From: Elusimicrobiota bacterium
GTDB lineage: Bacteria > Elusimicrobiota > Elusimicrobia > UBA1565 > UBA9628
Assembly (NCBI GenBank): GCA_016218575.1
Contig: JACRDN010000019.1
Coordinates: forward strand, 62,001 to 126,000
Direction of reading: 5' to 3'
DNA length: 64,000 nucleotides
The position numbers and the translations under genes were made by a program. Within the stretch, counting starts at the first letter, position 1. Every line of letters begins with the position of its first letter. The notes beneath the pieces are model-generated. The model had not been told where the DNA came from and searched no databases. It worked only from the letters and a program-made list of their open reading frames with translations. Shown here one piece after another: positions 1-64,000 of this stretch.

Positions 1-591
1 ATCCACCTGCGCACGGCCTGCGAGATTTTCCGCGCGTCCCCGTCCGATGTGGACCCGGAGATGAGGCGTCGCGCCAAGGCGGTCAATTTTGGTATCGTCT
101 ACGGACAAACCGCTTTCGGCCTGGCCGGGGAATTGGGCATCCCTCAATTCGAAGCCGCCTCGATAATCAAAAAATACTTTGAGCGCTACCAAGGAGTGGC
201 TGAGTGGATGGAAAAGAACCTGGCCCGCGCCCGGGAGGAAGGCTTGGTTAGGACTTTCCTGGGGCGGCTGCGCCTCCTGCCGGATATCGCCGCCAAGAAC
301 ACGGTCCTTCGCCAATTCTCCGAGAGGGCGGCCCGCAATACCCCGATCCAGGGAGGATCGGCCGACATCATCAAGCTCGCCATGCTCAAGGTCCACGAGG
401 GGCTGGGAGCGCGGGCCAAGATGCTCCTGCAGATACATGACGAACTTCTCTTCGAGGTTCCCCTGGGCCAAGAGAGGGAATTCGCGGCCTGGGCCGCCAA
501 GGCCATGGAGGGCGCGGTGTCTTTGAGCGTGCCCTTGGTCGTCTGCGCCAAGGCCGGGCCCAATTGGCAGGACATGGAGCCGCTTAAGTGA
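1..591 (+). CDS. polA: DNA polymerase I, C-terminal part (partial)
   Basis: The frame is open from base 1, so the gene starts upstream; 196 residues are visible. This is the end of the family A polymerase palm/fingers domain. The fingers O-helix/motif B segment RRRAKAVNFGIVYG lies near residues 22-35 and motif C HDELLFEVP near residue 150. These bind incoming dNTP and the catalytic metals. The enzyme fills gaps in repair and replaces RNA primers. The stop overlaps the GTG start of the rhomboid gene (GTGA), so the two are probably co-transcribed. Exonuclease domains lie outside the window. Confidence 0.96.
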   Translation: MHLRTACEIFRASPSDVDPEMRRRAKAVNFGIVYGQTAFGLAGELGIPQFEAASIIKKYFERYQGVAEWMEKNLARAREEGLVRTFLGRLRLLPDIAAKNTVLRQFSERAARNTPIQGGSADIIKLAMLKVHEGLGARAKMLLQIHDELLFEVPLGQEREFAAWAAKAMEGAVSLSVPLVVCAKAGPNWQDMEPLK

Positions 592-1412
592 GTTCACGGG
601 TATTCGGCCACGAGCCCATTAATTTCCGCCACCTTCCTCCCGTCATCAGGGTCTTGATCGCCGCCAACGTCGCGGTGTTCCTGGCCAGCCTCCTCGTCGG
701 CCCCCAGTTCTACCAGCTTTTCGGCCTGGTGCCGCGCCGTGTGATCGAGGACCGCTGGATTTGGCAGCCGATCTCCTATCTTTTCATCCACGAGAATTGG
801 GTCCATCTCCTCTTCAACCTTTTCGCTCTGTGGATGTTCGGAATGCCGGTGGAATCCCAATGGGGGGGGCGCGAGTTCGCCAAATATTACCTCTTGTGCG
901 GGCTGGGCGCGGCCTTGGCCACGGCGGCGCTTTCCCCTCATTCGAGCGTCCCGGTGATCGGCGCCTCCGGCCCGATCTACGGCCTGTTGGTGGCCTTCGC
1001 CATGCTCTACCCCGACGCGGTGGTCTATCTGTATTTCTTGATCCCCTTGCGGGCGGCGCACATGGCCATCCTTTTCGGGCTCGTGGAGTTCTTCGGCGTC
1101 GCCTCCCAGGCCAATTCCGGCATCGCCCGCCTGGCCCACCTGGGAGGGATGGTGACTGGCTACCTCTATATACGCTGGTGGTGGGAGGTCAAGATCCGGG
1201 CCAAGGCTTTCTGGAAGGGTTTGGGGCCGCAGGCTCCGCCTAAGAGGCAGGCCCGCCGAGCCGGCCGGGTCCGGGCCGAGGTTCCCGGGGAAAGCGCGGC
1301 CATGGAGGAAGTGGACCGGGTTCTCGACAAGATATTGGCCAGCGGCCTTGACTCTCTCACCGAGGAGGAGCGCGAGATCATGAGGCGCTACTCCGAGAGG
1401 CAGAAGCACTGA
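588..1412 (+). CDS. rhomboid family intramembrane serine protease
   Basis: A 274-residue polytopic membrane protein. The catalytic serine sits in GASG (S127) and the partner histidine in AHLGG (H184). The family segment HENWVHLLFNLFALWMFG lies near residues 68-85. Rhomboids cut transmembrane helices of membrane proteins; the substrate is unknown. The C-terminal ~70 residues are a charged cytosolic tail ending in a predicted helix (EEVDRVLDKILASG), as in many bacterial rhomboids. The GTG start overlaps the polA stop, and the stop overlaps the coaE ATG by one base. Confidence 0.93.
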   Translation: MSSRVFGHEPINFRHLPPVIRVLIAANVAVFLASLLVGPQFYQLFGLVPRRVIEDRWIWQPISYLFIHENWVHLLFNLFALWMFGMPVESQWGGREFAKYYLLCGLGAALATAALSPHSSVPVIGASGPIYGLLVAFAMLYPDAVVYLYFLIPLRAAHMAILFGLVEFFGVASQANSGIARLAHLGGMVTGYLYIRWWWEVKIRAKAFWKGLGPQAPPKRQARRAGRVRAEVPGESAAMEEVDRVLDKILASGLDSLTEEEREIMRRYSERQKH

Positions 1413-2032
1413 TGCTGGTGGTGGGGCTGACCGGAGGCATTGCGGCCGGCAAGAGCTCGGCCTTGAGGGAGTTCTCCCGGCTGGGGGCCCGCGGCGTGTG
1501 CCTAGACGAGATCGCCCATGAGCTTTGCCGCAAGGGAGGGCCCGGCTACCGACGCGTGGTCCGGGCCTTCGGGGATGCCGTCTTGCGCCTCTCAGGCGAG
1601 ATCGACCGGGGAAAGCTCGGCGAAATCGTGTTCTCCAGCCGCTCTGCCAGAAAGCGCCTGGAGGCCCTGCTCCATCCCTTGATCTTGGGGGAAATGCGCC
1701 GGCGCCTGGCCCGAAGCAAGGCTTCCGTGGCCGTGGTGGACGTTCCCCTTCTTTTCGAGGGCGGGCACGTGGGGCTTTTCGACGTGACGGTCCTGGTATG
1801 GGCCGACCGCTCCCTTCAACTGCGCCGGCTCATGGCCCGGGGGGGGCTTTCCCGCGCGCAGGCCCTGCGCCGGCTCGAGGCCCAGTGGCCTCTCGGCCGC
1901 AAGGCGGCCTTGGCGGACGTCGTGATCCGCAACGAGCGCAGCCTTCAAGATTTGAAGTCGCAGGTCAGGCAGTATTACAAGGCCTTTGAGCTCCTTAGCT
2001 TGGGCGCTGCAAGCGCCCGCTCGGGGAAGTAA
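1412..2032 (+). CDS. coaE: dephospho-CoA kinase
   Basis: A 206-residue P-loop kinase for the last step of coenzyme A synthesis, ATP-dependent phosphorylation of the ribose 3'-OH of dephospho-CoA. The Walker A loop GLTGGIAAGKSS is at residues 5-16, a DEIAHE segment follows at about 34, and DVPLLFEGG near 111-119 is the family signature. Length is normal. The ATG overlaps the rhomboid stop (TGATG). Neighbour order polA-coaE-rho suggests a housekeeping operon. Confidence 0.95.
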   Translation: MLVVGLTGGIAAGKSSALREFSRLGARGVCLDEIAHELCRKGGPGYRRVVRAFGDAVLRLSGEIDRGKLGEIVFSSRSARKRLEALLHPLILGEMRRRLARSKASVAVVDVPLLFEGGHVGLFDVTVLVWADRSLQLRRLMARGGLSRAQALRRLEAQWPLGRKAALADVVIRNERSLQDLKSQVRQYYKAFELLSLGAASARSGK

Positions 2033-2044
2033 GTGGAGGAACCC

Positions 2045-3370
2045 ATGGAAAGCACGACCAAGCCGGTCCAGCCGCCCCCGCAGACGCCGCAGCAGCTCCC
2101 CACCAAGCAATTGGATGTGACCCAGCTCGCCAAGCTCACCATCCCGGAGCTGACGGCCATAGCCAAGGACCTTAAGCTCGAGGGAATTTCCGGCCTGCGC
2201 AAACAGGAGATCATCGCCAAGATTTTGGAGGGGCAGCTCAAGGCCAACGGGATGATCTATGACGAGGGGGTGCTCGAGATACTGCCGGACGGCTTCGGTT
2301 TCCTGCGCTCCCAGGACTACAACTACCTGCCCGGCCCGGACGACATCTACATCTCTCCCTCCCAGATCAAGAAGTTCGGCCTGCGCAAGGGCGACACCAT
2401 CGCCGGGTTCGTGCGGCCGCCCAAGGATGGGGAGCGCTTCTTCGCCCTCCTCCAGGTGAAGAAGGTCAACGGCATCGACGCGGAGACCTTGAAGGACCGG
2501 ACCTTCTTCGACAACCTGACCCCGCTGCATCCGGACAAGAAGTTCGTCCTCGAAGGCGAGCGCACCGAGCTCACCACGCGGCTTATGGACCTCATCGCTC
2601 CCATCGGGAGGGGCCAGAGGGGCCTCATCGTGGCCGCGCCCAAGACCGGCAAAACCGTCATTCTCCAGAAAATCGCCAACGCCGTCGCGGCCAATCATCC
2701 AGGGGTCATCATGATGGTCCTCCTGATCGACGAGCGCCCGGAAGAGGTCACGGACATGCAGCGCAACATCAAGGGCGAGGTCGTTTCCTCCACTTTCGAT
2801 GAGCCGGCCGAGCGCCACGTACAGGTGGCCGAGATGGTGCTCGAGAAGGCCAAGCGCTGGGTGGAGCTCGGCAAGGACGTGGTGGTCCTGCTCGACTCGA
2901 TCACTCGCCTGGCGCGGGCTTACAACACCATCACCCCATCGAGCGGGCGGGTGCTTTCCGGAGGCTTGGAGGCGACGTCTCTCCAGAGGCCCAAGCGCTT
3001 CCTGGGGGCCGCGCGCAACATCGAGGAGGGGGGAAGCCTCACCATCATAGCGACCTCCTTGGTGGACACCGGAAGCCGCATGGACGAGGTCATCTTCGAG
3101 GAGTTCAAGGGGACGGGCAACAGCGAGGTTTACCTTGACAGGAAGCTCGCCGACCGGCGCATGTTCCCGGCCTTCGAGATCAACCGCTCCGGTACCCGCA
3201 AGGAGGAGCTCCTCCTGACCGAGGACGAGATCAACAAGATGTGGATTTTGCGCAAGATCCTGGCTCCCTTGGGCTCGGTGGAGGCCATGGAGCTTTTGCG
3301 CGACAAGCTTCTGGCCACGAAGTCCAACAAGGACTTCCTCAAATCCATGGAAATCTCGAACCTTAGCTAA
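2045..3370 (+). CDS. rho: transcription termination factor Rho
   Basis: A hexameric RNA-dependent ATPase that ends transcription. From ATG 2045 it is 441 residues. The N-terminal ~50 residues are a Pro/Gln-rich lead and a SAP-like helical domain. The RNA-binding cold-shock fold follows ([15 protein letters not shown]). The ATPase core has Walker A AAPKTGKT and Walker [15 protein letters not shown], then the Q/R-loop region [13 protein letters not shown]-like segment. ATG 2045 is preferred because GGAGGA ends four bases upstream. An in-frame GTG at 2033, right after the coaE stop, would add four residues. Confidence 0.96.
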
Positions 3371-3373
3371 ATA

Positions 3374-4297
3374 GTGCCTCTCATGGGAGCTCTCGCCCTT
3401 TTAGCTCTTTTAGGCCCTTTCCCGGCCGCGGCCCAACCCGCCCAGCCGGGCCTGCGCGCCTGGGAGCGCTACTGCGTCCTGACGCCGGCTGGGCCCGAGG
3501 AGCCGGACTCCGAGATGTTCAGGAAGCTCAAGAGGCTGGTTTACTCCGAGCATAGGATTTCCCGGGGCGAGGGCAGCGTCGGGGCCCTGGCCGCCCTGTA
3601 CGGCACCACCACGATGAGCCTGCAGTCCACCAACAACGAGGAGCTCTTGATCTTGAACCCCGGGCGCAAAATAATGGTCCACAACAAGGACGGCCAGCTC
3701 TACGAGGTCAGGAAAGAGAAGGAGACTTTGAGCCAAATCGCGGCCAAGCATTACCGCGGCCGGGCCCAGGCCCAAAAATTCAAGGAATCCGTGGTTTTGG
3801 CCAACCGCCTGCCCGGCAGCGCCCTCCTGGGCGATTACGAGTTCTCTCGGGGCGACAAGGTCCTCCTGCCCAAGGTCATCGTCTTGTTCGACACCTACCG
3901 ATTCCCGTTCCAGGGCTGGGGCTGGGGGCGCATCAGCTCCCGCTTCGGGACCCGCTACCACCCGGTGCTCAAGCGCCTCAGGTTCCACGATGGCCTGGAT
4001 ATCGCCAGGCCCTGGGGGACGCCCGTCTATCCCTCCCGGAGCGGCAAGGTCGTGGAGGCCGGCTGGCACGAGGGCTACGGGATGCTCATAGAGATACGGC
4101 ACTCCGACGGGGCCACGACCCGCTACGGCCACTTGTCCAAGATATGCGTCAAGCCTGGCGACGCGGTGCAGCGCGGCAGGACTTTGATCGGCCGCGTGGG
4201 CTCGACCGGCCTCTCCACGGGCCCCCACCTGCACTTCGAGGTGCGCGACAGGAACGGCAAACCCGTCAATCCGGGGGCTAAGATCGGCCGCCGCTGA
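3374..4297 (+). CDS. secreted LysM-like/M23 peptidoglycan endopeptidase
   Basis: A 307-residue exported protein with an N-terminal signal peptide ending around PAAAQP. A middle region has two LysM-like stretches (GSVGALAALYGTTTMSL and ETLSQIAAKHY). The C-terminal M23 domain keeps the zinc ligands and catalytic residues: HDGLD, a GHL segment and HLHFEV. Members cut cross-links in peptidoglycan or activate amidases. GTG 3374 is four bases after rho; ATG 3383 is an equally possible start. The 3' end overlaps the convergent kinase gene by 20 bases. Confidence 0.9.
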   Translation: MPLMGALALLALLGPFPAAAQPAQPGLRAWERYCVLTPAGPEEPDSEMFRKLKRLVYSEHRISRGEGSVGALAALYGTTTMSLQSTNNEELLILNPGRKIMVHNKDGQLYEVRKEKETLSQIAAKHYRGRAQAQKFKESVVLANRLPGSALLGDYEFSRGDKVLLPKVIVLFDTYRFPFQGWGWGRISSRFGTRYHPVLKRLRFHDGLDIARPWGTPVYPSRSGKVVEAGWHEGYGMLIEIRHSDGATTRYGHLSKICVKPGDAVQRGRTLIGRVGSTGLSTGPHLHFEVRDRNGKPVNPGAKIGRR

Positions 4298-5489
4298 CGG
4301 CGGGATCGGTTTGGGATTTCTCCGGGGCGAATAAAGGCAGGCGGAAATAGAAGCGGCATCCCTTGCCCGGGGAGCTGTCCACTCCTATCGCGCATTCGTG
4401 GAGTTCGAGGATTTCCTTGCAGATGGCCAGACCCAGGCCCGTTCCGCGGTAGCCGCTGCCTCCCTTGGGGCGATTGATCTGCACGAACTTATTGAAGAGA
4501 TCGGCGAGCATCTCCGCCGGGATTCCCGGGCCGTCGTCGATCACCTCCACCAGCACTCCCGCCGGAGCGCCGGCGGGAGTGGCCTTGAGGATGACGCTGG
4601 AGGCGGCGAAGCGCAGAGCGTTGTCGAGGAGGTTTCCCAGCACCTCCGAGATCAGCTCGCCGTCGGCATGGACCTTGGCGAGCTCATGGGGCGTTTCACA
4701 GCGAATCTCGATCCGCCCGGCAAGCTCGTCGCGGGAAAGGCGCAGTCCCGCCAGGACTTCCTCGAACAGGGGCTTTAAGTCCAGCGTCGTTCGGCTGGCC
4801 CGCGCGCGGCCGGATTCCAGGCGCGAAATGTCGAGGAGGTTGTTGATCATCCTGGCCAGGCGCGACAGGTTTCTGCCCACCAGAGCCAAGGTTTCCTTCT
4901 GCTGGCCAGAGAGGGCTCCCAGCAGGCCCTCGCCCAAATTGTCCACGCCGCCCATGGCGATGCTCAAGGGCGTGCGCAGCTCGTGGGAGACCGTGCCGAT
5001 GAGGTCATCCTTGAGCTGGTCCATTTTACGCTGTTCCTTGATCTCGGCCTTGAGCTGCTCGAGCTTGCGCAGCTCCTCCATGGACTGGCGCTGCAGCCTG
5101 TGACGCTCCACCGCGTACCAAATGGAGCGCTTGAGAAGCCTCGAGTCCGAGGTGGCCTTGACCATATAGTCTTGGGCGCCCAGGCGCATGGCCTCGAAGG
5201 CCAGGGACTCGTCGCCCATATTGGTCGTGACCAGGATCGGGATCTGCGGCCCTCGGGCAGAGATCCGGTGCATGGTCTCGATTCCTCGACTGTCGGGAAG
5301 CACGAGGTCGAGGAGGAGGGCGTCGAAGGAGCCGCTTTCGAGGAGTTCGAGGCCGGCGTCAAGCCGGTCGGCGTGCGTGATCTTAAATTTCATGCCCATT
5401 GAGTCCGGCTCGTCGAGACAAAGGCGGATGATCTCGACGTACTCGGGATCGTCCTCGATGACCAGTATCTTCAACGCTTCTTGGCTCAT
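4278..5489 (-). CDS. hybrid response-regulator/histidine kinase (REC-HisKA-HATPase)
   Basis: A 403-residue cytosolic signalling protein. Residues ~5-125 form a receiver domain (acidic pair EDD, phosphoacceptor in LLLDLVLPDS, conserved K in MVKA). A coiled linker follows, then HisKA with the phosphoacceptor His in VSHELRTPL and an HATPase domain with GTGLGLAICKEI. It has no DNA-binding output, so it probably receives phosphate from or modulates a partner. Its ATG overlaps the stop of the upstream kinase by four bases, so the two are made together. Confidence 0.92.
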   Translation of the reverse strand: MSQEALKILVIEDDPEYVEIIRLCLDEPDSMGMKFKITHADRLDAGLELLESGSFDALLLDLVLPDSRGIETMHRISARGPQIPILVTTNMGDESLAFEAMRLGAQDYMVKATSDSRLLKRSIWYAVERHRLQRQSMEELRKLEQLKAEIKEQRKMDQLKDDLIGTVSHELRTPLSIAMGGVDNLGEGLLGALSGQQKETLALVGRNLSRLARMINNLLDISRLESGRARASRTTLDLKPLFEEVLAGLRLSRDELAGRIEIRCETPHELAKVHADGELISEVLGNLLDNALRFAASSVILKATPAGAPAGVLVEVIDDGPGIPAEMLADLFNKFVQINRPKGGSGYRGTGLGLAICKEILELHECAIGVDSSPGKGCRFYFRLPLFAPEKSQTDPAVSGGRS

Positions 5490-6262
5490 GCGCTTCTCCG
5501 CATAGGCAAGGTCACTCGGAAGATCGAGCCGTGCCCGGGCCGGCTTTGGGCGGAGATCCAGCCTCCGTGCCGGAGCGCGATCCTCCGGCAGAGGGCGAGC
5601 CCGATGCCGTGTCCGGGGTAGCGATCGCCCCCGTGGAGACGCACGAAGGGATGGAATATCCTCTCGAGATTCTTCTCCTCGATTCCGATGCCGTTGTCGG
5701 TGACAGTTATCTCCGCGAAGCCCACTTCAGGGGCGCTCCACGAGATCCGGATCATGGCCGGCTCCTCCGGGCGCGCGAATTTCAAGGCGTTCGCGATGAG
5801 ATTGGCGAAGAGTTGGCGCATTTGCGCGGGGTGGGCCTCGAGAACGGGCAGCGGCGTCTCTCTAATGACGGATCCCTTGGCCTCGGCCAGGGGGGCTTGG
5901 AGGTCGTCAAGAGCTTCCATCAGCGCCTGGTTTAGGTCCGCCGGGATGAGCGCTCTCCGGTCGCGCGTGACCTGGGACAGCTTCAAAAGCGACTGGATGA
6001 GCTCGGACATGCGCCCGGCGGAGCTGCGGATGCGGTGGAGGAAATGCTTGGCCGTGGGGTCGAGCCCAGCGCCCAGGTGTTTCTCTAGGAGGTTTCCGAA
6101 CGCGATGATTTTGCGCAGGGGCTCCTGCAGGTCATGGGAGGCTGCGGAAGCGAACATCTCGAGTTCGCTGTTGGATCGCGCCAGCTCCTCCAGTTTTTCT
6201 TTTAAAGGAGAAAGGATCTCATAGGAGCCCCCTTGGCTCCCGGATCGCCCTTGGGAAGGCAT
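5486..6262 (-). CDS. soluble histidine kinase without sensor domain
   Basis: A 258-residue protein starting with a short coiled coil. HisKA follows (SHDLQEPLRKI, of the bacteriophytochrome-kinase type) and then HATPase (VTDNGIGIEEKNLERIF, GIGLALCRRI). There is no transmembrane segment, PAS or GAF domain, so sensing must come from a partner, plausibly the co-transcribed REC-kinase whose start overlaps its stop. A consensus-like promoter lies 24 bases before the ATG, which is preceded by a GGGGGG run as ribosome-binding site. Confidence 0.9.
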   Translation of the reverse strand: MPSQGRSGSQGGSYEILSPLKEKLEELARSNSELEMFASAASHDLQEPLRKIIAFGNLLEKHLGAGLDPTAKHFLHRIRSSAGRMSELIQSLLKLSQVTRDRRALIPADLNQALMEALDDLQAPLAEAKGSVIRETPLPVLEAHPAQMRQLFANLIANALKFARPEEPAMIRISWSAPEVGFAEITVTDNGIGIEEKNLERIFHPFVRLHGGDRYPGHGIGLALCRRIALRHGGWISAQSRPGHGSIFRVTLPMRRSA

Positions 6263-6286
6263 AGGTGTTTCCCCCCGAATAAGAGC

Positions 6287-6315
6287 AGTTTAGCCCCAAT
6301 TCTCGGAATTGGCAA
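6287..6315 (-). promoter_or_regulatory. sigma70-like promoter of the kinase pair
   Basis: On the minus strand TTGCCA (6315-6310), a 17-base spacer and TAAACT (6292-6287) precede the kinase start at 6262. Inferred from box match and spacing only. Confidence 0.55.
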
Positions 6316-6398
6316 GGGTGGAAACAGGATTAAAATAGGGCCAAGGGGCCCACGCAAGCATGGGCCTTCAGCGTTAGGGGGCTTGGACCTTTGGACCC

Positions 6399-6415
6399 AT
6401 GGGGCCTTGCCCCAT
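6399..6415. other. 7-bp hairpin before the PHP gene
   Basis: ATGGGGC and GCCCCAT are perfect inverted copies around the 3-base loop CTT, 24 bases before the PHP gene start. No T-run follows, so it is not a standard terminator. It may shape the 5' leader. Confidence 0.3.
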
Positions 6416-6438
6416 CTTCGATAAGATGCCGCGAGCCT

Positions 6439-7713
6439 ATGAAAATGACTGTGCGGGGATTGGGCGTTTGCCTTCTATTGCTGAACGGCCCAAGTTCGGC
6501 CTCGGGAGCCGTTTCCGGAGAGTTCAGGCCTGCCACGCCCGATCTCCGGCTGCACAGCCCTTCCATTGCCCTGCCTCCGGTGCGCATCCTTCAGGCGGGG
6601 CTCAAGCTTTTCCCGGTCGGTGATATACGCCCGCGTGCGCGTCCCAAGCTCGAGTCTTGGGGAGCGCTCGGGCCGCTATTCGATGGGGATATTCCCTGCG
6701 CCCTCCATTCAGATACCTTTGAGATTCCGACCGACCATGAAGGCAACCCGCTCATCGTTCCCGGCCATCTCGTTCATTTACTTCCCTCCGCGCGCGCGAC
6801 GCATCCGCAGGCTTGGACCGCGCAGGCCAATTTTCACCTCCACAGCCGCTTCTCAGACGGGAGCTTGGAGCCAGAGGATGTGGTCGCGGCCCTGCATGGG
6901 GCGGGAGTCCGGGAATTCGCCCTCACCGACCATGACACAGTCACTGGGGTCGAGCGGGCTTGGAGAAAGGCCATGGAACTCGGGATGAGCATCCACCCGG
7001 GCATAGAGCTTAGCGCCGAGCGGGGTATTCATATCGGAGCCTTGGATGTGGACATTTTTAATCCTGGCCTCGTCGCGCTCCTGTCCCGCATCCGTGCCAT
7101 CCGCCTGCGCAAGGCCCATACCTTCATCCAGCAATTGAAAAAGCTCAAGAACGTCGCGATCAGCATCGAGGAAGTGATCGCCCAGTCCTATTTCAATCAA
7201 GGCGGGACCATCGAGATCGTGCATTTGGCCCGGGTTCTGGTCCAGAGGGGGCTCATCCACAGCGTGGACGAGGCTTACACCACGTATCTCACCCCCGACG
7301 TCGTGGGCAGCGCCGGGGATCCCAATGACCCCAAGGCCGAGGAGATATTAGGCATCGTCAGGGCGTCCGGGGGCCTGGCCTTCCTCAATCATCCCTACAC
7401 GATCCGGGGCGACGATCCCGCGGATATATTGAAGAAGATCAAAAGCGTGCTCGGCATGGGTGTTAACGGCATCGAGGTCTACCGGCCCGTGGGAGACAAT
7501 CCCCGGCGCGCCGACGACCAGGCGGGCCAGTACCTGCTTTGGGTCGATGAGTTTAATCTCCTGGCCGGCAACGGCGGAGATTTCCACGGCATGGACACGC
7601 GCCTCAACAATCTTGCCATCCATATGCCCATAATCTTGGCCGACCAGCTTCTGGAGGCGCTCCGGGAGCCTCAGCGCAGAGCCTTGGCGGCCCTGCAAGG
7701 GCGCCAGCGCTGA
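6439..7713 (+). CDS. exported PHP-domain phosphoesterase
   Basis: From ATG 6439 the protein has 424 residues and begins with a signal peptide (MKMTVRGLGVCLLLLNGPSSASG). A ~130-residue region without a recognised fold follows. The PHP metal site comes next: HLH at 133-135 with following SDG, TDHD at 163-166, an EL glutamate near 190, HPY and GGDFHG. The pattern is closest to YciV/TrpH-like phosphoesterases, which act on nucleotides or RNA 5' ends in the cytosol. Export is therefore unusual. An in-frame start at 6391 lacks a signal peptide. Confidence 0.85.
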   Translation: MKMTVRGLGVCLLLLNGPSSASGAVSGEFRPATPDLRLHSPSIALPPVRILQAGLKLFPVGDIRPRARPKLESWGALGPLFDGDIPCALHSDTFEIPTDHEGNPLIVPGHLVHLLPSARATHPQAWTAQANFHLHSRFSDGSLEPEDVVAALHGAGVREFALTDHDTVTGVERAWRKAMELGMSIHPGIELSAERGIHIGALDVDIFNPGLVALLSRIRAIRLRKAHTFIQQLKKLKNVAISIEEVIAQSYFNQGGTIEIVHLARVLVQRGLIHSVDEAYTTYLTPDVVGSAGDPNDPKAEEILGIVRASGGLAFLNHPYTIRGDDPADILKKIKSVLGMGVNGIEVYRPVGDNPRRADDQAGQYLLWVDEFNLLAGNGGDFHGMDTRLNNLAIHMPIILADQLLEALREPQRRALAALQGRQR

Positions 7714-7719
7714 GGCGCT

Positions 7720-8175
7720 GTGAACGTCGTCCTGTGCGATCCCGAGATCCCCTGGAACACCGGCAGCATAGGAAGGACCTGCGTGGCCACGGGGAGCTCT
7801 CTGCACCTGGTGGGCAAGTTGGGATTTTCACTGGAAGAGAGGCAAATTCGGCGCTCGGGGCTGGATTACTGGACGAGCCTCAAGCTCGTCCGCCACGAAA
7901 ACTTCGCGGCATTTGAAAACTCTCTCCCGGAGAACGCCTCACTCATATTTTTCTCCACCAGGGGGGCACGCACTCTGTGGGAAGCTCCCTTTGAACGGGG
8001 CAGCTTCCTCATATTTGGCTCCGAATCCCGCGGCCTGCCGGACGCGCTTTTGAAGCGCTACGAGGATCGCGTCTACCGCATACCCATTTCCGGGGCCGTG
8101 CGCTCTCTCAATCTTTCCACCGCCGCGGCCGTGGCGCTCTACGAGGGCCTGCGCCGAAATAAAGCTGTAACCTGA
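7720..8175 (+). CDS. trmL: tRNA (cytidine/uridine-34-2'-O)-methyltransferase
   Basis: A 151-residue SPOUT-fold enzyme that methylates the wobble nucleotide of leucine tRNAs with SAM. It shows NVVLCDPEIPWNTGSIGRTC at the N-terminus, FGSESRGLP near 105, and the knot segment IPISGAVRSLNLSTAAAV. Length matches the family. It starts with GTG six bases after the PHP gene stop, so it is likely co-transcribed with it. Confidence 0.94.
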   Translation: MNVVLCDPEIPWNTGSIGRTCVATGSSLHLVGKLGFSLEERQIRRSGLDYWTSLKLVRHENFAAFENSLPENASLIFFSTRGARTLWEAPFERGSFLIFGSESRGLPDALLKRYEDRVYRIPISGAVRSLNLSTAAAVALYEGLRRNKAVT

Positions 8176-8199
8176 GGAGCCTATCCTTGTTGTGCCGCC

Positions 8200-8766
8200 A
8201 TGAGACTCGCCCCGCTCGCCCTGTTGTTAGGCGCTTTGACCGCTCCACTGGCGGCTGAGCCGATTTATCGGCTGAGAGACCAGGGAAAGTTCATGCCCCG
8301 CGGCCAGCCCATCGAGTTCGCTGACCGCTTCGGCTGGAAGCATTATGAAGCGGACCTGTCCTTCGGTCTGGTTTTGGAGGAAAGGGCTCTTTCCCGAGAT
8401 TCCAGGCTCTCCCTTAAGGTCATCCGCAAGGACTCCAAGGCCTGGTCCTTCACCTGCAAGGCCAGGAATGGCGCCCTGCAGGCCAACATCAACCTCCTGA
8501 TCGGCAAGGGCATCTCCGTGGTCATGGAGTGCCCCATTCCGCCCAAGGAATTCTCCAAGGCCGTGAACATGGATCCCCAAGACGTGGGCGAGCCGCGCCT
8601 GGTCTTCCAGGCCATGGTGCGGGACGGCCAGGTGGGTCTCGGTCCCCAGCGGGGGATTGCGCTGCCCGCCGTTGGACAGGCCGAGGCCACGGAACTCGGG
8701 CCCTATCTCGCCTCCCCAGAGGACTCGGGGGGGCTGTCCGTCATATTTCGTAGTTTGAATGATTAG
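8200..8766 (+). CDS. secreted protein of unknown function
   Basis: I do not recognise this 188-residue protein. It has a clear signal peptide (LALLLGALTAPLAAEP) and no transmembrane segment after it. The mature part is mixed alpha/beta with two cysteines (SFTCKAR and VMECPIPP) that could form a disulphide in the periplasm. It lies 24 bases after trmL and 26 before another secreted protein, suggesting a small export-related run. Confidence 0.7.
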   Translation: MRLAPLALLLGALTAPLAAEPIYRLRDQGKFMPRGQPIEFADRFGWKHYEADLSFGLVLEERALSRDSRLSLKVIRKDSKAWSFTCKARNGALQANINLLIGKGISVVMECPIPPKEFSKAVNMDPQDVGEPRLVFQAMVRDGQVGLGPQRGIALPAVGQAEATELGPYLASPEDSGGLSVIFRSLND

Positions 8767-8792
8767 TCTGAACGATTAAATAGGGAGAGTTT

Positions 8793-9497
8793 ATGAAGAT
8801 GCTGCTGGGCGTCCTCTTCTGCGCCGGCCTGGCGGCCGGCGCTTACGGAGACCTCGAGAGCTTCGATCTTTCCGGCTTTGCTTCCCCGCCCGAGACCTTC
8901 CTCGAGCAGCAGATCTCCGAGATGGTCAAGGAGCACCGCAAGGGCGATCTCGAGGACGCCCGGGGCATCCAGACGAGGCTCGCCCGCTATTACCGCGACA
9001 AGGGGGACGCGGGCCGCGCCGCGGTGGCCGAGAAACTGGCGTCGGCATCCGAGCCGACGCCGGTAACGAATGCCGCATCTGCTCCGGCGCAAGCGCGCGG
9101 CGAGGAGAAGTCCGGCGTTTCGGGTGCGCCGAGCCAGGCAGAGGCTCCACCCGTGCGGGGCTCTGAATTCCACGGCCGCTACTACCGCATGGAAGGAAGA
9201 CTTCTCCACACCTGGGACTTCAACGAGGACGGCACCTTTTACCATGCGACAGTCATTTCCGGGTCGCGCACCGGAGAAAGAGGCGAGTTCGAGGTGAAAA
9301 AGGGCGAAATGATTTTGCGCGTCAAAAGCCAGGCCAGCGCCTTCATGGCCCAGGGAGTCGGAGGAAGATCGACTGTGCTCGGGGGCGGGCAGGAGGCCTC
9401 CGAGGAGGTCCGTCGCCTCAAATTCAAGCCCCTCGGCCCCGGCGGCTCGGAGGGCATCCTCCTTGACGGCCAAAAGCTCAAGCCCAAGAGCTGGTAG
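8793..9497 (+). CDS. secreted protein of unknown function
   Basis: A 234-residue protein with a signal peptide (MKMLLGVLFCAGLAAGAYG). An N-terminal helical region (residues ~30-80) is followed by an Ala/Pro-rich linker and a C-terminal beta-rich domain beginning around GRYYRMEGRLLHTWDF. That domain has the alternating pattern of a lipocalin-like fold (DFNEDGTFYHATVISG, GEFEVKKGEMILRVK). No catalytic motif is visible. GGGAG a few bases upstream fixes ATG 8793. Confidence 0.7.
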   Translation: MKMLLGVLFCAGLAAGAYGDLESFDLSGFASPPETFLEQQISEMVKEHRKGDLEDARGIQTRLARYYRDKGDAGRAAVAEKLASASEPTPVTNAASAPAQARGEEKSGVSGAPSQAEAPPVRGSEFHGRYYRMEGRLLHTWDFNEDGTFYHATVISGSRTGERGEFEVKKGEMILRVKSQASAFMAQGVGGRSTVLGGGQEASEEVRRLKFKPLGPGGSEGILLDGQKLKPKSW

Positions 9498-9503
9498 CGG
9501 GAA

Positions 9504-9541
9504 GTTATCCACCGAACTTCGCGGCGGAGTTTGGTGAATAA
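9504..9541. repeat. dispersed DnaA-box hairpin, copy 1
   Basis: TTATCCACCGAAC (9505-9517) faces GTTTGGTGAATAA (9529-9541), a 13-bp stem with one mismatch and one G-T pair. It aligns with the reverse complement of 37031-37072 through the shared blocks GTTATCCAC, AACTTCGCGG and AGTTT. Each arm is one base off the DnaA-box consensus TTATNCACA. Confidence 0.6.
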
Positions 9542-9606
9542 GTCCGTTCGCGGAGGGCCGGCTGACCCCCGCGCCGCGCTTCCCATTTGTTTTCCCGACG
9601 GAATGC

Positions 9607-9612
9607 TATAAT
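9607..9612 (+). promoter_or_regulatory. -10 box of tRNA-Pro
   Basis: A perfect TATAAT eight bases before the tRNA. The -35 region has no clear consensus at 17 bases. Confidence 0.55.
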
Positions 9613-9620
9613 CTGCTTCC

Positions 9621-9693
9621 CGGGGTATAGCTCAATTGGCAGAGCGCCTGGTTTGGGACCAGGAGGTTCTCAGTTCGACCCTGAGTACCCCGA
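9621..9693 (+). tRNA. tRNA-Pro (anticodon UGG)
   Basis: A 73-nt cloverleaf. The acceptor CGGGGTA pairs with TACCCCG. The D arm is GCTC/GAGC. The anticodon stem CCTGG/CCAGG carries loop TTTGGGA, giving anticodon TGG. The T arm CTCAG/CTGAG has loop TTCGACC. The discriminator is A. The 3' CCA is not encoded and must be added by the nucleotidyltransferase. Confidence 0.97.
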
Positions 9694-9707
9694 ATCTGCC
9701 CCGGTGG

Positions 9708-10103
9708 TCAATGCATCAAGGGCCGCGGCAGCGCCTTTCGCCCATCGAAGCCTTCCTCGAGCCCGTGGTAGTGCGTGATGCGTTTTTCGCCCACCTCCCA
9801 GCAGAGATAGACCTCCTTGCCGCCCAAACGGCAGGGAAAATCCACCAAAGCGGGGTCGAGGCCCTTGGGGTAGGCTCCGAGATCAAGGATTTTCTGGAAG
9901 GAATCATTGACGACGTTGACGAGGAACTGGAGCTGGGCTTTCTCGATGGCGAGCTCCGCGGGGGACGCCTTACCCTGGACCTCGCGCTTCTCGAGGGCCT
10001 TGACCTTGGCCGTGGCCTTGGTAGCACCCTCCAGGATGACCTTGAATATCTTCTCTAGATCAGGGATCAGGGCCTCGGCTTCCTCCAGCTGAAAGTATTT
10101 CAT
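9708..10103 (-). CDS. DUF2203 family protein
   Basis: A 131-residue cytosolic protein. The N-terminal ~75 residues are helical and probably coiled coil. The conserved C-terminal block LDPALVDFPCRLGGKEVYLCW and GFDGRKAL is the family signature. Function is unknown. Its ATG overlaps the stop of the GGQ-protein gene by four bases, making it the last gene of the sdhC-sdhA-sdhB run. Confidence 0.88.
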   Translation of the reverse strand: MKYFQLEEAEALIPDLEKIFKVILEGATKATAKVKALEKREVQGKASPAELAIEKAQLQFLVNVVNDSFQKILDLGAYPKGLDPALVDFPCRLGGKEVYLCWEVGEKRITHYHGLEEGFDGRKALPRPLMH

Positions 10104-10477
10104 CGCGAGGCGGGGGCGTATTTGAGCCCGGCCCGGGCTTGGCGCCGGGCCTTGCCCTTGCGCAGCTTCTCCATCTCCCGAAGTTTTTCAGAGGTCTGCG
10201 GCGATATCCTGATCTCGATCTGATCCACGAGCTCGCGCAGGGCCAGGAAGCGGTTGAGGCTGCGCCGGCGTTCCCGCTGGACGCGGACCCGGATGCCCAA
10301 GGGCGGATAGTGGAGCTGGACGCAGTTGGCGGTTTTATTGATTTTCTGACCGCCCTTACCCCCTCCTCGGATGAAGCTTTCCTCGATGAGTTGCGGGTTG
10401 ATTCCGAGCCGTTGGATGCGCCCCAGAAGGGCCTGGACCTTGCTTGGAGAGACGTCGAATCGTTCGCCCAGATTCAC
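10100..10477 (-). CDS. peptide chain release factor-like protein (RF-1/GGQ domain)
   Basis: A 125-residue protein containing only the peptidyl-tRNA hydrolysis domain of class I release factors. [12 protein letters not shown] near residues 38-49 carries the GGQ tripeptide that triggers ester hydrolysis in the ribosome. A basic C-terminal tail ([12 protein letters not shown]) resembles that of ArfB-type rescue factors. There is no codon-recognition domain, so stalled-ribosome rescue is the likely role. Four-base overlaps join it to sdhB upstream and DUF2203 downstream. Confidence 0.88.
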
Positions 10478-11238
10478 TCAGTGAGGGAGGCCTTGAGGAA
10501 CTCGCGGTTGAAGCGCGCGATGTTGGAAAACTTGATCTCCTTGGGGCAGGCTGCTTCGCACTCGGTCTCGTTGGAGCAGTTGCCGAAGCTTTCCTCGTCC
10601 ATGGCCTTGCGCATGGAGAGAGCCCTTCTCGCCTGCTCGGGCCGTCCTTGCGGCAGGAGGGCCAGATGCGAGATCTTGGCGGCCACGAAGAGCATGGCCG
10701 CGGCGTTGGGGCAGGCCGCCACGCAGGCTCCGCAGCCGATGCAGGCGGCGGCGTCCATGGCCTCGTCGGCCATGACCTTGGGGACCAGGACGGCATTGGC
10801 GTCGGCCGCGTTGCCGGTGTTGACGGAGATGAATCCTCCCGCGGCCATGACCCGGTCAAAGGCCGAGCGGTCCACTGCCAAGTCCTTGATGGGGGGGAAT
10901 GCCCGGGCGCGGAAGGGTTCGACCGTGATCACGTCCCCGTCCTGGAAGGTCCGCATGTGGAGCTGGCAGGTCGCCGTGCCTCTTTCGGGGCCGTGGGCTT
11001 GGCCGTTGATGACCAGGCTGCACATGCCGCAGATGCCCTCGCGGCAGTCCGAGTCGAATGCGATCGGATCCTGGCCCTGGCCGGCGAGGCGCTCGTTGAG
11101 GACGTCGAGCATTTCGAGGAAGGACATGTCCGGCGATACTCCCGGCACTTGGTAGTCAACGAGTTTTCCCGGAAGGTCGGGGCCCGCTTGGCGCCAGATT
11201 CTCAAGGTGATGTTCATGGACTTTCGCGCTGGGCTCAT
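10474..11238 (-). CDS. sdhB: succinate dehydrogenase/fumarate reductase iron-sulfur subunit
   Basis: 254 residues from ATG 11238, which overlaps the sdhA stop (ATGA). It carries electrons between the flavoprotein and the membrane haem subunit. The [2Fe-2S] ligands lie in CREGICGMC near residue 68. The [4Fe-4S]/[3Fe-4S] ligands lie in [14 protein letters not shown] and [12 protein letters not shown]. Length and motifs fit the Bacillus/Bacteroidetes-type complex with a single cytochrome subunit. A second methionine seven codons in (MNITLRIW) is an alternative start. Confidence 0.95.
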
Positions 11239-13148
11239 GCGTAGCTCCTTTGGGCCAGGTGGACGTTCTCGAAGGAGAGAGGTTCCTCGTGCCGGACGGG
11301 CTGGGCCCCGGCTCCCTTGTGCTCCCAGGCCGCCACGTGGCAGAAATTCTGGTCGTCGCGCTTGGCCTCGTTGTCCGGGGTCTGGTACTCCTCCCGGAAA
11401 TGCCCGCCGCAGGACTCGCGACGCTCGAGGGCGTCCTTGACCAGGAGTTCGGCGAATTCCAGGTAGTCGGCCACGCGGCCGGCGCGCTCCAAGGTCTGGT
11501 TGAAGTCCTCTCCGGAGCCCGCGACAGAGACGTTCTTCCAGAACTCCCCGCGCAGGGCCGCGATGGAGGAAATGGCCTCCTTGAGGCCCTGCGCGTTGCG
11601 CGACATCCCGCATTTGTCCCACATGATTTGGCCGAGCTCCTTGTGGAAGGAGAGGGGGGTGCGTTTTCCCTTAACGGAGAGAAGCTTGGCGGCGCGGCCA
11701 GAGGCCTCTGCCTCGGCTTGCGTGAAGGCGCCATGGGTTGTCTCGACCTTGTCGAACTTGGTCGCGGCGAGGTAGCCGCCCAAAGTGGCCGGGATGATGA
11801 AGTAGCCGTCCGCCAGGCCCTGCATGAGGGCGGAGGCGCCGAGGCGGTTGGCGCCGTGGTCGGAGAAATTGGCCTCCCCCAGGCAAAACAGTCCCGGAAC
11901 GGTGGTCATGAGATCGTAGTCCACCCAAAGCCCGCCCATGGCATAATGCACCGCGGGGTAGATGCGCATGGGAGTCTTGTAGGGGTTCTCCCCGGTGATG
12001 TGGTGGTACATGTCGAAGAGGTTTCCGTATTTCTCCTCTATGGACTTGCGTCCCAGGCGCGTGAGGGCGGCGGCGAAGTCCAGGTAGACCGCCAGGCCCG
12101 TCTCGCCCACGCCCCTCTTGTCGTCGGCCGTCTGCTTGGCCGCGCGAGAGGCCACGTCCCGGGGGACGAGGTTCCCGAAGGAAGGATAACGGCGTTCCAG
12201 GTAATAATCGCGTTCCTCTTCCGGGATTCGGTCGGGGGGCCTGCGGTCGCCCGGCGACTTGGGGACCCAGACCCTCCCGTCGTTGCGCAGGCTCTCGCTC
12301 ATGAGGGTGAGCTTTGACTGGTAGTCGCCGGAGACCGGAATGCAGGTGGGGTGTATCTGCGTAAAGCACGGATTGGCGAAAAAGGCTCCTTTCTTGTGCG
12401 CTCGCCAGGTGGCGCTCACGTTGCAGGACGCCGCGTTGGTGGAGAGATAGAATGCGTTGCCGTAGCCGCCGGTGCAGAGGAGGACCGCGTGGCCGGAGTA
12501 GGACTCGAGCTTGCCGGTGACGAGGTTGCGGCAGACGATGCCGCGCGCGGCTCCGTCCACGACCACGAGCTCGAGCATCTCCCGCCTCGGGTACATCCGG
12601 ACCTGGCCGAGCCCGACCTGCCTGATGAGGGCGCTGTAGGCGCCTAGGAGGAGTTGCTGGCCGGTCTGGCCCCGCGCGTAGAACGTGCGCGAGACCTGGG
12701 CCCCGCCGAAGGAACGGTTGGCGAGGGTGCCGCCGTACTCCCGCGCGAAGGGGACACCGAGGGCCGCGCAGTGGTCTATGATCTGGTTGCTGATTTGGGC
12801 CAGGCGGTAGACGTTGCCCTCCCGGGCCCGGAAATCGCCGCCCTTGACCGTGTCGTAGAAGAGTCGCCAGACGCTGTCGCCGTCATTGGGGTAGTTCTTT
12901 GCCGCGTTGATGCCGCCCTGCGCCGCGATGGAATGGGCGCGGCGCGGGCTGTCTTGGATGCAGAAGACCTTGACGTTGTAGCCGAGTTCGGCCAGCGACG
13001 CCGCGGCCGAGGCCCCGGCCAGGCCCGTTCCCACCACCAGGACCTCGAATTTGCGCTTATTGGCGGGGTTGACGAGCTTGAGCTCGAAGCGGTGCTTGTC
13101 CCATTTTTTCTCGATGGGGCCGGAGGGAATCTTGGAGTCCAGTTTCAT
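11235..13148 (-). CDS. sdhA: succinate dehydrogenase/fumarate reductase flavoprotein subunit
   Basis: A 637-residue FAD subunit that interconverts succinate and fumarate at the membrane. The dinucleotide fold [21 protein letters not shown] starts near residue 36. [14 protein letters not shown] near 92 carries the FAD-linking His. The substrate region has HPTCIP and [12 protein letters not shown], and [22 protein letters not shown] follows. The extended N-terminus and ~640-residue length match the B. subtilis/Bacteroidetes subgroup. One base separates it from sdhC. Confidence 0.96.
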
Positions 13149-13149
13149 T

Positions 13150-13791
13150 TCAGCGCCTCCCCATCATGAACGCCCAGGCGGGCAGGAACGCGAAGCCGAG
13201 AGCCACGGACAGGGCGAAGGCGATCCCCGCTGCCTTGATGAGCGGGCTGTATTTCGGATGCTCGATCCCCAAAGTCTTGAACGCGCTCTGAAAGCCGTGG
13301 CTGAGATGAAGGCCCAGTCCCAGCATGGCCGCGACGTAGAAGAGGCTGTAAGCCGGGCGGCCAAAGGAGCTCATCACGAGCTTGTAGAGGCCCCCGGGCT
13401 TGTCCCCGTACTTGAAGGTCCAGATGTGCACGGCCAGGAAAAGCAGGATCAGGCCCGCGGTATACCCCATCGTGCGCGAGCCCCAGGTGCGTGCTCCCTT
13501 GCCCTGCTCCACGGCGTAGGCGGCGGGGCGGGCGAGGGCGTTCTCCCAGCGGAGCTTCAAGGAAATAGTAATGTGGAGGAGGAAGAGGCCCGCCAGGGCG
13601 ATCTCCGCTGGCAGAAGCGCGGGATTTTTTTCTAGTTTAGCGGCGTAGTGGTTGAAGCTTTCCTCCCCGACGAGAAGCAGGAGATTTCCCGCCAAGTGAG
13701 CGACCAGGAAGCCGCAGAGCAAGAGCCCCGCCAGGGCCACCAGGAACTTCCTTCCGATGGAGGAGGAAAACCAAAGGCATAGAACCCGCAT
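13150..13791 (-). CDS. sdhC: succinate dehydrogenase cytochrome b558 subunit
   Basis: 213 residues from ATG 13791, chosen because GGGAGG sits six bases upstream. It has five predicted membrane helices and histidines suitable for two haems ([28 protein letters not shown]). This is the single-subunit anchor of type B succinate:quinone oxidoreductases. It is the first gene of the run sdhC-sdhA-sdhB-GGQ-DUF2203. An in-frame start at 13824 would add 11 unsupported residues. Confidence 0.93.
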
Positions 13792-13822
13792 AGAAGCCTC
13801 CCAAGAACGACAAACTTGGGTC

Positions 13823-13852
13823 ATTCTAACATTCCATTGACAAGTAGGGCAA
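13823..13852 (-). promoter_or_regulatory. sdh operon promoter
   Basis: On the minus strand TTGCCC (13852-13847), an 18-base spacer and TAGAAT (13828-13823) lie 32 bases before the sdhC ATG, leaving room for the GGGAGG ribosome-binding site. Confidence 0.5.
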
Positions 13853-13896
13853 TTCGCGGCCTTTACACTCCGGACCTGGAGGAATATACTTGGTGG

Positions 13897-15639
13897 GTGA
13901 GATTCCTTCCTGGAAATTTCCGGTTGTGCCTGGGTCTTAGCTTCCTTCTCGGCGTCCCCGCTCTAGCCGCCATAAATCCCGACCTCTTCACCGTCGCCCA
14001 GATAGACGAGGTCACCGGCCTGGACCCCGCGGTCCCCTACGTCAACGCGAGCCAGAACCTCGTCTATAACGTCTACGACACCTTGATCGCCTTCGACGGC
14101 CCGGCCTTGGACAAGTTCGTGCCGGCTCTCTCGGCCACAGTTCCTTCCTTAAAGAACGGCCTGATCTCTCCGGACGGGCTGACTTACCGCTTCCCGATCC
14201 GTTCCGGGGTGAAATTCCACGACGGCTCCCCCATGACGTCCGAGGATGTCCGCTACTCGATCCTTCGCTTCATGCTGACCGACGCGGCCGGGGGGCCCTC
14301 GGCCCTCCTCTTGGAGCCGATCCTGGGGGTCACTTCCACGCGGGACGCCTCGGGCCAAATCGCCTTGGACTTCGAGAAGGCGGCCCAAGCCGTGCGCGTT
14401 GAGGGAAACGATCTCGTGATCCGCCTGGCGCGGCCCTTCGGGCCATTCCTTGCCATCATGGCGCGCTGGTCCTATGTTTGCCCGAAGGCCTGGGCCGCGG
14501 CCCACGGGGAATGGGACGGCTCGGCCGAGACTTGGAAGAAATTCAATAACCCCGCGGCGGAGCGCAGCTATTTCTTCGACCACATGAACGGGACGGGACC
14601 CTTCCAACTCGAGCGCTGGGACCGAGCCGCCAAGTACGTCCTGCTGTCCCGGAACGAGAACTACTGGCGAAAGCCCGCGGCTTTAAAGCGAGTGCTCATC
14701 AAGACCATCCCGGAGCTTGCGACGCGCAAGCTCCTGCTGCAGGCCGGAGACACCGACCTCATAGACGTGCCGAGGCCCTTCCTCTCGCAGGTCCAGGATC
14801 TGCCCGGGGTGCGCGTGGTGGACCACCTGCCGCGCCTGGTGACCGACCCGGCGCTGTTCTTCACCTTTAAGATCAATCCTGCCGCCAACCCCGACATCGG
14901 CTCGGGCAGGCTCGACGGGGAGGGCATCCCGCCGGATTTCTTCTCGGACCCGGATATCCGCAAGGGTTTCGCCTACGCCTTCGACTACGAGGCCCTCATG
15001 CGCGACACCTTCAAGGGCACCGCGAAGAGGGCCCTGGGCCCGATTCCCCCCAACATCCCCGGCCACGACCCCCGGCAGAAGCATTATGTTTACGACCTAA
15101 AAAAGGCCGCGGCGCACCTGCGCCGGGCCTGGGGCGGCCAGGCCTGGGAGAAGGGCTTCAAGTTCACCCTCACCTATAACGTGGGCTCCGAGAACAGGCT
15201 GGCCGTGTGCCAAATACTCAAGAAGAACCTCGAGTCCTTGAATCCCAAGTTCAATGTGGACCTGCGCGGGGTGGAATGGGCCTCCTACCTCGACAAGGCC
15301 CAGAACCGGATGATGCCGATATTCTCGAGGGGCTGGTACGCGGACTACGCGGACGCCCACAACTTCGTCTACGCCTTCTACCACTCCAACGGCCGCTATC
15401 CCTCGGCCCAAAGCTACTCCAACCCCGGGATGGACCGGTTGATCGAGGCCGCCGTGTCCGAGGTGAGCCCCAAGAAAAGGGCCGAACTCTACCGGAAAAT
15501 ATTGGCGTTGGGCTTTGCGGACGTCCCTTCCATCGTGACCATCCATCCGAGAGGGGTTTACGTGATGCGGGACTGGGTCAAGGGCTTCTACGACAATCCC
15601 ATGTTCCTGGGGCTTTACTTCTACCCGTTGAGCAAATAA
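13897..15639 (+). CDS. ABC transporter peptide-binding protein (SBP family 5)
   Basis: 580 residues from GTG 13897, which gives a proper signal peptide (FRLCLGLSFLLGVPALAA). It is a periplasmic binding protein of the oligopeptide/dipeptide class with family landmarks TYRFPIRSGVKFHDGSPMTSEDV and NENYWRKPAALKRV. No permease or ATPase gene is next to it, so it is an orphan receptor or its transporter lies elsewhere. GGAGGA is 13-18 bases upstream of the start. It is divergent from the sdh operon. Confidence 0.88.
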   Translation: MRFLPGNFRLCLGLSFLLGVPALAAINPDLFTVAQIDEVTGLDPAVPYVNASQNLVYNVYDTLIAFDGPALDKFVPALSATVPSLKNGLISPDGLTYRFPIRSGVKFHDGSPMTSEDVRYSILRFMLTDAAGGPSALLLEPILGVTSTRDASGQIALDFEKAAQAVRVEGNDLVIRLARPFGPFLAIMARWSYVCPKAWAAAHGEWDGSAETWKKFNNPAAERSYFFDHMNGTGPFQLERWDRAAKYVLLSRNENYWRKPAALKRVLIKTIPELATRKLLLQAGDTDLIDVPRPFLSQVQDLPGVRVVDHLPRLVTDPALFFTFKINPAANPDIGSGRLDGEGIPPDFFSDPDIRKGFAYAFDYEALMRDTFKGTAKRALGPIPPNIPGHDPRQKHYVYDLKKAAAHLRRAWGGQAWEKGFKFTLTYNVGSENRLAVCQILKKNLESLNPKFNVDLRGVEWASYLDKAQNRMMPIFSRGWYADYADAHNFVYAFYHSNGRYPSAQSYSNPGMDRLIEAAVSEVSPKKRAELYRKILALGFADVPSIVTIHPRGVYVMRDWVKGFYDNPMFLGLYFYPLSK

Positions 15640-15640
15640 A

Positions 15641-16287
<647 letters not shown>

Positions 16288-16291
<4 letters not shown>

Positions 16292-17457
16292 GGGTTGGCG
16301 CCCGCTTCGGGGAGCACGGTCCAGAAGAAGGTCTTGGTCGCGGCGTTGAGGGCGTCGTCCTTGACCGTGAGGGTCAGGCGGTGCTTGCCCGGAGTTCGAG
16401 GAAAGCGGGAGGCCCGTTTGCCGCGCTTGAATCCCAGGTTTATGATCGGCCGGCGGCATTCGTAGTCCCCGCAGGCCTGGCCGGGCACGAAGAAATCATG
16501 GATGTATGTCCGGTCCGGCACTGTGTCGAAATGCCAAACCAGTTGAGGCGGCCCGCCATCTATGGAAAAGGTGGTTTCATTGGGAGGAACGTAGAATTTG
16601 TTATGCAGGACGCGGTCCCGGACATGAGCCATGATGCTGTAGTCTCCCGAAACCTCGTACCCTTGGAGGCGTTCGTTCTTTTTTAAGAGGGCCATTTCCA
16701 TGATTTCAGGCGCCGAGCCGTCATCCAAGGGCTTGAGGAAGAGGAACGGATTCATGCGGATGTTGTCCGCCGCTACGACGTTAAGATGAATATGATGAAA
16801 TGGCTCCCCGAAACTGTCCACTGTCCAGCGGCAGACATTGCCCAGGAAGGTTCCGGCGGGGATGGATCTCAGGGACTTGAAGGCCCTGAAAAGCTCGTCC
16901 GGGATCGATCGGCCGTCGATATGGCCGTATTCCCAGATAAACCCATCCGCGTCCTTTATGCCGACTGACCACATAAGGGGATGCGAGCTGTAATTGTTCA
17001 GGAAGAGTATGGTCCCGCCCGCCGAGGCTTTGACCGGGCTGCCGGCGTCCGCGCGGATATCCAGGCCTCCATGGAAATAGGGCTTGCCGTCGTTGTTGTA
17101 ATGCTGGTAGGAGGCGATGGTGTGGCCTATGGATTTGACTTCTACGGGCCAATCGTATCTGGCCCTGGCTCGCCCCGGACCGTTCTCGGCCAGGCGCTGG
17201 TCCAGAATTTTGTCTATCCGCCCCGTGGCCAGGCGCCGGTAGGCCGGGTGGAAGTCCCGAGCGAAGGCAACCTCCGGGTCCGCGGAAACGGGCTCGCTCG
17301 GCTTGGGCTTCTCCCCGAGCTTCAGCTTGTGGACCGTCTCTTGGATGGCGCCTGGGAAGACTAGTTTCTCCTCGAATTCCTTGGCGGGCTTCTCCGCGCG
17401 AGAATAGCTTGCCAATAAAACGAAAGCCGCGGCAGCGGCCTTCTCCAAGGCCTTCAT
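16288..17457 (-). CDS. secreted M23 family metallopeptidase
   Basis: A 389-residue exported protein with signal peptide (AAAAAFVLLASYSRA). The M23 zinc site appears as HGGLDIRADAGSP near residue 128, EYGHIDG near 175 and HHIHLNV near 220, so the peptidase is probably active. The following ~150 residues are beta-rich, include a CGDYEC pair, and may be an Ig-like substrate-binding domain. Likely role: peptidoglycan endopeptidase in the envelope. A complete promoter ends six bases before the ATG. Confidence 0.88.
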
Positions 17458-17463
17458 GGGCTA

Positions 17464-17492
17464 AAGATAGCCTGGATTGCCGGGGTTGTCAA
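17464..17492 (-). promoter_or_regulatory. promoter of the M23 gene, probably leaderless
   Basis: On the minus strand TTGACA (17492-17487), exactly 17 bases, TATCTT (17469-17464), then six bases to the ATG at 17457. Transcription would start at or just before the start codon, leaving no room for a ribosome-binding site. Confidence 0.65.
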
Positions 17493-17577
17493 GCCAAGGA
17501 AGGTCCAAGACCACGGGCTTTTGAGGGCCCAGGCAAGATCGCGGCAATTTGCTCCGTTTCCGCCCAGATTTGCCTCT

Positions 17578-17597
17578 AACTGTGGACGCCCACAGTT
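17578..17597. other. 8-bp perfect hairpin downstream of the thioredoxin-like gene
   Basis: AACTGTGG and CCACAGTT flank the loop ACGC. It lies ~50 bases beyond the stop of the minus-strand thioredoxin gene. There is no T-run, so factor-independent termination is doubtful; mRNA 3'-end protection is possible. The rest of 17493-17648 shows nothing clear. Confidence 0.4.
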
Positions 17598-17648
17598 GAA
17601 CCGTAGGGCCGGACCAGAGATAGTCCGTGAAGGACTTCATTCGCGCCG

Positions 17649-18176
17649 CTATTTTTTCCATTTGATGGTGCAGCCGATGGCGTGGGTCTGCGGCTGGCGC
17701 ACGGGCCTGCCCGCCGCGATGTCGTCCAAGGCCTCGCGCAGGTAGTGCCGGGCCGCGGCCTCGGGGTTCTGCCAATTGTCGTCTATCTTCCCGGTGTAGG
17801 CGAGCGCACGCTCAGCGTCGAAGACAAAGAGCTGGGGGGTGTGCGTGGCGCCGTAGCGCCTGGCCGTCTCCTGGGTCTCGTCCCTGAGGTAGGGGAAATT
17901 AAAGCCCCGCTCCTCGGCGCGCCGGACCATCTCCGCAAAGCCGTCCTCCGGGTAGTTGACGGCGTCGTTGGAGTTGATTGCGACGAGGCGCACTCCTTTT
18001 AGAGTGTAATCCGCTTGGGCCGCTACCAGCCGCTCCTCGTAGGCCTTGACGTAGGGGCAGTGATTGCATGAGAAGATCACCACGAGGGCCCTTGCCTCCT
18101 TGAAGTCGGCCAAGGAGTGAGTCTTGCCGTCAACGCCCTTGAGGGCAAAGTTGGGTGCTTTCTCTCCTAAATTCAT
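17649..18176 (-). CDS. thioredoxin-like/peroxiredoxin-like protein
   Basis: A 175-residue thioredoxin-fold protein without signal peptide. FSCNHCPYVKAYEERL near residue 35 carries a CxxC. THTPQLFVFD near 110 gives the cis-proline loop. It resembles the PRX-like1 group, whose substrate is not established; disulphide reduction or peroxide removal is likely. Its ATG overlaps the amidase stop by four bases, so it is expressed from the amidase promoter. Confidence 0.85.
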   Translation of the reverse strand: MNLGEKAPNFALKGVDGKTHSLADFKEARALVVIFSCNHCPYVKAYEERLVAAQADYTLKGVRLVAINSNDAVNYPEDGFAEMVRRAEERGFNFPYLRDETQETARRYGATHTPQLFVFDAERALAYTGKIDDNWQNPEAAARHYLREALDDIAAGRPVRQPQTHAIGCTIKWKK

Positions 18177-20011
18177 GGACGCTTCTTTTTTGGCTTTGAG
18201 GAGGGGCCTTGGGCTTTCTTGAGGGCGGCCTTGGGCGCGAGCTGGGCTGCTGGTTTCGCCGTCGGCGCTTGTTTGGCCGCCTCTTTTCCCAGGAAGGACT
18301 TGACTCCGGCCGCTATGGCTTGGGCAAGCTCCTTCTGGAAGGAAGGGTCGTTCAATTTCTCTTCCTGCGAGGGGAATATCATGTAGGCCGACTCGACGAG
18401 TATGGCCGGCATGGCCGAGAGCCGAGCCACCAAAAGGTTGCCGTAGCGCAGGTTCTCGTCGGGTAGGGGAATCCTCTGCTGGTAGGCGCGGTGGACCTCC
18501 CGGGAGAGGCCCAGGCTATGGGGGTGATAGTAGAACACCGAGTATCCCCGGGGCCGGGCGAAGGGGTTCTCGCCGTCGGGGAGCGCGTTGTTGTGGATGC
18601 TGACGAATATGTCCCCCTTCTTCTCAACCGCGAGCTTCGGGCGCTCCACGAGGGAGACCTCTTGGTCCGGGGTGTCGCGCGTGAGGACGGGAAGGGCCCC
18701 CTCCTCGCGCAGGAGGCGCTCCGCCGCCTTGGCGATGGCGAAATTGACATCCATCTCCCGGCTTCCCATGGGCCCGATGGCGCCCGGTGCCGAGGGCATG
18801 TGGCCGGGGTCGAGGATGATGGTTCGGCCCTTGAGGGGATGGGAGGCATCTATGGCCGGAGCCCGACGCAATTCGAGCTTGAGGGCTCCGCCCTCGAAGC
18901 TCGCCTGCCAGCCCCAAAGGGTAAAGCGCGGTTCGAGCCGCGCCGTCACGGCCACGGTGGTTTTATCCTCCTGGCTCCAGCGCAGCTCCCTCACCAAGGG
19001 ATCGGCGGGGTCGTAAACGATCCAGTTGACGTAGCCCACCGTGTTGAAAAGCCGCAAGGTCATCGTGCCGTTCTCCGGAGCTTCCTCGACCTGGAAGGCG
19101 ACTTTCTCCGTGAGCGACACGCGGATGAAAGTGGATTCTCCGGCAGCACTTGTATTGATGGTTCCCGCGGTAGCCCTGGGCGCAGGCGTGCCCTCGGTCA
19201 TGAGTTCGAGGTCCTTTGAATCCATCCAGCCTTCCAAAGTCGGGGAAAGGCTGAGCTTGACGTCATTGCCCAGGCGCCCGGCCGTCACCAGGCGAGTGCC
19301 CGGCATGGGGAACAGCAGGTAGCCGGATCCTGGGCTTGTCTTGATGACCCCCGAGTTTTTCACCGCCGCGATGGGGGGGGCTTCCGAGGAGAATGAGACC
19401 TCGCCCGCGCTTTTGCCCCTTTTCGCGGACCAGCCCGAGCCTATCTCGTACTCGACGGGAGCGGGCTTGAGCGTCTCCCCGGGGGGAGCTAGCCAAGCTC
19501 CCTCGTAATTGCCGGGGCCGGCCTCGTTCAGGGGCCGCCAGGGCCGTTTGCCCACTCGGTAGCGGGCCGGGTGCCCGGGGCTGGCGCGCATGCGGGGAGT
19601 GATCCAATCTCCTGGTCGCAAGTCGGCATTTGACTTCGGCCATAGGGAAGCCGCGTCTAGAGCCAGCGGCCCCTCCGCCAAGGGAGGAGCCGCCGAGGCA
19701 ATTTGTATCGTCCGTTGGAAAGTCGTGGCGCCATCTTTCAATGCCAGCGAGCAGGTGAAGGTAAACGTGCCGGGGTGGACGGGCAGCCACGCCAGGAAGG
19801 CCCCGTTGGAATGGGGCGCTACCGTGCTGCCGTTGATCTCGAAGCGGGCCTTGGGGTCCGAGACCGAGCCTAGTATGAATTCCCCTTCCATGGGAGAGAG
19901 AGTCATCCCTTCGGACGGCCAGACCACGGATATCGGGGCCGTGGAGCGCTCCACCCCGTTGACCGGCGGGGCGGCCTGTGCGGCGGCGGCTAAGGCCAGG
20001 AGGATGAACAC
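18173..20011 (-). CDS. N-acetylmuramoyl-L-alanine amidase
   Basis: A 612-residue exported wall hydrolase. After the signal peptide (MFILLALAAAAQA) come ~380 residues of beta-rich modules, including SH3-like and AMIN-like stretches, for envelope targeting. The C-terminal amidase_3 domain begins at TIILDPGHMPSAPG. It keeps the zinc ligands: the His in DPGH, a Glu in SREMDVN and the His in VSIHNNA, plus the catalytic Glu in ILVESAYM. The tail is Ala/Lys/Pro-rich and basic. It cleaves between MurNAc and L-Ala during cell separation. Confidence 0.92.
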   Translation of the reverse strand: MFILLALAAAAQAAPPVNGVERSTAPISVVWPSEGMTLSPMEGEFILGSVSDPKARFEINGSTVAPHSNGAFLAWLPVHPGTFTFTCSLALKDGATTFQRTIQIASAAPPLAEGPLALDAASLWPKSNADLRPGDWITPRMRASPGHPARYRVGKRPWRPLNEAGPGNYEGAWLAPPGETLKPAPVEYEIGSGWSAKRGKSAGEVSFSSEAPPIAAVKNSGVIKTSPGSGYLLFPMPGTRLVTAGRLGNDVKLSLSPTLEGWMDSKDLELMTEGTPAPRATAGTINTSAAGESTFIRVSLTEKVAFQVEEAPENGTMTLRLFNTVGYVNWIVYDPADPLVRELRWSQEDKTTVAVTARLEPRFTLWGWQASFEGGALKLELRRAPAIDASHPLKGRTIILDPGHMPSAPGAIGPMGSREMDVNFAIAKAAERLLREEGALPVLTRDTPDQEVSLVERPKLAVEKKGDIFVSIHNNALPDGENPFARPRGYSVFYYHPHSLGLSREVHRAYQQRIPLPDENLRYGNLLVARLSAMPAILVESAYMIFPSQEEKLNDPSFQKELAQAIAAGVKSFLGKEAAKQAPTAKPAAQLAPKAALKKAQGPSSKPKKKRP

Positions 20012-20028
20012 GTTTTTAAGCCTGCCTA

Positions 20029-20057
20029 ACTTTAGTCAAAGAAGCCCGATAAGTCAA
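20029..20057 (-). promoter_or_regulatory. promoter of the amidase-thioredoxin operon
   Basis: On the minus strand TTGACT (20057-20052), 17 bases, TAAAGT (20034-20029), 17 bases before the amidase ATG. Confidence 0.6.
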
Positions 20058-20150
20058 GGCTGGGGCCCAGCGCGGGCTGGGACCAAAGACTCGTCATCGG
20101 CGGGCCAAGAGGCCTAAGGCCCGCCGATGGCTAATTGCTAGCATTCGCTC

Positions 20151-22187
20151 ATGAATCCCGCCGGACTTCTTCTCTTTTGCGCGATGTCGGCCCTCTCGCC
20201 CGGCCGGTCTTGGTCGGCCGGCCATGAGGCGGTCAGAATATCAGTCCTTTCGGGCGACTCCTGGGCTAGTCCCGTCTTCGAGCGGCCGGCTTCCGCCATT
20301 TACGACGGATCGGCCGCGCGGGCGGAGTACGGGGTTTTCTTGGAGAAGGTGGGCTTTCGAGATTACTCGACCGTCGCCGCTGTTTCCGCCAAAGCCCATG
20401 GCCCCAACACCGGCCCCGGCAAGGTTCTGCGATTCAACGCCCAGCGCTATCAGGTGTTCAACGCCGCGCGCAAGTATGCGGCGGAGGTCATGGCGGGGCT
20501 CGCGGAACAGAAATTCTCCCATCAATCGCTGGAGGCCGCGGCGGAGCTCGCCGCGCGCTGGCTGGACCTGAAGCCCTTGACCCCGCCTTCCTCTTTGCCG
20601 CCTTACATAGCCAGTCAAAGCAAGGAGGACATCACGGCTTGGCTTGTCCAAAGCACCATGCAGGACATCAAGCTGCAAACCGACCAGCGGCTGTCGGACA
20701 CGGTAAAAACCATTTACGCCCCGAAAGAGCTGAAAGGGCATGTGAAGGCCCTCGAAGCCGGGCGCGGGGATGCCGCGTTCGCGGCTCGCGTCGAGGGGGT
20801 CCGAGCCCATGTCGAGAGTTTGGTCCTTCCTTTTTACACGGACCCAGAGATGGGCCAGACCCATTACGCGGGCCGGGCCTTGGCCGCGTCCTTGGTGCGC
20901 TACGCCAGGCTCAAGGGCAAGCCCGAGGTGGAGGACGATTTGAGCAATAAGCTGCGGACGCGCGGCCTCTACATCGAGAACTTCGTGGGGGACACCTTGC
21001 TCCTTCACGATGAGGGAAACCCCGAGAGGCCCGTGCGCATCAAGGTCGCGACAGGCGACTTCCTAAGCGAGCGCGGCGGGGCCGGCAGGGAGGCCGCCGA
21101 GATCACCTTCGCGGTGATGCCCGACTGGAGGCTTTGGTGGCGGGCCTGGCGGGAAAGGCTGTTCGGGGGATTGCTCCCGCTTCTCATCAACCCCAAGGTC
21201 GAGCCCAAGGTTTCCATGGGAGGGGGCTGGAGGAACGCGGCCGCGCGGTTTGCCCGCCGAACGCGCCTATGGGTTTCGCAGTGGCGGGTTTTCACCCGGG
21301 GCTACACGCACCTCGGCATGGCCGTGGTGGAGAAGGCCGATGGGATCGCCATGGCCTGGGCCATGGACATCTACCCCAACAAGGGTCCGGGCGGCATCCG
21401 CAAGGTCGGGATCGCGGACCAATTCTCCCCGGGATTTTTCCTGAGGTTCGGATGGAGCACCCGGGGGGCGGACAAGGTCTGGGAGGCCTTCCGAAAACAG
21501 CACCGGGAGCGCGGCTATCGCGAATTCGTATACGCTTCCAATGGGGGAAAATGGCCTTCCCTCATCAATCGAGAAGAGTACGAGGCCCTCGCCGCGATTC
21601 CCCGCGAGAGGGCCGTAGAGCTCCTAGAGGCCATCAACGCCAATGCGGCCCGGGCCCTGGAAGCCATGCTCATGACCATGGGGGTCAGTTTCGCCTACGG
21701 CTTCGACAATACGTTGGGCAAGGCCTACTGCAGCATGGCCATGGCCTTGGCCCATCTCATGGGAAGCCAATTCGACGTGCAGACCTACCGCGACCATTGG
21801 CACCCCTTGGCCAGGTTCATGGCCGAGAAGGGGCAGGACATGGTGAGCCGCGCTTTTGCCCCCCTCAGCTTTCACATAGACCCCCAGGTGCGCGCCCACC
21901 GCATGGTGGACCACGCTCCCGTTAAAGGCTTCGGGCGCCTGCCCGAGCCCGCCTTTATGCCTGCCTACGTGGAGAGGGACCCGGCGCTCACGCAAGTCCT
22001 GGCCCGCTTCTTTTACGGCCGGGCCGCGCCGGAAGGCAAGCCGGACCTGTCCAACTTCATATACGAGGCGATCCATATGGGGCTCGACAACCGCACCGAC
22101 AAGGGCGCGGTTCATACCGGCTGGAACGCGGGCGCCGCTCGGCGGACCGGCTACTCGGCGGCCCTCGATGCCTTGCTTCGGGATTGA
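20151..22187 (+). CDS. exported protein, possible permuted papain-fold (YiiX-like) enzyme
   Basis: A 678-residue protein with a signal peptide and no close family I recognise. Residues 25-340 are largely helical. From about 380 it resembles permuted NlpC/P60-like hydrolases: GYTHLGMAVVE (H387) comes first and GKAYCSMAMALAHL (C527) later, the reverse of normal NlpC order. Such enzymes (YiiX/YebB group) cleave amide or ester bonds. It sits among cell-wall enzymes. A TAGCAT hexamer ends six bases before the ATG, with no clear -35 box. Confidence 0.6.
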   Translation: MNPAGLLLFCAMSALSPGRSWSAGHEAVRISVLSGDSWASPVFERPASAIYDGSAARAEYGVFLEKVGFRDYSTVAAVSAKAHGPNTGPGKVLRFNAQRYQVFNAARKYAAEVMAGLAEQKFSHQSLEAAAELAARWLDLKPLTPPSSLPPYIASQSKEDITAWLVQSTMQDIKLQTDQRLSDTVKTIYAPKELKGHVKALEAGRGDAAFAARVEGVRAHVESLVLPFYTDPEMGQTHYAGRALAASLVRYARLKGKPEVEDDLSNKLRTRGLYIENFVGDTLLLHDEGNPERPVRIKVATGDFLSERGGAGREAAEITFAVMPDWRLWWRAWRERLFGGLLPLLINPKVEPKVSMGGGWRNAAARFARRTRLWVSQWRVFTRGYTHLGMAVVEKADGIAMAWAMDIYPNKGPGGIRKVGIADQFSPGFFLRFGWSTRGADKVWEAFRKQHRERGYREFVYASNGGKWPSLINREEYEALAAIPRERAVELLEAINANAARALEAMLMTMGVSFAYGFDNTLGKAYCSMAMALAHLMGSQFDVQTYRDHWHPLARFMAEKGQDMVSRAFAPLSFHIDPQVRAHRMVDHAPVKGFGRLPEPAFMPAYVERDPALTQVLARFFYGRAAPEGKPDLSNFIYEAIHMGLDNRTDKGAVHTGWNAGAARRTGYSAALDALLRD

Positions 22188-22190
22188 TCC

Positions 22191-23561
22191 TCAGTCCTTG
22201 AGGAAGGCACCGAAAAATATCCGGCGCAGGCGGGGCTTGGGCAAAGAATAGTCTGTCAGGATATCTCCCGACTCGATTTCGCTCCGGGGCTTTCTGAATC
22301 TCTCCTGGAACGAGGAGCGCAAGGTCTTGCCGGGATTCTGTCGGCTTTCGATGAGCCCGTCTCCACCGGTGTAGATCATGACATGGGTGATTTTCCGGGA
22401 GGAAGCGCCGCCGCTCAAGAAAACCAGATCCGCGGGGCGCAGTTCACGCCTTGAAACCGGGGCGCTTTTGAGCTTCTGGTCATGGGCGTCTCTGGGCAGG
22501 TCCATCCCGCAGGCCCGGTAGGCGAGGCTCACCAGCCCCGAGCAGTCCACCCCCAGCCCCGGGTCGGCCTGGACGCCCGAGCGGCCTCCCCAGTAGTAAT
22601 TTGCGCCCAAGAAGAGCTCCGCCGATTTAATGATGCGGGCCCGAACATTCAGTTTCACTGGGAAAGGGGTGGGGCTGAGGTCGGCCGAATCCATCTCGGC
22701 AAGACTCCCGTCCAAGAGGCGCACCACGGAGGATTTCCCCGACTGGGAAACCCTCAGCAGCCTGGTGCCCAGAGAGAAAACCACGGTTTTCTCGCCCGTA
22801 TGGGCCAGGGCCTGCCGCGTCGAGACCACGGCGTTGGGCCCCGGCGCGGGTCCAAAGCGCAGGGAGTCGGCCCGAATCCAGCCGGAATAGCCCCGCCATT
22901 TTCCGCCGGCCGAAAAATGGCCCTGTTCCAGGGCCATGACCCGCACCCAATTGCCTTTCACTTCCATGATGGAGGTCTGTTCGCCGTACAGGAGCTGGGA
23001 AAGATGCTCCCCTTGCCGGGGACTGGACCATAGGTCCGCGGCGGCGATCCCGACCGAGAGCCTCCGCCCCTTGAGCTCGCGCACCCAGGGGCCCGGCCGG
23101 AAGGCGCCCAAGGCCGCGGGTTCCGAATCCGAGACGGTCGCCGCGGCCAGGCGCAAAAGCACGGGTCGGGAGCCCCCCTTGAGAATGAATCGGTAGCGCA
23201 TGGCGCTCGCGGGACGCTTGAGCTTCAATGTGTCTACGTTCACCCAGCCGAAGCCGCTCTCCTGCCTGTCTGCGGAAAAAAAACGTTCGCCCTCGGCGCG
23301 GCCCAGGCTGAACCAGGGGGACCAGTCGCCTCCCGCGCGTACTTGGGCTTGCATCTCAAGGGAGCCCCCTTGGGGGACCACCGCATCCCAGGAGCCCGCC
23401 AAATCCCCGAATGGGAAGGGGGCCTCCAAGATCGGGGATTCCAGCAGGGCCTGGGGGCCGCTCGCGGCGAATAGCCCTTCCTCGAATGGGACGGGGCGCA
23501 GCCCCTCGGTCTTGGAGCCCGCGACGTCCAAGGGCGTGCGATGGACTAGGCTGTAGCTCAT
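22191..23561 (-). CDS. SH3-like/NlpC-P60 cysteine peptidase
   Basis: 456 residues from ATG 23561. The N-terminal ~120 residues are beta-rich and unrecognised. SH3-like segments follow (WVRVMALEQGHF..GYSGWIRADSL). The C-terminal NlpC/P60 domain has the catalytic Cys in GVDCSGLVSLAYRACG and His in KITHVMIYTGGDG. It hydrolyses peptide stems of the wall. No signal peptide follows this start, but an upstream in-frame TTG at 23642 would add a good one (KGRTAALWLFGLFLSF..RLHA). That extension overlaps the ferredoxin terminator hairpin. The stop is three bases from the convergent gene. Confidence 0.86.
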   Translation of the reverse strand: MSYSLVHRTPLDVAGSKTEGLRPVPFEEGLFAASGPQALLESPILEAPFPFGDLAGSWDAVVPQGGSLEMQAQVRAGGDWSPWFSLGRAEGERFFSADRQESGFGWVNVDTLKLKRPASAMRYRFILKGGSRPVLLRLAAATVSDSEPAALGAFRPGPWVRELKGRRLSVGIAAADLWSSPRQGEHLSQLLYGEQTSIMEVKGNWVRVMALEQGHFSAGGKWRGYSGWIRADSLRFGPAPGPNAVVSTRQALAHTGEKTVVFSLGTRLLRVSQSGKSSVVRLLDGSLAEMDSADLSPTPFPVKLNVRARIIKSAELFLGANYYWGGRSGVQADPGLGVDCSGLVSLAYRACGMDLPRDAHDQKLKSAPVSRRELRPADLVFLSGGASSRKITHVMIYTGGDGLIESRQNPGKTLRSSFQERFRKPRSEIESGDILTDYSLPKPRLRRIFFGAFLKD

Positions 23562-23595
23562 GGCATGGAGGCGATCCGGAGTCCGGAAGGAAAGG

Positions 23596-23634
23596 AAAAG
23601 GCCGAACAACCATAAGGCGGCTGTTCGGCCTTTT
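23596..23634 (-). terminator. factor-independent terminator of the ferredoxin gene
   Basis: AAAAGGCCGAACA (23596-23608) and TGTTCGGCCTTTT (23622-23634) are perfect 13-base inverted copies around a 13-base loop. On the minus strand it starts 14 bases past the ferredoxin stop and ends in TTTTCCTTTCC. It is also T-rich on the plus strand. It lies inside the possible TTG-started extension of the NlpC gene. Confidence 0.75.
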
Positions 23635-23647
23635 CTGGGCAAATCAA

Positions 23648-23962
23648 CTATTTGACGAGCTTGTTGGTGGCTTTGAGCGGCGGGTCGTTGGGCGGGCGCG
23701 GGGTGACCTTGGGGTTTCCCTTGAATTGCGTGGTCAGCTCCGCGTTGACCTTGGCCCATTCCGGGTTCTCGTCCACCGAGCCCACGATTGCGCCGATCGG
23801 GCACTCCGGCAGGCAGACGCCGCAGTCGATGCAGACCTCCGGGTCTATGATCATGAACTTTTGGCCTTGGTAATCTCCGGGATGGATGCATTCCACGGGG
23901 CAGACGTCCACGCAGGCCGCGTAGACCTCGCCCAAACAAGCTTCGCCGATGACGTGCGCCAT
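23648..23962 (-). CDS. 7Fe-type ferredoxin
   Basis: A 104-residue electron carrier. The first cluster region is CLGEVYAACVDVCPVECIHPG, where the usual CxxC second cysteine is missing, as expected for a 3Fe-4S site (C9, C17 plus a distal Cys). The second is CIDCGVCLPECPIGA for a [4Fe-4S]. The C-terminal ~40 residues are a Pro/Lys-rich tail. It may serve the ferredoxin-linked KorAB encoded at 56-59 kb. Its start overlaps the region upstream of the divergent porin gene. Confidence 0.92.
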   Translation of the reverse strand: MAHVIGEACLGEVYAACVDVCPVECIHPGDYQGQKFMIIDPEVCIDCGVCLPECPIGAIVGSVDENPEWAKVNAELTTQFKGNPKVTPRPPNDPPLKATNKLVK

Positions 23963-23991
23963 GAGATTCAGTTCCCCCTTGGAAAAAGTGC

Positions 23992-23997
23992 TATACT
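23992..23997 (+). promoter_or_regulatory. -10 box before the porin-like gene
   Basis: TATACT ends 11 bases before GTG 24009. No good -35 box at 16-18 bases, and no ribosome-binding site in the 11 bases. Confidence 0.4.
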
Positions 23998-24008
23998 CCA
24001 GCCAAATC

Positions 24009-25433
24009 GTGAGACGAGTTCATCATATCTCTTTTGCAAAAGCGTGTCAACGCGCGCTTTTTTTGATGCTTCTCTCGTCGGCGGCCGCGGCGGCTCCGCC
24101 TCCCGCCTCCGAAACATCGCCGGGCGAGGTTTCGGATTTCTTCAAGCGCCTTTCGCGCCTGCGCGGGCGGGGCAGCCTCTCTCTTAACTGGCGCAACGTC
24201 GGCCCCCGCAAGCCGGGCTTCGAGACCCAGATACAGAACGAGGTTTATCTCGCCGACATGTACTTCGGGCTCGAGGGGCCGTTCCTCGAGGGCATCCCCG
24301 TCCAGGCGGAATGGCACATGCCCACGGCCGGGCGCGGCAGCCCGCAGCTCAACCAGCTCAATTTCCAGTACCGGCGCCTGGACCATGTCATGGTCCAGCT
24401 CGGGAAATTCCTGGTGCCCTTCGGGCGCTACAACGAGCTCTACAGGCCGGAGGACTTTCTGGCGGTGACAAGGCCCCTTCTCTACGCCTCGCCCGACAGT
24501 CTCGACCTCGTGGTCCGCTTAAATTCCCCGCGTCCTCCCGTGAGCTCGGGCTACACCGACGTGGGCGGCAGGATCAGCTATTATCCCCCGGTTTTCCATC
24601 CCCTGATCCCGAGCGAGCTCACCTTCTTCGTGGTGAACGGCCTGGGAGAGTCCAACAACCGGCAAAGGACCTTCCCCAACACGGACAATTTGGGCATTCC
24701 CTCCGTTCCTGACAATGGAGTGACGATCGACTTCGGGCATCAAAACAACAACCTGGCCGACAACAACAACTCCAAGTCCTTGGGCGGCCGCGTCGTCTTC
24801 GCCTTGGGGGACGTGCGCCTGCCCTGGCCGGTGCCGGAGCGGTCCCTCGATCTGACCGGCATGAGCCTCGGCTTCTCGGGGATGGGGGGGCAGTACGAGC
24901 TCGAGGGCACACTCAACTACCAGATGTACGGGGCCGACCTTTCCTTCGACTACAAGGGCTTCAACTTCTCCGGCGAGTACATGTACAGCCAGACCCAGTT
25001 CCTTTCGCCCTTGGCGGTCAACGGGGCCATAGCGGCCCCGGTCCAGCAGATACGCGACTTCGAGACCGACTACGGCTATTTCCTCCAGGCCTCATTTCCC
25101 TTGATCCGCAAACCCGCGTTGGGCGAGCGCGTGACCGGGGTGCTGGTCTTTAACCAGATATTCCGCCGCGGCCCCATCCTCGACCTCTTCCTCAACCCCG
25201 TCATCAACGGGACGACCTATCCCTCGGTCAACGCGATCGGGCCAGCACCCCTCCGGGTCACCCGGCGCCTTGACAAATACACGGCCGCGGTCAACTGGCG
25301 CTTAAATGAGCATTTCCAGTTCAAGGTGGAGTACTCCTACTGGACCATGGCCCGGGCCTCGACGCGCTCCGTCACCTCCATAGGCCTTGTGGACATCTAC
25401 CAAACGGCATTTTCCATCGTGGCGGGATGGTAA
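24009..25433 (+). CDS. outer-membrane beta-barrel (porin-like) protein
   Basis: 474 residues from GTG 24009, giving a signal peptide (RALFLMLLSSAAAAA). The mature protein has many alternating hydrophobic strands with aromatic girdles (VEYSYWTM, YGADLSFDYKGFNFSGEYMY) and ends in a tryptophan after a beta strand, typical of outer-membrane barrels. It resembles phosphate-selective/OprO-like porins loosely. An Asn-rich loop (QNNNLADNNN) is probably external. An upstream ATG at 23949 would overlap the divergent ferredoxin start and spoil the signal peptide. Confidence 0.8.
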   Translation: MRRVHHISFAKACQRALFLMLLSSAAAAAPPPASETSPGEVSDFFKRLSRLRGRGSLSLNWRNVGPRKPGFETQIQNEVYLADMYFGLEGPFLEGIPVQAEWHMPTAGRGSPQLNQLNFQYRRLDHVMVQLGKFLVPFGRYNELYRPEDFLAVTRPLLYASPDSLDLVVRLNSPRPPVSSGYTDVGGRISYYPPVFHPLIPSELTFFVVNGLGESNNRQRTFPNTDNLGIPSVPDNGVTIDFGHQNNNLADNNNSKSLGGRVVFALGDVRLPWPVPERSLDLTGMSLGFSGMGGQYELEGTLNYQMYGADLSFDYKGFNFSGEYMYSQTQFLSPLAVNGAIAAPVQQIRDFETDYGYFLQASFPLIRKPALGERVTGVLVFNQIFRRGPILDLFLNPVINGTTYPSVNAIGPAPLRVTRRLDKYTAAVNWRLNEHFQFKVEYSYWTMARASTRSVTSIGLVDIYQTAFSIVAGW

Positions 25434-25460
25434 AAAGATGAATAAAAACGGCGTTTTCTA

Positions 25461-25489
25461 TTGACAGGGTAAGCCTGGGGCCGTACACT
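25461..25489 (+). promoter_or_regulatory. promoter of the lipoprotein pair
   Basis: TTGACA (25461-25466), 17 bases, TACACT (25484-25489). It has the same two boxes and spacing as the CHASE2 gene promoter at 53440. Confidence 0.7.
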
Positions 25490-25526
25490 ATGACGGACTA
25501 TGAACCGCTCATCTTCAGGAGGCACT

Positions 25527-25727
25527 ATGGCCAAGCTCTTCTTGAGGCTTCTTCCCATCCTGTTCACCTTGGGCTTCGGCCTGGGGTTTGTCGGGTGCAT
25601 GGGAGGGGGTGGCTCCTCCGCTCCTCAAAAGGACTGCACTTTGGAGTGCACCAACCCTTCGAGCAAGAATTGCCAAATGTGCAAGCAGGCCAACGAGCAG
25701 CAGGCCGGCTCGAGCAATTGCGGTTGA
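25527..25727 (+). CDS. small cysteine-rich lipoprotein
   Basis: 66 residues from ATG 25527, set by AGGAGG four bases upstream. A lipoprotein signal ends in the lipobox GFVGC; after the lipidated Cys come a Gly/Ser spacer and a cysteine cluster CTLECTNPSSKNCQMC (x3, x8, x2) near the C-terminus. No known family. The cluster could bind a metal or form disulphides. ATG 25500, ten bases past the promoter -10, is a less likely start. Confidence 0.72.
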   Translation: MAKLFLRLLPILFTLGFGLGFVGCMGGGGSSAPQKDCTLECTNPSSKNCQMCKQANEQQAGSSNCG

Positions 25728-25740
25728 CACGGGGGAACCT

Positions 25741-26046
25741 ATGCGCCACTGGATTCTGCGGACGGGAATAGTCGTTCTGGCGGCCTCCTTTTACGGAGCC
25801 CTGGCCTGCAGCGGAGGGGACATGGGCGGGAGCATGTGCGGGGGCGGAGGGGGATCGGCCGAGGAGTCCAACGCCAAGCCCGGGGGGAGCTGCCCTCCCT
25901 GCCAGCGGTACCACCGGACCGCCAAGGACTCCAACGGCTGCTCCCTGTGCGACGAGGGCGGAAGGAATCAGGGAGCGTCATCCCAGCCGGTGCAGCCTGC
26001 CGACAACGGACCCAAGAACCCGCCGCAGGTCATTTCAGGCCAGTAG
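25741..26046 (+). CDS. cysteine-rich lipoprotein
   Basis: 101 residues from ATG 25741, 13 bases after its neighbour. The signal peptide ends in a lipobox-like GALAC, followed by Gly-rich sequence. The cluster CPPCQRYHRTAKDSNGCSLC gives two CxxC pairs 13 residues apart, like a zinc knuckle or a rubredoxin-like site. A Pro/Gln/Asn-rich tail ends the protein. It pairs with the preceding Cys-rich lipoprotein in one transcript. Function unknown. Confidence 0.68.
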   Translation: MRHWILRTGIVVLAASFYGALACSGGDMGGSMCGGGGGSAEESNAKPGGSCPPCQRYHRTAKDSNGCSLCDEGGRNQGASSQPVQPADNGPKNPPQVISGQ

Positions 26047-26062
26047 TAATAGTGCCGGGGAT

Positions 26063-26869
26063 TCAGCGGCTCGTATTCTGCAGGCGCTTCTGCACCTCGG
26101 GGTTGCCCAAGGCCTTCTGAAGGTCGGGGTTGCCCTGCATCACGGAGTTCATCACGGCCTTCTCGTCCACCTTGGGCTCCGAGTCCCCGCCTCCCCAGGA
26201 GAATAGGCCGGTGGGCAGGCCCAAGGATTGGGCCACGTTGTCGACCAGCTTCTTGACCACCTTGTCCTCGTTGAGGAATTCCGAGGCCGCCGAGATCAAC
26301 TGTCCGGGGGCGTTCTTGATGGCGTCCCGGGTGAAGGCCTGGACCTCGGGCTTGGTCGCGTATTTCTTGACCATGGCCCCGAAATTCCGCGAGGAGGCCA
26401 GGCCGCGCATGAACTTGACCGGGTCGTGGTCTTTCATGTAGTCGTCGTTGAGCTTCTTTAAGTCGGGGTGGCTCATCCAATCCCGCCCGTACTGGGCGAT
26501 CACCAGGTAGCGCTTGGTGTAGGCCATGGCCAGGCCCCGGATCCTGGATTCGTTGGCCCGGGCCAGCTCCGTGACGGAGGCCGCGGCCTTGCGCGCCGCC
26601 GGGGGAGGGGCCTTGAGCCCCAAAGAGAAGCCCGGCATCCCGGTCTTGACCATGCCCAGGCCCGACTGGGCCGGCGTTGCCGAGGCCGACGAGGAGGCCG
26701 CGCGACGCGGCGCTTGGGAGGTTTCGGAGATGTCAAAGCCGGTCTTGTCGAGTCCGGCCTGCCTGTTCTGCAGATGCTGGAATATGAGCGCCCCCAGCGC
26801 GGAGCCTGCTATGGCCAGGGCCGCCAAGACCCCGGCGCCAAAGCTGCTGCGCGGCTCTTGGGAGGACAT
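26063..26869 (-). CDS. membrane-anchored protein of unknown function
   Basis: 268 residues. One N-terminal membrane helix (GVLAALAIAGSALGALIF, residues ~12-30) is followed by a low-complexity Ala/Ser/Pro linker and a helical C-terminal domain from about residue 95. The tail NPDLQKALGNPEVQKRLQN resembles Sti1-like repeats of co-chaperones. The same plan is seen in the protein at 63042-63680. A full promoter lies six bases before the ATG. Confidence 0.7.
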   Translation of the reverse strand: MSSQEPRSSFGAGVLAALAIAGSALGALIFQHLQNRQAGLDKTGFDISETSQAPRRAASSSASATPAQSGLGMVKTGMPGFSLGLKAPPPAARKAAASVTELARANESRIRGLAMAYTKRYLVIAQYGRDWMSHPDLKKLNDDYMKDHDPVKFMRGLASSRNFGAMVKKYATKPEVQAFTRDAIKNAPGQLISAASEFLNEDKVVKKLVDNVAQSLGLPTGLFSWGGGDSEPKVDEKAVMNSVMQGNPDLQKALGNPEVQKRLQNTSR

Positions 26870-26875
26870 GCCGCA

Positions 26876-26904
26876 AGTATGTCAGGCTTGCTTGCCTCTG
26901 TCAA
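26876..26904 (-). promoter_or_regulatory. promoter of the 26869 gene, probably leaderless
   Basis: On the minus strand TTGACA (26904-26899), 17 bases, CATACT (26881-26876), six bases, ATG 26869. Confidence 0.6.
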
Positions 26905-26934
26905 GGGAGCTTCCTTATTTGCTATTTTCATAAG

Positions 26935-28053
26935 GTGACGTTCGCCACGCAACCGCGCCGGACCGCTTTATACGACGCCCATAAGGCCTTGGGCGCGCGC
27001 CTCGTGGATTTCCACGGCTGGGAGCTTCCCATCCAGTACCAGGGCATCCTCAAGGAACACCAGGCCGTGCGCTCCTCGTGCGGCATATTCGACGTTTCCC
27101 ACATGGGGCAGATCTGGGCCCGCGGCCCGCAGGCCTTGGCGTTCCTCCAAAAGACGAACACCAACGACGTCTCCCGCATCGGTCCGGGCAAGGCCGTGTA
27201 TTCCCACCTGCCCAATGAGAGGGGCGGGGTCGTGGACGACGTCATCATCTCCTGCCTGGCTCCTGACCGTTACCTCATCGTGGTCAATGCCGCCACGCTG
27301 GAGAAGGACTTCCGATGGCTTCAAGCCCAGGCGCAAGGCTTCAAGGTCGAGCTAGAGAACGCGAGCGACCTCTACGGCATGGTCGCGGTCCAGGGGCCCG
27401 AGGCCTCCCGCCTCATGGGGCTCGATTTCCCCCAGGTGCAGGATTTGCCGAGGTTCGGGGCCTTGGAGCTTTCCATTTTCGACCAGCCCGGGGTGATCAC
27501 CCGCACCGGTTATACCGGGGAGGACGGTTTCGAGATCATCGCCCCGGCCGAAATCATTTCCCGGGTCTGGGACGACATGCTGGCCAAGGGGCGCTCCTTC
27601 GGGCTTATGCCCTGCGGCCTGGGCGCACGCGACACCTTGCGCTTGGAGGCCGGGTACCTGCTCTACGGCCAGGACATAGACGAGGACCACACCAGTTTCG
27701 AGGCGGATTACGGCTGGGTGGTCAAGCTTGAGAAAGGCGATTTCATAGGAAAGCAAGCCCTCCTCATGCATAAGAGAGAAGGGCTCAAAAGGCGCCTTAC
27801 CGGGATCAAGCTCCTGGAGCCCGGTGTGCCCAGGGCCGGGGCCGAGGTCCTGGTCGAGGGGGAGGTTTGCGGGGCCTTGTGCAGCGCCACCTTCTCTCCG
27901 AGCCTCCAGGCCGGGATCGGCGTTGGCTACCTTTCCCGTCCGGATCTGGGGCCTGGAGCCCAAGTGGAGGTCAAGATTCACGGCCGCCAGGTCCCGGCCG
28001 AGATCGTGAAGCCCCCTTTTTACAGCCGAGGAACGAAAAATGCCAAAGCCTAA
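26935..28053 (+). CDS. gcvT: glycine cleavage system T protein (aminomethyltransferase)
   Basis: A 372-residue tetrahydrofolate-dependent enzyme that takes the methylene group from aminomethyl-lipoyl H protein and releases ammonia. It shows LYDAHKALGARLVDFHGWELPIQY at the N-terminus, the catalytic region SHMGQIW, GPGKAVYSHLPNERGGVVDDVI and RTGYTGEDGFEI. GTG 26935 is preceded at six bases by a TATTTT hexamer, another possible leaderless start. Its end overlaps gcvH by 14 bases. Confidence 0.95.
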   Translation: MTFATQPRRTALYDAHKALGARLVDFHGWELPIQYQGILKEHQAVRSSCGIFDVSHMGQIWARGPQALAFLQKTNTNDVSRIGPGKAVYSHLPNERGGVVDDVIISCLAPDRYLIVVNAATLEKDFRWLQAQAQGFKVELENASDLYGMVAVQGPEASRLMGLDFPQVQDLPRFGALELSIFDQPGVITRTGYTGEDGFEIIAPAEIISRVWDDMLAKGRSFGLMPCGLGARDTLRLEAGYLLYGQDIDEDHTSFEADYGWVVKLEKGDFIGKQALLMHKREGLKRRLTGIKLLEPGVPRAGAEVLVEGEVCGALCSATFSPSLQAGIGVGYLSRPDLGPGAQVEVKIHGRQVPAEIVKPPFYSRGTKNAKA

Positions 28054-28427
28054 ATCCTGCCGTTTCATGAAATCCCACGAGTGGGCCTGCCTCAAGGACG
28101 GCAAGGTCCTGGTCGGAATCTCGGACCACGCCCAGAAGGAGATCACGGACGTGGTCTTCGTGGAGTTGCCCAAGGTCGGGCGCCAGGCGCGCCAGGGCGA
28201 GGCCGTATGCGTGGTGGAATCGGTGAAGGCGGCCTTCGACATCTACGCACCGGCCTCGGGCCGGATCGCGGCCGTCAACGAGGCCCTGGCCAAGGACCCC
28301 GCCTTGATCAATCGCTCGCCCCACGAGGAGGGCTGGCTGTTCCAGATCGAGCCCAGCGCTTCCGCCGAGCTCGAGGCCCTCATGAGCGCGGATCAATACG
28401 AGGAATTCTTAAAAACAGACGCCGGGC

Positions 28428-28441
<14 letters not shown>
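28040..28441 (+). CDS. gcvH: glycine cleavage system H protein
   Basis: A 133-residue lipoyl carrier that shuttles the aminomethyl group between the P, T and L proteins. The lipoyl lysine is K63 in [14 protein letters not shown]. The entry [20 protein letters not shown] is typical. It overlaps gcvT by 14 bases upstream and gcvP by 14 bases downstream, so translation of the three is probably coupled. Lipoylation is probably by the ligase-like protein at 31358. Confidence 0.95.
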
Positions 28442-31331
<2,890 letters not shown>

Positions 31332-31357
31332 TTCCTTAAAATTTAGGCTTTCCCCCT

Positions 31358-32026
31358 ATGCTTTTAGACGTTTACGAGCAGATGGCCTTGGACGAGGCGA
31401 TCCTCTCCTTGTCTAGCCCCGAAAGCCTGATCCTGCGCTTTTACCGCTGGAAGGGCCCGGCCGTGACTTTCGGCTATTCCCAGGCTTGGGCCTACGCCCT
31501 AAAGGCGGCCGCCGACAAGGGCTTGGGAGCGGCTCTTCTGGCGCGCCGAGCCACGGGGGGAGGGGTGGTCTTTCACGATGGGGACGTGACCTTTTCCCTC
31601 TGCTTTGCCTGGGACAGGCTTTGCGCGCCGTGCCTGGTCTACAAGAACATCCATCGCGGGGCCCATCTGGGGCTCAAGGAATACGGCATGGAGGCCTTCC
31701 TATGGTCGCCGCGCGGCGGGAAAGCTTCGGCGGACTTGGAGAAACAGTGCTTTACGGGGCCGGAGCCCATGGATTTGGTGGACGCCGAGGGCCGCAAGAT
31801 ATTAGGCGGGGCCTTGAGGCGCCGCCACGGGCGCGGGCTTTACCAGGGGTCGTTGCGTCCCGAGCTCTTGGGCCGGCCGCGCGCGGAGATTGAGGGGGCT
31901 TTGGTGCGGGGGCTGGCAAGGCAGTGGGGTATCGAGCCCGGGCAAGAGCTGGAGCCGGCCTGGCTTCTCAAGGGCCGTGAGCTGTCCGGGAAATACCTTT
32001 CAATGGAATGGAATCAAAGGAGGTAG
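31358..32026 (+). CDS. lipoate-protein ligase/octanoyltransferase family protein
   Basis: A 222-residue protein of the BPL/LplA/LipB superfamily. It has the substrate loop [19 protein letters not shown] near 63-81, a Cys in [14 protein letters not shown] and the invariant lysine in [12 protein letters not shown] near 147. It attaches lipoate or octanoate to lipoyl domains. Sitting 26 bases after gcvP, it most likely modifies the H protein. Ligase versus octanoyltransferase (LipM-like) cannot be settled from the sequence; the C-terminal LplA domain is absent. Confidence 0.87.
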
Positions 32027-32027
32027 C

Positions 32028-32258
32028 ATGAGAGCTTTCGTGCTGTGCAGGCTGTCGCCGGGCAAGGAGCAGAAGGCCATTCAAAATATCCGCGCGGTGC
32101 AGGGGGTCAGCGAGGTGTTCGTGACCTTCGGGAGCTGGGACGTGATCCTGAGCGCCGAGGCCGACACCATGGACAAGCTCTGCGGCCTGGTCGTCAGCCG
32201 CGTGCGCGGCGTGGACGGGGTCTCGAGCACCGAGACCTTGGTCACCACGAACCTTTAG
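32028..32258 (+). CDS. stand-alone Lrp/AsnC effector (RAM) domain protein
   Basis: 76 residues from ATG 32028, one base after the ligase stop, with AAAGGAGG four bases upstream, the best ribosome-binding site in the window. It is only the C-terminal alpha/beta ligand-binding domain of Lrp/AsnC regulators (LCRLSPGKEQKAIQNI, VFVTFGSWDVILSAEA), with no DNA-binding helix-turn-helix. It may sense an amino acid, possibly glycine, or join hetero-oligomers with a full regulator encoded elsewhere. Confidence 0.87.
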   Translation: MRAFVLCRLSPGKEQKAIQNIRAVQGVSEVFVTFGSWDVILSAEADTMDKLCGLVVSRVRGVDGVSSTETLVTTNL

Positions 32259-32951
32259 CTAGGGCATCACCCGCCAGCGGAAGTAGCCCTCGTAGTAGAC
32301 CTCCGCGAAGGAGAGCTGGCTCTCCTTGTAGTGGGTGTGGAGAACCTGGCAGAGGAGCAGGTAGCCCTTTTCATCCGCGAACCGGCAGCGATGCGCCAAG
32401 CGGCAGGAGCTTTCGCGGTAATTGGCGTTCTCGGCCGGAAGCATGGAGTAGGTCCACTCGAAGGCCAGCGATCGGCCCCGGCGCAAGACGGCGACGGGAC
32501 CCGCTAGCTCTATGGAGTTTCCGGAGTAGTCCGCGCGAGAGGTCTCCAACTGCTGGTGGTAGCGTCCAAGGTCCTGCTCGTCCATGAAGAGCTTGCTGGT
32601 GTAGAGCTCCCAGCGTTTCTTCTTCAGGAAGGGGTTGTCGTCCACCCTGAATTCCAGCGCCGGAAGGATGTTTTTGGTGCCGTAATTTTCGAGTCCAAGT
32701 TGCTTCCAGATTCCGTTTGGGTTGTAAATCGTCTCCTCTTTGGAGGCGATGGCCGAGAGAATGTAGAGCATCCGGCTACCGTGGAGCCGGGGCTTGCCCG
32801 CCCTCTCGAATAGGGCCTTGGCCGACCGGAGGTCGAAATGGTCGAACTCGGACACGGCCTTGGGTGCGGCCTCCGGCGCCTGGGCCCGTGCCGGAATAGT
32901 CCCGAGTCCAAGGAAGAGCGTCATCAAAAACGGCAGGGCGGATTTCATCAT
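32259..32951 (-). CDS. secreted protein B1 of the duplicated A-B cassette
   Basis: 230 residues from ATG 32951 (or 229 from 32948), overlapping the upstream stop. The signal peptide (LPFLMTLFLGLGTIPARAQA) is clear. I recognise no family. It is clearly paralogous to the protein at 34566: both share LYILSAIA/YYLVAIAA near the N-terminus, LYTSKL/LYTNKL, FEWTY, and SCR..xRCRF followed by LLC and LHTHY, with FAxxYYEGY at the end. Three cysteines are conserved in the C-terminal third. The signal implies export to the periplasm or beyond. Confidence 0.72.
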   Translation of the reverse strand: MMKSALPFLMTLFLGLGTIPARAQAPEAAPKAVSEFDHFDLRSAKALFERAGKPRLHGSRMLYILSAIASKEETIYNPNGIWKQLGLENYGTKNILPALEFRVDDNPFLKKKRWELYTSKLFMDEQDLGRYHQQLETSRADYSGNSIELAGPVAVLRRGRSLAFEWTYSMLPAENANYRESSCRLAHRCRFADEKGYLLLCQVLHTHYKESQLSFAEVYYEGYFRWRVMP

Positions 32952-34555
32952 AGCGCGAATCCCCGGCACAGCCAGCCCCCGATCCAAAGCCCCAGGAGGA
33001 GCCCCAAGGCCGTGGCCCAGTAAACGCTCATGAGCCGGGGCGCGGTTTTGGCCTCCGGACTCCGAGTGCGCCGTGCCATCCAGGCGCCCATCGCCAAGCC
33101 CCCGGCAAGGGTCGCTATGAATATCAGGGAGATATGCGCGGAGGAGAAGATGTCGGGGACGGGACTTTCATGCCTCAATGCCTCATGGTAGGGAGAGAAG
33201 TATTCGCCTGCGAATCTCAGATAGGGCCGGACCATGGCATCAGCCCAGTAGGAATGCAGAAGATAAGTCAAGATCAACCCGGCTATGAACTTGGCGGATT
33301 TCATTTCCTGGAATAAGCCTTGCCAGGTTTTTCTGCCTGGCAAGGACGGCCGGGGGAGGCGGAGCCTGGCCGGCCATTCGGCCGCGCCGCGCAAGGAGGC
33401 CGGCGCGAGGGTTTTGATGAAATCGGCCCTAGATGCTTCTCCTCCTGAAAAAGCAGCCATGAGATCCTCCACCATGAGCCAGGGCTGGGCGGGCTTAAAG
33501 CCGCTCCGGGGCTTGAGCCCCTCGCCCCGGTTCCACATGACGGGAAGGACAGCGAGGCTTTCGCCCCAGCGTTCAAGGTGCTCCCGAACGATCCGGAAGC
33601 CGTCCTCCTTGGACTCGATGAAATGGAGCTTGAGCCGCCCGCGGCGCGCCGCGAGCTCGACCTCGGGCTCGAGCCTGATTCCTTTCAAGAAGGAGGGAAG
33701 GATCACGGCCGGGGCGGTTTGGCCCCGGGACGCGGCAAGCTTCATGCCGCGATAGTGCCGTTCCACGAAGGCCTGGGCGAAGAGCTCCTGGTCGGCCGCC
33801 ATGAGCGGGGCCCGGGCCGAGAGCTTCTTGAAGCCGCGCGCGGCGGCCCGGGCCAGGTTGGGCGAAACCGCCGCTCTGGACTGGGCCATAACCGCGGCGG
33901 GGACTGAAGTGATTTCATCCTGGAGGGCGGAGTCTATGTTTCCCATGATCCGCTGCAGGGCTCCGGACAAGGCCTGGCTGCGGTGCGTGAGGGACAGGGC
34001 GTGCGTTCGCAGCAGGAGCCGGTAGCTCTGTTCCATGTCCTGCCCCTGTTCGGCCTCTATGAAGTCCAGGTAGAACTTGGACAGGCGCCCCAGACCCAGC
34101 ATCGCCTCCTCGACCTCGTCATTCTCCAGCGCCCCCGGGTTTTGGGCCTCCTGGCACAGCTCGGCGGCGGACTCCGCGAGGTAGGCCTTGGCCCTTTCCT
34201 CGGCCAATTCCAATAAGAGCGGGCTCCTGAACAGATTGAATGCCAGGTTTCGCGCCGTGATCCCGAAGTCTTGCTGGAGAACGTAGAGGATCACGTCCAT
34301 TTTCTTCTGCCTCAGGGCGTCGCCCGTGGGCATGCTCCAAATCGCCTTGAGGATAGGCCCCGCCGGAGAGCGGCCGGGGCCGCGCTTGAGGAAGGCCCGG
34401 CGCAGGTCGGTGGCCACCAGGTACGACCGGCCGAGGTTGAGCCGCGCCTGCCTGGTCGCGAAATTGCCGCGATAGGCCCAGCCGGCATGGAGAAAGGCGG
34501 GGCGGATGGCCGAGGCCAGAAAAAGGGCGAGGGCCAGCCGAGGTTTCACTTTCAT
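32948..34555 (-). CDS. exported membrane protein A1 of the duplicated A-B cassette
   Basis: 535 residues with a signal peptide or N-terminal anchor, a ~400-residue soluble part and three C-terminal membrane helices (about 425-445, 470-490 and 507-530). I recognise no family. It aligns without gaps to the protein at 35273 over the first 170 residues: QKKMDVILYVLQQDFG at 83-98 against QRKLDAILYVLQEDFG, and LGRLSKFYLDF at 155-165 in both. PAVILPS and ENLAVLP-like segments also match. Stop and B1 start overlap (ATGA). Confidence 0.72.
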   Translation of the reverse strand: MKVKPRLALALFLASAIRPAFLHAGWAYRGNFATRQARLNLGRSYLVATDLRRAFLKRGPGRSPAGPILKAIWSMPTGDALRQKKMDVILYVLQQDFGITARNLAFNLFRSPLLLELAEERAKAYLAESAAELCQEAQNPGALENDEVEEAMLGLGRLSKFYLDFIEAEQGQDMEQSYRLLLRTHALSLTHRSQALSGALQRIMGNIDSALQDEITSVPAAVMAQSRAAVSPNLARAAARGFKKLSARAPLMAADQELFAQAFVERHYRGMKLAASRGQTAPAVILPSFLKGIRLEPEVELAARRGRLKLHFIESKEDGFRIVREHLERWGESLAVLPVMWNRGEGLKPRSGFKPAQPWLMVEDLMAAFSGGEASRADFIKTLAPASLRGAAEWPARLRLPRPSLPGRKTWQGLFQEMKSAKFIAGLILTYLLHSYWADAMVRPYLRFAGEYFSPYHEALRHESPVPDIFSSAHISLIFIATLAGGLAMGAWMARRTRSPEAKTAPRLMSVYWATALGLLLGLWIGGWLCRGFAL

Positions 34556-34565
34556 TCGCCGGTTA

Positions 34566-35276
34566 TTACTCGAAGGCCTCGGCGCCTTGGTAGCGTTGTG
34601 CCAGGGAATAGCCTTCGTAATATATGTCCGCGAACGTCAAAGCCTCGCCCGTGTAATGGGTGTGTAATATCTTGCACAGGAGGCTTTCCTTCTTATCATC
34701 AACGAACCGGCAGCGGTAGCTTTGGCGGCAAGAGGCCTCGGGCTTGTCGCCGTCCGCGGGCTGGGTGTAAGTCCACTCGAAGGCGATGGAGCCGCCCGCG
34801 ACGCTGATGAGGATTTCCCCGAAGGGAGCGTCCGAGTCGCCGCTCTTCGTTTGCAATACCTTAGTGACATAGCGTCCCAATTGACCGGGGTCAAGTTTAT
34901 TCGTGTACAGCACCCATCGGGGAGTCAGGCCGAAGGCTTGCAAGGCGATTCTAAATTTTAGGCGCGGAATGATGCTGTTGCTGGAAATGAGCTGACCGGC
35001 GTCGTTTCTCCTTTCCATGGGCTGATAGAGCCCTTCGCCATTGTACAAGGCCTTGTTTTTGCGCGCGGCTATTGCCACCAGATAGTACGAGCCCGCCAGA
35101 TGCTTGGCGTCCGGCTCGGTTCCCTTTGAGAACAATTGACTTGCCATCCCCAGATTAAAGGCGCTCATGTCCATCCGAGGCGCGCCTTGTATGGGCAGAG
35201 GAGCGGCTTCGTGGGCCAAGGCCGCTCCGGGAAGGCCCGCTAGAGCCATCAAGGCAAGGGAGCGCAGGGATTTCAT
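34566..35276 (-). CDS. secreted protein B2 of the duplicated A-B cassette
   Basis: 236 residues from ATG 35276, which overlaps the A2 stop (ATGA). Signal peptide LALMALAGLPGAALA. Paralogue of B1: conserved FEWTY, SCRQSYRCRFVDDKKESLLCKILHTHY split over residues ~185-215, and IYYEGY. Longer in-frame starts reach back to 35675 but would run through A2 and lack a signal. Ten bases separate its stop from A1, so all four cassette genes are probably one transcript. Confidence 0.72.
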   Translation of the reverse strand: MKSLRSLALMALAGLPGAALAHEAAPLPIQGAPRMDMSAFNLGMASQLFSKGTEPDAKHLAGSYYLVAIAARKNKALYNGEGLYQPMERRNDAGQLISSNSIIPRLKFRIALQAFGLTPRWVLYTNKLDPGQLGRYVTKVLQTKSGDSDAPFGEILISVAGGSIAFEWTYTQPADGDKPEASCRQSYRCRFVDDKKESLLCKILHTHYTGEALTFADIYYEGYSLAQRYQGAEAFE

Positions 35277-36931
35277 TGCAAAAGAAACAGTATCGTCAGA
35301 AGAGATACCACCACCATCACGGCGTATATCCAGAGCAGGCGGCTCAAGGGTTTCGGATTTGGATTTCGCAAGGGAAGCAGAAAAATCGAGGCTATAATTC
35401 CCACCGCTACGGCGGCACTCGCGGCTAGAACGGCGATCTGAAAGGCATTCCCCGCGTTCCCCGCGGTCAAGGCCCGCAAATCCTGGACGTGATACGGCTC
35501 GATGTAGCCGGTGAAAGCCTGGAAGTGGTCGGCCAATAGCCGGGACCAGACGGCGAGGTGCGCGCAAGTCGCGGCGATTCCGAGTGAGAGGGGAATGGGC
35601 CAGGAGGTCGGCCATTTCCAGTGGAAGGAGGTCAAATCTTCCAGCCAAGGGCCTTTTTTCCATTGCAGTTTCCATTTAATATTCCATCGTCTTTGGGGAG
35701 CGTTTTGGGAGCCTACCGGTAAATGGACGGGCGGGATTCCTCCGGCGTAGGCCCGCATCAACTGCGCCGACATGGCGTAGGGGTTCTCCGGCGCGAAGGG
35801 ATGGGCGAGTTTGAGTACGGCGCCGTCGTTCAGGGTGGCCGGAAGCACGGCGAGGTTCTCGCCCTGAGAGGCGTGATGCGAGGAGATCGCGGAGAGGGCT
35901 TCGTCCTCGTTATCCGCGAAAATCAGAGCGAATCGCCCGCTGTGAACGGCCAGTTCGACTTCGCTGTTTATGCCAAGGGAGGGACCGTTGAGGGAACTGG
36001 GAAGGATGACCGCCGGCACGGCCCCCTTGCGCATGGCCGAGAGCATGGAGCCGTAAAACGCTTCGATAAAGGCCTTGGCGAAAACGACCTCGTCCTGGAC
36101 ATCGGGAGGGGTCTTTTTCCTCAGGGATCGGTAGCCCTTGAGGGCCCGGGCCGCGATCTTGGGCGATACCAAAGACTTGGGCCGGGGCCTCAAGAGCGCC
36201 GCCAGGCGCGCAAGCCGGCCTTCTTGGGGGGCTAGGGCCAGGACCGTGGTCGGCCGCGACCTTAGCTCATCCTCTACTTGCGTATCGGTGATTTCGGCTG
36301 ATCTCTCGATATCCTCGATCAGGGGAGCGAGGCCGCTATTAGCTAGGGTTAAAGTCTCTCTGGCTTCGATTTGCAGAGCTTCTCTATACGCTTGAGGGAC
36401 CAGGCTTTGATACGGCCTTTCCTCGGTCTCGTCCAGGAAATCCAGGTAGAACTTGGACAGACGCCCCAGGGCCAGCGTGGGCTCCGTGATTCCCAGGTCG
36501 CCCCATTTGCTTTGGTCCCGCATGATTTCCATCAAATCGCCGGCCAGAAGATTGAGGTACCGCTGGGCCCGGATCTCGGCCACGCGAAAGAGGTTGGGCT
36601 CCCGGGAGGCCCTATCTTTGATGTTTTCCCAAGTCACGCCGAAGTCTTCCTGCAGCACGTATAAAATGGCGTCCAATTTCCTCTGCTTGAGCGCGCCCGG
36701 TTCCATGGCCAGAATTTGGGTGAGAAGCGGCCCGGCCTGCTTCTCGGCGTCTATCGTGCAGTTCTGGAAGGCGAGCCTCAACTCCCCCAAGAAAATGGGA
36801 TTGGGATTGATGATGCGCAGGCGGGCCTCGATGGTCTTCATGCTTGTCCAGGCCCAATTCTGGGCGGCGAAGAGGTCCCCGCGGCGGGGCCCCGGCGCAA
36901 GGAGGGCGATAATCAGCAAAGCTTTTTTCAC
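35273..36931 (-). CDS. exported membrane protein A2 of the duplicated A-B cassette
   Basis: 552 residues from a GTG start. It has an N-terminal signal, a helical soluble domain with QRKLDAILYVLQEDFG at 83-98 and LGRLSKFYLDF at 155-165, a second domain with VPAVILPSSLNG and ENLAVLPATLN, and three C-terminal membrane helices, the last reaching the C-terminus. First gene of the A2-B2-A1-B1 run. There is no enzyme motif that I can see. The upstream -10-like TAAAAT lies nine bases from the start, without a -35 match. Confidence 0.72.
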   Translation of the reverse strand: MKKALLIIALLAPGPRRGDLFAAQNWAWTSMKTIEARLRIINPNPIFLGELRLAFQNCTIDAEKQAGPLLTQILAMEPGALKQRKLDAILYVLQEDFGVTWENIKDRASREPNLFRVAEIRAQRYLNLLAGDLMEIMRDQSKWGDLGITEPTLALGRLSKFYLDFLDETEERPYQSLVPQAYREALQIEARETLTLANSGLAPLIEDIERSAEITDTQVEDELRSRPTTVLALAPQEGRLARLAALLRPRPKSLVSPKIAARALKGYRSLRKKTPPDVQDEVVFAKAFIEAFYGSMLSAMRKGAVPAVILPSSLNGPSLGINSEVELAVHSGRFALIFADNEDEALSAISSHHASQGENLAVLPATLNDGAVLKLAHPFAPENPYAMSAQLMRAYAGGIPPVHLPVGSQNAPQRRWNIKWKLQWKKGPWLEDLTSFHWKWPTSWPIPLSLGIAATCAHLAVWSRLLADHFQAFTGYIEPYHVQDLRALTAGNAGNAFQIAVLAASAAVAVGIIASIFLLPLRNPNPKPLSRLLWIYAVMVVVSLLTILFLLQ

Positions 36932-37030
36932 AGCTTGTAAATTTTATCGAAATTCGGTCGGCCGCCTTTAGGCCTTTAGGGGAAGGAAACCGCGGGATTT
37001 TGGCGCCGCGATAATGGGACCTTTGGCCTA

Positions 37031-37072
37031 GGTTATCCACAAAAACTCCCCGCGAAGTTCCTGTGGATAACC
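37031..37072. repeat. dispersed DnaA-box hairpin, copy 2
   Basis: GGTTATCCACA (37031-37041) and TGTGGATAACC (37062-37072) form a perfect 11-bp inverted repeat around a 20-base centre. Each arm holds a perfect DnaA box TTATCCACA. The reverse complement aligns to 9504-9541. The stretch 36932-37030 holds nothing else clear apart from two tandem copies of GCCTTTAG near 36965. Confidence 0.65.
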
Positions 37073-37106
37073 GTGTCCGCCGCGGCCGGCGCGGCGCATC
37101 CAAAGG

Positions 37107-37135
37107 TTGCCGACAGCGGGAAAATCTGTTAAATT
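37107..37135 (+). promoter_or_regulatory. promoter of the response regulators, probably leaderless
   Basis: TTGCCG (37107-37112), 17 bases, TAAATT (37130-37135), then six bases to ATG 37142. Confidence 0.55.
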
Positions 37136-37141
37136 AGGGAC

Positions 37142-37576
37142 ATGACGGCTGAGGGAGGGCTGGCGCGGCCCCAGGATAAGCTCGTAATGGTCATTGACGA
37201 CGATGAGAGCGTGCGGGAGCTCCTGGAGTTCATCGTGGTCAAGGAGGGCTTCAAGGTGTGTTCGGCCTCGGATGGGGAGGAGGGTGTCAACAAGATACAA
37301 GAGCTGATCCCGGATCTGGTCATCCTGGACTTGATGCTTCCGCGCTACGGCGGATTCGAGGTTTTGCGCCAACTGCAGACCGGCGCCACGGCCGGGATAC
37401 CCATCGTCGTCATCACCGGGCGCTACACGGATCGGACCACGGCGGAGATGATCCGGCAGGAGTCGAACGTCATGGATTTTTTGGAGAAGCCCATCAAGCC
37501 GCAGGTGCTGGGCGTGACCTTGCACAAAATACTCAAGACCGCCCCGCCGGAGCTGTCAGGCGGCACAGGAAGCTAA
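37142..37576 (+). CDS. single-domain response regulator
   Basis: A 144-residue receiver domain without output domain. It has the acidic pocket IDDDES (20-22), phosphoacceptor D63 in LVILDLMLPRYGG, T/S in VVITGR and the conserved Lys in FLEKPIKP. It probably acts by protein contact. It is one base apart from a second receiver gene of ~45% similar layout, indicating tandem duplication. No cognate kinase is adjacent; orphan kinases lie at 4278-6262 and 50070. Confidence 0.92.
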   Translation: MTAEGGLARPQDKLVMVIDDDESVRELLEFIVVKEGFKVCSASDGEEGVNKIQELIPDLVILDLMLPRYGGFEVLRQLQTGATAGIPIVVITGRYTDRTTAEMIRQESNVMDFLEKPIKPQVLGVTLHKILKTAPPELSGGTGS

Positions 37577-37577
37577 A

Positions 37578-38051
37578 GTGGAACAAAACCCGGAATTCGC
37601 CCTGCCCGTCTTGGCCGACCCGGCCGGGAAGCTCGTTCTTCTCGTGGATGACGACGAAAGCCTCCTCGACCTCATGGAGCACGTGGTCCGCAAGGAGGGC
37701 TTCCGCACGGACCGGGCCGCCGACGGGGTCGAGGCCATCCGCAAAGTCGAGGCCTTGAATCCCGACCTCATCATCTTGGATTTCATGCTGCCCAAAAAGG
37801 GCGGCTACGAGGTTCTGCGCGATCTTCAGGCCGGAGGCCGCGGGCAGATCCCCGTAATCGTGATCACCGGCCGCCACATGGACCGCAAGAACGTCGACAT
37901 GATGCGCTTGGAGCCGAACGTCCGGGAATTCATCGAAAAGCCCCTGCGCCCGGCCATCATGGCTTCCCTGATCCACAACCTGCTCAAGACCCGTCCTCCG
38001 GACATCAATCGGGCTTCCGGCCGCGGGCCCATGAGCGGCGGGATCAGTTAA
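37578..38051 (+). CDS. single-domain response regulator (tandem copy)
   Basis: A 157-residue receiver starting with GTG one base after the previous stop. VDDDES, phosphoacceptor D68 in LIILDFMLPKKGGYEVLRDL, VIVITGRHMDR and FIEKPLRP match its neighbour motif by motif, so the two arose by duplication. The C-terminal ~20 residues are a Gly/Arg tail unique to this copy. Both are likely translated from the leaderless promoter at 37107. Confidence 0.92.
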   Translation: MEQNPEFALPVLADPAGKLVLLVDDDESLLDLMEHVVRKEGFRTDRAADGVEAIRKVEALNPDLIILDFMLPKKGGYEVLRDLQAGGRGQIPVIVITGRHMDRKNVDMMRLEPNVREFIEKPLRPAIMASLIHNLLKTRPPDINRASGRGPMSGGIS

Positions 38052-38058
38052 TACTCTG

Positions 38059-38319
38059 ATGCGCCGGGCCGGCCTGGCGCTCGCGGCGGCTTCCTGCCTG
38101 GCCGGAATTTACCTTCTGGCCGCCGCGGACCTGATCCTGCGCCAGCGAGCCGCGTACCGCGAAGGCCGGCTCTGGCTGGCGCGGGGCTCCGGGGAGACCT
38201 TGTGGGGCAGGCCCAGGGACTTGGCCTGCCTTTACTTTGAGTCCGCCGCCAACCTCTTCTGGCCTCCCGGAGGCCGCTGGGCGCGCCTTAGCCGGGAGAA
38301 ATTGAAGGAGTGCCGCTGA
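38059..38319 (+). CDS. small membrane protein of unknown function
   Basis: 86 residues with one N-terminal hydrophobic segment (LALAAASCLAGIYLLAAADLIL), either an anchor or an uncleaved signal, and a basic, Trp-rich cytosolic or periplasmic tail. No family recognised. It starts seven bases after the second response regulator. Its stop codon's last base is the first base of the 270-bp inverted-repeat element. Confidence 0.6.
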   Translation: MRRAGLALAAASCLAGIYLLAAADLILRQRAAYREGRLWLARGSGETLWGRPRDLACLYFESAANLFWPPGGRWARLSREKLKECR

Positions 38320-38588
38320 GGCCCTGTCAAGTAATAATATGATCAATTTGGCCGAGCGATTTTGGAGCGAGACAAGGAGCGAGGAGCGAGCATACCCGCA
38401 GCGGTATGTGAGCGACGAGCGACGCGGTCGCAGCCCAAAAGCGCTCGGCCCCTTCGGGGAGGCCCGAGCTTGGCCGATTTCTTCGTTGCTCCTCGGGCAC
38501 ATAGCTACCGCTATGCTCCCTCGTCGCGCCTCGAACTCGTCTCAAGCTCGGGCCTCCAAATTGATCATATTATTACTTGACAGGGCCT
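38319..38588. repeat. 270-bp palindromic element, three-way junction, MITE-like
   Basis: Perfect 33-bp terminal inverted repeats lie at 38319-38351 and 38556-38588 (AGGCCCTGTCAAG outward ends). Inside are two arms. Arm 1 is GGCCGAGCG at 38350-38358 with CGCTCGGCC at 38442-38450, then six more pairs after one mismatch, tip CATACC/GGTATG. Arm 2 is the 15-bp perfect pair 38458-38472 with 38543-38557, tip CATAGC/GCTATG. Small frames inside encode nothing credible. Each end carries an outward TTGACA. No target-site duplication or transposase is visible. Confidence 0.85.
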
Positions 38589-38600
38589 AAGGCACAGAGC

Positions 38601-39344
38601 ATGGCGCGCTTCTTGTCCGGCCTGGTCCTTATGCCGAGCGCTGTTCTCACCTTGGCGGCGGGCGTCCAGGCCCTGGCGCTCTCGGCCTGGCGCGGCCCCT
38701 CGGCTTTTCCTTTTTTCCTGGGGTTCGGGCTTTCCCTGGCCTGCGGGATTTGGGCCAAGGCGGGCAAGGGCGAATGCGTCGGCCCCGCGAGTTGGTTCTC
38801 CTCGCTTTCCCGCAAGATCTACGTTTTCGGCCATGAACTGACCCATGCCTTGGCCGCCTGGTCGGTGGGCGCGAAGGTCCTGGGCTTCAAGGTCACCGAA
38901 TCCCGGGGGCACGTGGACCTATCGCACTCCAACGCCTTCATCGCTTTGGCGCCTTACTGCGTCCCCATTTACAGCTTGCTCGCCATCCTCTCCTATCGTC
39001 TTTGGCTCTGGCTGCGCCCGGAACATCCCATGGAGCCGGCTTTTCTCTTCGTGATGGGGCTCACCCTTTCCTTTCACATGGCCAAGACTTTGGAATCCCT
39101 GTGGGCCCTCAAGCAGCCGGACTTGGCGGCGGGCGGGGGGATCGTGTTTTCCTTGAGCTGGATCGTTCTCGGCAACGGCCTGGTGATACTGGTCCTGCTC
39201 AAGACGCTTTTCCCGCGGTCGGTCGCCCTCCTCGAGGAACTGGAGTCGGTTTGTCTCGGGACAGGCCATTTCTGGCTCTGGATTTGGCGAGCCCCGGGGC
39301 CCTCTGCCTGGAAGTTCGTGAAGCGATTCTGGCGGGGCGCGTGA
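38601..39344 (+). CDS. membrane protein with HELTH motif (M50-like putative metalloprotease)
   Basis: 247 residues from ATG 38601; an in-frame TTG at 38577 lies inside the repeat element. Five or six membrane helices. YVFGHELTHALAAW near residue 80 is an HExxH zinc motif at a membrane face, as in site-2-protease-like enzymes. The third zinc ligand of M50 enzymes is not obvious, so activity is uncertain. Its stop overlaps the next gene's GTG start (GTGA). Confidence 0.65.
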   Translation: MARFLSGLVLMPSAVLTLAAGVQALALSAWRGPSAFPFFLGFGLSLACGIWAKAGKGECVGPASWFSSLSRKIYVFGHELTHALAAWSVGAKVLGFKVTESRGHVDLSHSNAFIALAPYCVPIYSLLAILSYRLWLWLRPEHPMEPAFLFVMGLTLSFHMAKTLESLWALKQPDLAAGGGIVFSLSWIVLGNGLVILVLLKTLFPRSVALLEELESVCLGTGHFWLWIWRAPGPSAWKFVKRFWRGA

Positions 39345-39925
39345 GCCCGCTTGTCCGAGAGCTGGGGCGCAAGGCTTTCCACATGCTTTCCTTGGCCTAT
39401 CTGGCGGCATATCATCTGATCGGCTATCCGCGCATCCTGTCTTGGATGGGCTGGTGGCTGGCCGTCGTGGCGGTCGTGGAGAGCGCCCGGTTGGCGGCCC
39501 CGAGGATCAACGCCTTGCTCCTCGGGTTTTTCCCTGGGCTGGCCCGGCCCGAGGAGCACGCGCGCTTCAGCGGGATTTTTTACACGACCTTGGGCGCGCT
39601 TATCGTCATGGCCGGCTTCGGGCGCCGTCCCGACATCGTCTCCGCCTCGCTTTTGTGCCTGGCCCTGGGAGACGCGGCCGCGGCCCTGGTGGGCAAGGCG
39701 ATCGGAAGGCGCAGAATCGGGGGCAAGAAATCCCTGGAGGGGAGCCTCGCTTGCCTGGCGGTTTGCGCGGCGGTGGGCTTGGCGCAAGGTTTCCCCGCGC
39801 CGGCGTGCCTCGCCATGGCCTTGGCGGCCACCGCCATGGAGCTCATGCCCACCGGCGTCGTTTTCAACGACAATCTCTGGATGCCGGTGGCCGCTGCCCT
39901 GGCCCTTGGCCTGTTTCTGCCATGA
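39341..39925 (+). CDS. phosphatidate cytidylyltransferase/dolichol kinase-like membrane protein
   Basis: 194 residues from GTG 39341. Several membrane helices and the family block ELGRKAFHM at the start, then GDAAAALVGKAIGRRRIGGKKSLEGS near 110-135 with the conserved Asp and Lys residues of CTP-dependent lipid/prenol kinases (SEC59, VTE5 group). It probably phosphorylates a polyprenol or fatty alcohol. Four-base overlaps with both neighbours join it to the HELTH protein and the glycosyltransferase. Confidence 0.78.
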   Translation: MSPLVRELGRKAFHMLSLAYLAAYHLIGYPRILSWMGWWLAVVAVVESARLAAPRINALLLGFFPGLARPEEHARFSGIFYTTLGALIVMAGFGRRPDIVSASLLCLALGDAAAALVGKAIGRRRIGGKKSLEGSLACLAVCAAVGLAQGFPAPACLAMALAATAMELMPTGVVFNDNLWMPVAAALALGLFLP

Positions 39926-41037
39926 CGCCGCCGCCTTCCGTGGGCATCGTTTGCCGGCAAGCGGACGGCCTGCGCGGGGCCACCGGCATCGTCTTGGAGA
40001 CGGCCAGGCGGCTTGTCGGCGCTGGCTGGCGGGCCCGCGTCTACGCGGAGAGGCTCGACCGAGAAGCCCTGGCCGCGGCGGGGGTCGAGTGGCGCCGCCT
40101 TCCGGGCTGGCCCTGGGGTTCTTACGGCAAACGGCGCTTCTTCTCGGCCTTGGCCGATTGGGCCGCGGCCCGCGGCGGCCACGATCTCATCCACGGCCAC
40201 GGCGACAATTTGAGCCAGGACGTCCTAAGCCTCCATAATTGCGTGGAAGCCGCGCAGGAGGCCGTTCATGGCGCGCCTCAGGGCCCGCTCTCGGGCGCGG
40301 CGCGCCTGCACGCCGAGATCCTGCGGGCGGGGCGATTCAAGAAAGTGATCGCCAATTCCAAGCTCATGGCCGGGGAATTGTCCGGCCGCTTCGGAGTTTC
40401 CCAGGAAAAAATCCGGGTGATTTACCCGGGCTTCGATCCGCTGCGCTTCAAGCCCGATCCGAGTTCGCGGCGGGAGGCCAGGGGAGGGCTTGGTTTTTCG
40501 GAAGAGGACTTCGTTTTCGGCTTGGTCACCTCGGGGGATTTCGTGAAAAGGGGGCTGCGGCTTTTTCTTGAGGCCCTGGCTCTTCTCAGGGGAAGGCCTT
40601 TCAAGGCTCTGGTCGTGGGCAAGGAGTCCCGCTTGGGGCCCTACGAGAGACTGGCCCGCGAGTCCGGCGCCGCCGTCCGGTTCATGCCGCCCGTGCCGGA
40701 CGTGGAGCGCTGCTACCACGCGTTGGATGTTTACGTCCACCCTGCGCTTTACGAGGAGTTCGGGATGAGCCTGCAGGAGGCCATGGCCTGTGGCCTGCCC
40801 GCGATCTCCGGGGCGCGCGTCGGCGCGGCGGAACTCATTGGAGGGGAGGGTCGCCGGTTCGTGCTGGAAAGCCTGACTCCTCCAGAGCTGGCCGCGAGGA
40901 TGGCCGAACTCGCCGGGTCCGAGGCCGCGCGCCGCAGGCTTTCCGAGCTCGGGCCCCGGTGGGTTTCCTCCAATACCTGGGGGCGTTATTCCCGGGAGAC
41001 TGTCCAAGTGTATCAAGAGATACTGGAAAATAGGTAA
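39922..41037 (+). CDS. glycosyltransferase family 4 protein
   Basis: 371 residues from ATG 39922, overlapping the previous stop. A GT-B fold: the N-terminal acceptor domain has HGHGDNLSQDVLSLHN. The C-terminal nucleotide-sugar domain has VIYPGFD, LVTSGDFVKRGL and the retaining-enzyme E-x7-E signature EEFGMSLQEAMACGLPAI. It probably adds a sugar to a lipid carrier or envelope glycan; proximity to the prenol-kinase-like protein fits. Confidence 0.9.
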   Translation: MTPPPSVGIVCRQADGLRGATGIVLETARRLVGAGWRARVYAERLDREALAAAGVEWRRLPGWPWGSYGKRRFFSALADWAAARGGHDLIHGHGDNLSQDVLSLHNCVEAAQEAVHGAPQGPLSGAARLHAEILRAGRFKKVIANSKLMAGELSGRFGVSQEKIRVIYPGFDPLRFKPDPSSRREARGGLGFSEEDFVFGLVTSGDFVKRGLRLFLEALALLRGRPFKALVVGKESRLGPYERLARESGAAVRFMPPVPDVERCYHALDVYVHPALYEEFGMSLQEAMACGLPAISGARVGAAELIGGEGRRFVLESLTPPELAARMAELAGSEAARRRLSELGPRWVSSNTWGRYSRETVQVYQEILENR

Positions 41038-41051
41038 TATTCTTGAGCGAA

Positions 41052-43328
41052 ATGCCCCTTGAAGAGCAAGCGAAAAAACGCCGCGGTTTCGCTTGGCGCG
41101 TCACATGGTTGCTGGTCCGGGGCCTCTGCCTCATCTTCATCCTCCTCTTCCTTTCGGCCGGCGCCGGCCTTTTCATGCTTTCTCGGCTCCTTGACGCGGG
41201 CAAGGTCAAGGACAGGCTCACGTCCCAGATCGAGGCTCTGCTGGGACGTTCCGTCTCCATAGAGGGAGTGGTTCTGACGCCTCATGGGATCAAGCTCCAC
41301 AAGATCATCGTCATGGAGAAGGGCCAGCCCGACAGGCCCATGATCTCGAGCGACATCGCCTTGGTCAGCGTCAAGCTGCTGCCCCTTTTGAGGCGCAGAC
41401 TCGAGCTCAAGAACGTCAAGCTCGTAGCGCCCCGGATATGGATTTTTCGGGACGAGGACGGCCATTGGAATTTCTCGGATATCATTGCCTCCACTTCCGC
41501 GCCGCGGGGCCTCTCCAAGGGACGATTCTTCATTCCCGGGGGGCTGGCGGCCGATGAAACGGTGATCGAGCGCGGCCTTCTGCAGATCGAAGATAGGCTT
41601 AAAAACACCAGCCACGTGATAGAGAGATTCAATCTTTCGGTGGCCGGCTTTGATATGGATCGGCCTTTCGCCATTTCGGCGTCCTTCGACCACGTGAGCC
41701 GCTTCGCGGCTCGGCAAATCACCACTTCCTTTTCTCTCGATGGTTCGATGTTCCTGGCCTCCGGGCGCTGGGGGGAGGCTTATCTCAACGCCGACCGGCT
41801 CCAACTCAAGGTGGACGGCCACCGCTTCTCGGGGTCGGGGTGGGTGCGCGGGTTCTCCGAGCCCATGGTCGAGGCGGATGTGTCGGTCCCGCCCTTAGCC
41901 GCTTCCGACTGGGAAAAGCATATGGGGCGCACCGTGGATTTCTCCATGCCCGCCAGCCGCTGGCAGGTGAAAGCGCGCCTCAAGGGCTCGAGAGCCAGCA
42001 TCGAGGATATGGCTCTCTCGGCCGCGCCCCTTTCCCTCAAGGGGCGCGGCTACGTGGATTGGTCGGGGCCCAAGCCCCGGGCGGATGCGGAGTTCTTTTT
42101 GCAGTCGTTCCCGTTGGAGGCGGCCTCGGCCTGGCGGCGCTCCCTGGAGGGCTGCGACTTAAAAGGCAGCCTGCAGGGGCAGGCCGCGCTGTCCTGGAAC
42201 CAGGACCAGTTGGAGGTTCACGGGCTCAAGCTCAAGCTCGGCCAAGCCCAGGCTCGGTTCAAGCACGTGGCCGTAAGCCAGGTTCAGGCGGACCTGGACG
42301 CCGGGGAGGGATTCTCCAGCGCGGCTCTGTCCATAAGGGGACGCTCGCTTCAAGCGTTCTCCAACGCCTTCAGTAACATCGCCCTAGGCCTGCGCCTGGT
42401 CAACCGGGACCTCAAAGTGGACGACCTGTCCTTTGTCTGGGAAGGATCGCGGGTCAAGCTCAAGTCCAGGGTCTTGGATATCTCGGACCCCAAGGAGATC
42501 TCGGTTGCGGGAAGCATGGAAAACCTTCAGTGGGAGAAGGCCCAGGAGCTGGTGAGCGGTATCTTGGCGAGCCTTTCCACCTCCACTGCCGCTGGCGCCT
42601 CCGAGCCCGCGACGGCGCCTCCCCGCCGGACTTGGGTCAAGATATTCAAGTACGCCATACCGAGGAAGTTCCCGGATTCCGTGGGTCATCTGCGCGTCGG
42701 GAATATCACCCACAAGAATTTCTCCTTCGCGAGCACGGACCTCTTGTGGGACATCCGCGGCGTGACCCCCAGCCTCAAAAAAGTCAACGGGGATTTGCGC
42801 CTGGGCTTCGGGCCGGGGCGTGTCAACGACGTGCAGGCCCTCCAGGGGGCGCACAAGATTCTCGCCATCGTGTTCCTGCCCTACATCTACATGCATAAGA
42901 TGAACAACCTCTCCGTGCTGAGCGCCGGCACCGCCTACCCCAAGACCTTGGATTTCAACCGCATCGAGAGCCGCTACGGAATCCGCGAGGGGGTGGTGAC
43001 CACTCATTTCTGCTACGTTGACAGCCCCCAGGTCATAGCTTACGCCGACGGCACCGCGGATTTCCCCAGGGAAAAGGTGGACATGAATATCCTGACGAGA
43101 CTGACCAGCTACCGCGCGCCCCTGCCGGAATGGTGGGTCGACGAGCTGGGTAGGCCCGCCATAGGCTTTCGCGTCAAGGGGGACTTGAACCACCCGGACC
43201 TCGAGCCCCGGCTCAACAAAATGGCGGCCAACGAGATCGAGAAAGCCCTGGAGGAAGGCCGACGCCGCGCCAAGGAGAGGTTTAAGGTCCTCGAAAAACT
43301 CTATAATAACGGCGTCAGGGAGGAATGA
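41052..43328 (+). CDS. AsmA-like envelope protein
   Basis: About 758 residues from ATG 41052 (TTG 41043 is three codons earlier; neither has a clear ribosome-binding site). One N-terminal membrane anchor (WLLVRGLCLIFILLFLSAGAGLFML) and a long periplasmic region of repeating beta strands. The AsmA-type start SIEGVVLTPHGIKLHKI is near residue 70. Such proteins bridge inner and outer membranes and help lipid transport. Its stop overlaps the OPRT-like gene by four bases. Confidence 0.8.
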   Translation: MPLEEQAKKRRGFAWRVTWLLVRGLCLIFILLFLSAGAGLFMLSRLLDAGKVKDRLTSQIEALLGRSVSIEGVVLTPHGIKLHKIIVMEKGQPDRPMISSDIALVSVKLLPLLRRRLELKNVKLVAPRIWIFRDEDGHWNFSDIIASTSAPRGLSKGRFFIPGGLAADETVIERGLLQIEDRLKNTSHVIERFNLSVAGFDMDRPFAISASFDHVSRFAARQITTSFSLDGSMFLASGRWGEAYLNADRLQLKVDGHRFSGSGWVRGFSEPMVEADVSVPPLAASDWEKHMGRTVDFSMPASRWQVKARLKGSRASIEDMALSAAPLSLKGRGYVDWSGPKPRADAEFFLQSFPLEAASAWRRSLEGCDLKGSLQGQAALSWNQDQLEVHGLKLKLGQAQARFKHVAVSQVQADLDAGEGFSSAALSIRGRSLQAFSNAFSNIALGLRLVNRDLKVDDLSFVWEGSRVKLKSRVLDISDPKEISVAGSMENLQWEKAQELVSGILASLSTSTAAGASEPATAPPRRTWVKIFKYAIPRKFPDSVGHLRVGNITHKNFSFASTDLLWDIRGVTPSLKKVNGDLRLGFGPGRVNDVQALQGAHKILAIVFLPYIYMHKMNNLSVLSAGTAYPKTLDFNRIESRYGIREGVVTTHFCYVDSPQVIAYADGTADFPREKVDMNILTRLTSYRAPLPEWWVDELGRPAIGFRVKGDLNHPDLEPRLNKMAANEIEKALEEGRRRAKERFKVLEKLYNNGVREE

Positions 43329-43924
43329 TGGCAGGGATGAAGAAGATGGACATGCTCGGCCTTCTGCAGGAGCATGGGGCCGTGGTCTCGGGGCACTTCC
43401 AGCTGGCTTCGGGGCTTCATAGCCCGATTTATATCCAAACGGCTCTGGTCCTGCAGTACCCCCACGTCGCTCGCCGCATCGCCCTGGCTTTGACCGCGAA
43501 ATTCCCCCAGCCCGTGGACGTGGTGGTCTCGCCCAGCATGTCCTCTGTCGTCCTGGGGCAGGAGGTGGCGCGGATCAAGAAGTGCCGGGCCATTTTCATG
43601 GAGCGAAACCAAGGCGTCATGGCGTTGAAGCGCGACTTCAAGCTCGAGCGGGGAGAGAGGGCGCTTGTTGTCATGGACGTCCTCATGCTGGGGCATTTGA
43701 CCGCGGAGGTCGCGGCCCTGACCGCGGCTTACGGGGCCAAGGTGGTCGGCGTCGGGACCATCGTCGACCGCTCGACAGAACGCCTCTCCCTTTGCGTGCC
43801 GGTGCGCTCCCTCATCTCCTATCCCCTGCAGGTGAGCCCCCCCGACTCCTGCCCGCAATGCCTGGCCGGGATCGCCTTGATTGACGCGACCAAGAAGAAT
43901 GTCGGCGCCCAGGAAGGGGAGTAA
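43325..43924 (+). CDS. orotate phosphoribosyltransferase-like protein with degenerate PRPP loop
   Basis: A 199-residue protein with the OPRT frame: SGHFQLASGLHSPIYIQ, VVSPSMSSVVLGQEVA, AIFMERNQGVMALKRDFKL and CPQCLAGIAL at the end. The PRPP-binding loop, normally VVEDVxTTGGS, reads VVMDVLMLGHLTAE here: the first acidic residue and the TGGS turn are lost, with the reading frame intact. It may be inactive or use another ligand. It sits directly before purB, in a nucleotide-synthesis context. Confidence 0.82.
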   Translation: MMAGMKKMDMLGLLQEHGAVVSGHFQLASGLHSPIYIQTALVLQYPHVARRIALALTAKFPQPVDVVVSPSMSSVVLGQEVARIKKCRAIFMERNQGVMALKRDFKLERGERALVVMDVLMLGHLTAEVAALTAAYGAKVVGVGTIVDRSTERLSLCVPVRSLISYPLQVSPPDSCPQCLAGIALIDATKKNVGAQEGE

Positions 43925-43927
43925 CCC

Positions 43928-45241
43928 ATGATCGAGCGCTACAGCCGCCCGGAGATGTCCCGGATATGGTCCGAGGATCACCGCCTGCGGGTCCTGCTCA
44001 AGGTGGAGGAGGCATTCCTCGAGGTTCTGGCCCGCGAGAAGGGGCTGCCCGCGGCCGAGCTTAAGGCCCTGCGCGCTGTTTTCGGAAAGCCCCTGTTGGA
44101 CAAGGCCAAGGCCCTCGAGTCCCGCTCCGGGCACGAGGTGATCGGCCTCATCTCGGCGGTGGCAGAGGAGCTCCAGGGGAGGGCCCCTCTTTTGACGCGC
44201 TACCTGCATTACGGCCTGACCTCCTCGGACATACTGGACACGGCCCTGGCTCTCCAACTGCGCGATTCCGCGGGCCTGATCCTGGCCGGCTGGAGGGGGG
44301 CGGCGGCCCGGCTCAAGGCCTTGGCGCGCAAACATGAGCTCGTCTGGATGGCGGGACGCACTCACGGGGTGCACGCCGAGCCCGTCACTTTCGGGGTGAA
44401 GCTCGCCGGCTGGCACGCCGAGGCTTTGCGCAACATGGAGCGCATGGAGCGGGCTCGGGAGCTGATTTCCTACGGCATGGCCTCCGGGGCCGTGGGGACC
44501 TACTCTCAGGTGGGGCCCCGTTGCGAGGCGGAGCTCTGCCGCAGGCTCGGCCTCAAGCCGGAACCGGTTTCGACCCAGGTGGTTCCCCGCGACCGTCACG
44601 CCGATTTTTTCCACGCCTTGGTCCTCTCCGCCGCGGCTATCGAGCGCTTCGCGACCGAGATCCGCCACCTGCAAAGGACGGAGGTTCTGGAGCTCGAGGA
44701 GCCCTTCACCCAGGGACAGAAAGGCTCCTCGGCCATGCCCCACAAGCGCAACCCCGTGCTCTGCGAGAATCTTTGCGGCCTCTCGAGACTCATCCGCTCC
44801 TACGAGTCAGCCGCAGTCGAGAATATCGTCCTCTGGCACGAGCGCGACATCAGCCACTCTTCGGTCGAGCGAGTGATCCTGCCCGACGCCTGCGTTCTCC
44901 TTGACTTCATGCTGGAACGCTTCCGGGGCGTCCTGGACGGCCTCCAGGTGTATCCAGAGCGCATGAAGGAGAACCTCGACCGCTCCATGGGCCTGGTTTT
45001 CTCCCAGAAGGTCATGCTCAAGCTCATCGACTCCGGGCTGGACCGACTCGAGGCCTACGAGCTCGTGCAGAGAAACGCCATGAAGACCTGGAAGACCCGC
45101 GAGCCCTTCCAGAAGGCGCTCAAGTCCGACCAGGCCGTGCTCAAGCGCCTTTCTCCCAAGGAGATAGACGCCTGCTTCGATTTGGCCGGGTATAAGTCGT
45201 CCGTGCGGGAGATTCTGCGCCGGGCTGGAGTCACGGCTTAG
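43928..45241 (+). CDS. purB: adenylosuccinate lyase
   Basis: A 437-residue enzyme of the fumarase/aspartase superfamily acting twice in purine synthesis (SAICAR and adenylosuccinate cleavage). It starts MIERYSRPEMSRIWSE as usual. The three conserved regions are present: LTSSDILDTA, GRTHGVHAEP with the catalytic His, and the signature loop KGSSAMPHKRNPVLCE. It begins three bases after the OPRT-like gene. Confidence 0.96.
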   Translation: MIERYSRPEMSRIWSEDHRLRVLLKVEEAFLEVLAREKGLPAAELKALRAVFGKPLLDKAKALESRSGHEVIGLISAVAEELQGRAPLLTRYLHYGLTSSDILDTALALQLRDSAGLILAGWRGAAARLKALARKHELVWMAGRTHGVHAEPVTFGVKLAGWHAEALRNMERMERARELISYGMASGAVGTYSQVGPRCEAELCRRLGLKPEPVSTQVVPRDRHADFFHALVLSAAAIERFATEIRHLQRTEVLELEEPFTQGQKGSSAMPHKRNPVLCENLCGLSRLIRSYESAAVENIVLWHERDISHSSVERVILPDACVLLDFMLERFRGVLDGLQVYPERMKENLDRSMGLVFSQKVMLKLIDSGLDRLEAYELVQRNAMKTWKTREPFQKALKSDQAVLKRLSPKEIDACFDLAGYKSSVREILRRAGVTA

Positions 45242-45246
45242 AGGGT

Positions 45247-46026
45247 ATGGCCGCGCCCATCGTCCTCTTGACCGATTTCGGCGCTCGCGACTCCTACGCG
45301 GGAATCATGAAGGGCGTGATAGCGAGTCTCTCGCCGCGCGCGCTGGTCATAGACCTCTGCCACGAGATCCCTGCGCAGGACGTGCGCGCGGCCGCCTTCC
45401 AGCTCCGCGCGGGCGCCCCCTATTTCCCGAAAAACGCCATATTCCTCTGCGTCGTGGACCCCGGGGTCGGATCGGCCCGCAAAATCATTTGGGCCCGCAC
45501 CGCGGAGCATCAGTTCCTGGCTCCCGACAACGGGCTTTTGAGCTGGCTCGAGAGCCCGATCCTCGAAATCCGCGAGCTTTCCAACCCCAAGCTTTGGCTT
45601 TCGCAGGTCAGCGCGACTTTCCAGGGCAGGGACATCCTGGCTCCAGCGGCCGGGCATTTGAGCCGGGGTGGTAAGCCCGCGGCCCTGGGGCCGAGGACCG
45701 CCGAGATGCGGCGCATTCCGTTTCCGCGCGCGCTCGCGGCCTCCGGCCGGGTCAAGGGAGAGATATTGTGCGTGGACCATTTCGGAAACGCGGTCACCAA
45801 TATCAGCCGCGCGGAATTGCCGCACGCCTGGCCCATCCAATTCCGCGGCCGGCACGTGGGAGCGATTCGCTCCCACTACGCCAGCGTCCCGGCCGGGGCG
45901 AGCCTGGCCCTTTTCGGCTCCTCGGGTTTCCTCGAGCTTTCCGTCCGGCAGGGAAGCTTCGCCCGGGAATTTAAAGCCTCAGTGGGAGATCCAGTTGAGT
46001 GCATCAGCCCTAGGCGTCTCAGGTAA
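45247..46026 (+). CDS. S-adenosyl-L-methionine hydroxide adenosyltransferase (DUF62 family)
   Basis: A 259-residue enzyme that hydrolyses SAM to adenosine and methionine using an activated water. It begins IVLLTDFGARDSYAGIMKGVI and has CVVDPGVGSARK and APDNGLLSWL, all family landmarks of the fluorinase/SAM-hydrolase fold. The C-terminal domain has VDHFGNAVTNIS. It overlaps the start of the following methyltransferase gene, so SAM turnover may be linked. Confidence 0.93.
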   Translation: MAAPIVLLTDFGARDSYAGIMKGVIASLSPRALVIDLCHEIPAQDVRAAAFQLRAGAPYFPKNAIFLCVVDPGVGSARKIIWARTAEHQFLAPDNGLLSWLESPILEIRELSNPKLWLSQVSATFQGRDILAPAAGHLSRGGKPAALGPRTAEMRRIPFPRALAASGRVKGEILCVDHFGNAVTNISRAELPHAWPIQFRGRHVGAIRSHYASVPAGASLALFGSSGFLELSVRQGSFAREFKASVGDPVECISPRRLR

Positions 46027-47197
46027 GGTCCGCCTCAGGCCCGGGCAGGAGAAGCGCCTGCTGGCCGGGCATCTTTGGGTATTCTCGAACGAAATCCATG
46101 AGATCGAGGGAGCGCCCCCGGCCGGGAGTGTGGTCGAGGTCTACGCCTCCCTCGGGCGCCTCTTGGGCGTCGCCTTCTACAACCCCGCAAGCCTCATCGC
46201 CTGTCGCATGCTCTCTTGGGGGCCCGCGGAGATCGGGATTGATTTCTTTCGCGGGCGCTTGGCCGCGGCCCTGGCCTACCGGGAAAAAACCTGCTCGCCG
46301 GAAACATCCTATCGGCTGGCCTTCGGGGAATCCGACGGCCTTCCGGGGCTAGTGGTCGACCGCTACGGGGCCTGTCTCGTTCTGCAGATTCTCTCGGCGG
46401 GCATGGAGGCCTGCCTGCCCCTGATCGAGCAGGCCCTGGGGGAGCTCCTGTCTCCCAAGGGCATCTACCTTAAAAACGACCATCGCCTGAGGTCCTTGGA
46501 GGGGCTGGCCCAGGAGTGCCGGGTCCTGTCTGGGAGCGTGCCGGACAAGCTTCAGATATCGGAGGGAGGGCTGCGCTTTTCCGTGCCCGTCGGGGGAGGG
46601 CAAAAGACGGGGTTTTATTTCGACCAGCGCGAGAACCGGGTCTTTCTGCGGCCCTATTTCAAGGGGCGCGCGGTGCTCGACCTCTACAGCTACACCGGAG
46701 CGTTCGGGATCAACGCGGCCAAATTCGGGGCCAAGGCCGTTCTGGGCCTGGACAGTTCCGGGCCCGCGGTTGAGCTGGCCCGCGAGAACGCCGCGATGAA
46801 CGCAGTGGCGGAGTTGACGACCTTCGAGGAGGGCGACGCCGAGGAGGCCTTGCGCGATTTCGCGGAGAACCGCCAGCCCTTCAAGCCTGACATGATCCTT
46901 CTAGATCCGCCGAGCCTGGCTCCGTCCAAGAAGCACCTGCCCAAGGCCCTGCGCCATTACGTCAAGCTTAACGCCTGGGCCCTCAAGGCCTTACCCGATG
47001 GGGGGCTCTTGGCCACGAGTTCCTGCTCCCATCATGTGAGTCGGGAGATCTTCATCGAGATGCTGCGCCATGCCCAAGCCAAGGCCGGGCGCCGGACGAG
47101 GCTCGTTTCCTTGAAGGGGCAGGGCGCCGATCATCCGGCGCTTCTGGCCATGCCGGAGACCGAATATCTGCATTTCGCCTTGCTGGAGGTTATATAG
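45995..47197 (+). CDS. rlmI: 23S rRNA (cytosine-C5) methyltransferase, RlmI-like
   Basis: 400 residues from TTG 45995, preceded by GGGAG at about eight bases; it overlaps the SAM hydrolase gene by 32 bases. A PUA domain (GQEKRLLAGHLWVFSNEI) binds RNA. The class I methyltransferase core has VLDLYSYTGAFGINAAKFGA and the motif IV DPPSLAPSK. A cysteine in TSSCSHHV is positioned as in m5C enzymes. Start choice is less sure than identity. Confidence 0.88.
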   Translation: MSASALGVSGKVRLRPGQEKRLLAGHLWVFSNEIHEIEGAPPAGSVVEVYASLGRLLGVAFYNPASLIACRMLSWGPAEIGIDFFRGRLAAALAYREKTCSPETSYRLAFGESDGLPGLVVDRYGACLVLQILSAGMEACLPLIEQALGELLSPKGIYLKNDHRLRSLEGLAQECRVLSGSVPDKLQISEGGLRFSVPVGGGQKTGFYFDQRENRVFLRPYFKGRAVLDLYSYTGAFGINAAKFGAKAVLGLDSSGPAVELARENAAMNAVAELTTFEEGDAEEALRDFAENRQPFKPDMILLDPPSLAPSKKHLPKALRHYVKLNAWALKALPDGGLLATSSCSHHVSREIFIEMLRHAQAKAGRRTRLVSLKGQGADHPALLAMPETEYLHFALLEVI

Positions 47198-47202
47198 GGG
47201 GT

Positions 47203-47391
47203 TTACTCGTCCTTCGAGTTGATTCCCATCATGGCCGCGAGGCTCGTCCAATCAGACTGCATGCGATTGTACTGATCCTCGAGCTCCTGCCAGCCACGCT
47301 CGAATTCCGGCGGCGTTTCCGAGCCGCCCTTTTTCCTGCCGGTGTTTTTCCGACTCGATGCGGGCCACTTCTTGGAAGGCTGTCGTTTCAT
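47203..47391 (-). CDS. small basic protein of unknown function
   Basis: 62 residues: a Lys/Arg/Ser-rich N-terminal half and a C-terminal amphipathic helix (ERGWQELEDQYNRMQSDWTSL). No signal peptide or family. I accept it as real mainly because a strong promoter (TTGACG-17-TATACT) sits 14 bases before its ATG. It converges with rlmI. Confidence 0.55.
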   Translation of the reverse strand: MKRQPSKKWPASSRKNTGRKKGGSETPPEFERGWQELEDQYNRMQSDWTSLAAMMGINSKDE

Positions 47392-47405
47392 GACTCTCGC
47401 CTGGC

Positions 47406-47434
47406 AGTATAGCCCTGGAAGGTGGATTCGTCAA
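47406..47434 (-). promoter_or_regulatory. promoter of the small gene at 47203
   Basis: On the minus strand TTGACG (47434-47429), 17 bases, TATACT (47411-47406). Confidence 0.65.
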
Positions 47435-47473
47435 CACTTTTTTTGCTAGTGTCGAAGCTTCAAGGGGACTGAT

Positions 47474-48616
47474 ATGAAAATTTTTCTTCTCTTGCTCGCC
47501 GCCGCCGTCCCGACCCATGCCTCCAGGGTGATCATTGGTTTTCATGGGGGGGGCTCCGCCCTCCAGGCCCAGGCCCTGCAGTCGCTCGGCGTCCAGGAGG
47601 TGGAGCGCATCGAGGAGCTGGACGCGGCCTTGGCCGAGATCCCGGATGGCGAGGTAAGCGTTGAGGCCATCCAGGAGCGGGCCCTCGCCCAGCCTGCGGT
47701 GGCCTGGGTGGAGGAGGACTCCTACATCCATTGGCTGAGTCAGGCTGATTCGGCCGTGGTCCCGGCCGCGCCTGCGGCAAAGAGAAGCGAAGCCTCCGGT
47801 CCAGAGATAGACTGGGGAGTGCAGAAGATCAATGCTCCCGCGGCCTGGGCCAAGAACCAGGGAGAGGGAGTGCGGGTGGCCGTGCTCGACACGGGCATCA
47901 ATTTCGCGCACCCCGACTTGGCGGAGGCGGTCGCCGGAGGCTACAACGCCTTCGACGCCGAGGCGACTTTCCGGGATGACAACGGGCACGGCAGCCATGT
48001 CGCCGGCATCATCGCGGCCCGCTACAACGGCTTCGGCGTGGTCGGCGTCGCCCCCAAGGCCCGCCTGTACGCGGTCAAGGTCCTCGATGAGAAGGGCGGC
48101 GCTGGTTTTTTCTCTTTGGCCAAGGGCTTGGTTTGGTGCGCCAGGAACGGCATGCAGGTGGCCAACTTGAGCCTTTCCTCCCCGGCTTTTTCCCTCATCA
48201 TCAAGGCCGCGACCGCCTACGCCTCCGCCAGGGGTGTTGTCATCGTCGCGGCCGCGGGCAACAACAAGGGAGGTGCTGTGGAATATCCCGCGGCTCACGG
48301 CGAGGCGATCGCCGTCGCCGCCATGCGGTCGGACGGAAAGATCGCCGACTTCTCGGCCCGCGGGCCTAAGATCGAGTTCGCCGCCCCCGGCGTGGACATC
48401 CGATCCACCTTCCTCAAGCAGGAGTACCAGTGGCTTTCGGGGACCTCGATGGCGGCCCCCCACGTGGCGGGCCTGGCGGCGCTTGCCGTGGCCCAAGGGG
48501 CACGCGATCCTGGGCAGGTGCGGGAGATGCTCTTGCGCGCTTCGTCTGCCTTGGACAAGGACAACCCCGCCGAGCAGAACTACAGGCTCGTGGACGCCGC
48601 GAAAATCGTCCAGTGA
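47474..48616 (+). CDS. secreted subtilisin-like serine protease (S8)
   Basis: 380 residues with signal peptide (MKIFLLLLAAAVPTHA), an I9-like propeptide (residues ~18-85) and the S8 domain. The triad is D139 (AVLDTGI), H172 (NGHGSHVAG) and S325 (SGTSMAAPHVAG). The oxyanion Asn lies in AAAGNN. An AAGGGG-like ribosome-binding site is present. A second subtilase of the same plan follows, so this is a tandem duplication of exported proteases. Confidence 0.94.
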   Translation: MKIFLLLLAAAVPTHASRVIIGFHGGGSALQAQALQSLGVQEVERIEELDAALAEIPDGEVSVEAIQERALAQPAVAWVEEDSYIHWLSQADSAVVPAAPAAKRSEASGPEIDWGVQKINAPAAWAKNQGEGVRVAVLDTGINFAHPDLAEAVAGGYNAFDAEATFRDDNGHGSHVAGIIAARYNGFGVVGVAPKARLYAVKVLDEKGGAGFFSLAKGLVWCARNGMQVANLSLSSPAFSLIIKAATAYASARGVVIVAAAGNNKGGAVEYPAAHGEAIAVAAMRSDGKIADFSARGPKIEFAAPGVDIRSTFLKQEYQWLSGTSMAAPHVAGLAALAVAQGARDPGQVREMLLRASSALDKDNPAEQNYRLVDAAKIVQ

Positions 48617-48737
48617 CGCTGGAGCCCTTATAGGACTTTAGACCTATTCATAAATAGGCCTTTAGGCCCATGTGCGGGATTTGCCATTCCTTTACCATGA
48701 ACGGCGTGAGGTAGGCCGCACATATTAAGGAGGGTTT

Positions 48738-50042
48738 ATGAAAGGTCCGATCGCTTCGCTCCTGGCCATGCTGGCCCTGGCCTGCCTTCCGGCCGAGGCC
48801 CTCGCCAAGAGAGTCATCATTACCTTCGAGCCGCGCGCGTCCCCGGAAGCGCGCCAGAAAATCCTGGCGCAAATCGGAGCCCGGCCCCTGGGCACCATCC
48901 AAAGCAACGGCCACAGCGCCGAGGAGTTCTTAGCCGTGGTGGCCGAGGCCGGCGAGCCGGCCTCGGCAGAGGGAGGCCTTTTCGGCCGCTTCCAGGCGGC
49001 TTCCCTCGGCGCTGACTCTCACGCAGAGCCGCCGGTTCCGCCCGGAATCCACATCGAGGAGGACTATAACGTCCGCTGGATAGAGGCCTTGCCGGCTTTC
49101 CAGCCGCCCTCCCTCTCCCCCGGAGGCCTCGGCAGATTCCGCTCCACCGCGGCTTCGTTCAGGGCCGCGGCGGAGCGCGGGGAAATCACCTGGAACATGC
49201 GCGCGATCAGGGCTCCCGGCGCCTGGGACTACACCGAGGGCGAAAAAGTGGACGTGGCCGTGATCGATACGGGCGTGGATTATTCCCATAAGGATCTGGA
49301 GGGCGCCGTGGACGGAGGTTACAATGCCATCACGGATTCTGAGTCGCCGGAGAGCTACATGGACGACAACGGCCACGGTACCCACGTGGCGGGCATCATA
49401 GGCGCAAGGCGCAACGGCTGGGGAGTCGTCGGAGTGGCTCCCAAAGCCCGCCTTTACGCGGTCAAGGTCCTGAGCAAGGACGGCAGCGGGAACTTGAGCG
49501 ACGTGATCAAGGGTCTGATTTGGTCCGCCAATAACGGCATTCAAGTCGTGAATATGAGCCTGGGATCGCCCACCGAGAGCCTGGCCCTGCAAAAAGCCGT
49601 GGCTTACGCCAAAGGCCGAGGCGTGGTGATCGTGGCCGCGGCGGGCAATTCCGGAAGGACGGGAGGGGCCGTCAGCTATCCCGCGGCTTATCCGGAGACG
49701 ATCGCGGTCGCGGCCAGCAATTCGGAGGGCGCTTTGGCCGACTTTTCCAGCCGCGGCGAGAACACTAAGGTCATAGCCCCGGGAGAGGACGTGGTCTCTA
49801 CCCGCCTGGGAGGGGATTTCGTCCTGCTTTCCGGGACCTCCATGGCGGCGCCCCACGTGACCGGGATAGCGGCCCTTCTGGTTGCTCAGGGCTACCGCGG
49901 CCTCACCGGCCCCGATGGGGTGCTGGCCCAGTTCCTCAAGGCCGCGAAGAAGGAGGCGGCCAAGAAGATCTGCTGGAGCAAGGATGTTTGCGCGGCTCTC
50001 GTCGACGCCAAGGACCTGGTTTCCGAGCGCGCCGCGCATTAA
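48738..50042 (+). CDS. secreted subtilisin-like serine protease (S8), tandem copy
   Basis: 434 residues: signal peptide (LLAMLALACLPAEALA), a longer propeptide to about residue 150, then the S8 core with VAVIDTGVDYSHKDL, DNGHGTHVAGIIG and LSGTSMAAPHVTG. It shares the blocks VVGVAPKARLYAVKVL and GVVIVAAAGN with its neighbour. GGAGGG eight bases upstream fixes the start. The 121-base gap before it holds only a small CCTATT/AATAGG hairpin (near 48645). Confidence 0.94.
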   Translation: MKGPIASLLAMLALACLPAEALAKRVIITFEPRASPEARQKILAQIGARPLGTIQSNGHSAEEFLAVVAEAGEPASAEGGLFGRFQAASLGADSHAEPPVPPGIHIEEDYNVRWIEALPAFQPPSLSPGGLGRFRSTAASFRAAAERGEITWNMRAIRAPGAWDYTEGEKVDVAVIDTGVDYSHKDLEGAVDGGYNAITDSESPESYMDDNGHGTHVAGIIGARRNGWGVVGVAPKARLYAVKVLSKDGSGNLSDVIKGLIWSANNGIQVVNMSLGSPTESLALQKAVAYAKGRGVVIVAAAGNSGRTGGAVSYPAAYPETIAVAASNSEGALADFSSRGENTKVIAPGEDVVSTRLGGDFVLLSGTSMAAPHVTGIAALLVAQGYRGLTGPDGVLAQFLKAAKKEAAKKICWSKDVCAALVDAKDLVSERAAH

Positions 50043-50057
50043 CCCCGCCGCATTTAG

Positions 50058-50063
50058 TACACT
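50058..50063 (+). promoter_or_regulatory. -10 box of the PAS-kinase gene, probably leaderless
   Basis: TACACT ends six bases before ATG 50070. The -35 region has no good match. Confidence 0.4.
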
Positions 50064-50069
50064 GCGTAC

Positions 50070-51230
50070 ATGGCCCCGGCGGCTTCTTTGGGTATTTTGG
50101 CTGGAGCGGCGGTTGTTTTAGGAGCGTGCGGGTACCTGCGGTTCAAGGGCATCCTCAAGCGCACGCAGGCGGAGCTCCTTCAGGAGCGCACCAAGCTCGA
50201 AACCCTCATCAGGAACATTCCAGAGGCCCTGGTCCTGTCGAATTTGCGGGGAGACATCCTGTACATGAATCCCGCGGCCCAGGAGGTCCTCGGCGTCAGG
50301 CCCGAGATCGGCCAAGGCAAGCTTTCGGGGGAGTGGGCGAGAACGGTCGAAATCCGCCAGCAGATCCAGAGGATATTGGAGAACCACACCCGCGTCGAGG
50401 TGGTGGAGCTTCAGGTCCCAAGGGCGGGGGGAAACGTCTTGCGCCATTACAGAACCTTGGTGACCTTGTTCTCCGTCCCCGACATGTTGGAGATGAGCGT
50501 CATGCTCCTCCTGCGCGACATCACCGATGAGCGCCAACTCGACTCCCTCAAGACCGAGTTTTTCCAGGCCGTGGCCCATGACTTGAGGGCCCCGCTTTTC
50601 GCCATGCAGGGCTATCTGCGCCTGCTGGAGAAGTCGGTGGGCCCCGACAAGCACCAGCAGGGCTACTTCGATGCCATCAACCAATCCTGCGAGAAACTGA
50701 CTCTCTTCATCCAAGATACCTTGGATTCGGCGCGCATCGAGTCCGGTCAGCTAAAGCTCGCGGTTTCCCCAATGAACCCGCAGTTGATGGTCTCTCGCGC
50801 CATGAACTTATTCCGTCCCTTGGCACATGAAAAGGGAATCCGCCTCGAAACGCAGGCCGGCATGGACGCTCCCGACTCCGTGGACGTGGACGAGCGCCTC
50901 ATGGAGCGGGTCTTCTACAATTTGCTCTCCAACGCCCTCAAGTTCACCCCGCGCGGGGGAGCCATCACGGTTCACACGCGGCGTGTGGGCCCGGGTACGG
51001 CGGAGTTCTGCGTGGCCGACACCGGCCTTGGCCTTCCTCCCGAGGTCAAGAGCCGCATCTTCGAGAAATTCTGCCCCAGGCCCCAGGGCCAGACGGTTTC
51101 CGGCTTCGGCTTGGGCCTCCACATCTGCCATAAAATCGTGCAGGTGCATAAAGGGCGCATTTGGGCGGACTCAGAGCCCGGGCGGGGAAGCCAGTTCATC
51201 ATCCAGATTCCCGTCAAACACTTGGCTTAA
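50070..51230 (+). CDS. PAS-domain sensor histidine kinase
   Basis: 386 residues. One N-terminal membrane helix (LGILAGAAVVLGACGYL), a coiled linker, a PAS domain (TLIRNIPEALVLSNLRGDILYMNPAAQEVLG), then HisKA with the phosphoacceptor His in AVAHDLRAPLFAM and HATPase_c (NLLSNALKFTP, DTGLGLPP, GFGLGLHICHKI). It resembles PhoR/ResE-like kinases. No regulator gene is adjacent. Converges with the AT-rich gene downstream. Confidence 0.93.
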   Translation: MAPAASLGILAGAAVVLGACGYLRFKGILKRTQAELLQERTKLETLIRNIPEALVLSNLRGDILYMNPAAQEVLGVRPEIGQGKLSGEWARTVEIRQQIQRILENHTRVEVVELQVPRAGGNVLRHYRTLVTLFSVPDMLEMSVMLLLRDITDERQLDSLKTEFFQAVAHDLRAPLFAMQGYLRLLEKSVGPDKHQQGYFDAINQSCEKLTLFIQDTLDSARIESGQLKLAVSPMNPQLMVSRAMNLFRPLAHEKGIRLETQAGMDAPDSVDVDERLMERVFYNLLSNALKFTPRGGAITVHTRRVGPGTAEFCVADTGLGLPPEVKSRIFEKFCPRPQGQTVSGFGLGLHICHKIVQVHKGRIWADSEPGRGSQFIIQIPVKHLA

Positions 51231-51251
51231 ACAAAGACCGCGGGTTGCGGC

Positions 51252-52013
51252 TTATTTCCAGCACGGCTTAACTGGAAAAAATGGGGAACGCTCGACAAAG
51301 CTGGAATAAGAGGAAGATGCAAAATTTCCCGCGGCACTTTCAACGGAGCGTAATCTTTTATTAATGTCATCAAGAGAGGAACGAATTGTTCCCGACTCTT
51401 CCTTCGTGCTGCATAAGGGTATATTTGAAGGGACCTTGGCATTTCCCAGGGTTCCGTAAAATTTAGACCAATTCCCCCAAATTCCATCATGAGTAAACGG
51501 CAGCGGCCTTCGCTTGCCCAAATTCCCCATGTTTGTATCGGGATCTTGCGGTTCATAAGTTATAGTCTGAATTGAAGTCTCCGAAGGCGTATACCAGCAC
51601 AACAGGTTGAGGTCTTTCGCCAAAAGCGCCAAAGATAAGGCCTGTTTCTCAAGGCTAACTATCGCCGGTTTAATTTTTTGTATCGTGGCGAGCCAGACAT
51701 GACATCTCTCTCCCTCTACATATACTCCGGGATCGTGGTCCATTTTATACAGCATTTTGCCGATATCGAATGCCGCTGAATTGAGGAGTTCCAGCCTCTT
51801 ATTTATTCTGGGAATTGCATCCTCCTGATGTTTTCTATACTGCGGCACGGCAGCTTGCTGTTTTTTAGTCTTTATTTTTTTCCCCGTTTCAGTAATTGCG
51901 TTTTCTATGTCCTTGATAGTTTGCTCATAGGGTTTATCCGCCATGGTCATCGCTGGCAACAAAACAGTTCCGGAAACTAACGCTGCAATGGCATAAAGAC
52001 TAGGCATTTTCAT
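51252..52013 (-). CDS. exported protein of unknown function, AT-rich gene
   Basis: 253 residues from ATG 52013, giving a signal peptide (LYAIAALVSGTVLLPAMTMA). The mature part is helical with a Lys-rich start and several cysteines (RCHVWLA, LLCWYTP, PLCSTKE, KPCWK). No family recognised. The gene and its flanks are visibly richer in A and T than all neighbours and use codons such as AAA, ATT and TTA freely, suggesting recent acquisition. An upstream GGAGG is 11 bases from the start. Confidence 0.65.
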   Translation of the reverse strand: MKMPSLYAIAALVSGTVLLPAMTMADKPYEQTIKDIENAITETGKKIKTKKQQAAVPQYRKHQEDAIPRINKRLELLNSAAFDIGKMLYKMDHDPGVYVEGERCHVWLATIQKIKPAIVSLEKQALSLALLAKDLNLLCWYTPSETSIQTITYEPQDPDTNMGNLGKRRPLPFTHDGIWGNWSKFYGTLGNAKVPSNIPLCSTKEESGTIRSSLDDINKRLRSVESAAGNFASSSYSSFVERSPFFPVKPCWK

Positions 52014-52044
52014 AAGTGGATGAACCTCCGTGACCGTAGTTGAT

Positions 52045-52073
52045 TGTATAACAGAGTTTGCCATTTTACGCAA
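52045..52073 (-). promoter_or_regulatory. promoter of the AT-rich gene
   Basis: On the minus strand TTGCGT (52073-52068), 17 bases, TATACA (52050-52045), about 31 bases before ATG 52013. Confidence 0.45.
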
Positions 52074-52095
52074 TAGATTTTGTACCATAACGCAA

Positions 52096-52683
52096 ATGCG
52101 GACCTTGAAAACCACCACCTTGGCCTGGGCTTTTTGGCCCAGGGCCGGGCGCGCCGAGTCCTGGGCCTTGTCCGGGCTCATGAGCTTGGTTATCGCCCTT
52201 TGCGCGCAATTTGAGGTGCGGTTGCCATGGACCCCCGTCCCCATCACGGGCGGGACCTTGGGCGTGCTCTACGCGGGGGCCCTGCTGGGGCCGCGGGCCG
52301 GGGTTCGGGCGGTCGCTCTCTACCTTCTCGCAGGCTCTTTGGGCCTTCCGGTGTTCGCTGGAGGGGCCGCGGGAGTCCACCATTTCCTGGGCCCGACCGG
52401 GGGCTACTTGATCGGCTTTTTGCCCGGGGCCTGGCTTGCGGGCGTTTTGGCCGAGCGCGGCTGGGACCGCGATCCCTTCCGGGCCTTGGCTTTAATGCTT
52501 GCGAGCAGCTCGGTGATATTTCTGTTTGGGCTGCTCGGCCTTTCGCGCTTCGTCCCGTTCTCCCGGCTTCTCTCCGCGGGCCTGCTTCCCTTCATCCCCG
52601 GGGACCTCGCCAAGTCCTGCCTTTCCGCAGCGCTCCTGCCCCTGGGCTGGAAGCTTGTCGGTAGAAGTCAAAACCTCCGTTAA
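52096..52683 (+). CDS. bioY: biotin transporter S component
   Basis: 195 residues from ATG 52096. Six membrane helices and the BioY landmarks PWTPVPITGGTLGVLYAGALLGPRAG split around residues 45-70, YLLAGSLGLPVFAGG and GPTGGYLIGFLPGAWLAG. It captures biotin; energising partners of the ECF type are not nearby and it may work alone or with shared modules. A TACCAT hexamer lies seven bases before the ATG. Confidence 0.93.
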   Translation: MRTLKTTTLAWAFWPRAGRAESWALSGLMSLVIALCAQFEVRLPWTPVPITGGTLGVLYAGALLGPRAGVRAVALYLLAGSLGLPVFAGGAAGVHHFLGPTGGYLIGFLPGAWLAGVLAERGWDRDPFRALALMLASSSVIFLFGLLGLSRFVPFSRLLSAGLLPFIPGDLAKSCLSAALLPLGWKLVGRSQNLR

Positions 52684-52726
52684 ATCCCAAGCGGCTGCGG
52701 GCGCCCGCGGTTATTTTCCCTACGTC

Positions 52727-52755
52727 TTGACAAAATGTAAAACTTCCTTTACTAT
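52727..52755 (+). promoter_or_regulatory. promoter of the HTH/membrane-protein pair
   Basis: TTGACA (52727-52732), 17 bases, TACTAT (52750-52755), 17 bases before ATG 52773. Confidence 0.6.
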
Positions 52756-52772
52756 AGTGGCGAAATACCGGC

Positions 52773-53015
52773 ATGGGAAAGAACCCGACCAGCAGAATTT
52801 CCAATGACCTCAGGGATCTGCGAGCCAAAAGGAATATGACCCAAGAGGAGCTCGCCAACGCCGTGGGCGTGACCCGCGTGACCATCAATTACATAGAAAA
52901 CGGGGAATACCGGCCCTCGCTCGAGCTCGCTTTCCTGTTGGCTCGATTTTTCGGCAAGCCTATCGAGGAAGTCTTTCATTTCAGGGCCCATGGAGGTCAC
53001 CATGCTATTCGTTAG
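52773..53015 (+). CDS. XRE-family helix-turn-helix regulator
   Basis: An 80-residue DNA-binding protein. The Cro/CI-type helix-turn-helix is RNMTQEELANAVGVTRVTINYIENG, split over residues 20-44. It ends shortly after, so it has no effector domain. It overlaps the membrane protein gene downstream by 14 bases. Such small XRE regulators with a co-translated membrane protein are often autoregulated, but this sequence shows no clear operator. Confidence 0.9.
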   Translation: MGKNPTSRISNDLRDLRAKRNMTQEELANAVGVTRVTINYIENGEYRPSLELAFLLARFFGKPIEEVFHFRAHGGHHAIR

Positions 53016-53421
53016 CGAACGAGACGAGCGGGAAAAAATCGTGGCGTTAAAGGCGGCGAGGATTGTTTTTCTGATCGTTTTCTGCGGCTTCTTGGGAGCG
53101 GGGCTCGCCGGAATGATTCGGATCAATCTCTTCAGCTACACCCGCTGGCAGGGAGACCGCGTCCCGCCCCTGGTGAAGGTGGGGCCTTACGAACTGCGGA
53201 AGGGGAAAGTCGAAAAGGAATTTTTCTTGATGTGGCCAAGCTTGGGTTTCCCGAGCGCTAACGCGCCTTACCCGGAAATCGTCGAGAGAGAGCATAAGGC
53301 GACTCAATATTTTTATGAAAGCGGTTCGATATTCAAGCCGGGGGTGGCGCGGACATTCTTCACCTTGGCCGCCGTGCAAGTCCTTCTCCTGCATCTGTTT
53401 TCACGCAGGATCCGCTCCTGA
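53002..53421 (+). CDS. membrane protein partner of the XRE regulator
   Basis: 139 residues from ATG 53002, set by GGAGG five bases upstream; ATG 52990 is an alternative. Two membrane helices (ARIVFLIVFCGFLGAGLAGMI and the C-terminal FTLAAVQVLLLHLF) flank a ~75-residue extracytoplasmic domain. No family recognised. Overlap with the HTH gene suggests that the pair works together, for example the membrane protein controlling the regulator. Confidence 0.68.
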   Translation: MLFVSERDEREKIVALKAARIVFLIVFCGFLGAGLAGMIRINLFSYTRWQGDRVPPLVKVGPYELRKGKVEKEFFLMWPSLGFPSANAPYPEIVEREHKATQYFYESGSIFKPGVARTFFTLAAVQVLLLHLFSRRIRS

Positions 53422-53439
53422 GCCCGCGCGGCCGCAGGC

Positions 53440-53468
53440 TTGACATAAATTATCCGCAGGGTTACACT
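53440..53468 (+). promoter_or_regulatory. promoter of the CHASE2-PP2C operon
   Basis: TTGACA (53440-53445), 17 bases, TACACT (53463-53468), 19 bases before ATG 53488. Identical boxes to the promoter at 25461. Confidence 0.7.
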
Positions 53469-53487
53469 CGGCTTTGGTTGGATTCTC

Positions 53488-54903
53488 ATGAGGAAAAGCT
53501 GGATTTCGGACGCTTTCATCGCTTTGGCGACAAGCCTTTTTGTCGGGGCGGCCTATTATTTCCCGGGGCTTTTCCCGATTTTCGACGGCCTGGAGCTTAA
53601 GTTCTACGATTACCGGGCCCAACTGCGGCAGAATCTCGACCCGGCCCCCGAGATCGCCCTCATTGCGGTGGATGACGCATCCTTGGCCGAGCTGGGGCGC
53701 TGGCCTTGGCCCCGCTCCCGGATCGCGGCTCTGGTGGAGAAGCTCGCCCAAGCCCAGCCCAAGGTGATCGGCCTCGGCTTCGATTATTCCGAGCCGGAGC
53801 AGAGCCAGGGCTTGGCGGAGATCGCCAAGCTCGAGTCCGAGTACCATGATATGCTGAAGTCCCGAGCCGTGGTGGACAAGGGGGGGAAATTCTCCATCCT
53901 GTTCTCCTCGGCCGCGAGAGCCTTGGACTCAGACGCCAAGCTCGCGGCGGCTCTGAAGCTGTCCGGAAACGTGGTACTTCCCGTGGTTATGGCTCCGGGG
54001 CAGGGCGCGACCCTGAAGGCATTCCCCCCGATTCCGCCTCTAGCGGAGGCGGCCCTCGGGGTCGGGCATGTCATGGTGGATGTCGAGGAGGATGGCGTGG
54101 TCCGTAGGGAACCTCTGATCGCCGCCTATGGCGGCTCATACCTGCCCTCCTACGCCTTGCGCCTGGCCTGGTCCTTCTTGGGAATAAAGCCCGAGCAGGC
54201 CCGCTTGGTCCGCGGCCATGAGCTGCGCTTCGGGCGCCGGACCATTGCCATGGACGAGGAGCAGAGGATGCTCATCACCTTCAGCGGCCCGGCGCAGACC
54301 TTTCGTTATTATTCCTTCCAGGACGTGATGGCGGACCGGGTCCCCATGGACATTTTCAAGGAGAAGATAGTCCTGGTGGGCTTGACCGCGGCGGGGTCCG
54401 GGGAGTTCGCGGCCTCTCCTTTGTCCCGTCGCTTGCCTCGCCTCGAGCTTTGCGCGAGCGCGGTCGAGAACATCATCCATGCGCGATTTTTGACCGAGCC
54501 TCCCTGGGCGCCGCTAGCGGAGTTGGGGCTTTTGGCGGCGGCCGCATTATTCGCGGCGCTTGCCTTGCCGCGGGTCGGGGCGGTGTGGGGAACCGTCCTT
54601 TGCGGCTCGTCATCGGCGCTGATCCTCGGCCTCGGCACTTATTTCTTCATGAAGGGGGATTGGGTCAAGGTCACCTACCCCTGCAGTCTCATGACCCTGG
54701 GCTATCTTGTTCTCCTTTTCAAAAGGTCTCTGACCTGCGAGTCCGCGGCGGAGTCTCCAAGAAAAAGACGGGCCGTTGAAGCGCCCGCGCCGGAGCGTCC
54801 AGAGCCCACGGCGCAGGCCACTCCGGTCGTGGAAGGGGAGGCGGCGGTCGTGGAAAGCATCCCCTCGCTGGAGCCGGGAGGCCCCGCCAAGGAACCCCAA
54901 TGA
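53488..54903 (+). CDS. CHASE2-domain sensor protein
   Basis: 471 residues. An N-terminal helix leads into a periplasmic CHASE2 domain (DGLELKFYDYRAQLR, IALIAVDDASLAELGRWPWPRS, FKEKIVLVGLTAAGS). Three membrane helices follow (about 345-420), then a short Pro/Glu-rich cytosolic tail instead of a cyclase or kinase domain. The output may be the PP2C phosphatase encoded next, whose ATG overlaps its stop (ATGA). Confidence 0.88.
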   Translation: MRKSWISDAFIALATSLFVGAAYYFPGLFPIFDGLELKFYDYRAQLRQNLDPAPEIALIAVDDASLAELGRWPWPRSRIAALVEKLAQAQPKVIGLGFDYSEPEQSQGLAEIAKLESEYHDMLKSRAVVDKGGKFSILFSSAARALDSDAKLAAALKLSGNVVLPVVMAPGQGATLKAFPPIPPLAEAALGVGHVMVDVEEDGVVRREPLIAAYGGSYLPSYALRLAWSFLGIKPEQARLVRGHELRFGRRTIAMDEEQRMLITFSGPAQTFRYYSFQDVMADRVPMDIFKEKIVLVGLTAAGSGEFAASPLSRRLPRLELCASAVENIIHARFLTEPPWAPLAELGLLAAAALFAALALPRVGAVWGTVLCGSSSALILGLGTYFFMKGDWVKVTYPCSLMTLGYLVLLFKRSLTCESAAESPRKRRAVEAPAPERPEPTAQATPVVEGEAAVVESIPSLEPGGPAKEPQ

Positions 54904-55727
54904 GCGCGATTCTCGAGATGAGCGGAGCCACGGACCCGGGCTGTGTCAGGCCCAACAACGAAGACAGCTTCACCGTCAAGCAGGAGCTGGGCCTGATGAT
55001 CGTGGCCGACGGCATGGGCGGCCATAGCGCGGGAGAGGTGGCCAGCGCCATGGCGGTATCCTCTATCGAGGAATCTGTCCGGCGGCAGGCCGCGCTCGCC
55101 GCCGCCAAGGATCTGGCCGTGGCCGCCGAGGGACAGGCCGCCGGCGCCTCGGAGCTCCCCAGGATGCTCGAGTCCTTCGTGGCCCGGGCTAACAGAGAGA
55201 TTTACGATAAGGGCCGGGCCATGGCCGCGGAAGGCGGCATGGGCACCACGGTGGTGGCCGTGCTGGCCGACCCGAGCTCGCTTTGCGTGGCGCACGTGGG
55301 CGACAGCAGGCTCTACCTCTACCGCGAAGGCAAGCTCCTTCTCCTCACGGGGGACCACAGCCTCGTCGCCGAGCATGTGAGGTCCGGCCTTCTGACTCCG
55401 GAGGAGGCCTCCCGCTCGAGCCTTCAAAACATCCTGACCAGGGCCCTGGGAGCCGAGCCCCATGTGCAGGTGGACGTGGCCGAGCATGCCCTGTATCCCG
55501 GGGATCTCCTGCTTCTGGCGACCGACGGCTTGACCAAGATGGTCTGCGATGATGAAATCCGCGGGACTCTGTCGGAATCGGCTTCTCCCCGGAAAATCGC
55601 CGCCCGGCTCATAGAGAAGGCCCGCCTGGCCGGCGGAGACGACAATATCACGGTGGTGGCGGCGCGAGTCGTCTTCCAGAGGCGGAGCGGGCTCAAGAAT
55701 TTCGTGGCTTCCTTGTGGGAGCACTAG
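54900..55727 (+). CDS. PP2C-family protein serine/threonine phosphatase
   Basis: A 275-residue soluble metal-dependent phosphatase. All metal-binding motifs are present: PNNEDSF near 19, VADGMGGHSAGEVAS near 35, VGDSRLYLYR near 140, LLLATDGLTKM and GGDDNITVV. It resembles Stp/PrpC, which reverse Hanks-type kinase signalling; no such kinase lies in the window. Co-transcribed with the CHASE2 sensor. Confidence 0.94.
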   Translation: MSAILEMSGATDPGCVRPNNEDSFTVKQELGLMIVADGMGGHSAGEVASAMAVSSIEESVRRQAALAAAKDLAVAAEGQAAGASELPRMLESFVARANREIYDKGRAMAAEGGMGTTVVAVLADPSSLCVAHVGDSRLYLYREGKLLLLTGDHSLVAEHVRSGLLTPEEASRSSLQNILTRALGAEPHVQVDVAEHALYPGDLLLLATDGLTKMVCDDEIRGTLSESASPRKIAARLIEKARLAGGDDNITVVAARVVFQRRSGLKNFVASLWEH

Positions 55728-55749
55728 TGTAGTCTGGCCGGTCTCTTGT

Positions 55750-55778
55750 TTGATTTCGACCTCTGGAAGGGGTATACT
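55750..55778 (+). promoter_or_regulatory. promoter of the CBS-korAB-TCA run
   Basis: TTGATT (55750-55755), 17 bases, TATACT (55773-55778), then CGGAGG at 55785-55790 before ATG 55805. It probably serves the whole 55805-63019 block. Confidence 0.6.
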
Positions 55779-55804
55779 TTTCATCGGAGGCTTTTCTCCA
55801 ACTC

Positions 55805-56269
55805 ATGTCCGTAAAGACCAAGGCCCTGAGCGAAAAACTGGCTCGCCTGGCGCATTCCGAGCCGGTTTGCGTCCAAGAAAATGCGTTCATGCAGGATGCA
55901 TTGGCCTTGATGCGGGAAAAGCAGACGCCCTGCCTCATGGTTTGCCGAGGCCAGAAGCTGGTGGGCATTTTCACCGAGAGAGATTACCTGCTCAGGGCCG
56001 TGGGCCGGCTCCGGAAAGGCGAAACCGTCGCCGCGTACATGACTCCAGATCCCCTGAAGGCCCGCCTGGACCAGACGGTCGGCGAGGCCGTCGAGGCCAT
56101 GAACTCGAAGGGCTTGCGCAATCTGCCGATCGTGGACGATAAGGGGGCTCCGGCCTCTTTGGTCACGGTCAATACCTTAATCGAATATCTTGCGGACCAT
56201 TTCCCGGCGGCGGTGGTTAACCGTCCTCCCCAGCCCCACGTGGTCAGCGAGGACGCGGACGGAGCCTGA
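55805..56269 (+). CDS. CBS-domain protein
   Basis: 154 residues made of a tandem CBS pair (Bateman module): first CBS near 20-75 (ALALMREKQTPCLMVCRGQKLVGIFTERDYL split), second near 80-135 (AVEAMNSKGLRNLPIVDDKG). Such modules bind adenine nucleotides or SAM and gate a partner. It lies seven bases before korA, and a second CBS protein follows korB, pointing to energy-status control of KorAB. Confidence 0.9.
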   Translation: MSVKTKALSEKLARLAHSEPVCVQENAFMQDALALMREKQTPCLMVCRGQKLVGIFTERDYLLRAVGRLRKGETVAAYMTPDPLKARLDQTVGEAVEAMNSKGLRNLPIVDDKGAPASLVTVNTLIEYLADHFPAAVVNRPPQPHVVSEDADGA

Positions 56270-56275
56270 ATTCAA

Positions 56276-58159
56276 ATGAGTGAAATCAACCTCAAATCCC
56301 AGCTCAAGCCCGATTCCAATCCCGGAAGGATCGAGGAGCTCGAGGCGATCACCATTCGCTTCGCCGGCGACTCTGGCGACGGGATCCAGCTCACCGGCAT
56401 GCAGTTCACGACCTCCACGGCCATGGCCGGGAACGATTTGAGCACCTTGCCGGACTACCCGGCCGAGATCCGCGCCCCCGTCGGCACGCTCCCCGGGGTG
56501 AGCGGCTACCAGATCCAGTTCAGCTCCCGGGAGGTATTGACTCCAGGGGATGCTCCCGACGTGCTAGTGGCCATGAACCCGGCCGCGCTCAAGGCCAATA
56601 TCAAGGATCTCAAGAAAGGCGGGCTCCTGATCGTCAACGTCGATTCGTTCAATTCCCAGAATTTCGCCAAGGTCCAGTACGCCAAGAATCCCTTGGAGGA
56701 CGGCTCCCTCTCCGACTACCGCGTGATTCCGGTCGAGCTTTCTCGCCTGACCGGGAACTCCTTGGCGGGACTGCCTTTGACCAAGGTCCAGGTCGAGCGC
56801 TGCAAGAATTTCTTCGCCTTGGGGATGATGTATTGGCTCTATGACCGGCCAATGGACTCGACCCTGCGCTGGATCGAGAGCAAGTTCAAGAAGAACCCGC
56901 TTCTGGTCGAGGCCAACCACAAGGCCTTGCACGCCGGCAATGCCTACGCCGAGACCGCGGAAATTTTCGGCCATCATTATCGCGTGCGCAAGGCGCCGAT
57001 CGCCCCCGGGCTCTACCGCAACATCACCGGAAACGAGGCCACGGCCTTGGGCATGGTCGCGGCTTGCCACTTGAGCGGGCTCGAGCTCTGGTACGGATCG
57101 TACCCCATCACCCCGGCCTCCGATATTCTCCACGAGCTTTCCAAGCATAAGAATTTCGGGGTCAAGACTTTCCAGGCCGAGGACGAGATCGCGGCCATCG
57201 GCTCGACCATAGGCGCGGCTTTCGGCGGCGCGCTCGCGGCCACGGGCACGAGCGGCCCGGGAGTGGCCTTGAAATCCGAGGCCATCGGCCTTGCCGTCAT
57301 GGTGGAGCTGCCCTTGGTGATCTTGAACGTCCAGCGCGGGGGGCCCTCCACCGGCCTTCCCACCAAGACAGAGCAGGCAGACCTTCTCCAAGTACTCTAC
57401 GGGCGCAACGGCGAGTGCCCGGTCCCGGTCGTGGCCGCCGCCACGCCCTCCGACTGCTTCAACATGATCTTGGAGGCTTTCCGCATCTCCATTAAGTACA
57501 TGACTCCGGTCTTTTTCCTCTCGGACGGTTATCTGGGCAACGGTTCCGAGCCGTGGCTGATCCCGGACGCCAAGCGCTTGGCGAAGATCGAAGTTCCCTC
57601 GATCCCATCTTCCGCGGACTTCAAGCCTTACAAGAGAGACGAGGCCACCTTGGCCAGGCCCTGGGCGAGCCCAGGCCTAGCAGGCTACGAGCATCGCATC
57701 GGCGGCCTCGAAAAGGCCGAAGTCACGGGCAACGTCAGCTACGATCCCGACAACCATGAGCGCATGGTGCGCCTGCGCGCGGCCAAGGTCAACAAAGTGG
57801 TCCAGGATATTCCAGCGACCGATGTGCTCGGCCCCAGGAAAGGCAAGGTCCTCGTGGTCGGGTGGGGAAGCACTTACGGCGCCATCACGGCCGCGGTCAA
57901 GAACTGCCAGGCCCGGGGTCAAGCCGTGGCTTCGATCCATTTGCGCTATTTGAATCCCCTGCCCCCGGACCTGGGCGACATCTTGAGTCAATACGAGCAT
58001 GTCCTGGTTCCGGAGATGAACATGGGGCAATTGCTCAAGGTGTTGAGGGCCAAATACCTGGTCCCGGCCGTGGGCCTCAACAAGATCAAGGGCCAGCCGT
58101 TCAAGGTTTCCGAGATAGAGGCCGGGGTCGAGAGCATCTTGAAGGGCCGGAGTCTATAA
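56276..58159 (+). CDS. korA: 2-oxoacid:ferredoxin oxidoreductase, fused gamma-alpha subunit
   Basis: 627 residues. The N-terminal ~200 residues are the gamma domain (TIRFAGDSGDGIQLTGMQF, VNVDSFNSQNF). The rest is the alpha subunit (TGNEATALGMVAACHLSGLE, YPITPASDILHELSKH, TSGPGVALKSEAIGLA, QRGGPSTGLPTKTEQADLLQ). With KorB it oxidises 2-oxoglutarate, the likely substrate given the TCA neighbours, to succinyl-CoA with ferredoxin, or runs in reverse. It precedes korB by two bases. Confidence 0.95.
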   Translation: MSEINLKSQLKPDSNPGRIEELEAITIRFAGDSGDGIQLTGMQFTTSTAMAGNDLSTLPDYPAEIRAPVGTLPGVSGYQIQFSSREVLTPGDAPDVLVAMNPAALKANIKDLKKGGLLIVNVDSFNSQNFAKVQYAKNPLEDGSLSDYRVIPVELSRLTGNSLAGLPLTKVQVERCKNFFALGMMYWLYDRPMDSTLRWIESKFKKNPLLVEANHKALHAGNAYAETAEIFGHHYRVRKAPIAPGLYRNITGNEATALGMVAACHLSGLELWYGSYPITPASDILHELSKHKNFGVKTFQAEDEIAAIGSTIGAAFGGALAATGTSGPGVALKSEAIGLAVMVELPLVILNVQRGGPSTGLPTKTEQADLLQVLYGRNGECPVPVVAAATPSDCFNMILEAFRISIKYMTPVFFLSDGYLGNGSEPWLIPDAKRLAKIEVPSIPSSADFKPYKRDEATLARPWASPGLAGYEHRIGGLEKAEVTGNVSYDPDNHERMVRLRAAKVNKVVQDIPATDVLGPRKGKVLVVGWGSTYGAITAAVKNCQARGQAVASIHLRYLNPLPPDLGDILSQYEHVLVPEMNMGQLLKVLRAKYLVPAVGLNKIKGQPFKVSEIEAGVESILKGRSL

Positions 58160-58161
58160 TC

Positions 58162-59205
58162 ATGGAAGAGGATATAACAGCGCTGCCCGCCTCGGGTCCG
58201 ATGCTCTCCCGCAAGGATTTCGTATCGGACCAGCTCGTGCGCTGGTGCCCGGGCTGCGGGGATTTCGCGATTTTGGCCACGATTCAGAAGCTTCTGCCCA
58301 GCCTCGGGATTCCGCGCGAGAAGTACGTGTTCGTCTCCGGGATCGGCTGCTCCTCCCGCTTCCCTTACTACATGAACACTTACGGTTTCCACTCCATTCA
58401 CGGCCGGGCCCCCACGTTCGCGACGGGGCTCAAGTGCGTCCGTCCCGATCTCCAGGTCTGGGTCGTGACCGGGGACGGAGATGGCCTTTCCATCGGAGGC
58501 AACCATCTTATCCACGCTCTGCGGCGCAACGTCGACATCAAGATACTGCTCTTCAACAACAAGATTTATGGCCTGACCAAGGGCCAAACCTCGCCGACTT
58601 CCGAGCAGGGCAAAAAGACCAAGTCCACTCCGCAGGGCTCGGTGGACTACCCCGTCAACCCCGTCAATATCGCGCTCGCCTCCGAGGCCACCTTCGTGGC
58701 CCGGGCCGTGGACACGGACCTCCCCTTTCTGACCGAGGTCCTGCGCCGCGCGGCCCTCCACAAGGGCTTGGCTTTCGTGGAGATATTCCAGAACTGCATC
58801 GTTTTCAACGATGGGGCGTGGGCGGAGGTTTCGGAGAAAGCCTTGCGCGACGACACGACCTTGACCCTCCAGCACGGCAAGCCATTGGTCTTTGGCAAGG
58901 ACAAGAATCGCGGCATCCGGCTCAAGAACGGGTTTGTCCCCGAAACGGTCGAGTTCGAGCCCGGCAAGCCGCCGAGGGACCTCTTAGTGCATGACGAGAA
59001 GGCTCCCAACGCCACTTTGGCTCACCTGATCGCTCATTTGGAGCGCCCGTATTTTCCCGTGCCCCAGGGGGTGTTCCGCAGCGTGGAACGCCCGGTCCTG
59101 CACGAGCTCATAGACGAGCAAGTGGCCCAGGCCAAAAAGGCGGGCTCGGCCGACCTCCAGAAGCTTTTGGCCGGCTCCGAAAACTGGGTCGTCAGGAGCG
59201 CCTGA
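58162..59205 (+). CDS. korB: 2-oxoacid:ferredoxin oxidoreductase beta subunit
   Basis: 347 residues from ATG 58162. It binds thiamine diphosphate and one [4Fe-4S]. VRWCPGCGDFAILATIQ carries C29 and C32, GIGCSSRFPYY the third ligand, and VTGDGDGLSIGGNH with NNKIYGLTKGQTSPTS the cofactor site. Length fits the KorB group. Located between two CBS-domain genes and followed by citrate synthase and sucCD, so 2-oxoglutarate is the likely substrate. Confidence 0.95.
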   Translation: MEEDITALPASGPMLSRKDFVSDQLVRWCPGCGDFAILATIQKLLPSLGIPREKYVFVSGIGCSSRFPYYMNTYGFHSIHGRAPTFATGLKCVRPDLQVWVVTGDGDGLSIGGNHLIHALRRNVDIKILLFNNKIYGLTKGQTSPTSEQGKKTKSTPQGSVDYPVNPVNIALASEATFVARAVDTDLPFLTEVLRRAALHKGLAFVEIFQNCIVFNDGAWAEVSEKALRDDTTLTLQHGKPLVFGKDKNRGIRLKNGFVPETVEFEPGKPPRDLLVHDEKAPNATLAHLIAHLERPYFPVPQGVFRSVERPVLHELIDEQVAQAKKAGSADLQKLLAGSENWVVRSA

Positions 59206-59209
59206 TCCC

Positions 59210-59704
59210 ATGAAATGCCCTGAGTGCGGCTTCGTCAACATCGCCGGGGCCGACGAGTGCGACTCCTGCCAGGCCCCTCTGGTACACCTGGAGCAATTTT
59301 CCCCCAAGCAAGGCATGGAGCGCCGCATCCTGCAGGGCACCGTGGCGAGCTTGGCTCCCCAAGCCGCGGCCAAGGTCGGCCCCGAGGAAAGCCTGTCCCG
59401 AGCCATCGAGGCCATGCGTGAGGCCAAGGTCGGCTGTCTCTTGGTGGTGGACGGCCGCAAGCTCGAGGGAATCATTTCGGAAAGGGAGCTCCTGTTCCGG
59501 GTGCCCGCCCACGCGGATTTCTCCAAGATGGCGGTCCGGGACGCCATGCGCCCCAAGCCCACCTGCCTCCAGGAGGAGGATCAGGTGGCCGACGTTTTCA
59601 ACCGCATGGCGATGAGCGGACACCGCCACATGCCGGTGCGCTTCAAGGACGGGTCTTACGGCGTTGTTTCGGCTCGAGATCTGCTGCGATACCTGTGCAA
59701 GTGA
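59210..59704 (+). CDS. zinc-ribbon CBS-domain protein
   Basis: 164 residues. An N-terminal zinc ribbon MKCPECGFVNIAGADECDSC gives two CxxC knuckles; a tandem CBS module follows (AIEAMREAKVGCLLVVDGRKLEGIISEREL, VFNRMAMSGHRHMPVRFKDG, shown in parts). It starts four bases after korB. Combination of metal knuckle and nucleotide-binding module suggests a regulatory subunit for KorAB or a neighbouring TCA enzyme. Confidence 0.9.
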   Translation: MKCPECGFVNIAGADECDSCQAPLVHLEQFSPKQGMERRILQGTVASLAPQAAAKVGPEESLSRAIEAMREAKVGCLLVVDGRKLEGIISERELLFRVPAHADFSKMAVRDAMRPKPTCLQEEDQVADVFNRMAMSGHRHMPVRFKDGSYGVVSARDLLRYLCK

Positions 59705-59726
59705 TGGTTTAATTTGGAGGACTTCC

Positions 59727-60911
59727 ATGGTTGACCCCAAACCCAACGCGGACTCCCTTCTTCAATCCTTGAGCAAGAAGCCCCCGGAGGGCTACTCCCC
59801 GGGTCTGGAGGGCGTGGTCGCGGCAAAGAGCCGCTTGTGCCAGATAGACGGCGCTCAGGGCAAGCTCTACTACGTGGGCTATCCCATAGAGGAGGTCGCG
59901 GCGGGCTCCACTTTCGAGGAGTGCGCGTTCCTGCTCTGGCATGGTCGGCTTCCTCGGGCCGAGGAGCTGGAGACTCTCAAGGAGGAGTTCCGCAAGAACC
60001 GAGCCCTGCCCCAACAGGTGGTCGATTTTATAGCCATGCTGCCCCACACCTGCCATCCCATGGACGCGCTGCGCACCGTGGTGTCCCTGCTGGCAACCTT
60101 CGACCATAACCCCGAGCGCTCGCCAGAGGCGAACCTTCACCGGGCCATTTCCTTGACGGCGCAGTTTCCGACCATCATGGCGACTTTCCACCGCTTGCGG
60201 CAGAACCAAAGGCCCGTCGAGCCCCACGCCAAGCTGTCTCACGCCGCGAATTTTCTCTACATGCTCATAGGGGAGGAGCCGGACGAGTCCACCGCGCGGG
60301 TGATGGACGTGGCCCTCATCCTCCACCTCGATCATGAGATGAACGCCTCGACATTCGCCTCCCTTGTCACGGCCTCGACGCTGTCCGACCTCTACTCCGC
60401 GGTCTCCTCGGGCGTGGGAGCCCTCAAGGGCCCGCTTCACGGAGGGGCCAACGAGGCCGTTCTTAAGATGCTTCTCGAGGTCGGCGATCCCAACCGCGTG
60501 GAGGCCTACGTGGATGACGCCTTGGCCAAGAAGGTCAAGCTCATGGGCTTCGGCCATCGCGTGTACAAGAACTACGATCCGCGCGCGCGCATTCTCAAGG
60601 AGTTCGCCCGGCGCCTCTCCCAGAGAACCAAGTTCTCCCGCTTGTTCCAGATGACGGACCGCCTCGAGAAGGCGGTGATCGAGCGCAAGGGCCAGCAGGG
60701 AATATTCCCCAACGTGGATTTATATTCTGGCATCATCTACCACCAGATGGGCATCGCCACGGATCTCTTCACGCCCATATTCGCCATCGCCCGCGTGGCG
60801 GGCTGGACGGCCCACGTGATCGAGTATTGGCAGGAGAACAAGCTTTTCCGCCCCAATTCCCTCTACGAGGGGCCCGCCCCGCGCAAATTCACCCCTATTT
60901 CACAAAGATAA
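59727..60911 (+). CDS. gltA: citrate synthase
   Basis: 394 residues from ATG 59727, set by GGAGG eight bases upstream. It condenses oxaloacetate and acetyl-CoA. Catalytic residues are in SHAANFLYML, GPLHGGANEAVL and MGFGHRVYKNYDPRA, with the distal RVAGWTAHVIEYW block. The ~390-residue length fits the short (dimeric, Gram-positive/archaeal-like) class. Three bases separate it from sucC. Citrate versus methylcitrate synthase is decided only by context. Confidence 0.93.
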   Translation: MVDPKPNADSLLQSLSKKPPEGYSPGLEGVVAAKSRLCQIDGAQGKLYYVGYPIEEVAAGSTFEECAFLLWHGRLPRAEELETLKEEFRKNRALPQQVVDFIAMLPHTCHPMDALRTVVSLLATFDHNPERSPEANLHRAISLTAQFPTIMATFHRLRQNQRPVEPHAKLSHAANFLYMLIGEEPDESTARVMDVALILHLDHEMNASTFASLVTASTLSDLYSAVSSGVGALKGPLHGGANEAVLKMLLEVGDPNRVEAYVDDALAKKVKLMGFGHRVYKNYDPRARILKEFARRLSQRTKFSRLFQMTDRLEKAVIERKGQQGIFPNVDLYSGIIYHQMGIATDLFTPIFAIARVAGWTAHVIEYWQENKLFRPNSLYEGPAPRKFTPISQR

Positions 60912-60914
60912 GCG

Positions 60915-62114
60915 ATGAAATTATTGGAATACGAGTCGAAAGAGCTCTTCCGAGACCGGGCTGTCCCGGTCCCTCCCTCCGGCGGCGTCATCAAGACCAT
61001 AGCACGGCTGCCGGCGGCGTTGAGGAAAGCCGGCAAGGGGCCATGGGTGATCAAGGCCCAGGTCCTGGCCGGAGGCCGGGGCAAGGCCGGCGGCATCAAG
61101 CTTGCCAAGACCCCGCGCGAGGCGCGGGAAGCGGCCAAGTCCATTCTTGGCATGAATCTGGTCACCCATCAGACCCAGGGGCATGGCATCAAGGTGCGTG
61201 AGGTTCTGGTCGAGGCGGGAGCCAAAATCGAGCGCGAGATCTATTTTTCCGTGGTCCTGGACCGTCAAAGCGCTGGCCCCTGCATCATCGCCTCGGCCCA
61301 AGGCGGCATGGAGATCGAGAAACTGGCCGAGGAGAACCCGCAGGCCATCCTGCGTCAGCCGGTCGACCTCTGCGCGGGTCTCGCCGACCACGCGGCTCGG
61401 ACTATGGCCTTCGCCTTGGGCCTGCCGGCGGAAAGGATCGGGGAGTTCTGCAAAGTGGCCAAGGCCTTGGTCCGGCTTTTCGTGGATTACGACTGCAGCC
61501 TGGTCGAGGTCAATCCCCTGGTCTTGACCCCCAAGGGTCTTCTCGCCCTGGACGGCAAGGTGATCACGGACGATAACGCGCTTTTCCGCCACCCGGACTT
61601 GGCCAAGAAAAAGGATCATGAGGCCACAAGCCTCGAGCTGGAGGCCAAGAAGGCGGAGCTTTCCTACATAGGCCTCGACGGCAGCATCGGCTGCATGGTC
61701 AACGGCGCGGGGCTCGCCATGGGGACGATGGACACCATTCTTCTTGCCGGAGGCAGCCCCGCGAATTTCCTCGACGTCGGGGGCTCCGCCACCGAGGAGC
61801 GCGTGACCAAGGCTTTCCAGATCATCCTCAAGGACCCCAAGGTCAAGGCCGTGATGGTCAACATATTCGGGGGCATCGTCAAATGCGATCTTATCGCCTC
61901 CGGGATACTGGGAGCGATGAAGAAGGTGAAGCTCAAGGTGCCCCTGGTGGTGCGCCTCCAGGGAACCAACGTCGAGCAAGGGCGGGCCCTTCTCTCCCGC
62001 TCGGGGGTTTCCCTGATTCAGGCCGAGGACTTGTGGGAAGCGGCGCAGAAGGCCGTGGCGGCGGTGCCAGGCACGCTGCGCGAGCCAGGCACCGAGAGGA
62101 GGATCCGCCCATGA
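60915..62114 (+). CDS. sucC: succinyl-CoA synthetase beta subunit (ADP-forming)
   Basis: A 399-residue ATP-grasp protein that binds nucleotide and couples succinyl-CoA to [22 protein letters not shown] starts it; [20 protein letters not shown] binds nucleotide; [20 protein letters not shown] holds metal ligands; [15 protein letters not shown] binds substrate. Its stop overlaps the sucD start (ATGA). Confidence 0.95.
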
Positions 62115-63019
62115 GCATCCTTTTAAATAAAGATTCCAAAATCCTGGTGCAGGGCTTTACCGGCGCGGCAGGCACTTTTCATGCCCAACAGTGCCTTTCC
62201 TATGGCACTCAGATCGTGGGGGGAGTGACGCCGGGGCGAGGGGGCTCCACGCACCTGGACCTTCCGGTCTTCAACACCGTGGCCGAGGGCATGCGGCGCA
62301 CCGGGGCCCAGGCATCCCTCATCTTCGTTCCCGCCCCCTTCGCGGCCGATGCGGTCTTGGAGGCCATGGAAGCGGGGGTCGAGCTTATCGTCTGCATCAC
62401 CGAAGGCATTCCGGTCTTGGACATGGCCAAAGTCAAGAAGGCCTTGGAGCTCAGCAATTTGGTCGGCAACCGGGTGCGCTTGATCGGGCCCAACTGCCCC
62501 GGTGTCATTACTCCCGGGGAGTGCAAGGCCGGAATCATGCCGGCTTACATCCACAAGTCCGGGACGGTCGGCGTGGTGTCGCGCTCCGGGACCTTGACTT
62601 ACGAGGCCGTCCACCAGCTCACGCGCGAAGGCCTCGGCCAGTCCACCGTGGTCGGGATCGGCGGAGATCCCATCGCGGGCAGCAATTTCGTCGACATCCT
62701 GGAGCTCTTCGAGGCCGATACGGCCACCGAGGCCGTGATTATGATCGGGGAGATCGGGGGCTCTAGCGAGGAGCAGGCCGCCCGCTATATAAAGGAAAAG
62801 ATGTCAAAACCCGTCTTCTCCTTCATCGCCGGAAAAACCGCGCCTCCCGGACGCCGCATGGGCCATGCCGGGGCCATCATCGAGGGCGGGGCCGGCACCC
62901 ACGCCTCCAAGGTCGCGGCCTTGCGCCAAGCCGGCGTCACGGTGGTGGAGAATCTGAGCGAGATCGGCGCGGCGGCGGCGCGCGCGCTTCGCGGCAATTC
63001 GGCGGCGGCAATTCGGTAA
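62111..63019 (+). CDS. sucD: succinyl-CoA synthetase alpha subunit
   Basis: 302 residues from ATG 62111. It binds CoA and carries the phosphohistidine. [19 protein letters not shown] starts the Rossmann fold; [19 protein letters not shown] follows; [11 protein letters not shown] near 255 has the active-site His. The final codons CGG TAA lie in a palindromic repeat (63010-63032) that supplies the stop. Confidence 0.95.
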
Positions 63020-63032
63020 CTGTCACCGAATT
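63010..63032. repeat. palindromic repeat at the sucD stop
   Basis: AATTCGGT (63010-63017) and ACCGAATT (63025-63032) flank a 7-base loop, with a wider GCAATTCG/CGAATTGC pair (63008-63015 and 63033-63040). Bases 63016-63032 are the exact reverse complement of 31311-31327. The downstream GGGATATTTTTT could make it a weak terminator for the TCA operon. Confidence 0.6.
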
Positions 63033-63041
63033 CGAATTGCG

Positions 63042-63680
63042 CTATTTTGGGATATTTTTTAGCAGTTGATTGACGTCCGGCGTTCCGGAGCCCTGCGGCA
63101 GGTTTCCTGCCTTCTTGAGAAGTTCTTCCATGTCCGGCGTCTGGCCTTTCTGTTGGGCCTCTTCTGATGCGTGGTCCTGATTCTTTTTAGTCCCGAAGGA
63201 CTTGCTTCGGAAATTGATGGGTCCCTTGAGGGATTTGAGCTTCGGCATGGGCACGGGTTTGTGAGCTGCTTTGGCCGGCTTACGGGGCTTGGCCTCTGGA
63301 GCCGGAGGCTCTGGCGCCGCGGTCGCCGGGACGGGCGGGGCTGCGGCCGGCTTTCTTTCCTGATAGTAGTCCGAGCCTCCTCGAATATAGTCCAAGGAAG
63401 AGTCGGTGCTTCCCTGGGGCTTCAAAGCCGGCTTCGAGGAAACCGGGGGCGCGCTCAGGGGTGCTGCGGGTGTGGCCGCCGGAGCGATGCGTCTTACCGT
63501 GGAAGCATCGTAAGCCCGGCGCGGGAACACGGCTCCTCCCAGGAGGCCCGGCCCGGCCTGGCTGCCGCTGTCCTTGATTTTAAGGTATACGGCTGCGCCA
63601 AGGGGAAGAAGCAAGGAAAGCGCTGCCCCTATGATGAGGAAGAGCGTTCGCCGTTTCCGAGGGTCTTTCTCGGCCGCCAT
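63042..63680 (-). CDS. membrane-anchored Pro/Ala-rich protein of unknown function
   Basis: 212 residues. One N-terminal membrane helix (LFLIIGAALSLLLPLGAAVYL), a long Ala/Pro/Lys-rich stretch and a short C-terminal part with two similar pieces, TPDMEELLKKAGNLP and TPDVNQLLKNIPK. No family recognised; layout parallels the protein at 26063. The gene is convergent with sucD, and a complete promoter ends six bases before its ATG. Confidence 0.65.
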   Translation of the reverse strand: MAAEKDPRKRRTLFLIIGAALSLLLPLGAAVYLKIKDSGSQAGPGLLGGAVFPRRAYDASTVRRIAPAATPAAPLSAPPVSSKPALKPQGSTDSSLDYIRGGSDYYQERKPAAAPPVPATAAPEPPAPEAKPRKPAKAAHKPVPMPKLKSLKGPINFRSKSFGTKKNQDHASEEAQQKGQTPDMEELLKKAGNLPQGSGTPDVNQLLKNIPK

Positions 63681-63686
63681 GGCGCT

Positions 63687-63715
63687 AGTTTAACAGGGAT
63701 CGCTCCGAGGGTCAA
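63687..63715 (-). promoter_or_regulatory. promoter of the 63680 gene, probably leaderless
   Basis: On the minus strand TTGACC (63715-63710), 17 bases, TAAACT (63692-63687), six bases, ATG 63680. Confidence 0.65.
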
Positions 63716-63738
63716 GCCGCCGTTGCCATGCCGCCGAC

Positions 63739-63767
63739 TTGAAAATGTAACAATTCCCCCTTAAACT
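63739..63767 (+). promoter_or_regulatory. promoter of the 63776 gene, probably leaderless
   Basis: TTGAAA (63739-63744), 17 bases, TAAACT (63762-63767), eight bases, ATG 63776. Confidence 0.65.
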
Positions 63768-63775
63768 TACGTTGT

Positions 63776-64000
63776 ATGGCCGAAGAGAACCAGCCCCTGC
63801 AGCCGCCCGCGCCTCCCGTTCCCGCGCCACTCCCGCCTCCGGTTTCTGAGAAGGAGGAGTACCAGAAGAAGCTCTCCGATCTCGAGAAGCGTCTCCAGGA
63901 GGAGCGGGAAAAGCTTCTGGTGGCCAATCTCAAAAGCCAGGAAGAGGCCGTCAACGCGGCTCGGGTCGAGGTATCCCTGCGGGAACTGCAGGAGAAGCTC
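63776..64000 (+). CDS. coiled-coil protein, N-terminal part (partial)
   Basis: 75 residues are visible and the frame runs off the window end. A Pro-rich start (QPPAPPVPAPLPPP) leads into a strong coiled coil with heptad spacing (KKLSDLEKRLQEEREKLL, EEAVNAARVEVSLRELQEKL, given in parts). No signal peptide. Function cannot be assigned from this part. Expressed from its own promoter just upstream. Confidence 0.7.
   Translation, partial: MAEENQPLQPPAPPVPAPLPPPVSEKEEYQKKLSDLEKRLQEEREKLLVANLKSQEEAVNAARVEVSLRELQEKL

Follow-up and report, generated by a model that had tools for sequence, protein, structure and literature searches.

Two described systems come closest to the locus studied here. One is LonC of Meiothermus taiwanensis (PDB 7eux/7euy; related 4fwd; PMC3391209), and the other is TvpA of Treponema denticola (PDB 2y3c), a variable protein with a C-type-lectin domain of the FGE type. 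Such variable proteins are the targets of diversity-generating retroelements (DGRs), as reviewed in PMC10907252.

We analysed a stretch of 64,000 nucleotides from an Elusimicrobiota bacterium (contig JACRDN010000019.1, positions 62,001 to 126,000), hereafter the window, in which four adjacent genes had been described, from the sequence, as a duplicated cassette of exported proteins.

A two-gene unit present twice in tandem

Four ORFs of the minus strand follow each other in the order A2-B2-A1-B1, i.e. a two-gene unit is present twice in tandem (window coordinates):

35273-36931, minus strand: A2, 552 aa, GTG start, predicted exported protein with C-terminal membrane helices (ORF, homology to A1, hydropathy)
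34566-35276, minus strand: B2, 236 aa, predicted small secreted protein, ATGA overlap with A2 (ORF, homology to B1)
32948-34555, minus strand: A1, 535 aa, paralogue of A2 (ORF, BLASTP, AF2 model)
32259-32951, minus strand: B1, 230 aa, paralogue of B2, ATGA overlap with A1 (ORF, BLASTP)
32259-37141, no strand assigned: whole insert between lrp (end 32258) and RR1 (start 37142) (tblastn of window genes on relatives)

ORFs and junctions agree with the original prediction of four minus-strand genes: ATGA overlaps join A2 to B2 and A1 to B1, a gap of about 10 nt separates B2 from A1, and the stop of B1 directly adjoins that of lrp. GC content is 0.70-0.83 at third positions vs 0.41-0.49 at second positions, which is the pattern of coding DNA. 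No promoter-like site came out of a scan of the locus, and terminator-like sites were about as frequent as expected by chance. Duplication of the unit as a whole, which had also been proposed, is supported by BLASTP, with identities far beyond chance for both A2:A1 (35% over 381 aa, E = 2e-53) and B2:B1 (36% over 222 aa, E = 4e-42), and by a third, diverged pair, A3-B3, found in the same gene order on another contig of the same genome.

The lrp-RR1 junction measures about 20-80 nt in three relatives (G001, G021, and G037; tblastn of window genes), and in other genera nothing is inserted there. Most simply, the A-B unit was gained by this lineage between lrp and the response-regulator pair.

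Distribution and linkage of A and B

The A family has five members: A1, A2, A3, an A-like protein of the same genome (A4), and an A-like protein of another genus that is fused to a protein kinase (G026, L023 6435-9263). The last two have neither membrane helices nor a B gene beside them. B was found beside 3/3 A proteins with membrane helices and beside 0/2 of those without, and the divergence of the A copies is concordant with that of the B copies. The predicted linkage is upheld by the third pair in equal order and by B never occurring without A. On the expectation that A and B would always be adjacent in related genomes, B lay next to A in 3/3 cases, all in one genome, and A stood without B in 2/5 cases, both of them forms lacking membrane helices. 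Among 341 genomes of the phylum, A is known from two and B from one, no relative of B being found outside this genome. With so narrow a range, the refuting condition of the original prediction, A and B lying apart in most genomes, has little power.

Three other matches were judged to be due to chance: one of B in G138 (E = 0.0024, a 55-aa frame with a stop), and two of A, in G109 (an ORF that reads like a glycosidase) and in G211 (a short frame). Searches of Pfam, NCBIfam, PADLOC, and PHROGs with A and B gave nothing above chance, and no relative was found by scanning genome contigs and viral contigs with A or B alignments or by a plasmid search with B2. Membership of A/B in a defence system was dropped as a candidate, since the only PADLOC matches were to the kinase portion of the G026 protein.

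A carries part of a Lon protease domain

The original prediction had A1 and A2 aligning without gaps over their first 170 residues; the alignment instead shows a few small gaps there, with a long ungapped block from about residue 81 of A2. N-termini read like signal peptides in 5/5 A members. Three C-terminal membrane helices had been proposed, of which two are strong:

35282-35431, minus strand: A2, strong membrane helices at residues 501-519 and 532-550, separated by a basic loop (hydropathy, charge scan)
32978-33133, minus strand: A1, strong membrane helices at residues 475-493 and 508-526, separated by a basic loop (hydropathy, charge scan)

The first helix, however, is marginal by hydropathy (1.07 in A1 and 1.52 in A2, vs about 2-2.4 for the other helices). 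One basic stretch precedes helix 1 and another separates helix 2 from helix 3 (charge scan), and these charges suggest that A spans the membrane with two helices, not three, an arrangement that would satisfy both its signal peptide and its charges. It is from signal peptides and charges that we infer the secretion and topology of A and B.

Neither A nor B had been recognised, and this no longer holds: A carries a piece of the Lon protease domain in which the active-site lysine is missing, and B3 continues into an FGE/C-type-lectin domain. In A, about 60 residues match LonC 624-687 (PDB profile, E = 2.7e-5), a stretch made up of helix alpha3 and the second P subdomain of Lon:

35894-36082, minus strand: A2, Lon-like segment at about residues 284-346, with Phe in place of the catalytic Lys (profile matches, hhalign, residue comparison)
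33593-33781, minus strand: A1, Lon-like segment at about residues 259-321, with Phe in place of the catalytic Lys (profile match, residue comparison, AF2)

The hhalign comparison of the A segment with Lon gave 93%, and a profile search returned Lon-type matches at the same A positions in 24 genomes. The AF2 secondary structure of the A1 segment is helix-strand-helix-strand-helix. At the position of LonC K625, A1 and A2 have Phe, and A3, A4, and the G026 fusion have Tyr (5/5 without Lys). No GDSA-type serine motif was seen in A, which lacks the Ser-Lys catalytic dyad of MEROPS S16; Pfam and NCBIfam scans gave no AAA domain for an AAA+ module, and no first P subdomain was detected. The second P subdomain of this family is thus present in A by sequence profiles, whereas the fold search had no confident match. 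Sensitive profile search and single-chain structure prediction, put forward with the original prediction as a check on both proteins, gave the Lon segment in A but no confident fold match for A1 (AF2 model with mean pLDDT 65.8, Foldseek against the PDB) and a model of B1 too poor for use (mean pLDDT 32.7).

B proteins and the lectin domain of B3

The motifs described for both B proteins (FEWTY, SCR..RCRF, LLC, LHTHY, and YYEGY) are all common to B1 and B2. Their cysteines, which had been taken as conserved, lie in the following segments:

34674-34730, minus strand: cysteine segment of B2 (C183, C189, C201) (alignment, cysteine positions)
32349-32405, minus strand: cysteine segment of B1 (C183, C189, C201) (alignment, cysteine positions)

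Of these cysteines, the alignment shows C189 and C201 alone in all three B proteins, while C183 is missing from B3. Because cysteine positions across A include no conserved one, any conserved disulphide would sit within B, which is likely a small secreted protein with one disulphide.

A Pfam scan of B1 and B2 gave no match, and hence no FGE/C-type-lectin domain in either. B3 carries such a domain at its C-terminus (PF03781, E = 1.9e-45), closest to the DGR variable protein TvpA (E = 1.3e-29), and the genome encodes a DGR. When B3 is compared with the template of this DGR, 19/24 adenine sites and 14/99 other sites differ (p = 1.8e-9), an adenine bias. The lectin domain of B3 would, from this comparison, bear a footprint of DGR mutagenesis, adenine-biased yet with many non-adenine changes too. 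With 14 non-adenine sites differing, we discarded the view that the template now in the genome has B3 as an unaltered target. No FGE active-site cysteine was found in B3 in the stretch aligned to the cysteine pair of bacterial FGE, which we take to be the catalytic cysteines.

Candidate roles of the A-B pair

We tentatively favour, with a probability of about 0.35, an envelope recognition pair in which A is a membrane-anchored scaffold with a dead Lon subdomain and B is its secreted, ligand-facing partner. The relatives of A and B point to recognition at the cell surface as a putative role. The two copies of the A-B unit would be co-transcribed, and A would be exported and anchored in the membrane through its C-terminal helices, leaving its soluble domains D1 and D2 outside the cytoplasm. 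D1 would be helical, and D2 would be built around helix alpha3 and the second Lon subdomain, devoid of catalytic residues. As a non-proteolytic scaffold, A would use the Lon remnant as a protein-interaction surface and keep B at the envelope, where B, or the lectin domain fused to B3, would contact an external ligand. Physical contact of A with B, sensing, and ligand recognition are what we infer.

The three A-B pairs, their concordant divergence, the restriction of B to the neighbourhood of A proteins with membrane helices, the Lon segment, the FGE fusion of B3, and the A-kinase fusion in G026 count for a recognition pair; the lack of a fold match for A, the poor B1 model, A without B in 2/5 cases, and B1 and B2 without a lectin domain count against it, as would a membrane-spanning first helix of A, with which the charges would place the soluble domains in the cytoplasm. 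Kinase and FGE domains are promiscuous, and the links drawn from the two fusions are therefore weak.

A doubtful but possible alternative sees in A and B lineage-restricted exported proteins that evolve fast and are encoded in one operon without binding each other; the operon would have been copied in one piece, making the pairing uninformative on a complex. A single operon duplication suffices for the tandem, A is able to occur alone, and the range of the proteins (B from one genome, A from two of 341) fits. Yet order and spacing are the same in all three pairs, including the unlinked and deeply diverged A3-B3, and A with membrane helices always has B. Descent of the D2 segment from the Lon P domain, or its resemblance to that domain, would also fit a role that we hold unlikely, A being an envelope quality-control factor whose Lon-derived, non-proteolytic domain binds unfolded exported proteins, with B as adaptor or protected client. 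In relatives, Lon-type proteins occur whose starts resemble signal peptides and whose Walker A has Arg for Lys, which makes exported Lon-like proteins plausible in the group; but only half of the P domain is kept, the substrate chamber and the dyad are gone, and one or two genera would be an unusual range for a housekeeping chaperone.

The charges bear on another arrangement, in which A crosses the inner membrane with all three helices and has its soluble domains in the cytoplasm, while B, secreted and encoded in the same operon, has nothing to do with A. If the marginal first helix spanned, as did the other two, the positive-inside rule would place the region before it in the cytoplasm, given the basic stretches described above; the signal-peptide-like starts of all five members and the fit of two spanning helices to signal peptide and charges make this quite unlikely. 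We consider it very improbable that the genes are a diversified antagonism pair, with B as a toxin-like effector that is secreted and A as the membrane-bound partner serving its immunity or export. Tandem divergent copies, a small secreted cysteine-containing B, a membrane-anchored A, and a variable insertion site would suit such a pair, but Pfam, NCBIfam, and PADLOC give no toxin, trafficking, or immunity family for either protein, and A is large, with soluble domains, and has homologues that occur without B and fused to a kinase.

It is a speculative and improbable idea that the locus belongs to a surface recognition system which one bacterial lineage put together from interchangeable exported components. 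A Lon subdomain dead as a protease would sit on a membrane anchor, and to it would be added a secreted partner, an exported kinase, and a lectin domain that targeted hypermutation has diversified. Membrane-anchored A would read the state of B, and a retroelement would have diversified one B copy, B3.

Should the recognition pair be real, one half of the Lon protease domain, stripped of its catalytic residues, would have been taken over as a non-enzymatic module that works outside the cytoplasm, in a pair with a secreted protein, one paralogue of which carries a domain marked by targeted hypermutation. Four unrecognised genes would become a family pair with a partial fold assignment, and a concrete case of how a surface-recognition protein is built in a little-studied lineage. 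Under a modest reading, what remains is a new pair of protein families for which boundaries and copy number are defined and the occupied site has been compared with empty ones.

Comparison with known systems

The A segment has, in the model, the same order of helices and strands as LonC. Unlike LonC, A has a helical D1 and membrane helices, and has neither the AAA+ part nor a detected first P subdomain. The exported kinase fusion of G026 shares with A the signal-peptide-like start, D1, and the Lon-like D2, but has a Ser/Thr kinase domain at its end, where A1 and A2 have membrane helices, and, unlike these two, no B neighbour. Like TvpA, B3 has an FGE-type C-type-lectin domain, which in B3 shows adenine-biased differences from the DGR template of the genome; unlike TvpA, B1 and B2 do without the lectin domain, and the B domain itself has no detected relative.

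A tandem duplication of two new families

The cassette reads as four open reading frames of the window:

32259-36931, minus strand: A2-B2-A1-B1, four genes in that reading order

ATGA overlaps join A2 to B2 and A1 to B1, about 10 nt separate B2 from A1, and GC by codon position matches that of genuine coding genes in all four. The original prediction of a tandemly duplicated A-B cassette is borne out by alignment (A2:A1, 35% identity over 381 aa, E 2e-53; B2:B1, 36% over 222 aa, E 4e-42), as are the motifs FEWTY, LHTHY and YYEGY common to B1 and B2; that the first 170 residues of the A proteins align without gaps was a slight overstatement. No named family was returned for any of the four in scans of Pfam, NCBIfam, PADLOC and PHROGs, and by these collections A and B are new families.

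We searched the genome that holds the window (G000; 2.82 Mb, 23 contigs) for further copies. Contig C23 carries a third pair, A3 (658 aa) followed after 1 nt by B3 (460 aa). A1 and A2 are 37.7% identical, versus 27-31% to A3, and B1 and B2 37.4%, versus 23-28% to B3. These pairwise distances, concordant for A and B, indicate at least two duplications of an old A-B pair, each copying both genes together and the latest in tandem. Contig C16 encodes a fourth A-like protein, A4 (612 aa), immediately ahead of prfB; it lacks membrane helices and is not accompanied by a B. A profile search of 341 genomes in the phylum recovered A members only in G000 and in G026, which belongs to a different genus of the same family:

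L023 6435-9263: fusion of an A region to a C-terminal protein kinase (PF00069, E 4.7e-33), 942 aa

The fusion has a signal-peptide-like N-terminus, no membrane helix and no nearby B; from the first two features its Ser/Thr kinase is predicted to be exported. A tree separates A1-A3 from A4 and the fusion, with a long-branch warning, and does not resolve the order within A1-A3. The profile search of the 341 genomes found B in no genome but G000, in agreement with a class-wide search of 235 genomes, and the A-B pair is thus known from one genome. A1, A2 and A3, which end in membrane helices, are each accompanied by a B; A4 and the fusion, which lack such helices, are not.

The cassette sits at a variable junction

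We compared the region around lrp and RR1, the first gene of a response-regulator pair (RR1/RR2), in seven genomes (six other genera). Three (G001, G021 and G037) have a contiguous gcvT-gcvH-gcvP-lplA-lrp-RR1-RR2-m50 order with an lrp-RR1 gap of about 20-80 nt; in G026, lrp, a single response regulator and m50 follow one another, G042 has lrp and then m50, and G002 keeps gcv-lplA-lrp and not the remainder. In G000 the lrp/RR1 junction is occupied by A2-B2-A1-B1, and the stop codons of B1 and lrp abut. The simplest reading of this comparison is that the lineage of G000 gained the cassette at a junction whose content varies. The same junction in G036 holds two tandem paralogous polytopic membrane genes, glycosyltransferase-like (L085 3483-6900), and may therefore be an insertion hotspot.

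The gcvP-lplA interval of G036 also contains an inserted exported repeat-containing protein of 761 aa (L085 7631-9916). Between A2 and RR1, the window carries two perfect inverted DnaA-box-like sites (TTATCCACA; 37033-37041, plus strand, and 37062-37070, minus strand), which are all those in the window (chance expectation 0.30).

A contains a Lon-like segment lacking the catalytic lysine

Outside its own members, the A profile matches 24 more genomes, every time with the same stretch (best E 1.3e-6, in one genome). Nine of these loci were inspected: L024 is Lon_C, confirmed by Pfam, six more show the Lon active-site motifs GDSA and GG.N.K, L060 carries the matching C-terminal segment, and L061 was not parsable. 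Against the PDB, significant matches were obtained only to Thermus/Meiothermus LonC (E 2.7e-5, chain residues 624-687; hhalign probability 93%), and profiles built from A1-A3 only or from A4 and the G026 protein only both select this segment, weakly. The catalytic lysine of LonC, K625, lies on helix alpha3 (PMC3391209), and in Lon P domains the second subdomain comes after this helix (PMC9569914); A therefore appears to retain helix alpha3 and the second subdomain. At the lysine position stands Phe in A1 and A2 and Tyr in A3, A4 and the G026 protein, with FA.A[FY] where Lon has GG..K; judged from these residues, A cannot use the Lon dyad mechanism. AF2 modelling of A1 (mean pLDDT 66; the helical soluble domain D1 and the domain D2, built around the Lon-like segment, mostly 70-90) gives this segment the expected helix-strand-helix-strand-helix order. 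Foldseek found no significant PDB match for the full-length model, so the assignment to a Lon P-domain piece is supported, short of proven.

LonC-like proteins of about 1150-1200 aa occur in genomes of the same family (L024 4849-8343, L056, L058, L059 and L063), with signal-peptide-like starts, Arg for the Walker A Lys and intact Ser/Lys protease motifs; they are possibly an exported, ATP-independent Lon. A LonA-type protease of G000 (L068, C17:72000-78000; about 1050 aa) has a signal-peptide-like start, an intact Walker A, and a basic cluster after a hydrophobic segment; it is perhaps membrane-anchored with its protease side inside.

In the A proteins that have membrane helices, a signal-peptide-like start and a pair of strong helices at the C-terminus, separated by a basic loop, fit a soluble part outside the cytoplasm. 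A third, marginal hydrophobic helix precedes the pair. Were it to span the membrane as well, the charge distribution would favour soluble domains inside the cytoplasm. Our preferred prediction, made solely from hydropathy and charge, is two spanning helices with the soluble part outside the cytoplasm.

B3 carries a lectin-like domain related to a diversified protein

B has a signal-peptide-like start; C189 and C201 are invariant in B1, B2 and B3, and B1 and B2 share one more Cys. Its AF2 model was unusable. The C-terminal extension of B3 is an FGE-type domain (PF03781, E 1.9e-45); among PDB entries it best matches the Treponema denticola variable protein TvpA. No Cys occurs where the active-site cysteines of FGE align, and the domain reads as a ligand-binding C-type lectin rather than an enzyme. 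B1 and B2 lack it.

A single reverse transcriptase (RT) was found in G000, adjoining a template repeat (TR), with a variable repeat (VR) 2.1 kb upstream:

C17:44744-49010 (locus L099): diversity-generating retroelement (DGR)
L099 4745-6817: kinase-FGE protein
L099 6682-6811: VR
L099 7767-9011: RT frame
L099 8828-8957: TR

The kinase-FGE protein, which begins with a signal-peptide-like sequence and combines a Ser/Thr kinase with an FGE domain, has VR at its end. TR and VR differ at 13 of 24 adenines and 1 of 99 other sites, which is a DGR signature. The end of B3 differs from TR at 19 of 24 adenines and 14 of 99 other sites (p 1.8e-9), 11 of these 14 at third codon positions. Given the non-adenine differences, we rejected B3 as an intact target of the present template; it looks like either a former DGR target or the target of a related template, and selection on the same surface positions could contribute to the adenine bias. 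The kinases of the G026 fusion and of the DGR target are 46% identical.

A putative surface-recognition pair

We propose that A would be a membrane-anchored, non-proteolytic scaffold outside the cytoplasm, whose Lon remnant would serve as an interaction surface, and that B would be kept by A through a putative contact, facing a ligand. The exchanges that joined A to a kinase, B to FGE and a kinase to DGR-diversified FGE fit surface recognition, yet they are suggestive only, because kinase and FGE domains are promiscuous. The Lon-derived piece of A and the lectin fusion of B3 connect both families with known modules, newly combined. The nearest published idea is that of DGR-diversified C-type-lectin/FGE domains, some on kinase-bearing proteins, as putative antigen sensors of multicellular bacteria (PMC10907252).

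Follow-up and report, generated by a model that had tools for sequence, protein, structure and literature searches.

A MITE-like element family of Elusimicrobiota with a conserved paired core

The 270-bp element at positions 38319-38588 of the analysed window, a 64,000-nt stretch of DNA of an Elusimicrobiota bacterium, represents a MITE-like superfamily of Elusimicrobiota, the unusual features of which are a conserved interior and the occurrence with several end types. The assignment to the MITE class is based on copy number, ends and target repeats. The element is short, present in many copies and devoid of a transposase gene, it is bounded by perfect 33-bp terminal inverted repeats, and its sister copies are flanked by direct target repeats. 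In addition, the paired core of what is likely a non-autonomous DNA transposon probably plays a part, as DNA, in its propagation. The interiors of MITEs are usually seen as filler left by the loss of the transposase, but here the interior shape is kept across the phylum, and a layout retained even when the ends change raises the question of what the interior of a non-coding transposon does.

All of the components listed in the earlier note, namely the perfect ends, the two long hairpins with similar 6-bp tips and the CCCC/GGGG mini-stem, were found in place (Table 1). The left apex stem is formed by CATACC (38391-38396) and GGTATG (38403-38408), the right one by CATAGC (38500-38505) and GCTATG (38510-38515), and the mini-stem by CCCC (38449-38452) and GGGG (38456-38459). 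Each hairpin overlaps the terminal repeat by two bases, and in the case of the left hairpin the overlap is able to pair either way. The longest inverted repeat reported for the window lies within this element. The element had been thought to begin on the last base of the upstream stop codon; since the direct TNA repeats of sister copies set the boundary of the mobile unit one letter further in, that triplet turns out to be the left target copy itself. An outward TTGACA is indeed present at each end of the window copy, but both ends carry it in just 18 of the 61 delimited copies, so the supply of a -35 box suggested earlier is not supported as a feature of the family. Just upstream, at 37142-38051, lie two consecutive response-regulator genes that encode a receiver domain only.

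Table 1. Parts of the element and their positions in the window.
Feature	Positions	Strand	Remarks
Mobile unit	38320-38587	+	268 bp; boundaries set by the TNA repeats that flank sister copies
Left TNA target copy	38317-38319	+	TGA; at the same time the stop of an 86-aa ORF (38059-38319)
Right TNA target copy	38588-38590	+	TAA; one letter off the left copy
Left terminal inverted repeat	38319-38351	+	33 bp
Right terminal inverted repeat	38556-38588	-	33 bp
Left hairpin	38350-38449	+	both arms contain GAGCGAG repeats; CATACC/GGTATG at the apex
Central mini-stem	38449-38459	+	CCCC/GGGG; insertion site for extra sequence in sister copies
Right hairpin	38458-38557	+	apex CATAGC/GCTATG; relative of the left hairpin in reverse complement

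The possibility of a single-copy sequence, which would have spoken against mobility, does not apply: the home genome (G000; 2.82 Mb in 23 contigs) alone contains 68 matches to the element, several of them full-length at 97-99%. Copies within one genome are 96-99% alike, which indicates recent spread, and a degenerate pattern of the ends gave 52 matches in the home genome versus one for the reversed control. Among the relatives, 19 of 37 genomes (the home genome included) match, and the left hairpin, searched for with a covariance model that was built from family members and yields rough E-values, was detected in 82 out of 340 genomes from this phylum and in 47 of 100 genera. In named genomes the core pattern was found in 24 stretches, mostly of Elusimicrobia MAGs, three of them in a MAG titled Planctomycetota. 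The latter genome has four model matches, and the locus L123 there has TAA on both sides; this presence may reflect an inter-phylum transfer or a matter of labelling. Three loci of this MAG (L123, L129, L134) have the same type of ends. No match was obtained for the exact 28-bp end in viral_contigs or genome_contigs (where the home genome is possibly excluded), for the whole element among phages and plasmids, or for the core pattern in viral_contigs, and no account of this family was found in the PMC literature. Judged by match coordinates, approximately 15 of the 46 contig ends of G000 fall inside elements, therefore the family fragments this assembly, and it marks many breaks in these assemblies.

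The mobility of the element is supported by its target sites. After the loci with other ends or partial sequence (L020, L044, L045, L067, L069) and those with weak terminal repeats had been excluded, 61 copies in 13 genomes could be delimited, 47 of which have an identical 3-bp TNA (TTA, TAA or TCA) on both sides, while 14 lack an exact pair; the window copy has a single mismatch. The target consensus is roughly CCTNAGG (45 of the sites with identical TNA). Together with the copy number and the relatives across the phylum, these direct repeats support the MITE-like mobile element proposed in the earlier note. Stop codons are overrepresented among the targets. Of 55 distinct sites with at least 340 bases of flank, 51 have a stop-type TNA, and in 20 of these 51 the triplet terminates, in frame, an upstream ORF of 300 nt or more, as compared with 49 of 652 flanking TAA triplets (7.5%; Fisher p 3.5e-9, the sites being partly related copies and thus less independent than the p-value assumes). 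The window copy is not among the 20, its 86-aa ORF being below the 300-nt cut. According to a crude ORF caller, 54 genes have their 3' ends turned towards an element, and 30 of them end no more than 5 bases from it. The excess of stop codons could arise from harmlessness or from target preference, and a preference for stop codons would be a simple route to harmless insertion.

Both parameter sets give the element a fold far more stable than those of shuffled sequences (RNA: -157.9 kcal/mol, z -12.1; DNA: -89.1 kcal/mol, z -12.2), although they disagree on its shape. For the window copy, the RNA minimum is the three-way form, whereas under DNA parameters one long imperfect hairpin, in which the left half pairs with the right, is the more stable (-89.1 versus -79.8 kcal/mol, a difference of 9 kcal/mol), because the two halves are reverse complements of each other at ∼71%. 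Comparative analysis was based on an alignment of 28 representatives (255-300 bp, less than 93% alike, mean column identity 71%). Its consensus structure comprises 84 pairs with 95.9% of the cells paired, so that the loss of pairing in relatives, named earlier as a point against the element, is not observed; 62 of the 84 pairs show two-sided changes (389 cells), none of 500 shuffles was as good, and slid versions were 32-42% paired. The two rival folds were both derived from the window copy (L001) alone, which avoids a bias towards the consensus structure, and were compared on the other 27 rows. The pairs found only in the three-way form hold in 85.8% of the cells with 229 two-sided cells, against 72.6% and 60 two-sided cells for those found only in the long hairpin. 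The three-way pairing is real, and the comparative data favour it over the single long hairpin. Hence, of the "perfect three-way junction" described previously, the junction is upheld by the RNA minimum and the comparison of copies, but DNA parameters favour another form and the internal hairpins of the window copy are imperfect. The GAGCGAG repeats would be expected to give tandem G.A mismatches flanked by G-C pairs; in two copies of the genome G035 (L083, L084) a fully complementary Watson-Crick stem stands in place of the GAGCGA arms.

The way in which paired positions change depends on the distance between copies, with the reservation that the copy-to-copy counts come from non-independent pairs. 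Close copies (58 pairs, identity of at least 95%) differ mainly by one-sided changes, both in the hairpins (136 versus 22 two-sided) and in the ends (56 versus 9). In copies at 75-80% identity, two-sided changes prevail (2125 versus 1182 one-sided in the hairpins, 2201 versus 406 in the ends). We read this pattern as decay in settled copies and matched arms in the propagating lineages. As to the level at which pairing operates, an RNA made from one strand would tolerate G.U but not A.C. The alignment contains G.T and A.C cells in the ratio of 10 to 9 in the end stem, 38 to 14 in the left hairpin and 37 to 11 in the right one, but two columns with a fixed G.T supply 24 and 27 cells, and the remainder is even (34 versus 34). 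This balance points to the DNA level, as it is unlike what is expected of a one-strand RNA. Among the single changes of close copies G.T outnumbers A.C (61 versus 36 in hairpins, 22 versus 11 in ends), which leaves some room for selection at the RNA level. The structured core is thus likely maintained as DNA; as for the "structured RNA/DNA element" of the earlier note, conserved pairing is supported by the two-sided changes of the alignment, but RNA is not singled out by the evidence.

Within this framework, a DDE-type transposase acting in trans would bind the matched ends, cut the element out and join it to a TNA site, three bases being copied in the process. Insertion into a TAA or TGA stop codon would re-create the stop, and copies in such places would therefore do no harm and be retained. 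The conserved core, consisting of the mini-stem and both internal hairpins, may, as a cruciform or a single-strand hairpin, be used in mobilisation or be tolerated by the replication machinery. Single copies would decay after insertion, while the lineages that found new subfamilies would keep both arms matched, and it is this presumed difference which suggests that pairing of the DNA plays a part in propagation. Arm-to-arm template copying is a possible way of restoring the pairing.

The same pattern of decay and matched arms could, however, be produced by template switching (PMC8794818) with no selection at all. Template switching during replication would equalise the arms of palindromes, the two-sided changes would be a mutational by-product, and the interior would be ordinary MITE filler. 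The process can create and maintain perfect stems (PMC8794818), two-sided changes far exceed one-sided ones between subfamilies, and one copy (L093) has an inverted right hairpin. Nevertheless, the close copies carry mostly one-sided mismatches, which means that repair is not fast, and the core layout persists through the phylum, so this explanation seems rather unlikely. As single copies decay whereas arms are matched between subfamilies, selection versus template switching becomes a testable question. Less plausible is that the hairpins are conserved because they act as RNA, as a 3'-UTR stabiliser, a terminator or a small RNA carried by mRNAs whose ends lie at the element. The RNA parameters favour the three-way form, gene 3' ends crowd against the elements as described above, and transcripts of the Correia/NEMIS and ERIC MITEs are processed (PMC2229807). 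In contrast, the region 38000-39000 of the window has no Rfam match over the gathering score, G.T and A.C are equal outside the two fixed columns, the orientation in tandem gene pairs shows just a mild bias (20 versus 12), and the element is nearly symmetric under reverse complement, all of which make an RNA role improbable.

Two further explanations have very little to commend them. A palindromic, multi-copy sequence that adjoins gene ends resembles REP/BIME-type repeats, which bear a GTAG or CGTC tag and are moved by a tyrosine (Y1/RAYT) transposase with no target duplication, but 33-bp terminal repeats and TNA direct repeats are not known as features of REPs, whereas the present element has the former and, in 47 of 61 copies, exact TNA repeats. 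The nested double hairpins of 57-66 bp in some copies are also similar to the CGTC-tagged REP dimers described in PMC3733652; even so, a REP origin appears highly improbable. The idea of a small gene, based on an 83-aa ORF across the element, finds some footing in the stop-free frame of at least 80 residues in 27 of the 28 representative elements. The longest stop-free stretch, however, varies in frame and strand among the elements (lengths 261 to 291), and the substitutions track the pairing, so that coding is hardly credible.

A transposase with matching ends, the search for which had been recommended in the earlier note, was not found. The domain models PF01609, PF13586, PF13359, PF05598 and PF07592 had no match in G000 or in the element-rich genomes G001 and G004, no family-type end pair surrounds the transposase at the 40 transposase-domain loci examined, and the exact end matches in G000 are either paired at a spacing of 48-330 bp, situated at contig ends or part of short remnants and broken copies, with no autonomous partner among them. 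Since assemblies break at repeats, the autonomous parent could be missing from them. The IS5 group (IS5/IS1031) and PIF/Harbinger-Tourist elements are characterised by a TNA or TWA target and GG ends. The element shares the 3-bp TNA target and GG...CC ends with them, but differs on the host side, as none of the 37 relatives has DDE_Tnp_1_2 or DDE_Tnp_4 and the home genome lacks DDE_Tnp_1. An IS1182-family IS of a relative (G010, L102) has ends, GAGCCTGTCCGAGTAAT, which resemble GGGCCTGTCAA..AAT, and TA-containing flanks; these are CTAG instead of TNA, however, and the ends match no subfamily seen. Derivation from particular insertion sequences was considered and found no support for IS5 (no PF01609 or PF13586 in G000), IS1182 (DUF772 absent from G000, G001 and G004, in addition to the mismatched ends) and ISAzo13 (its transposase occurs in 5 of 37 genomes, G000 not being one of them).

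Further close parallels come from other small repeats. In PMC2229807, Correia/NEMIS, ERIC and RUP are described as short non-coding MITEs located beside genes, with terminal inverted repeats, a TA target duplication and stem folds. The present element is likewise short, non-coding, gene-adjacent and stem-forming, with terminal inverted repeats and a TA-containing target; unlike these (<200 bp), it is 270 bp long, uses a 3-bp TNA target, keeps a three-way core phylum-wide with widespread two-sided changes, and has several kinds of ends. The CIR elements of Caulobacter and Brucella, conserved across genera, consist of two long stem-loop arms and a linker (PMC2229807). The same two arms joined by a linker are seen here, but CIR elements are without the closing stem of terminal inverted repeats.

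The ends differ between subfamilies and match within each of them. Outside the close relatives, 40 loci were examined, four of which end at contig ends and for all of which the model extends over no more than the left hairpin and the central stem. Among these, the core is flanked by CTAG on both sides, with ends beginning with TG, in L159, L170, L177 and L189, as it also is in L020 and, in the home genome, L045; it has TA-flanked ends like CTGAGC in L152, L156, L167, L176, L178, L182, L186 and L187. Copies reduced to the ends also occur (48 bp in L046, where TTA stands at either flank, 34 bp in L088, ∼39 bp in L090 of G035). Longer copies contain extra self-folding segments of 40-66 bp: L032 and L093 have one 57-bp module in common in the central loop, and other self-folding inserts are present in L033, L071, L074, L075, L078, L133 and L137 (z -3.8 to -8.2). 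Since the inserts of L167 and L189, the 16-20 bp ones of L014, L063, L086, L137 and L189 and the 33-bp one of L133 show no notable fold, a rule of hairpin-only inserts has exceptions. Going beyond the preferred reading, one may picture the core as a portable structured DNA chassis used throughout the phylum and carried by TNA-, CTAG- and TA-type transposases, with ends exchanged or re-evolved, arms active in mobilisation or replication and restored copy by copy, and added sequence tolerated mainly if it forms a hairpin; such a picture is speculative and, on balance, doubtful.

In G000 (contig C20; L087:1-1330), an AT-rich insert interrupts a copy that belongs to another subfamily; it holds a gene for a 370-aa AAA_16 ATPase, which was considered as a transposase but is not one by Pfam. 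Apart from coding matches and a tRNA-like hit, twin-hairpin scans of the window and the loci returned little, the detector being one that misses nested modules. In L093 (994-1320) the right hairpin is inverted between its own arms. The nested modules of 57-66 bp consist of two adjacent hairpins (L032:1135-1191, L093, L033:1172-1231, L071, L075, L078, L133, L137); several of them carry CGTCCC...GGGACG, and they are inserted inside elements with no bases lost.
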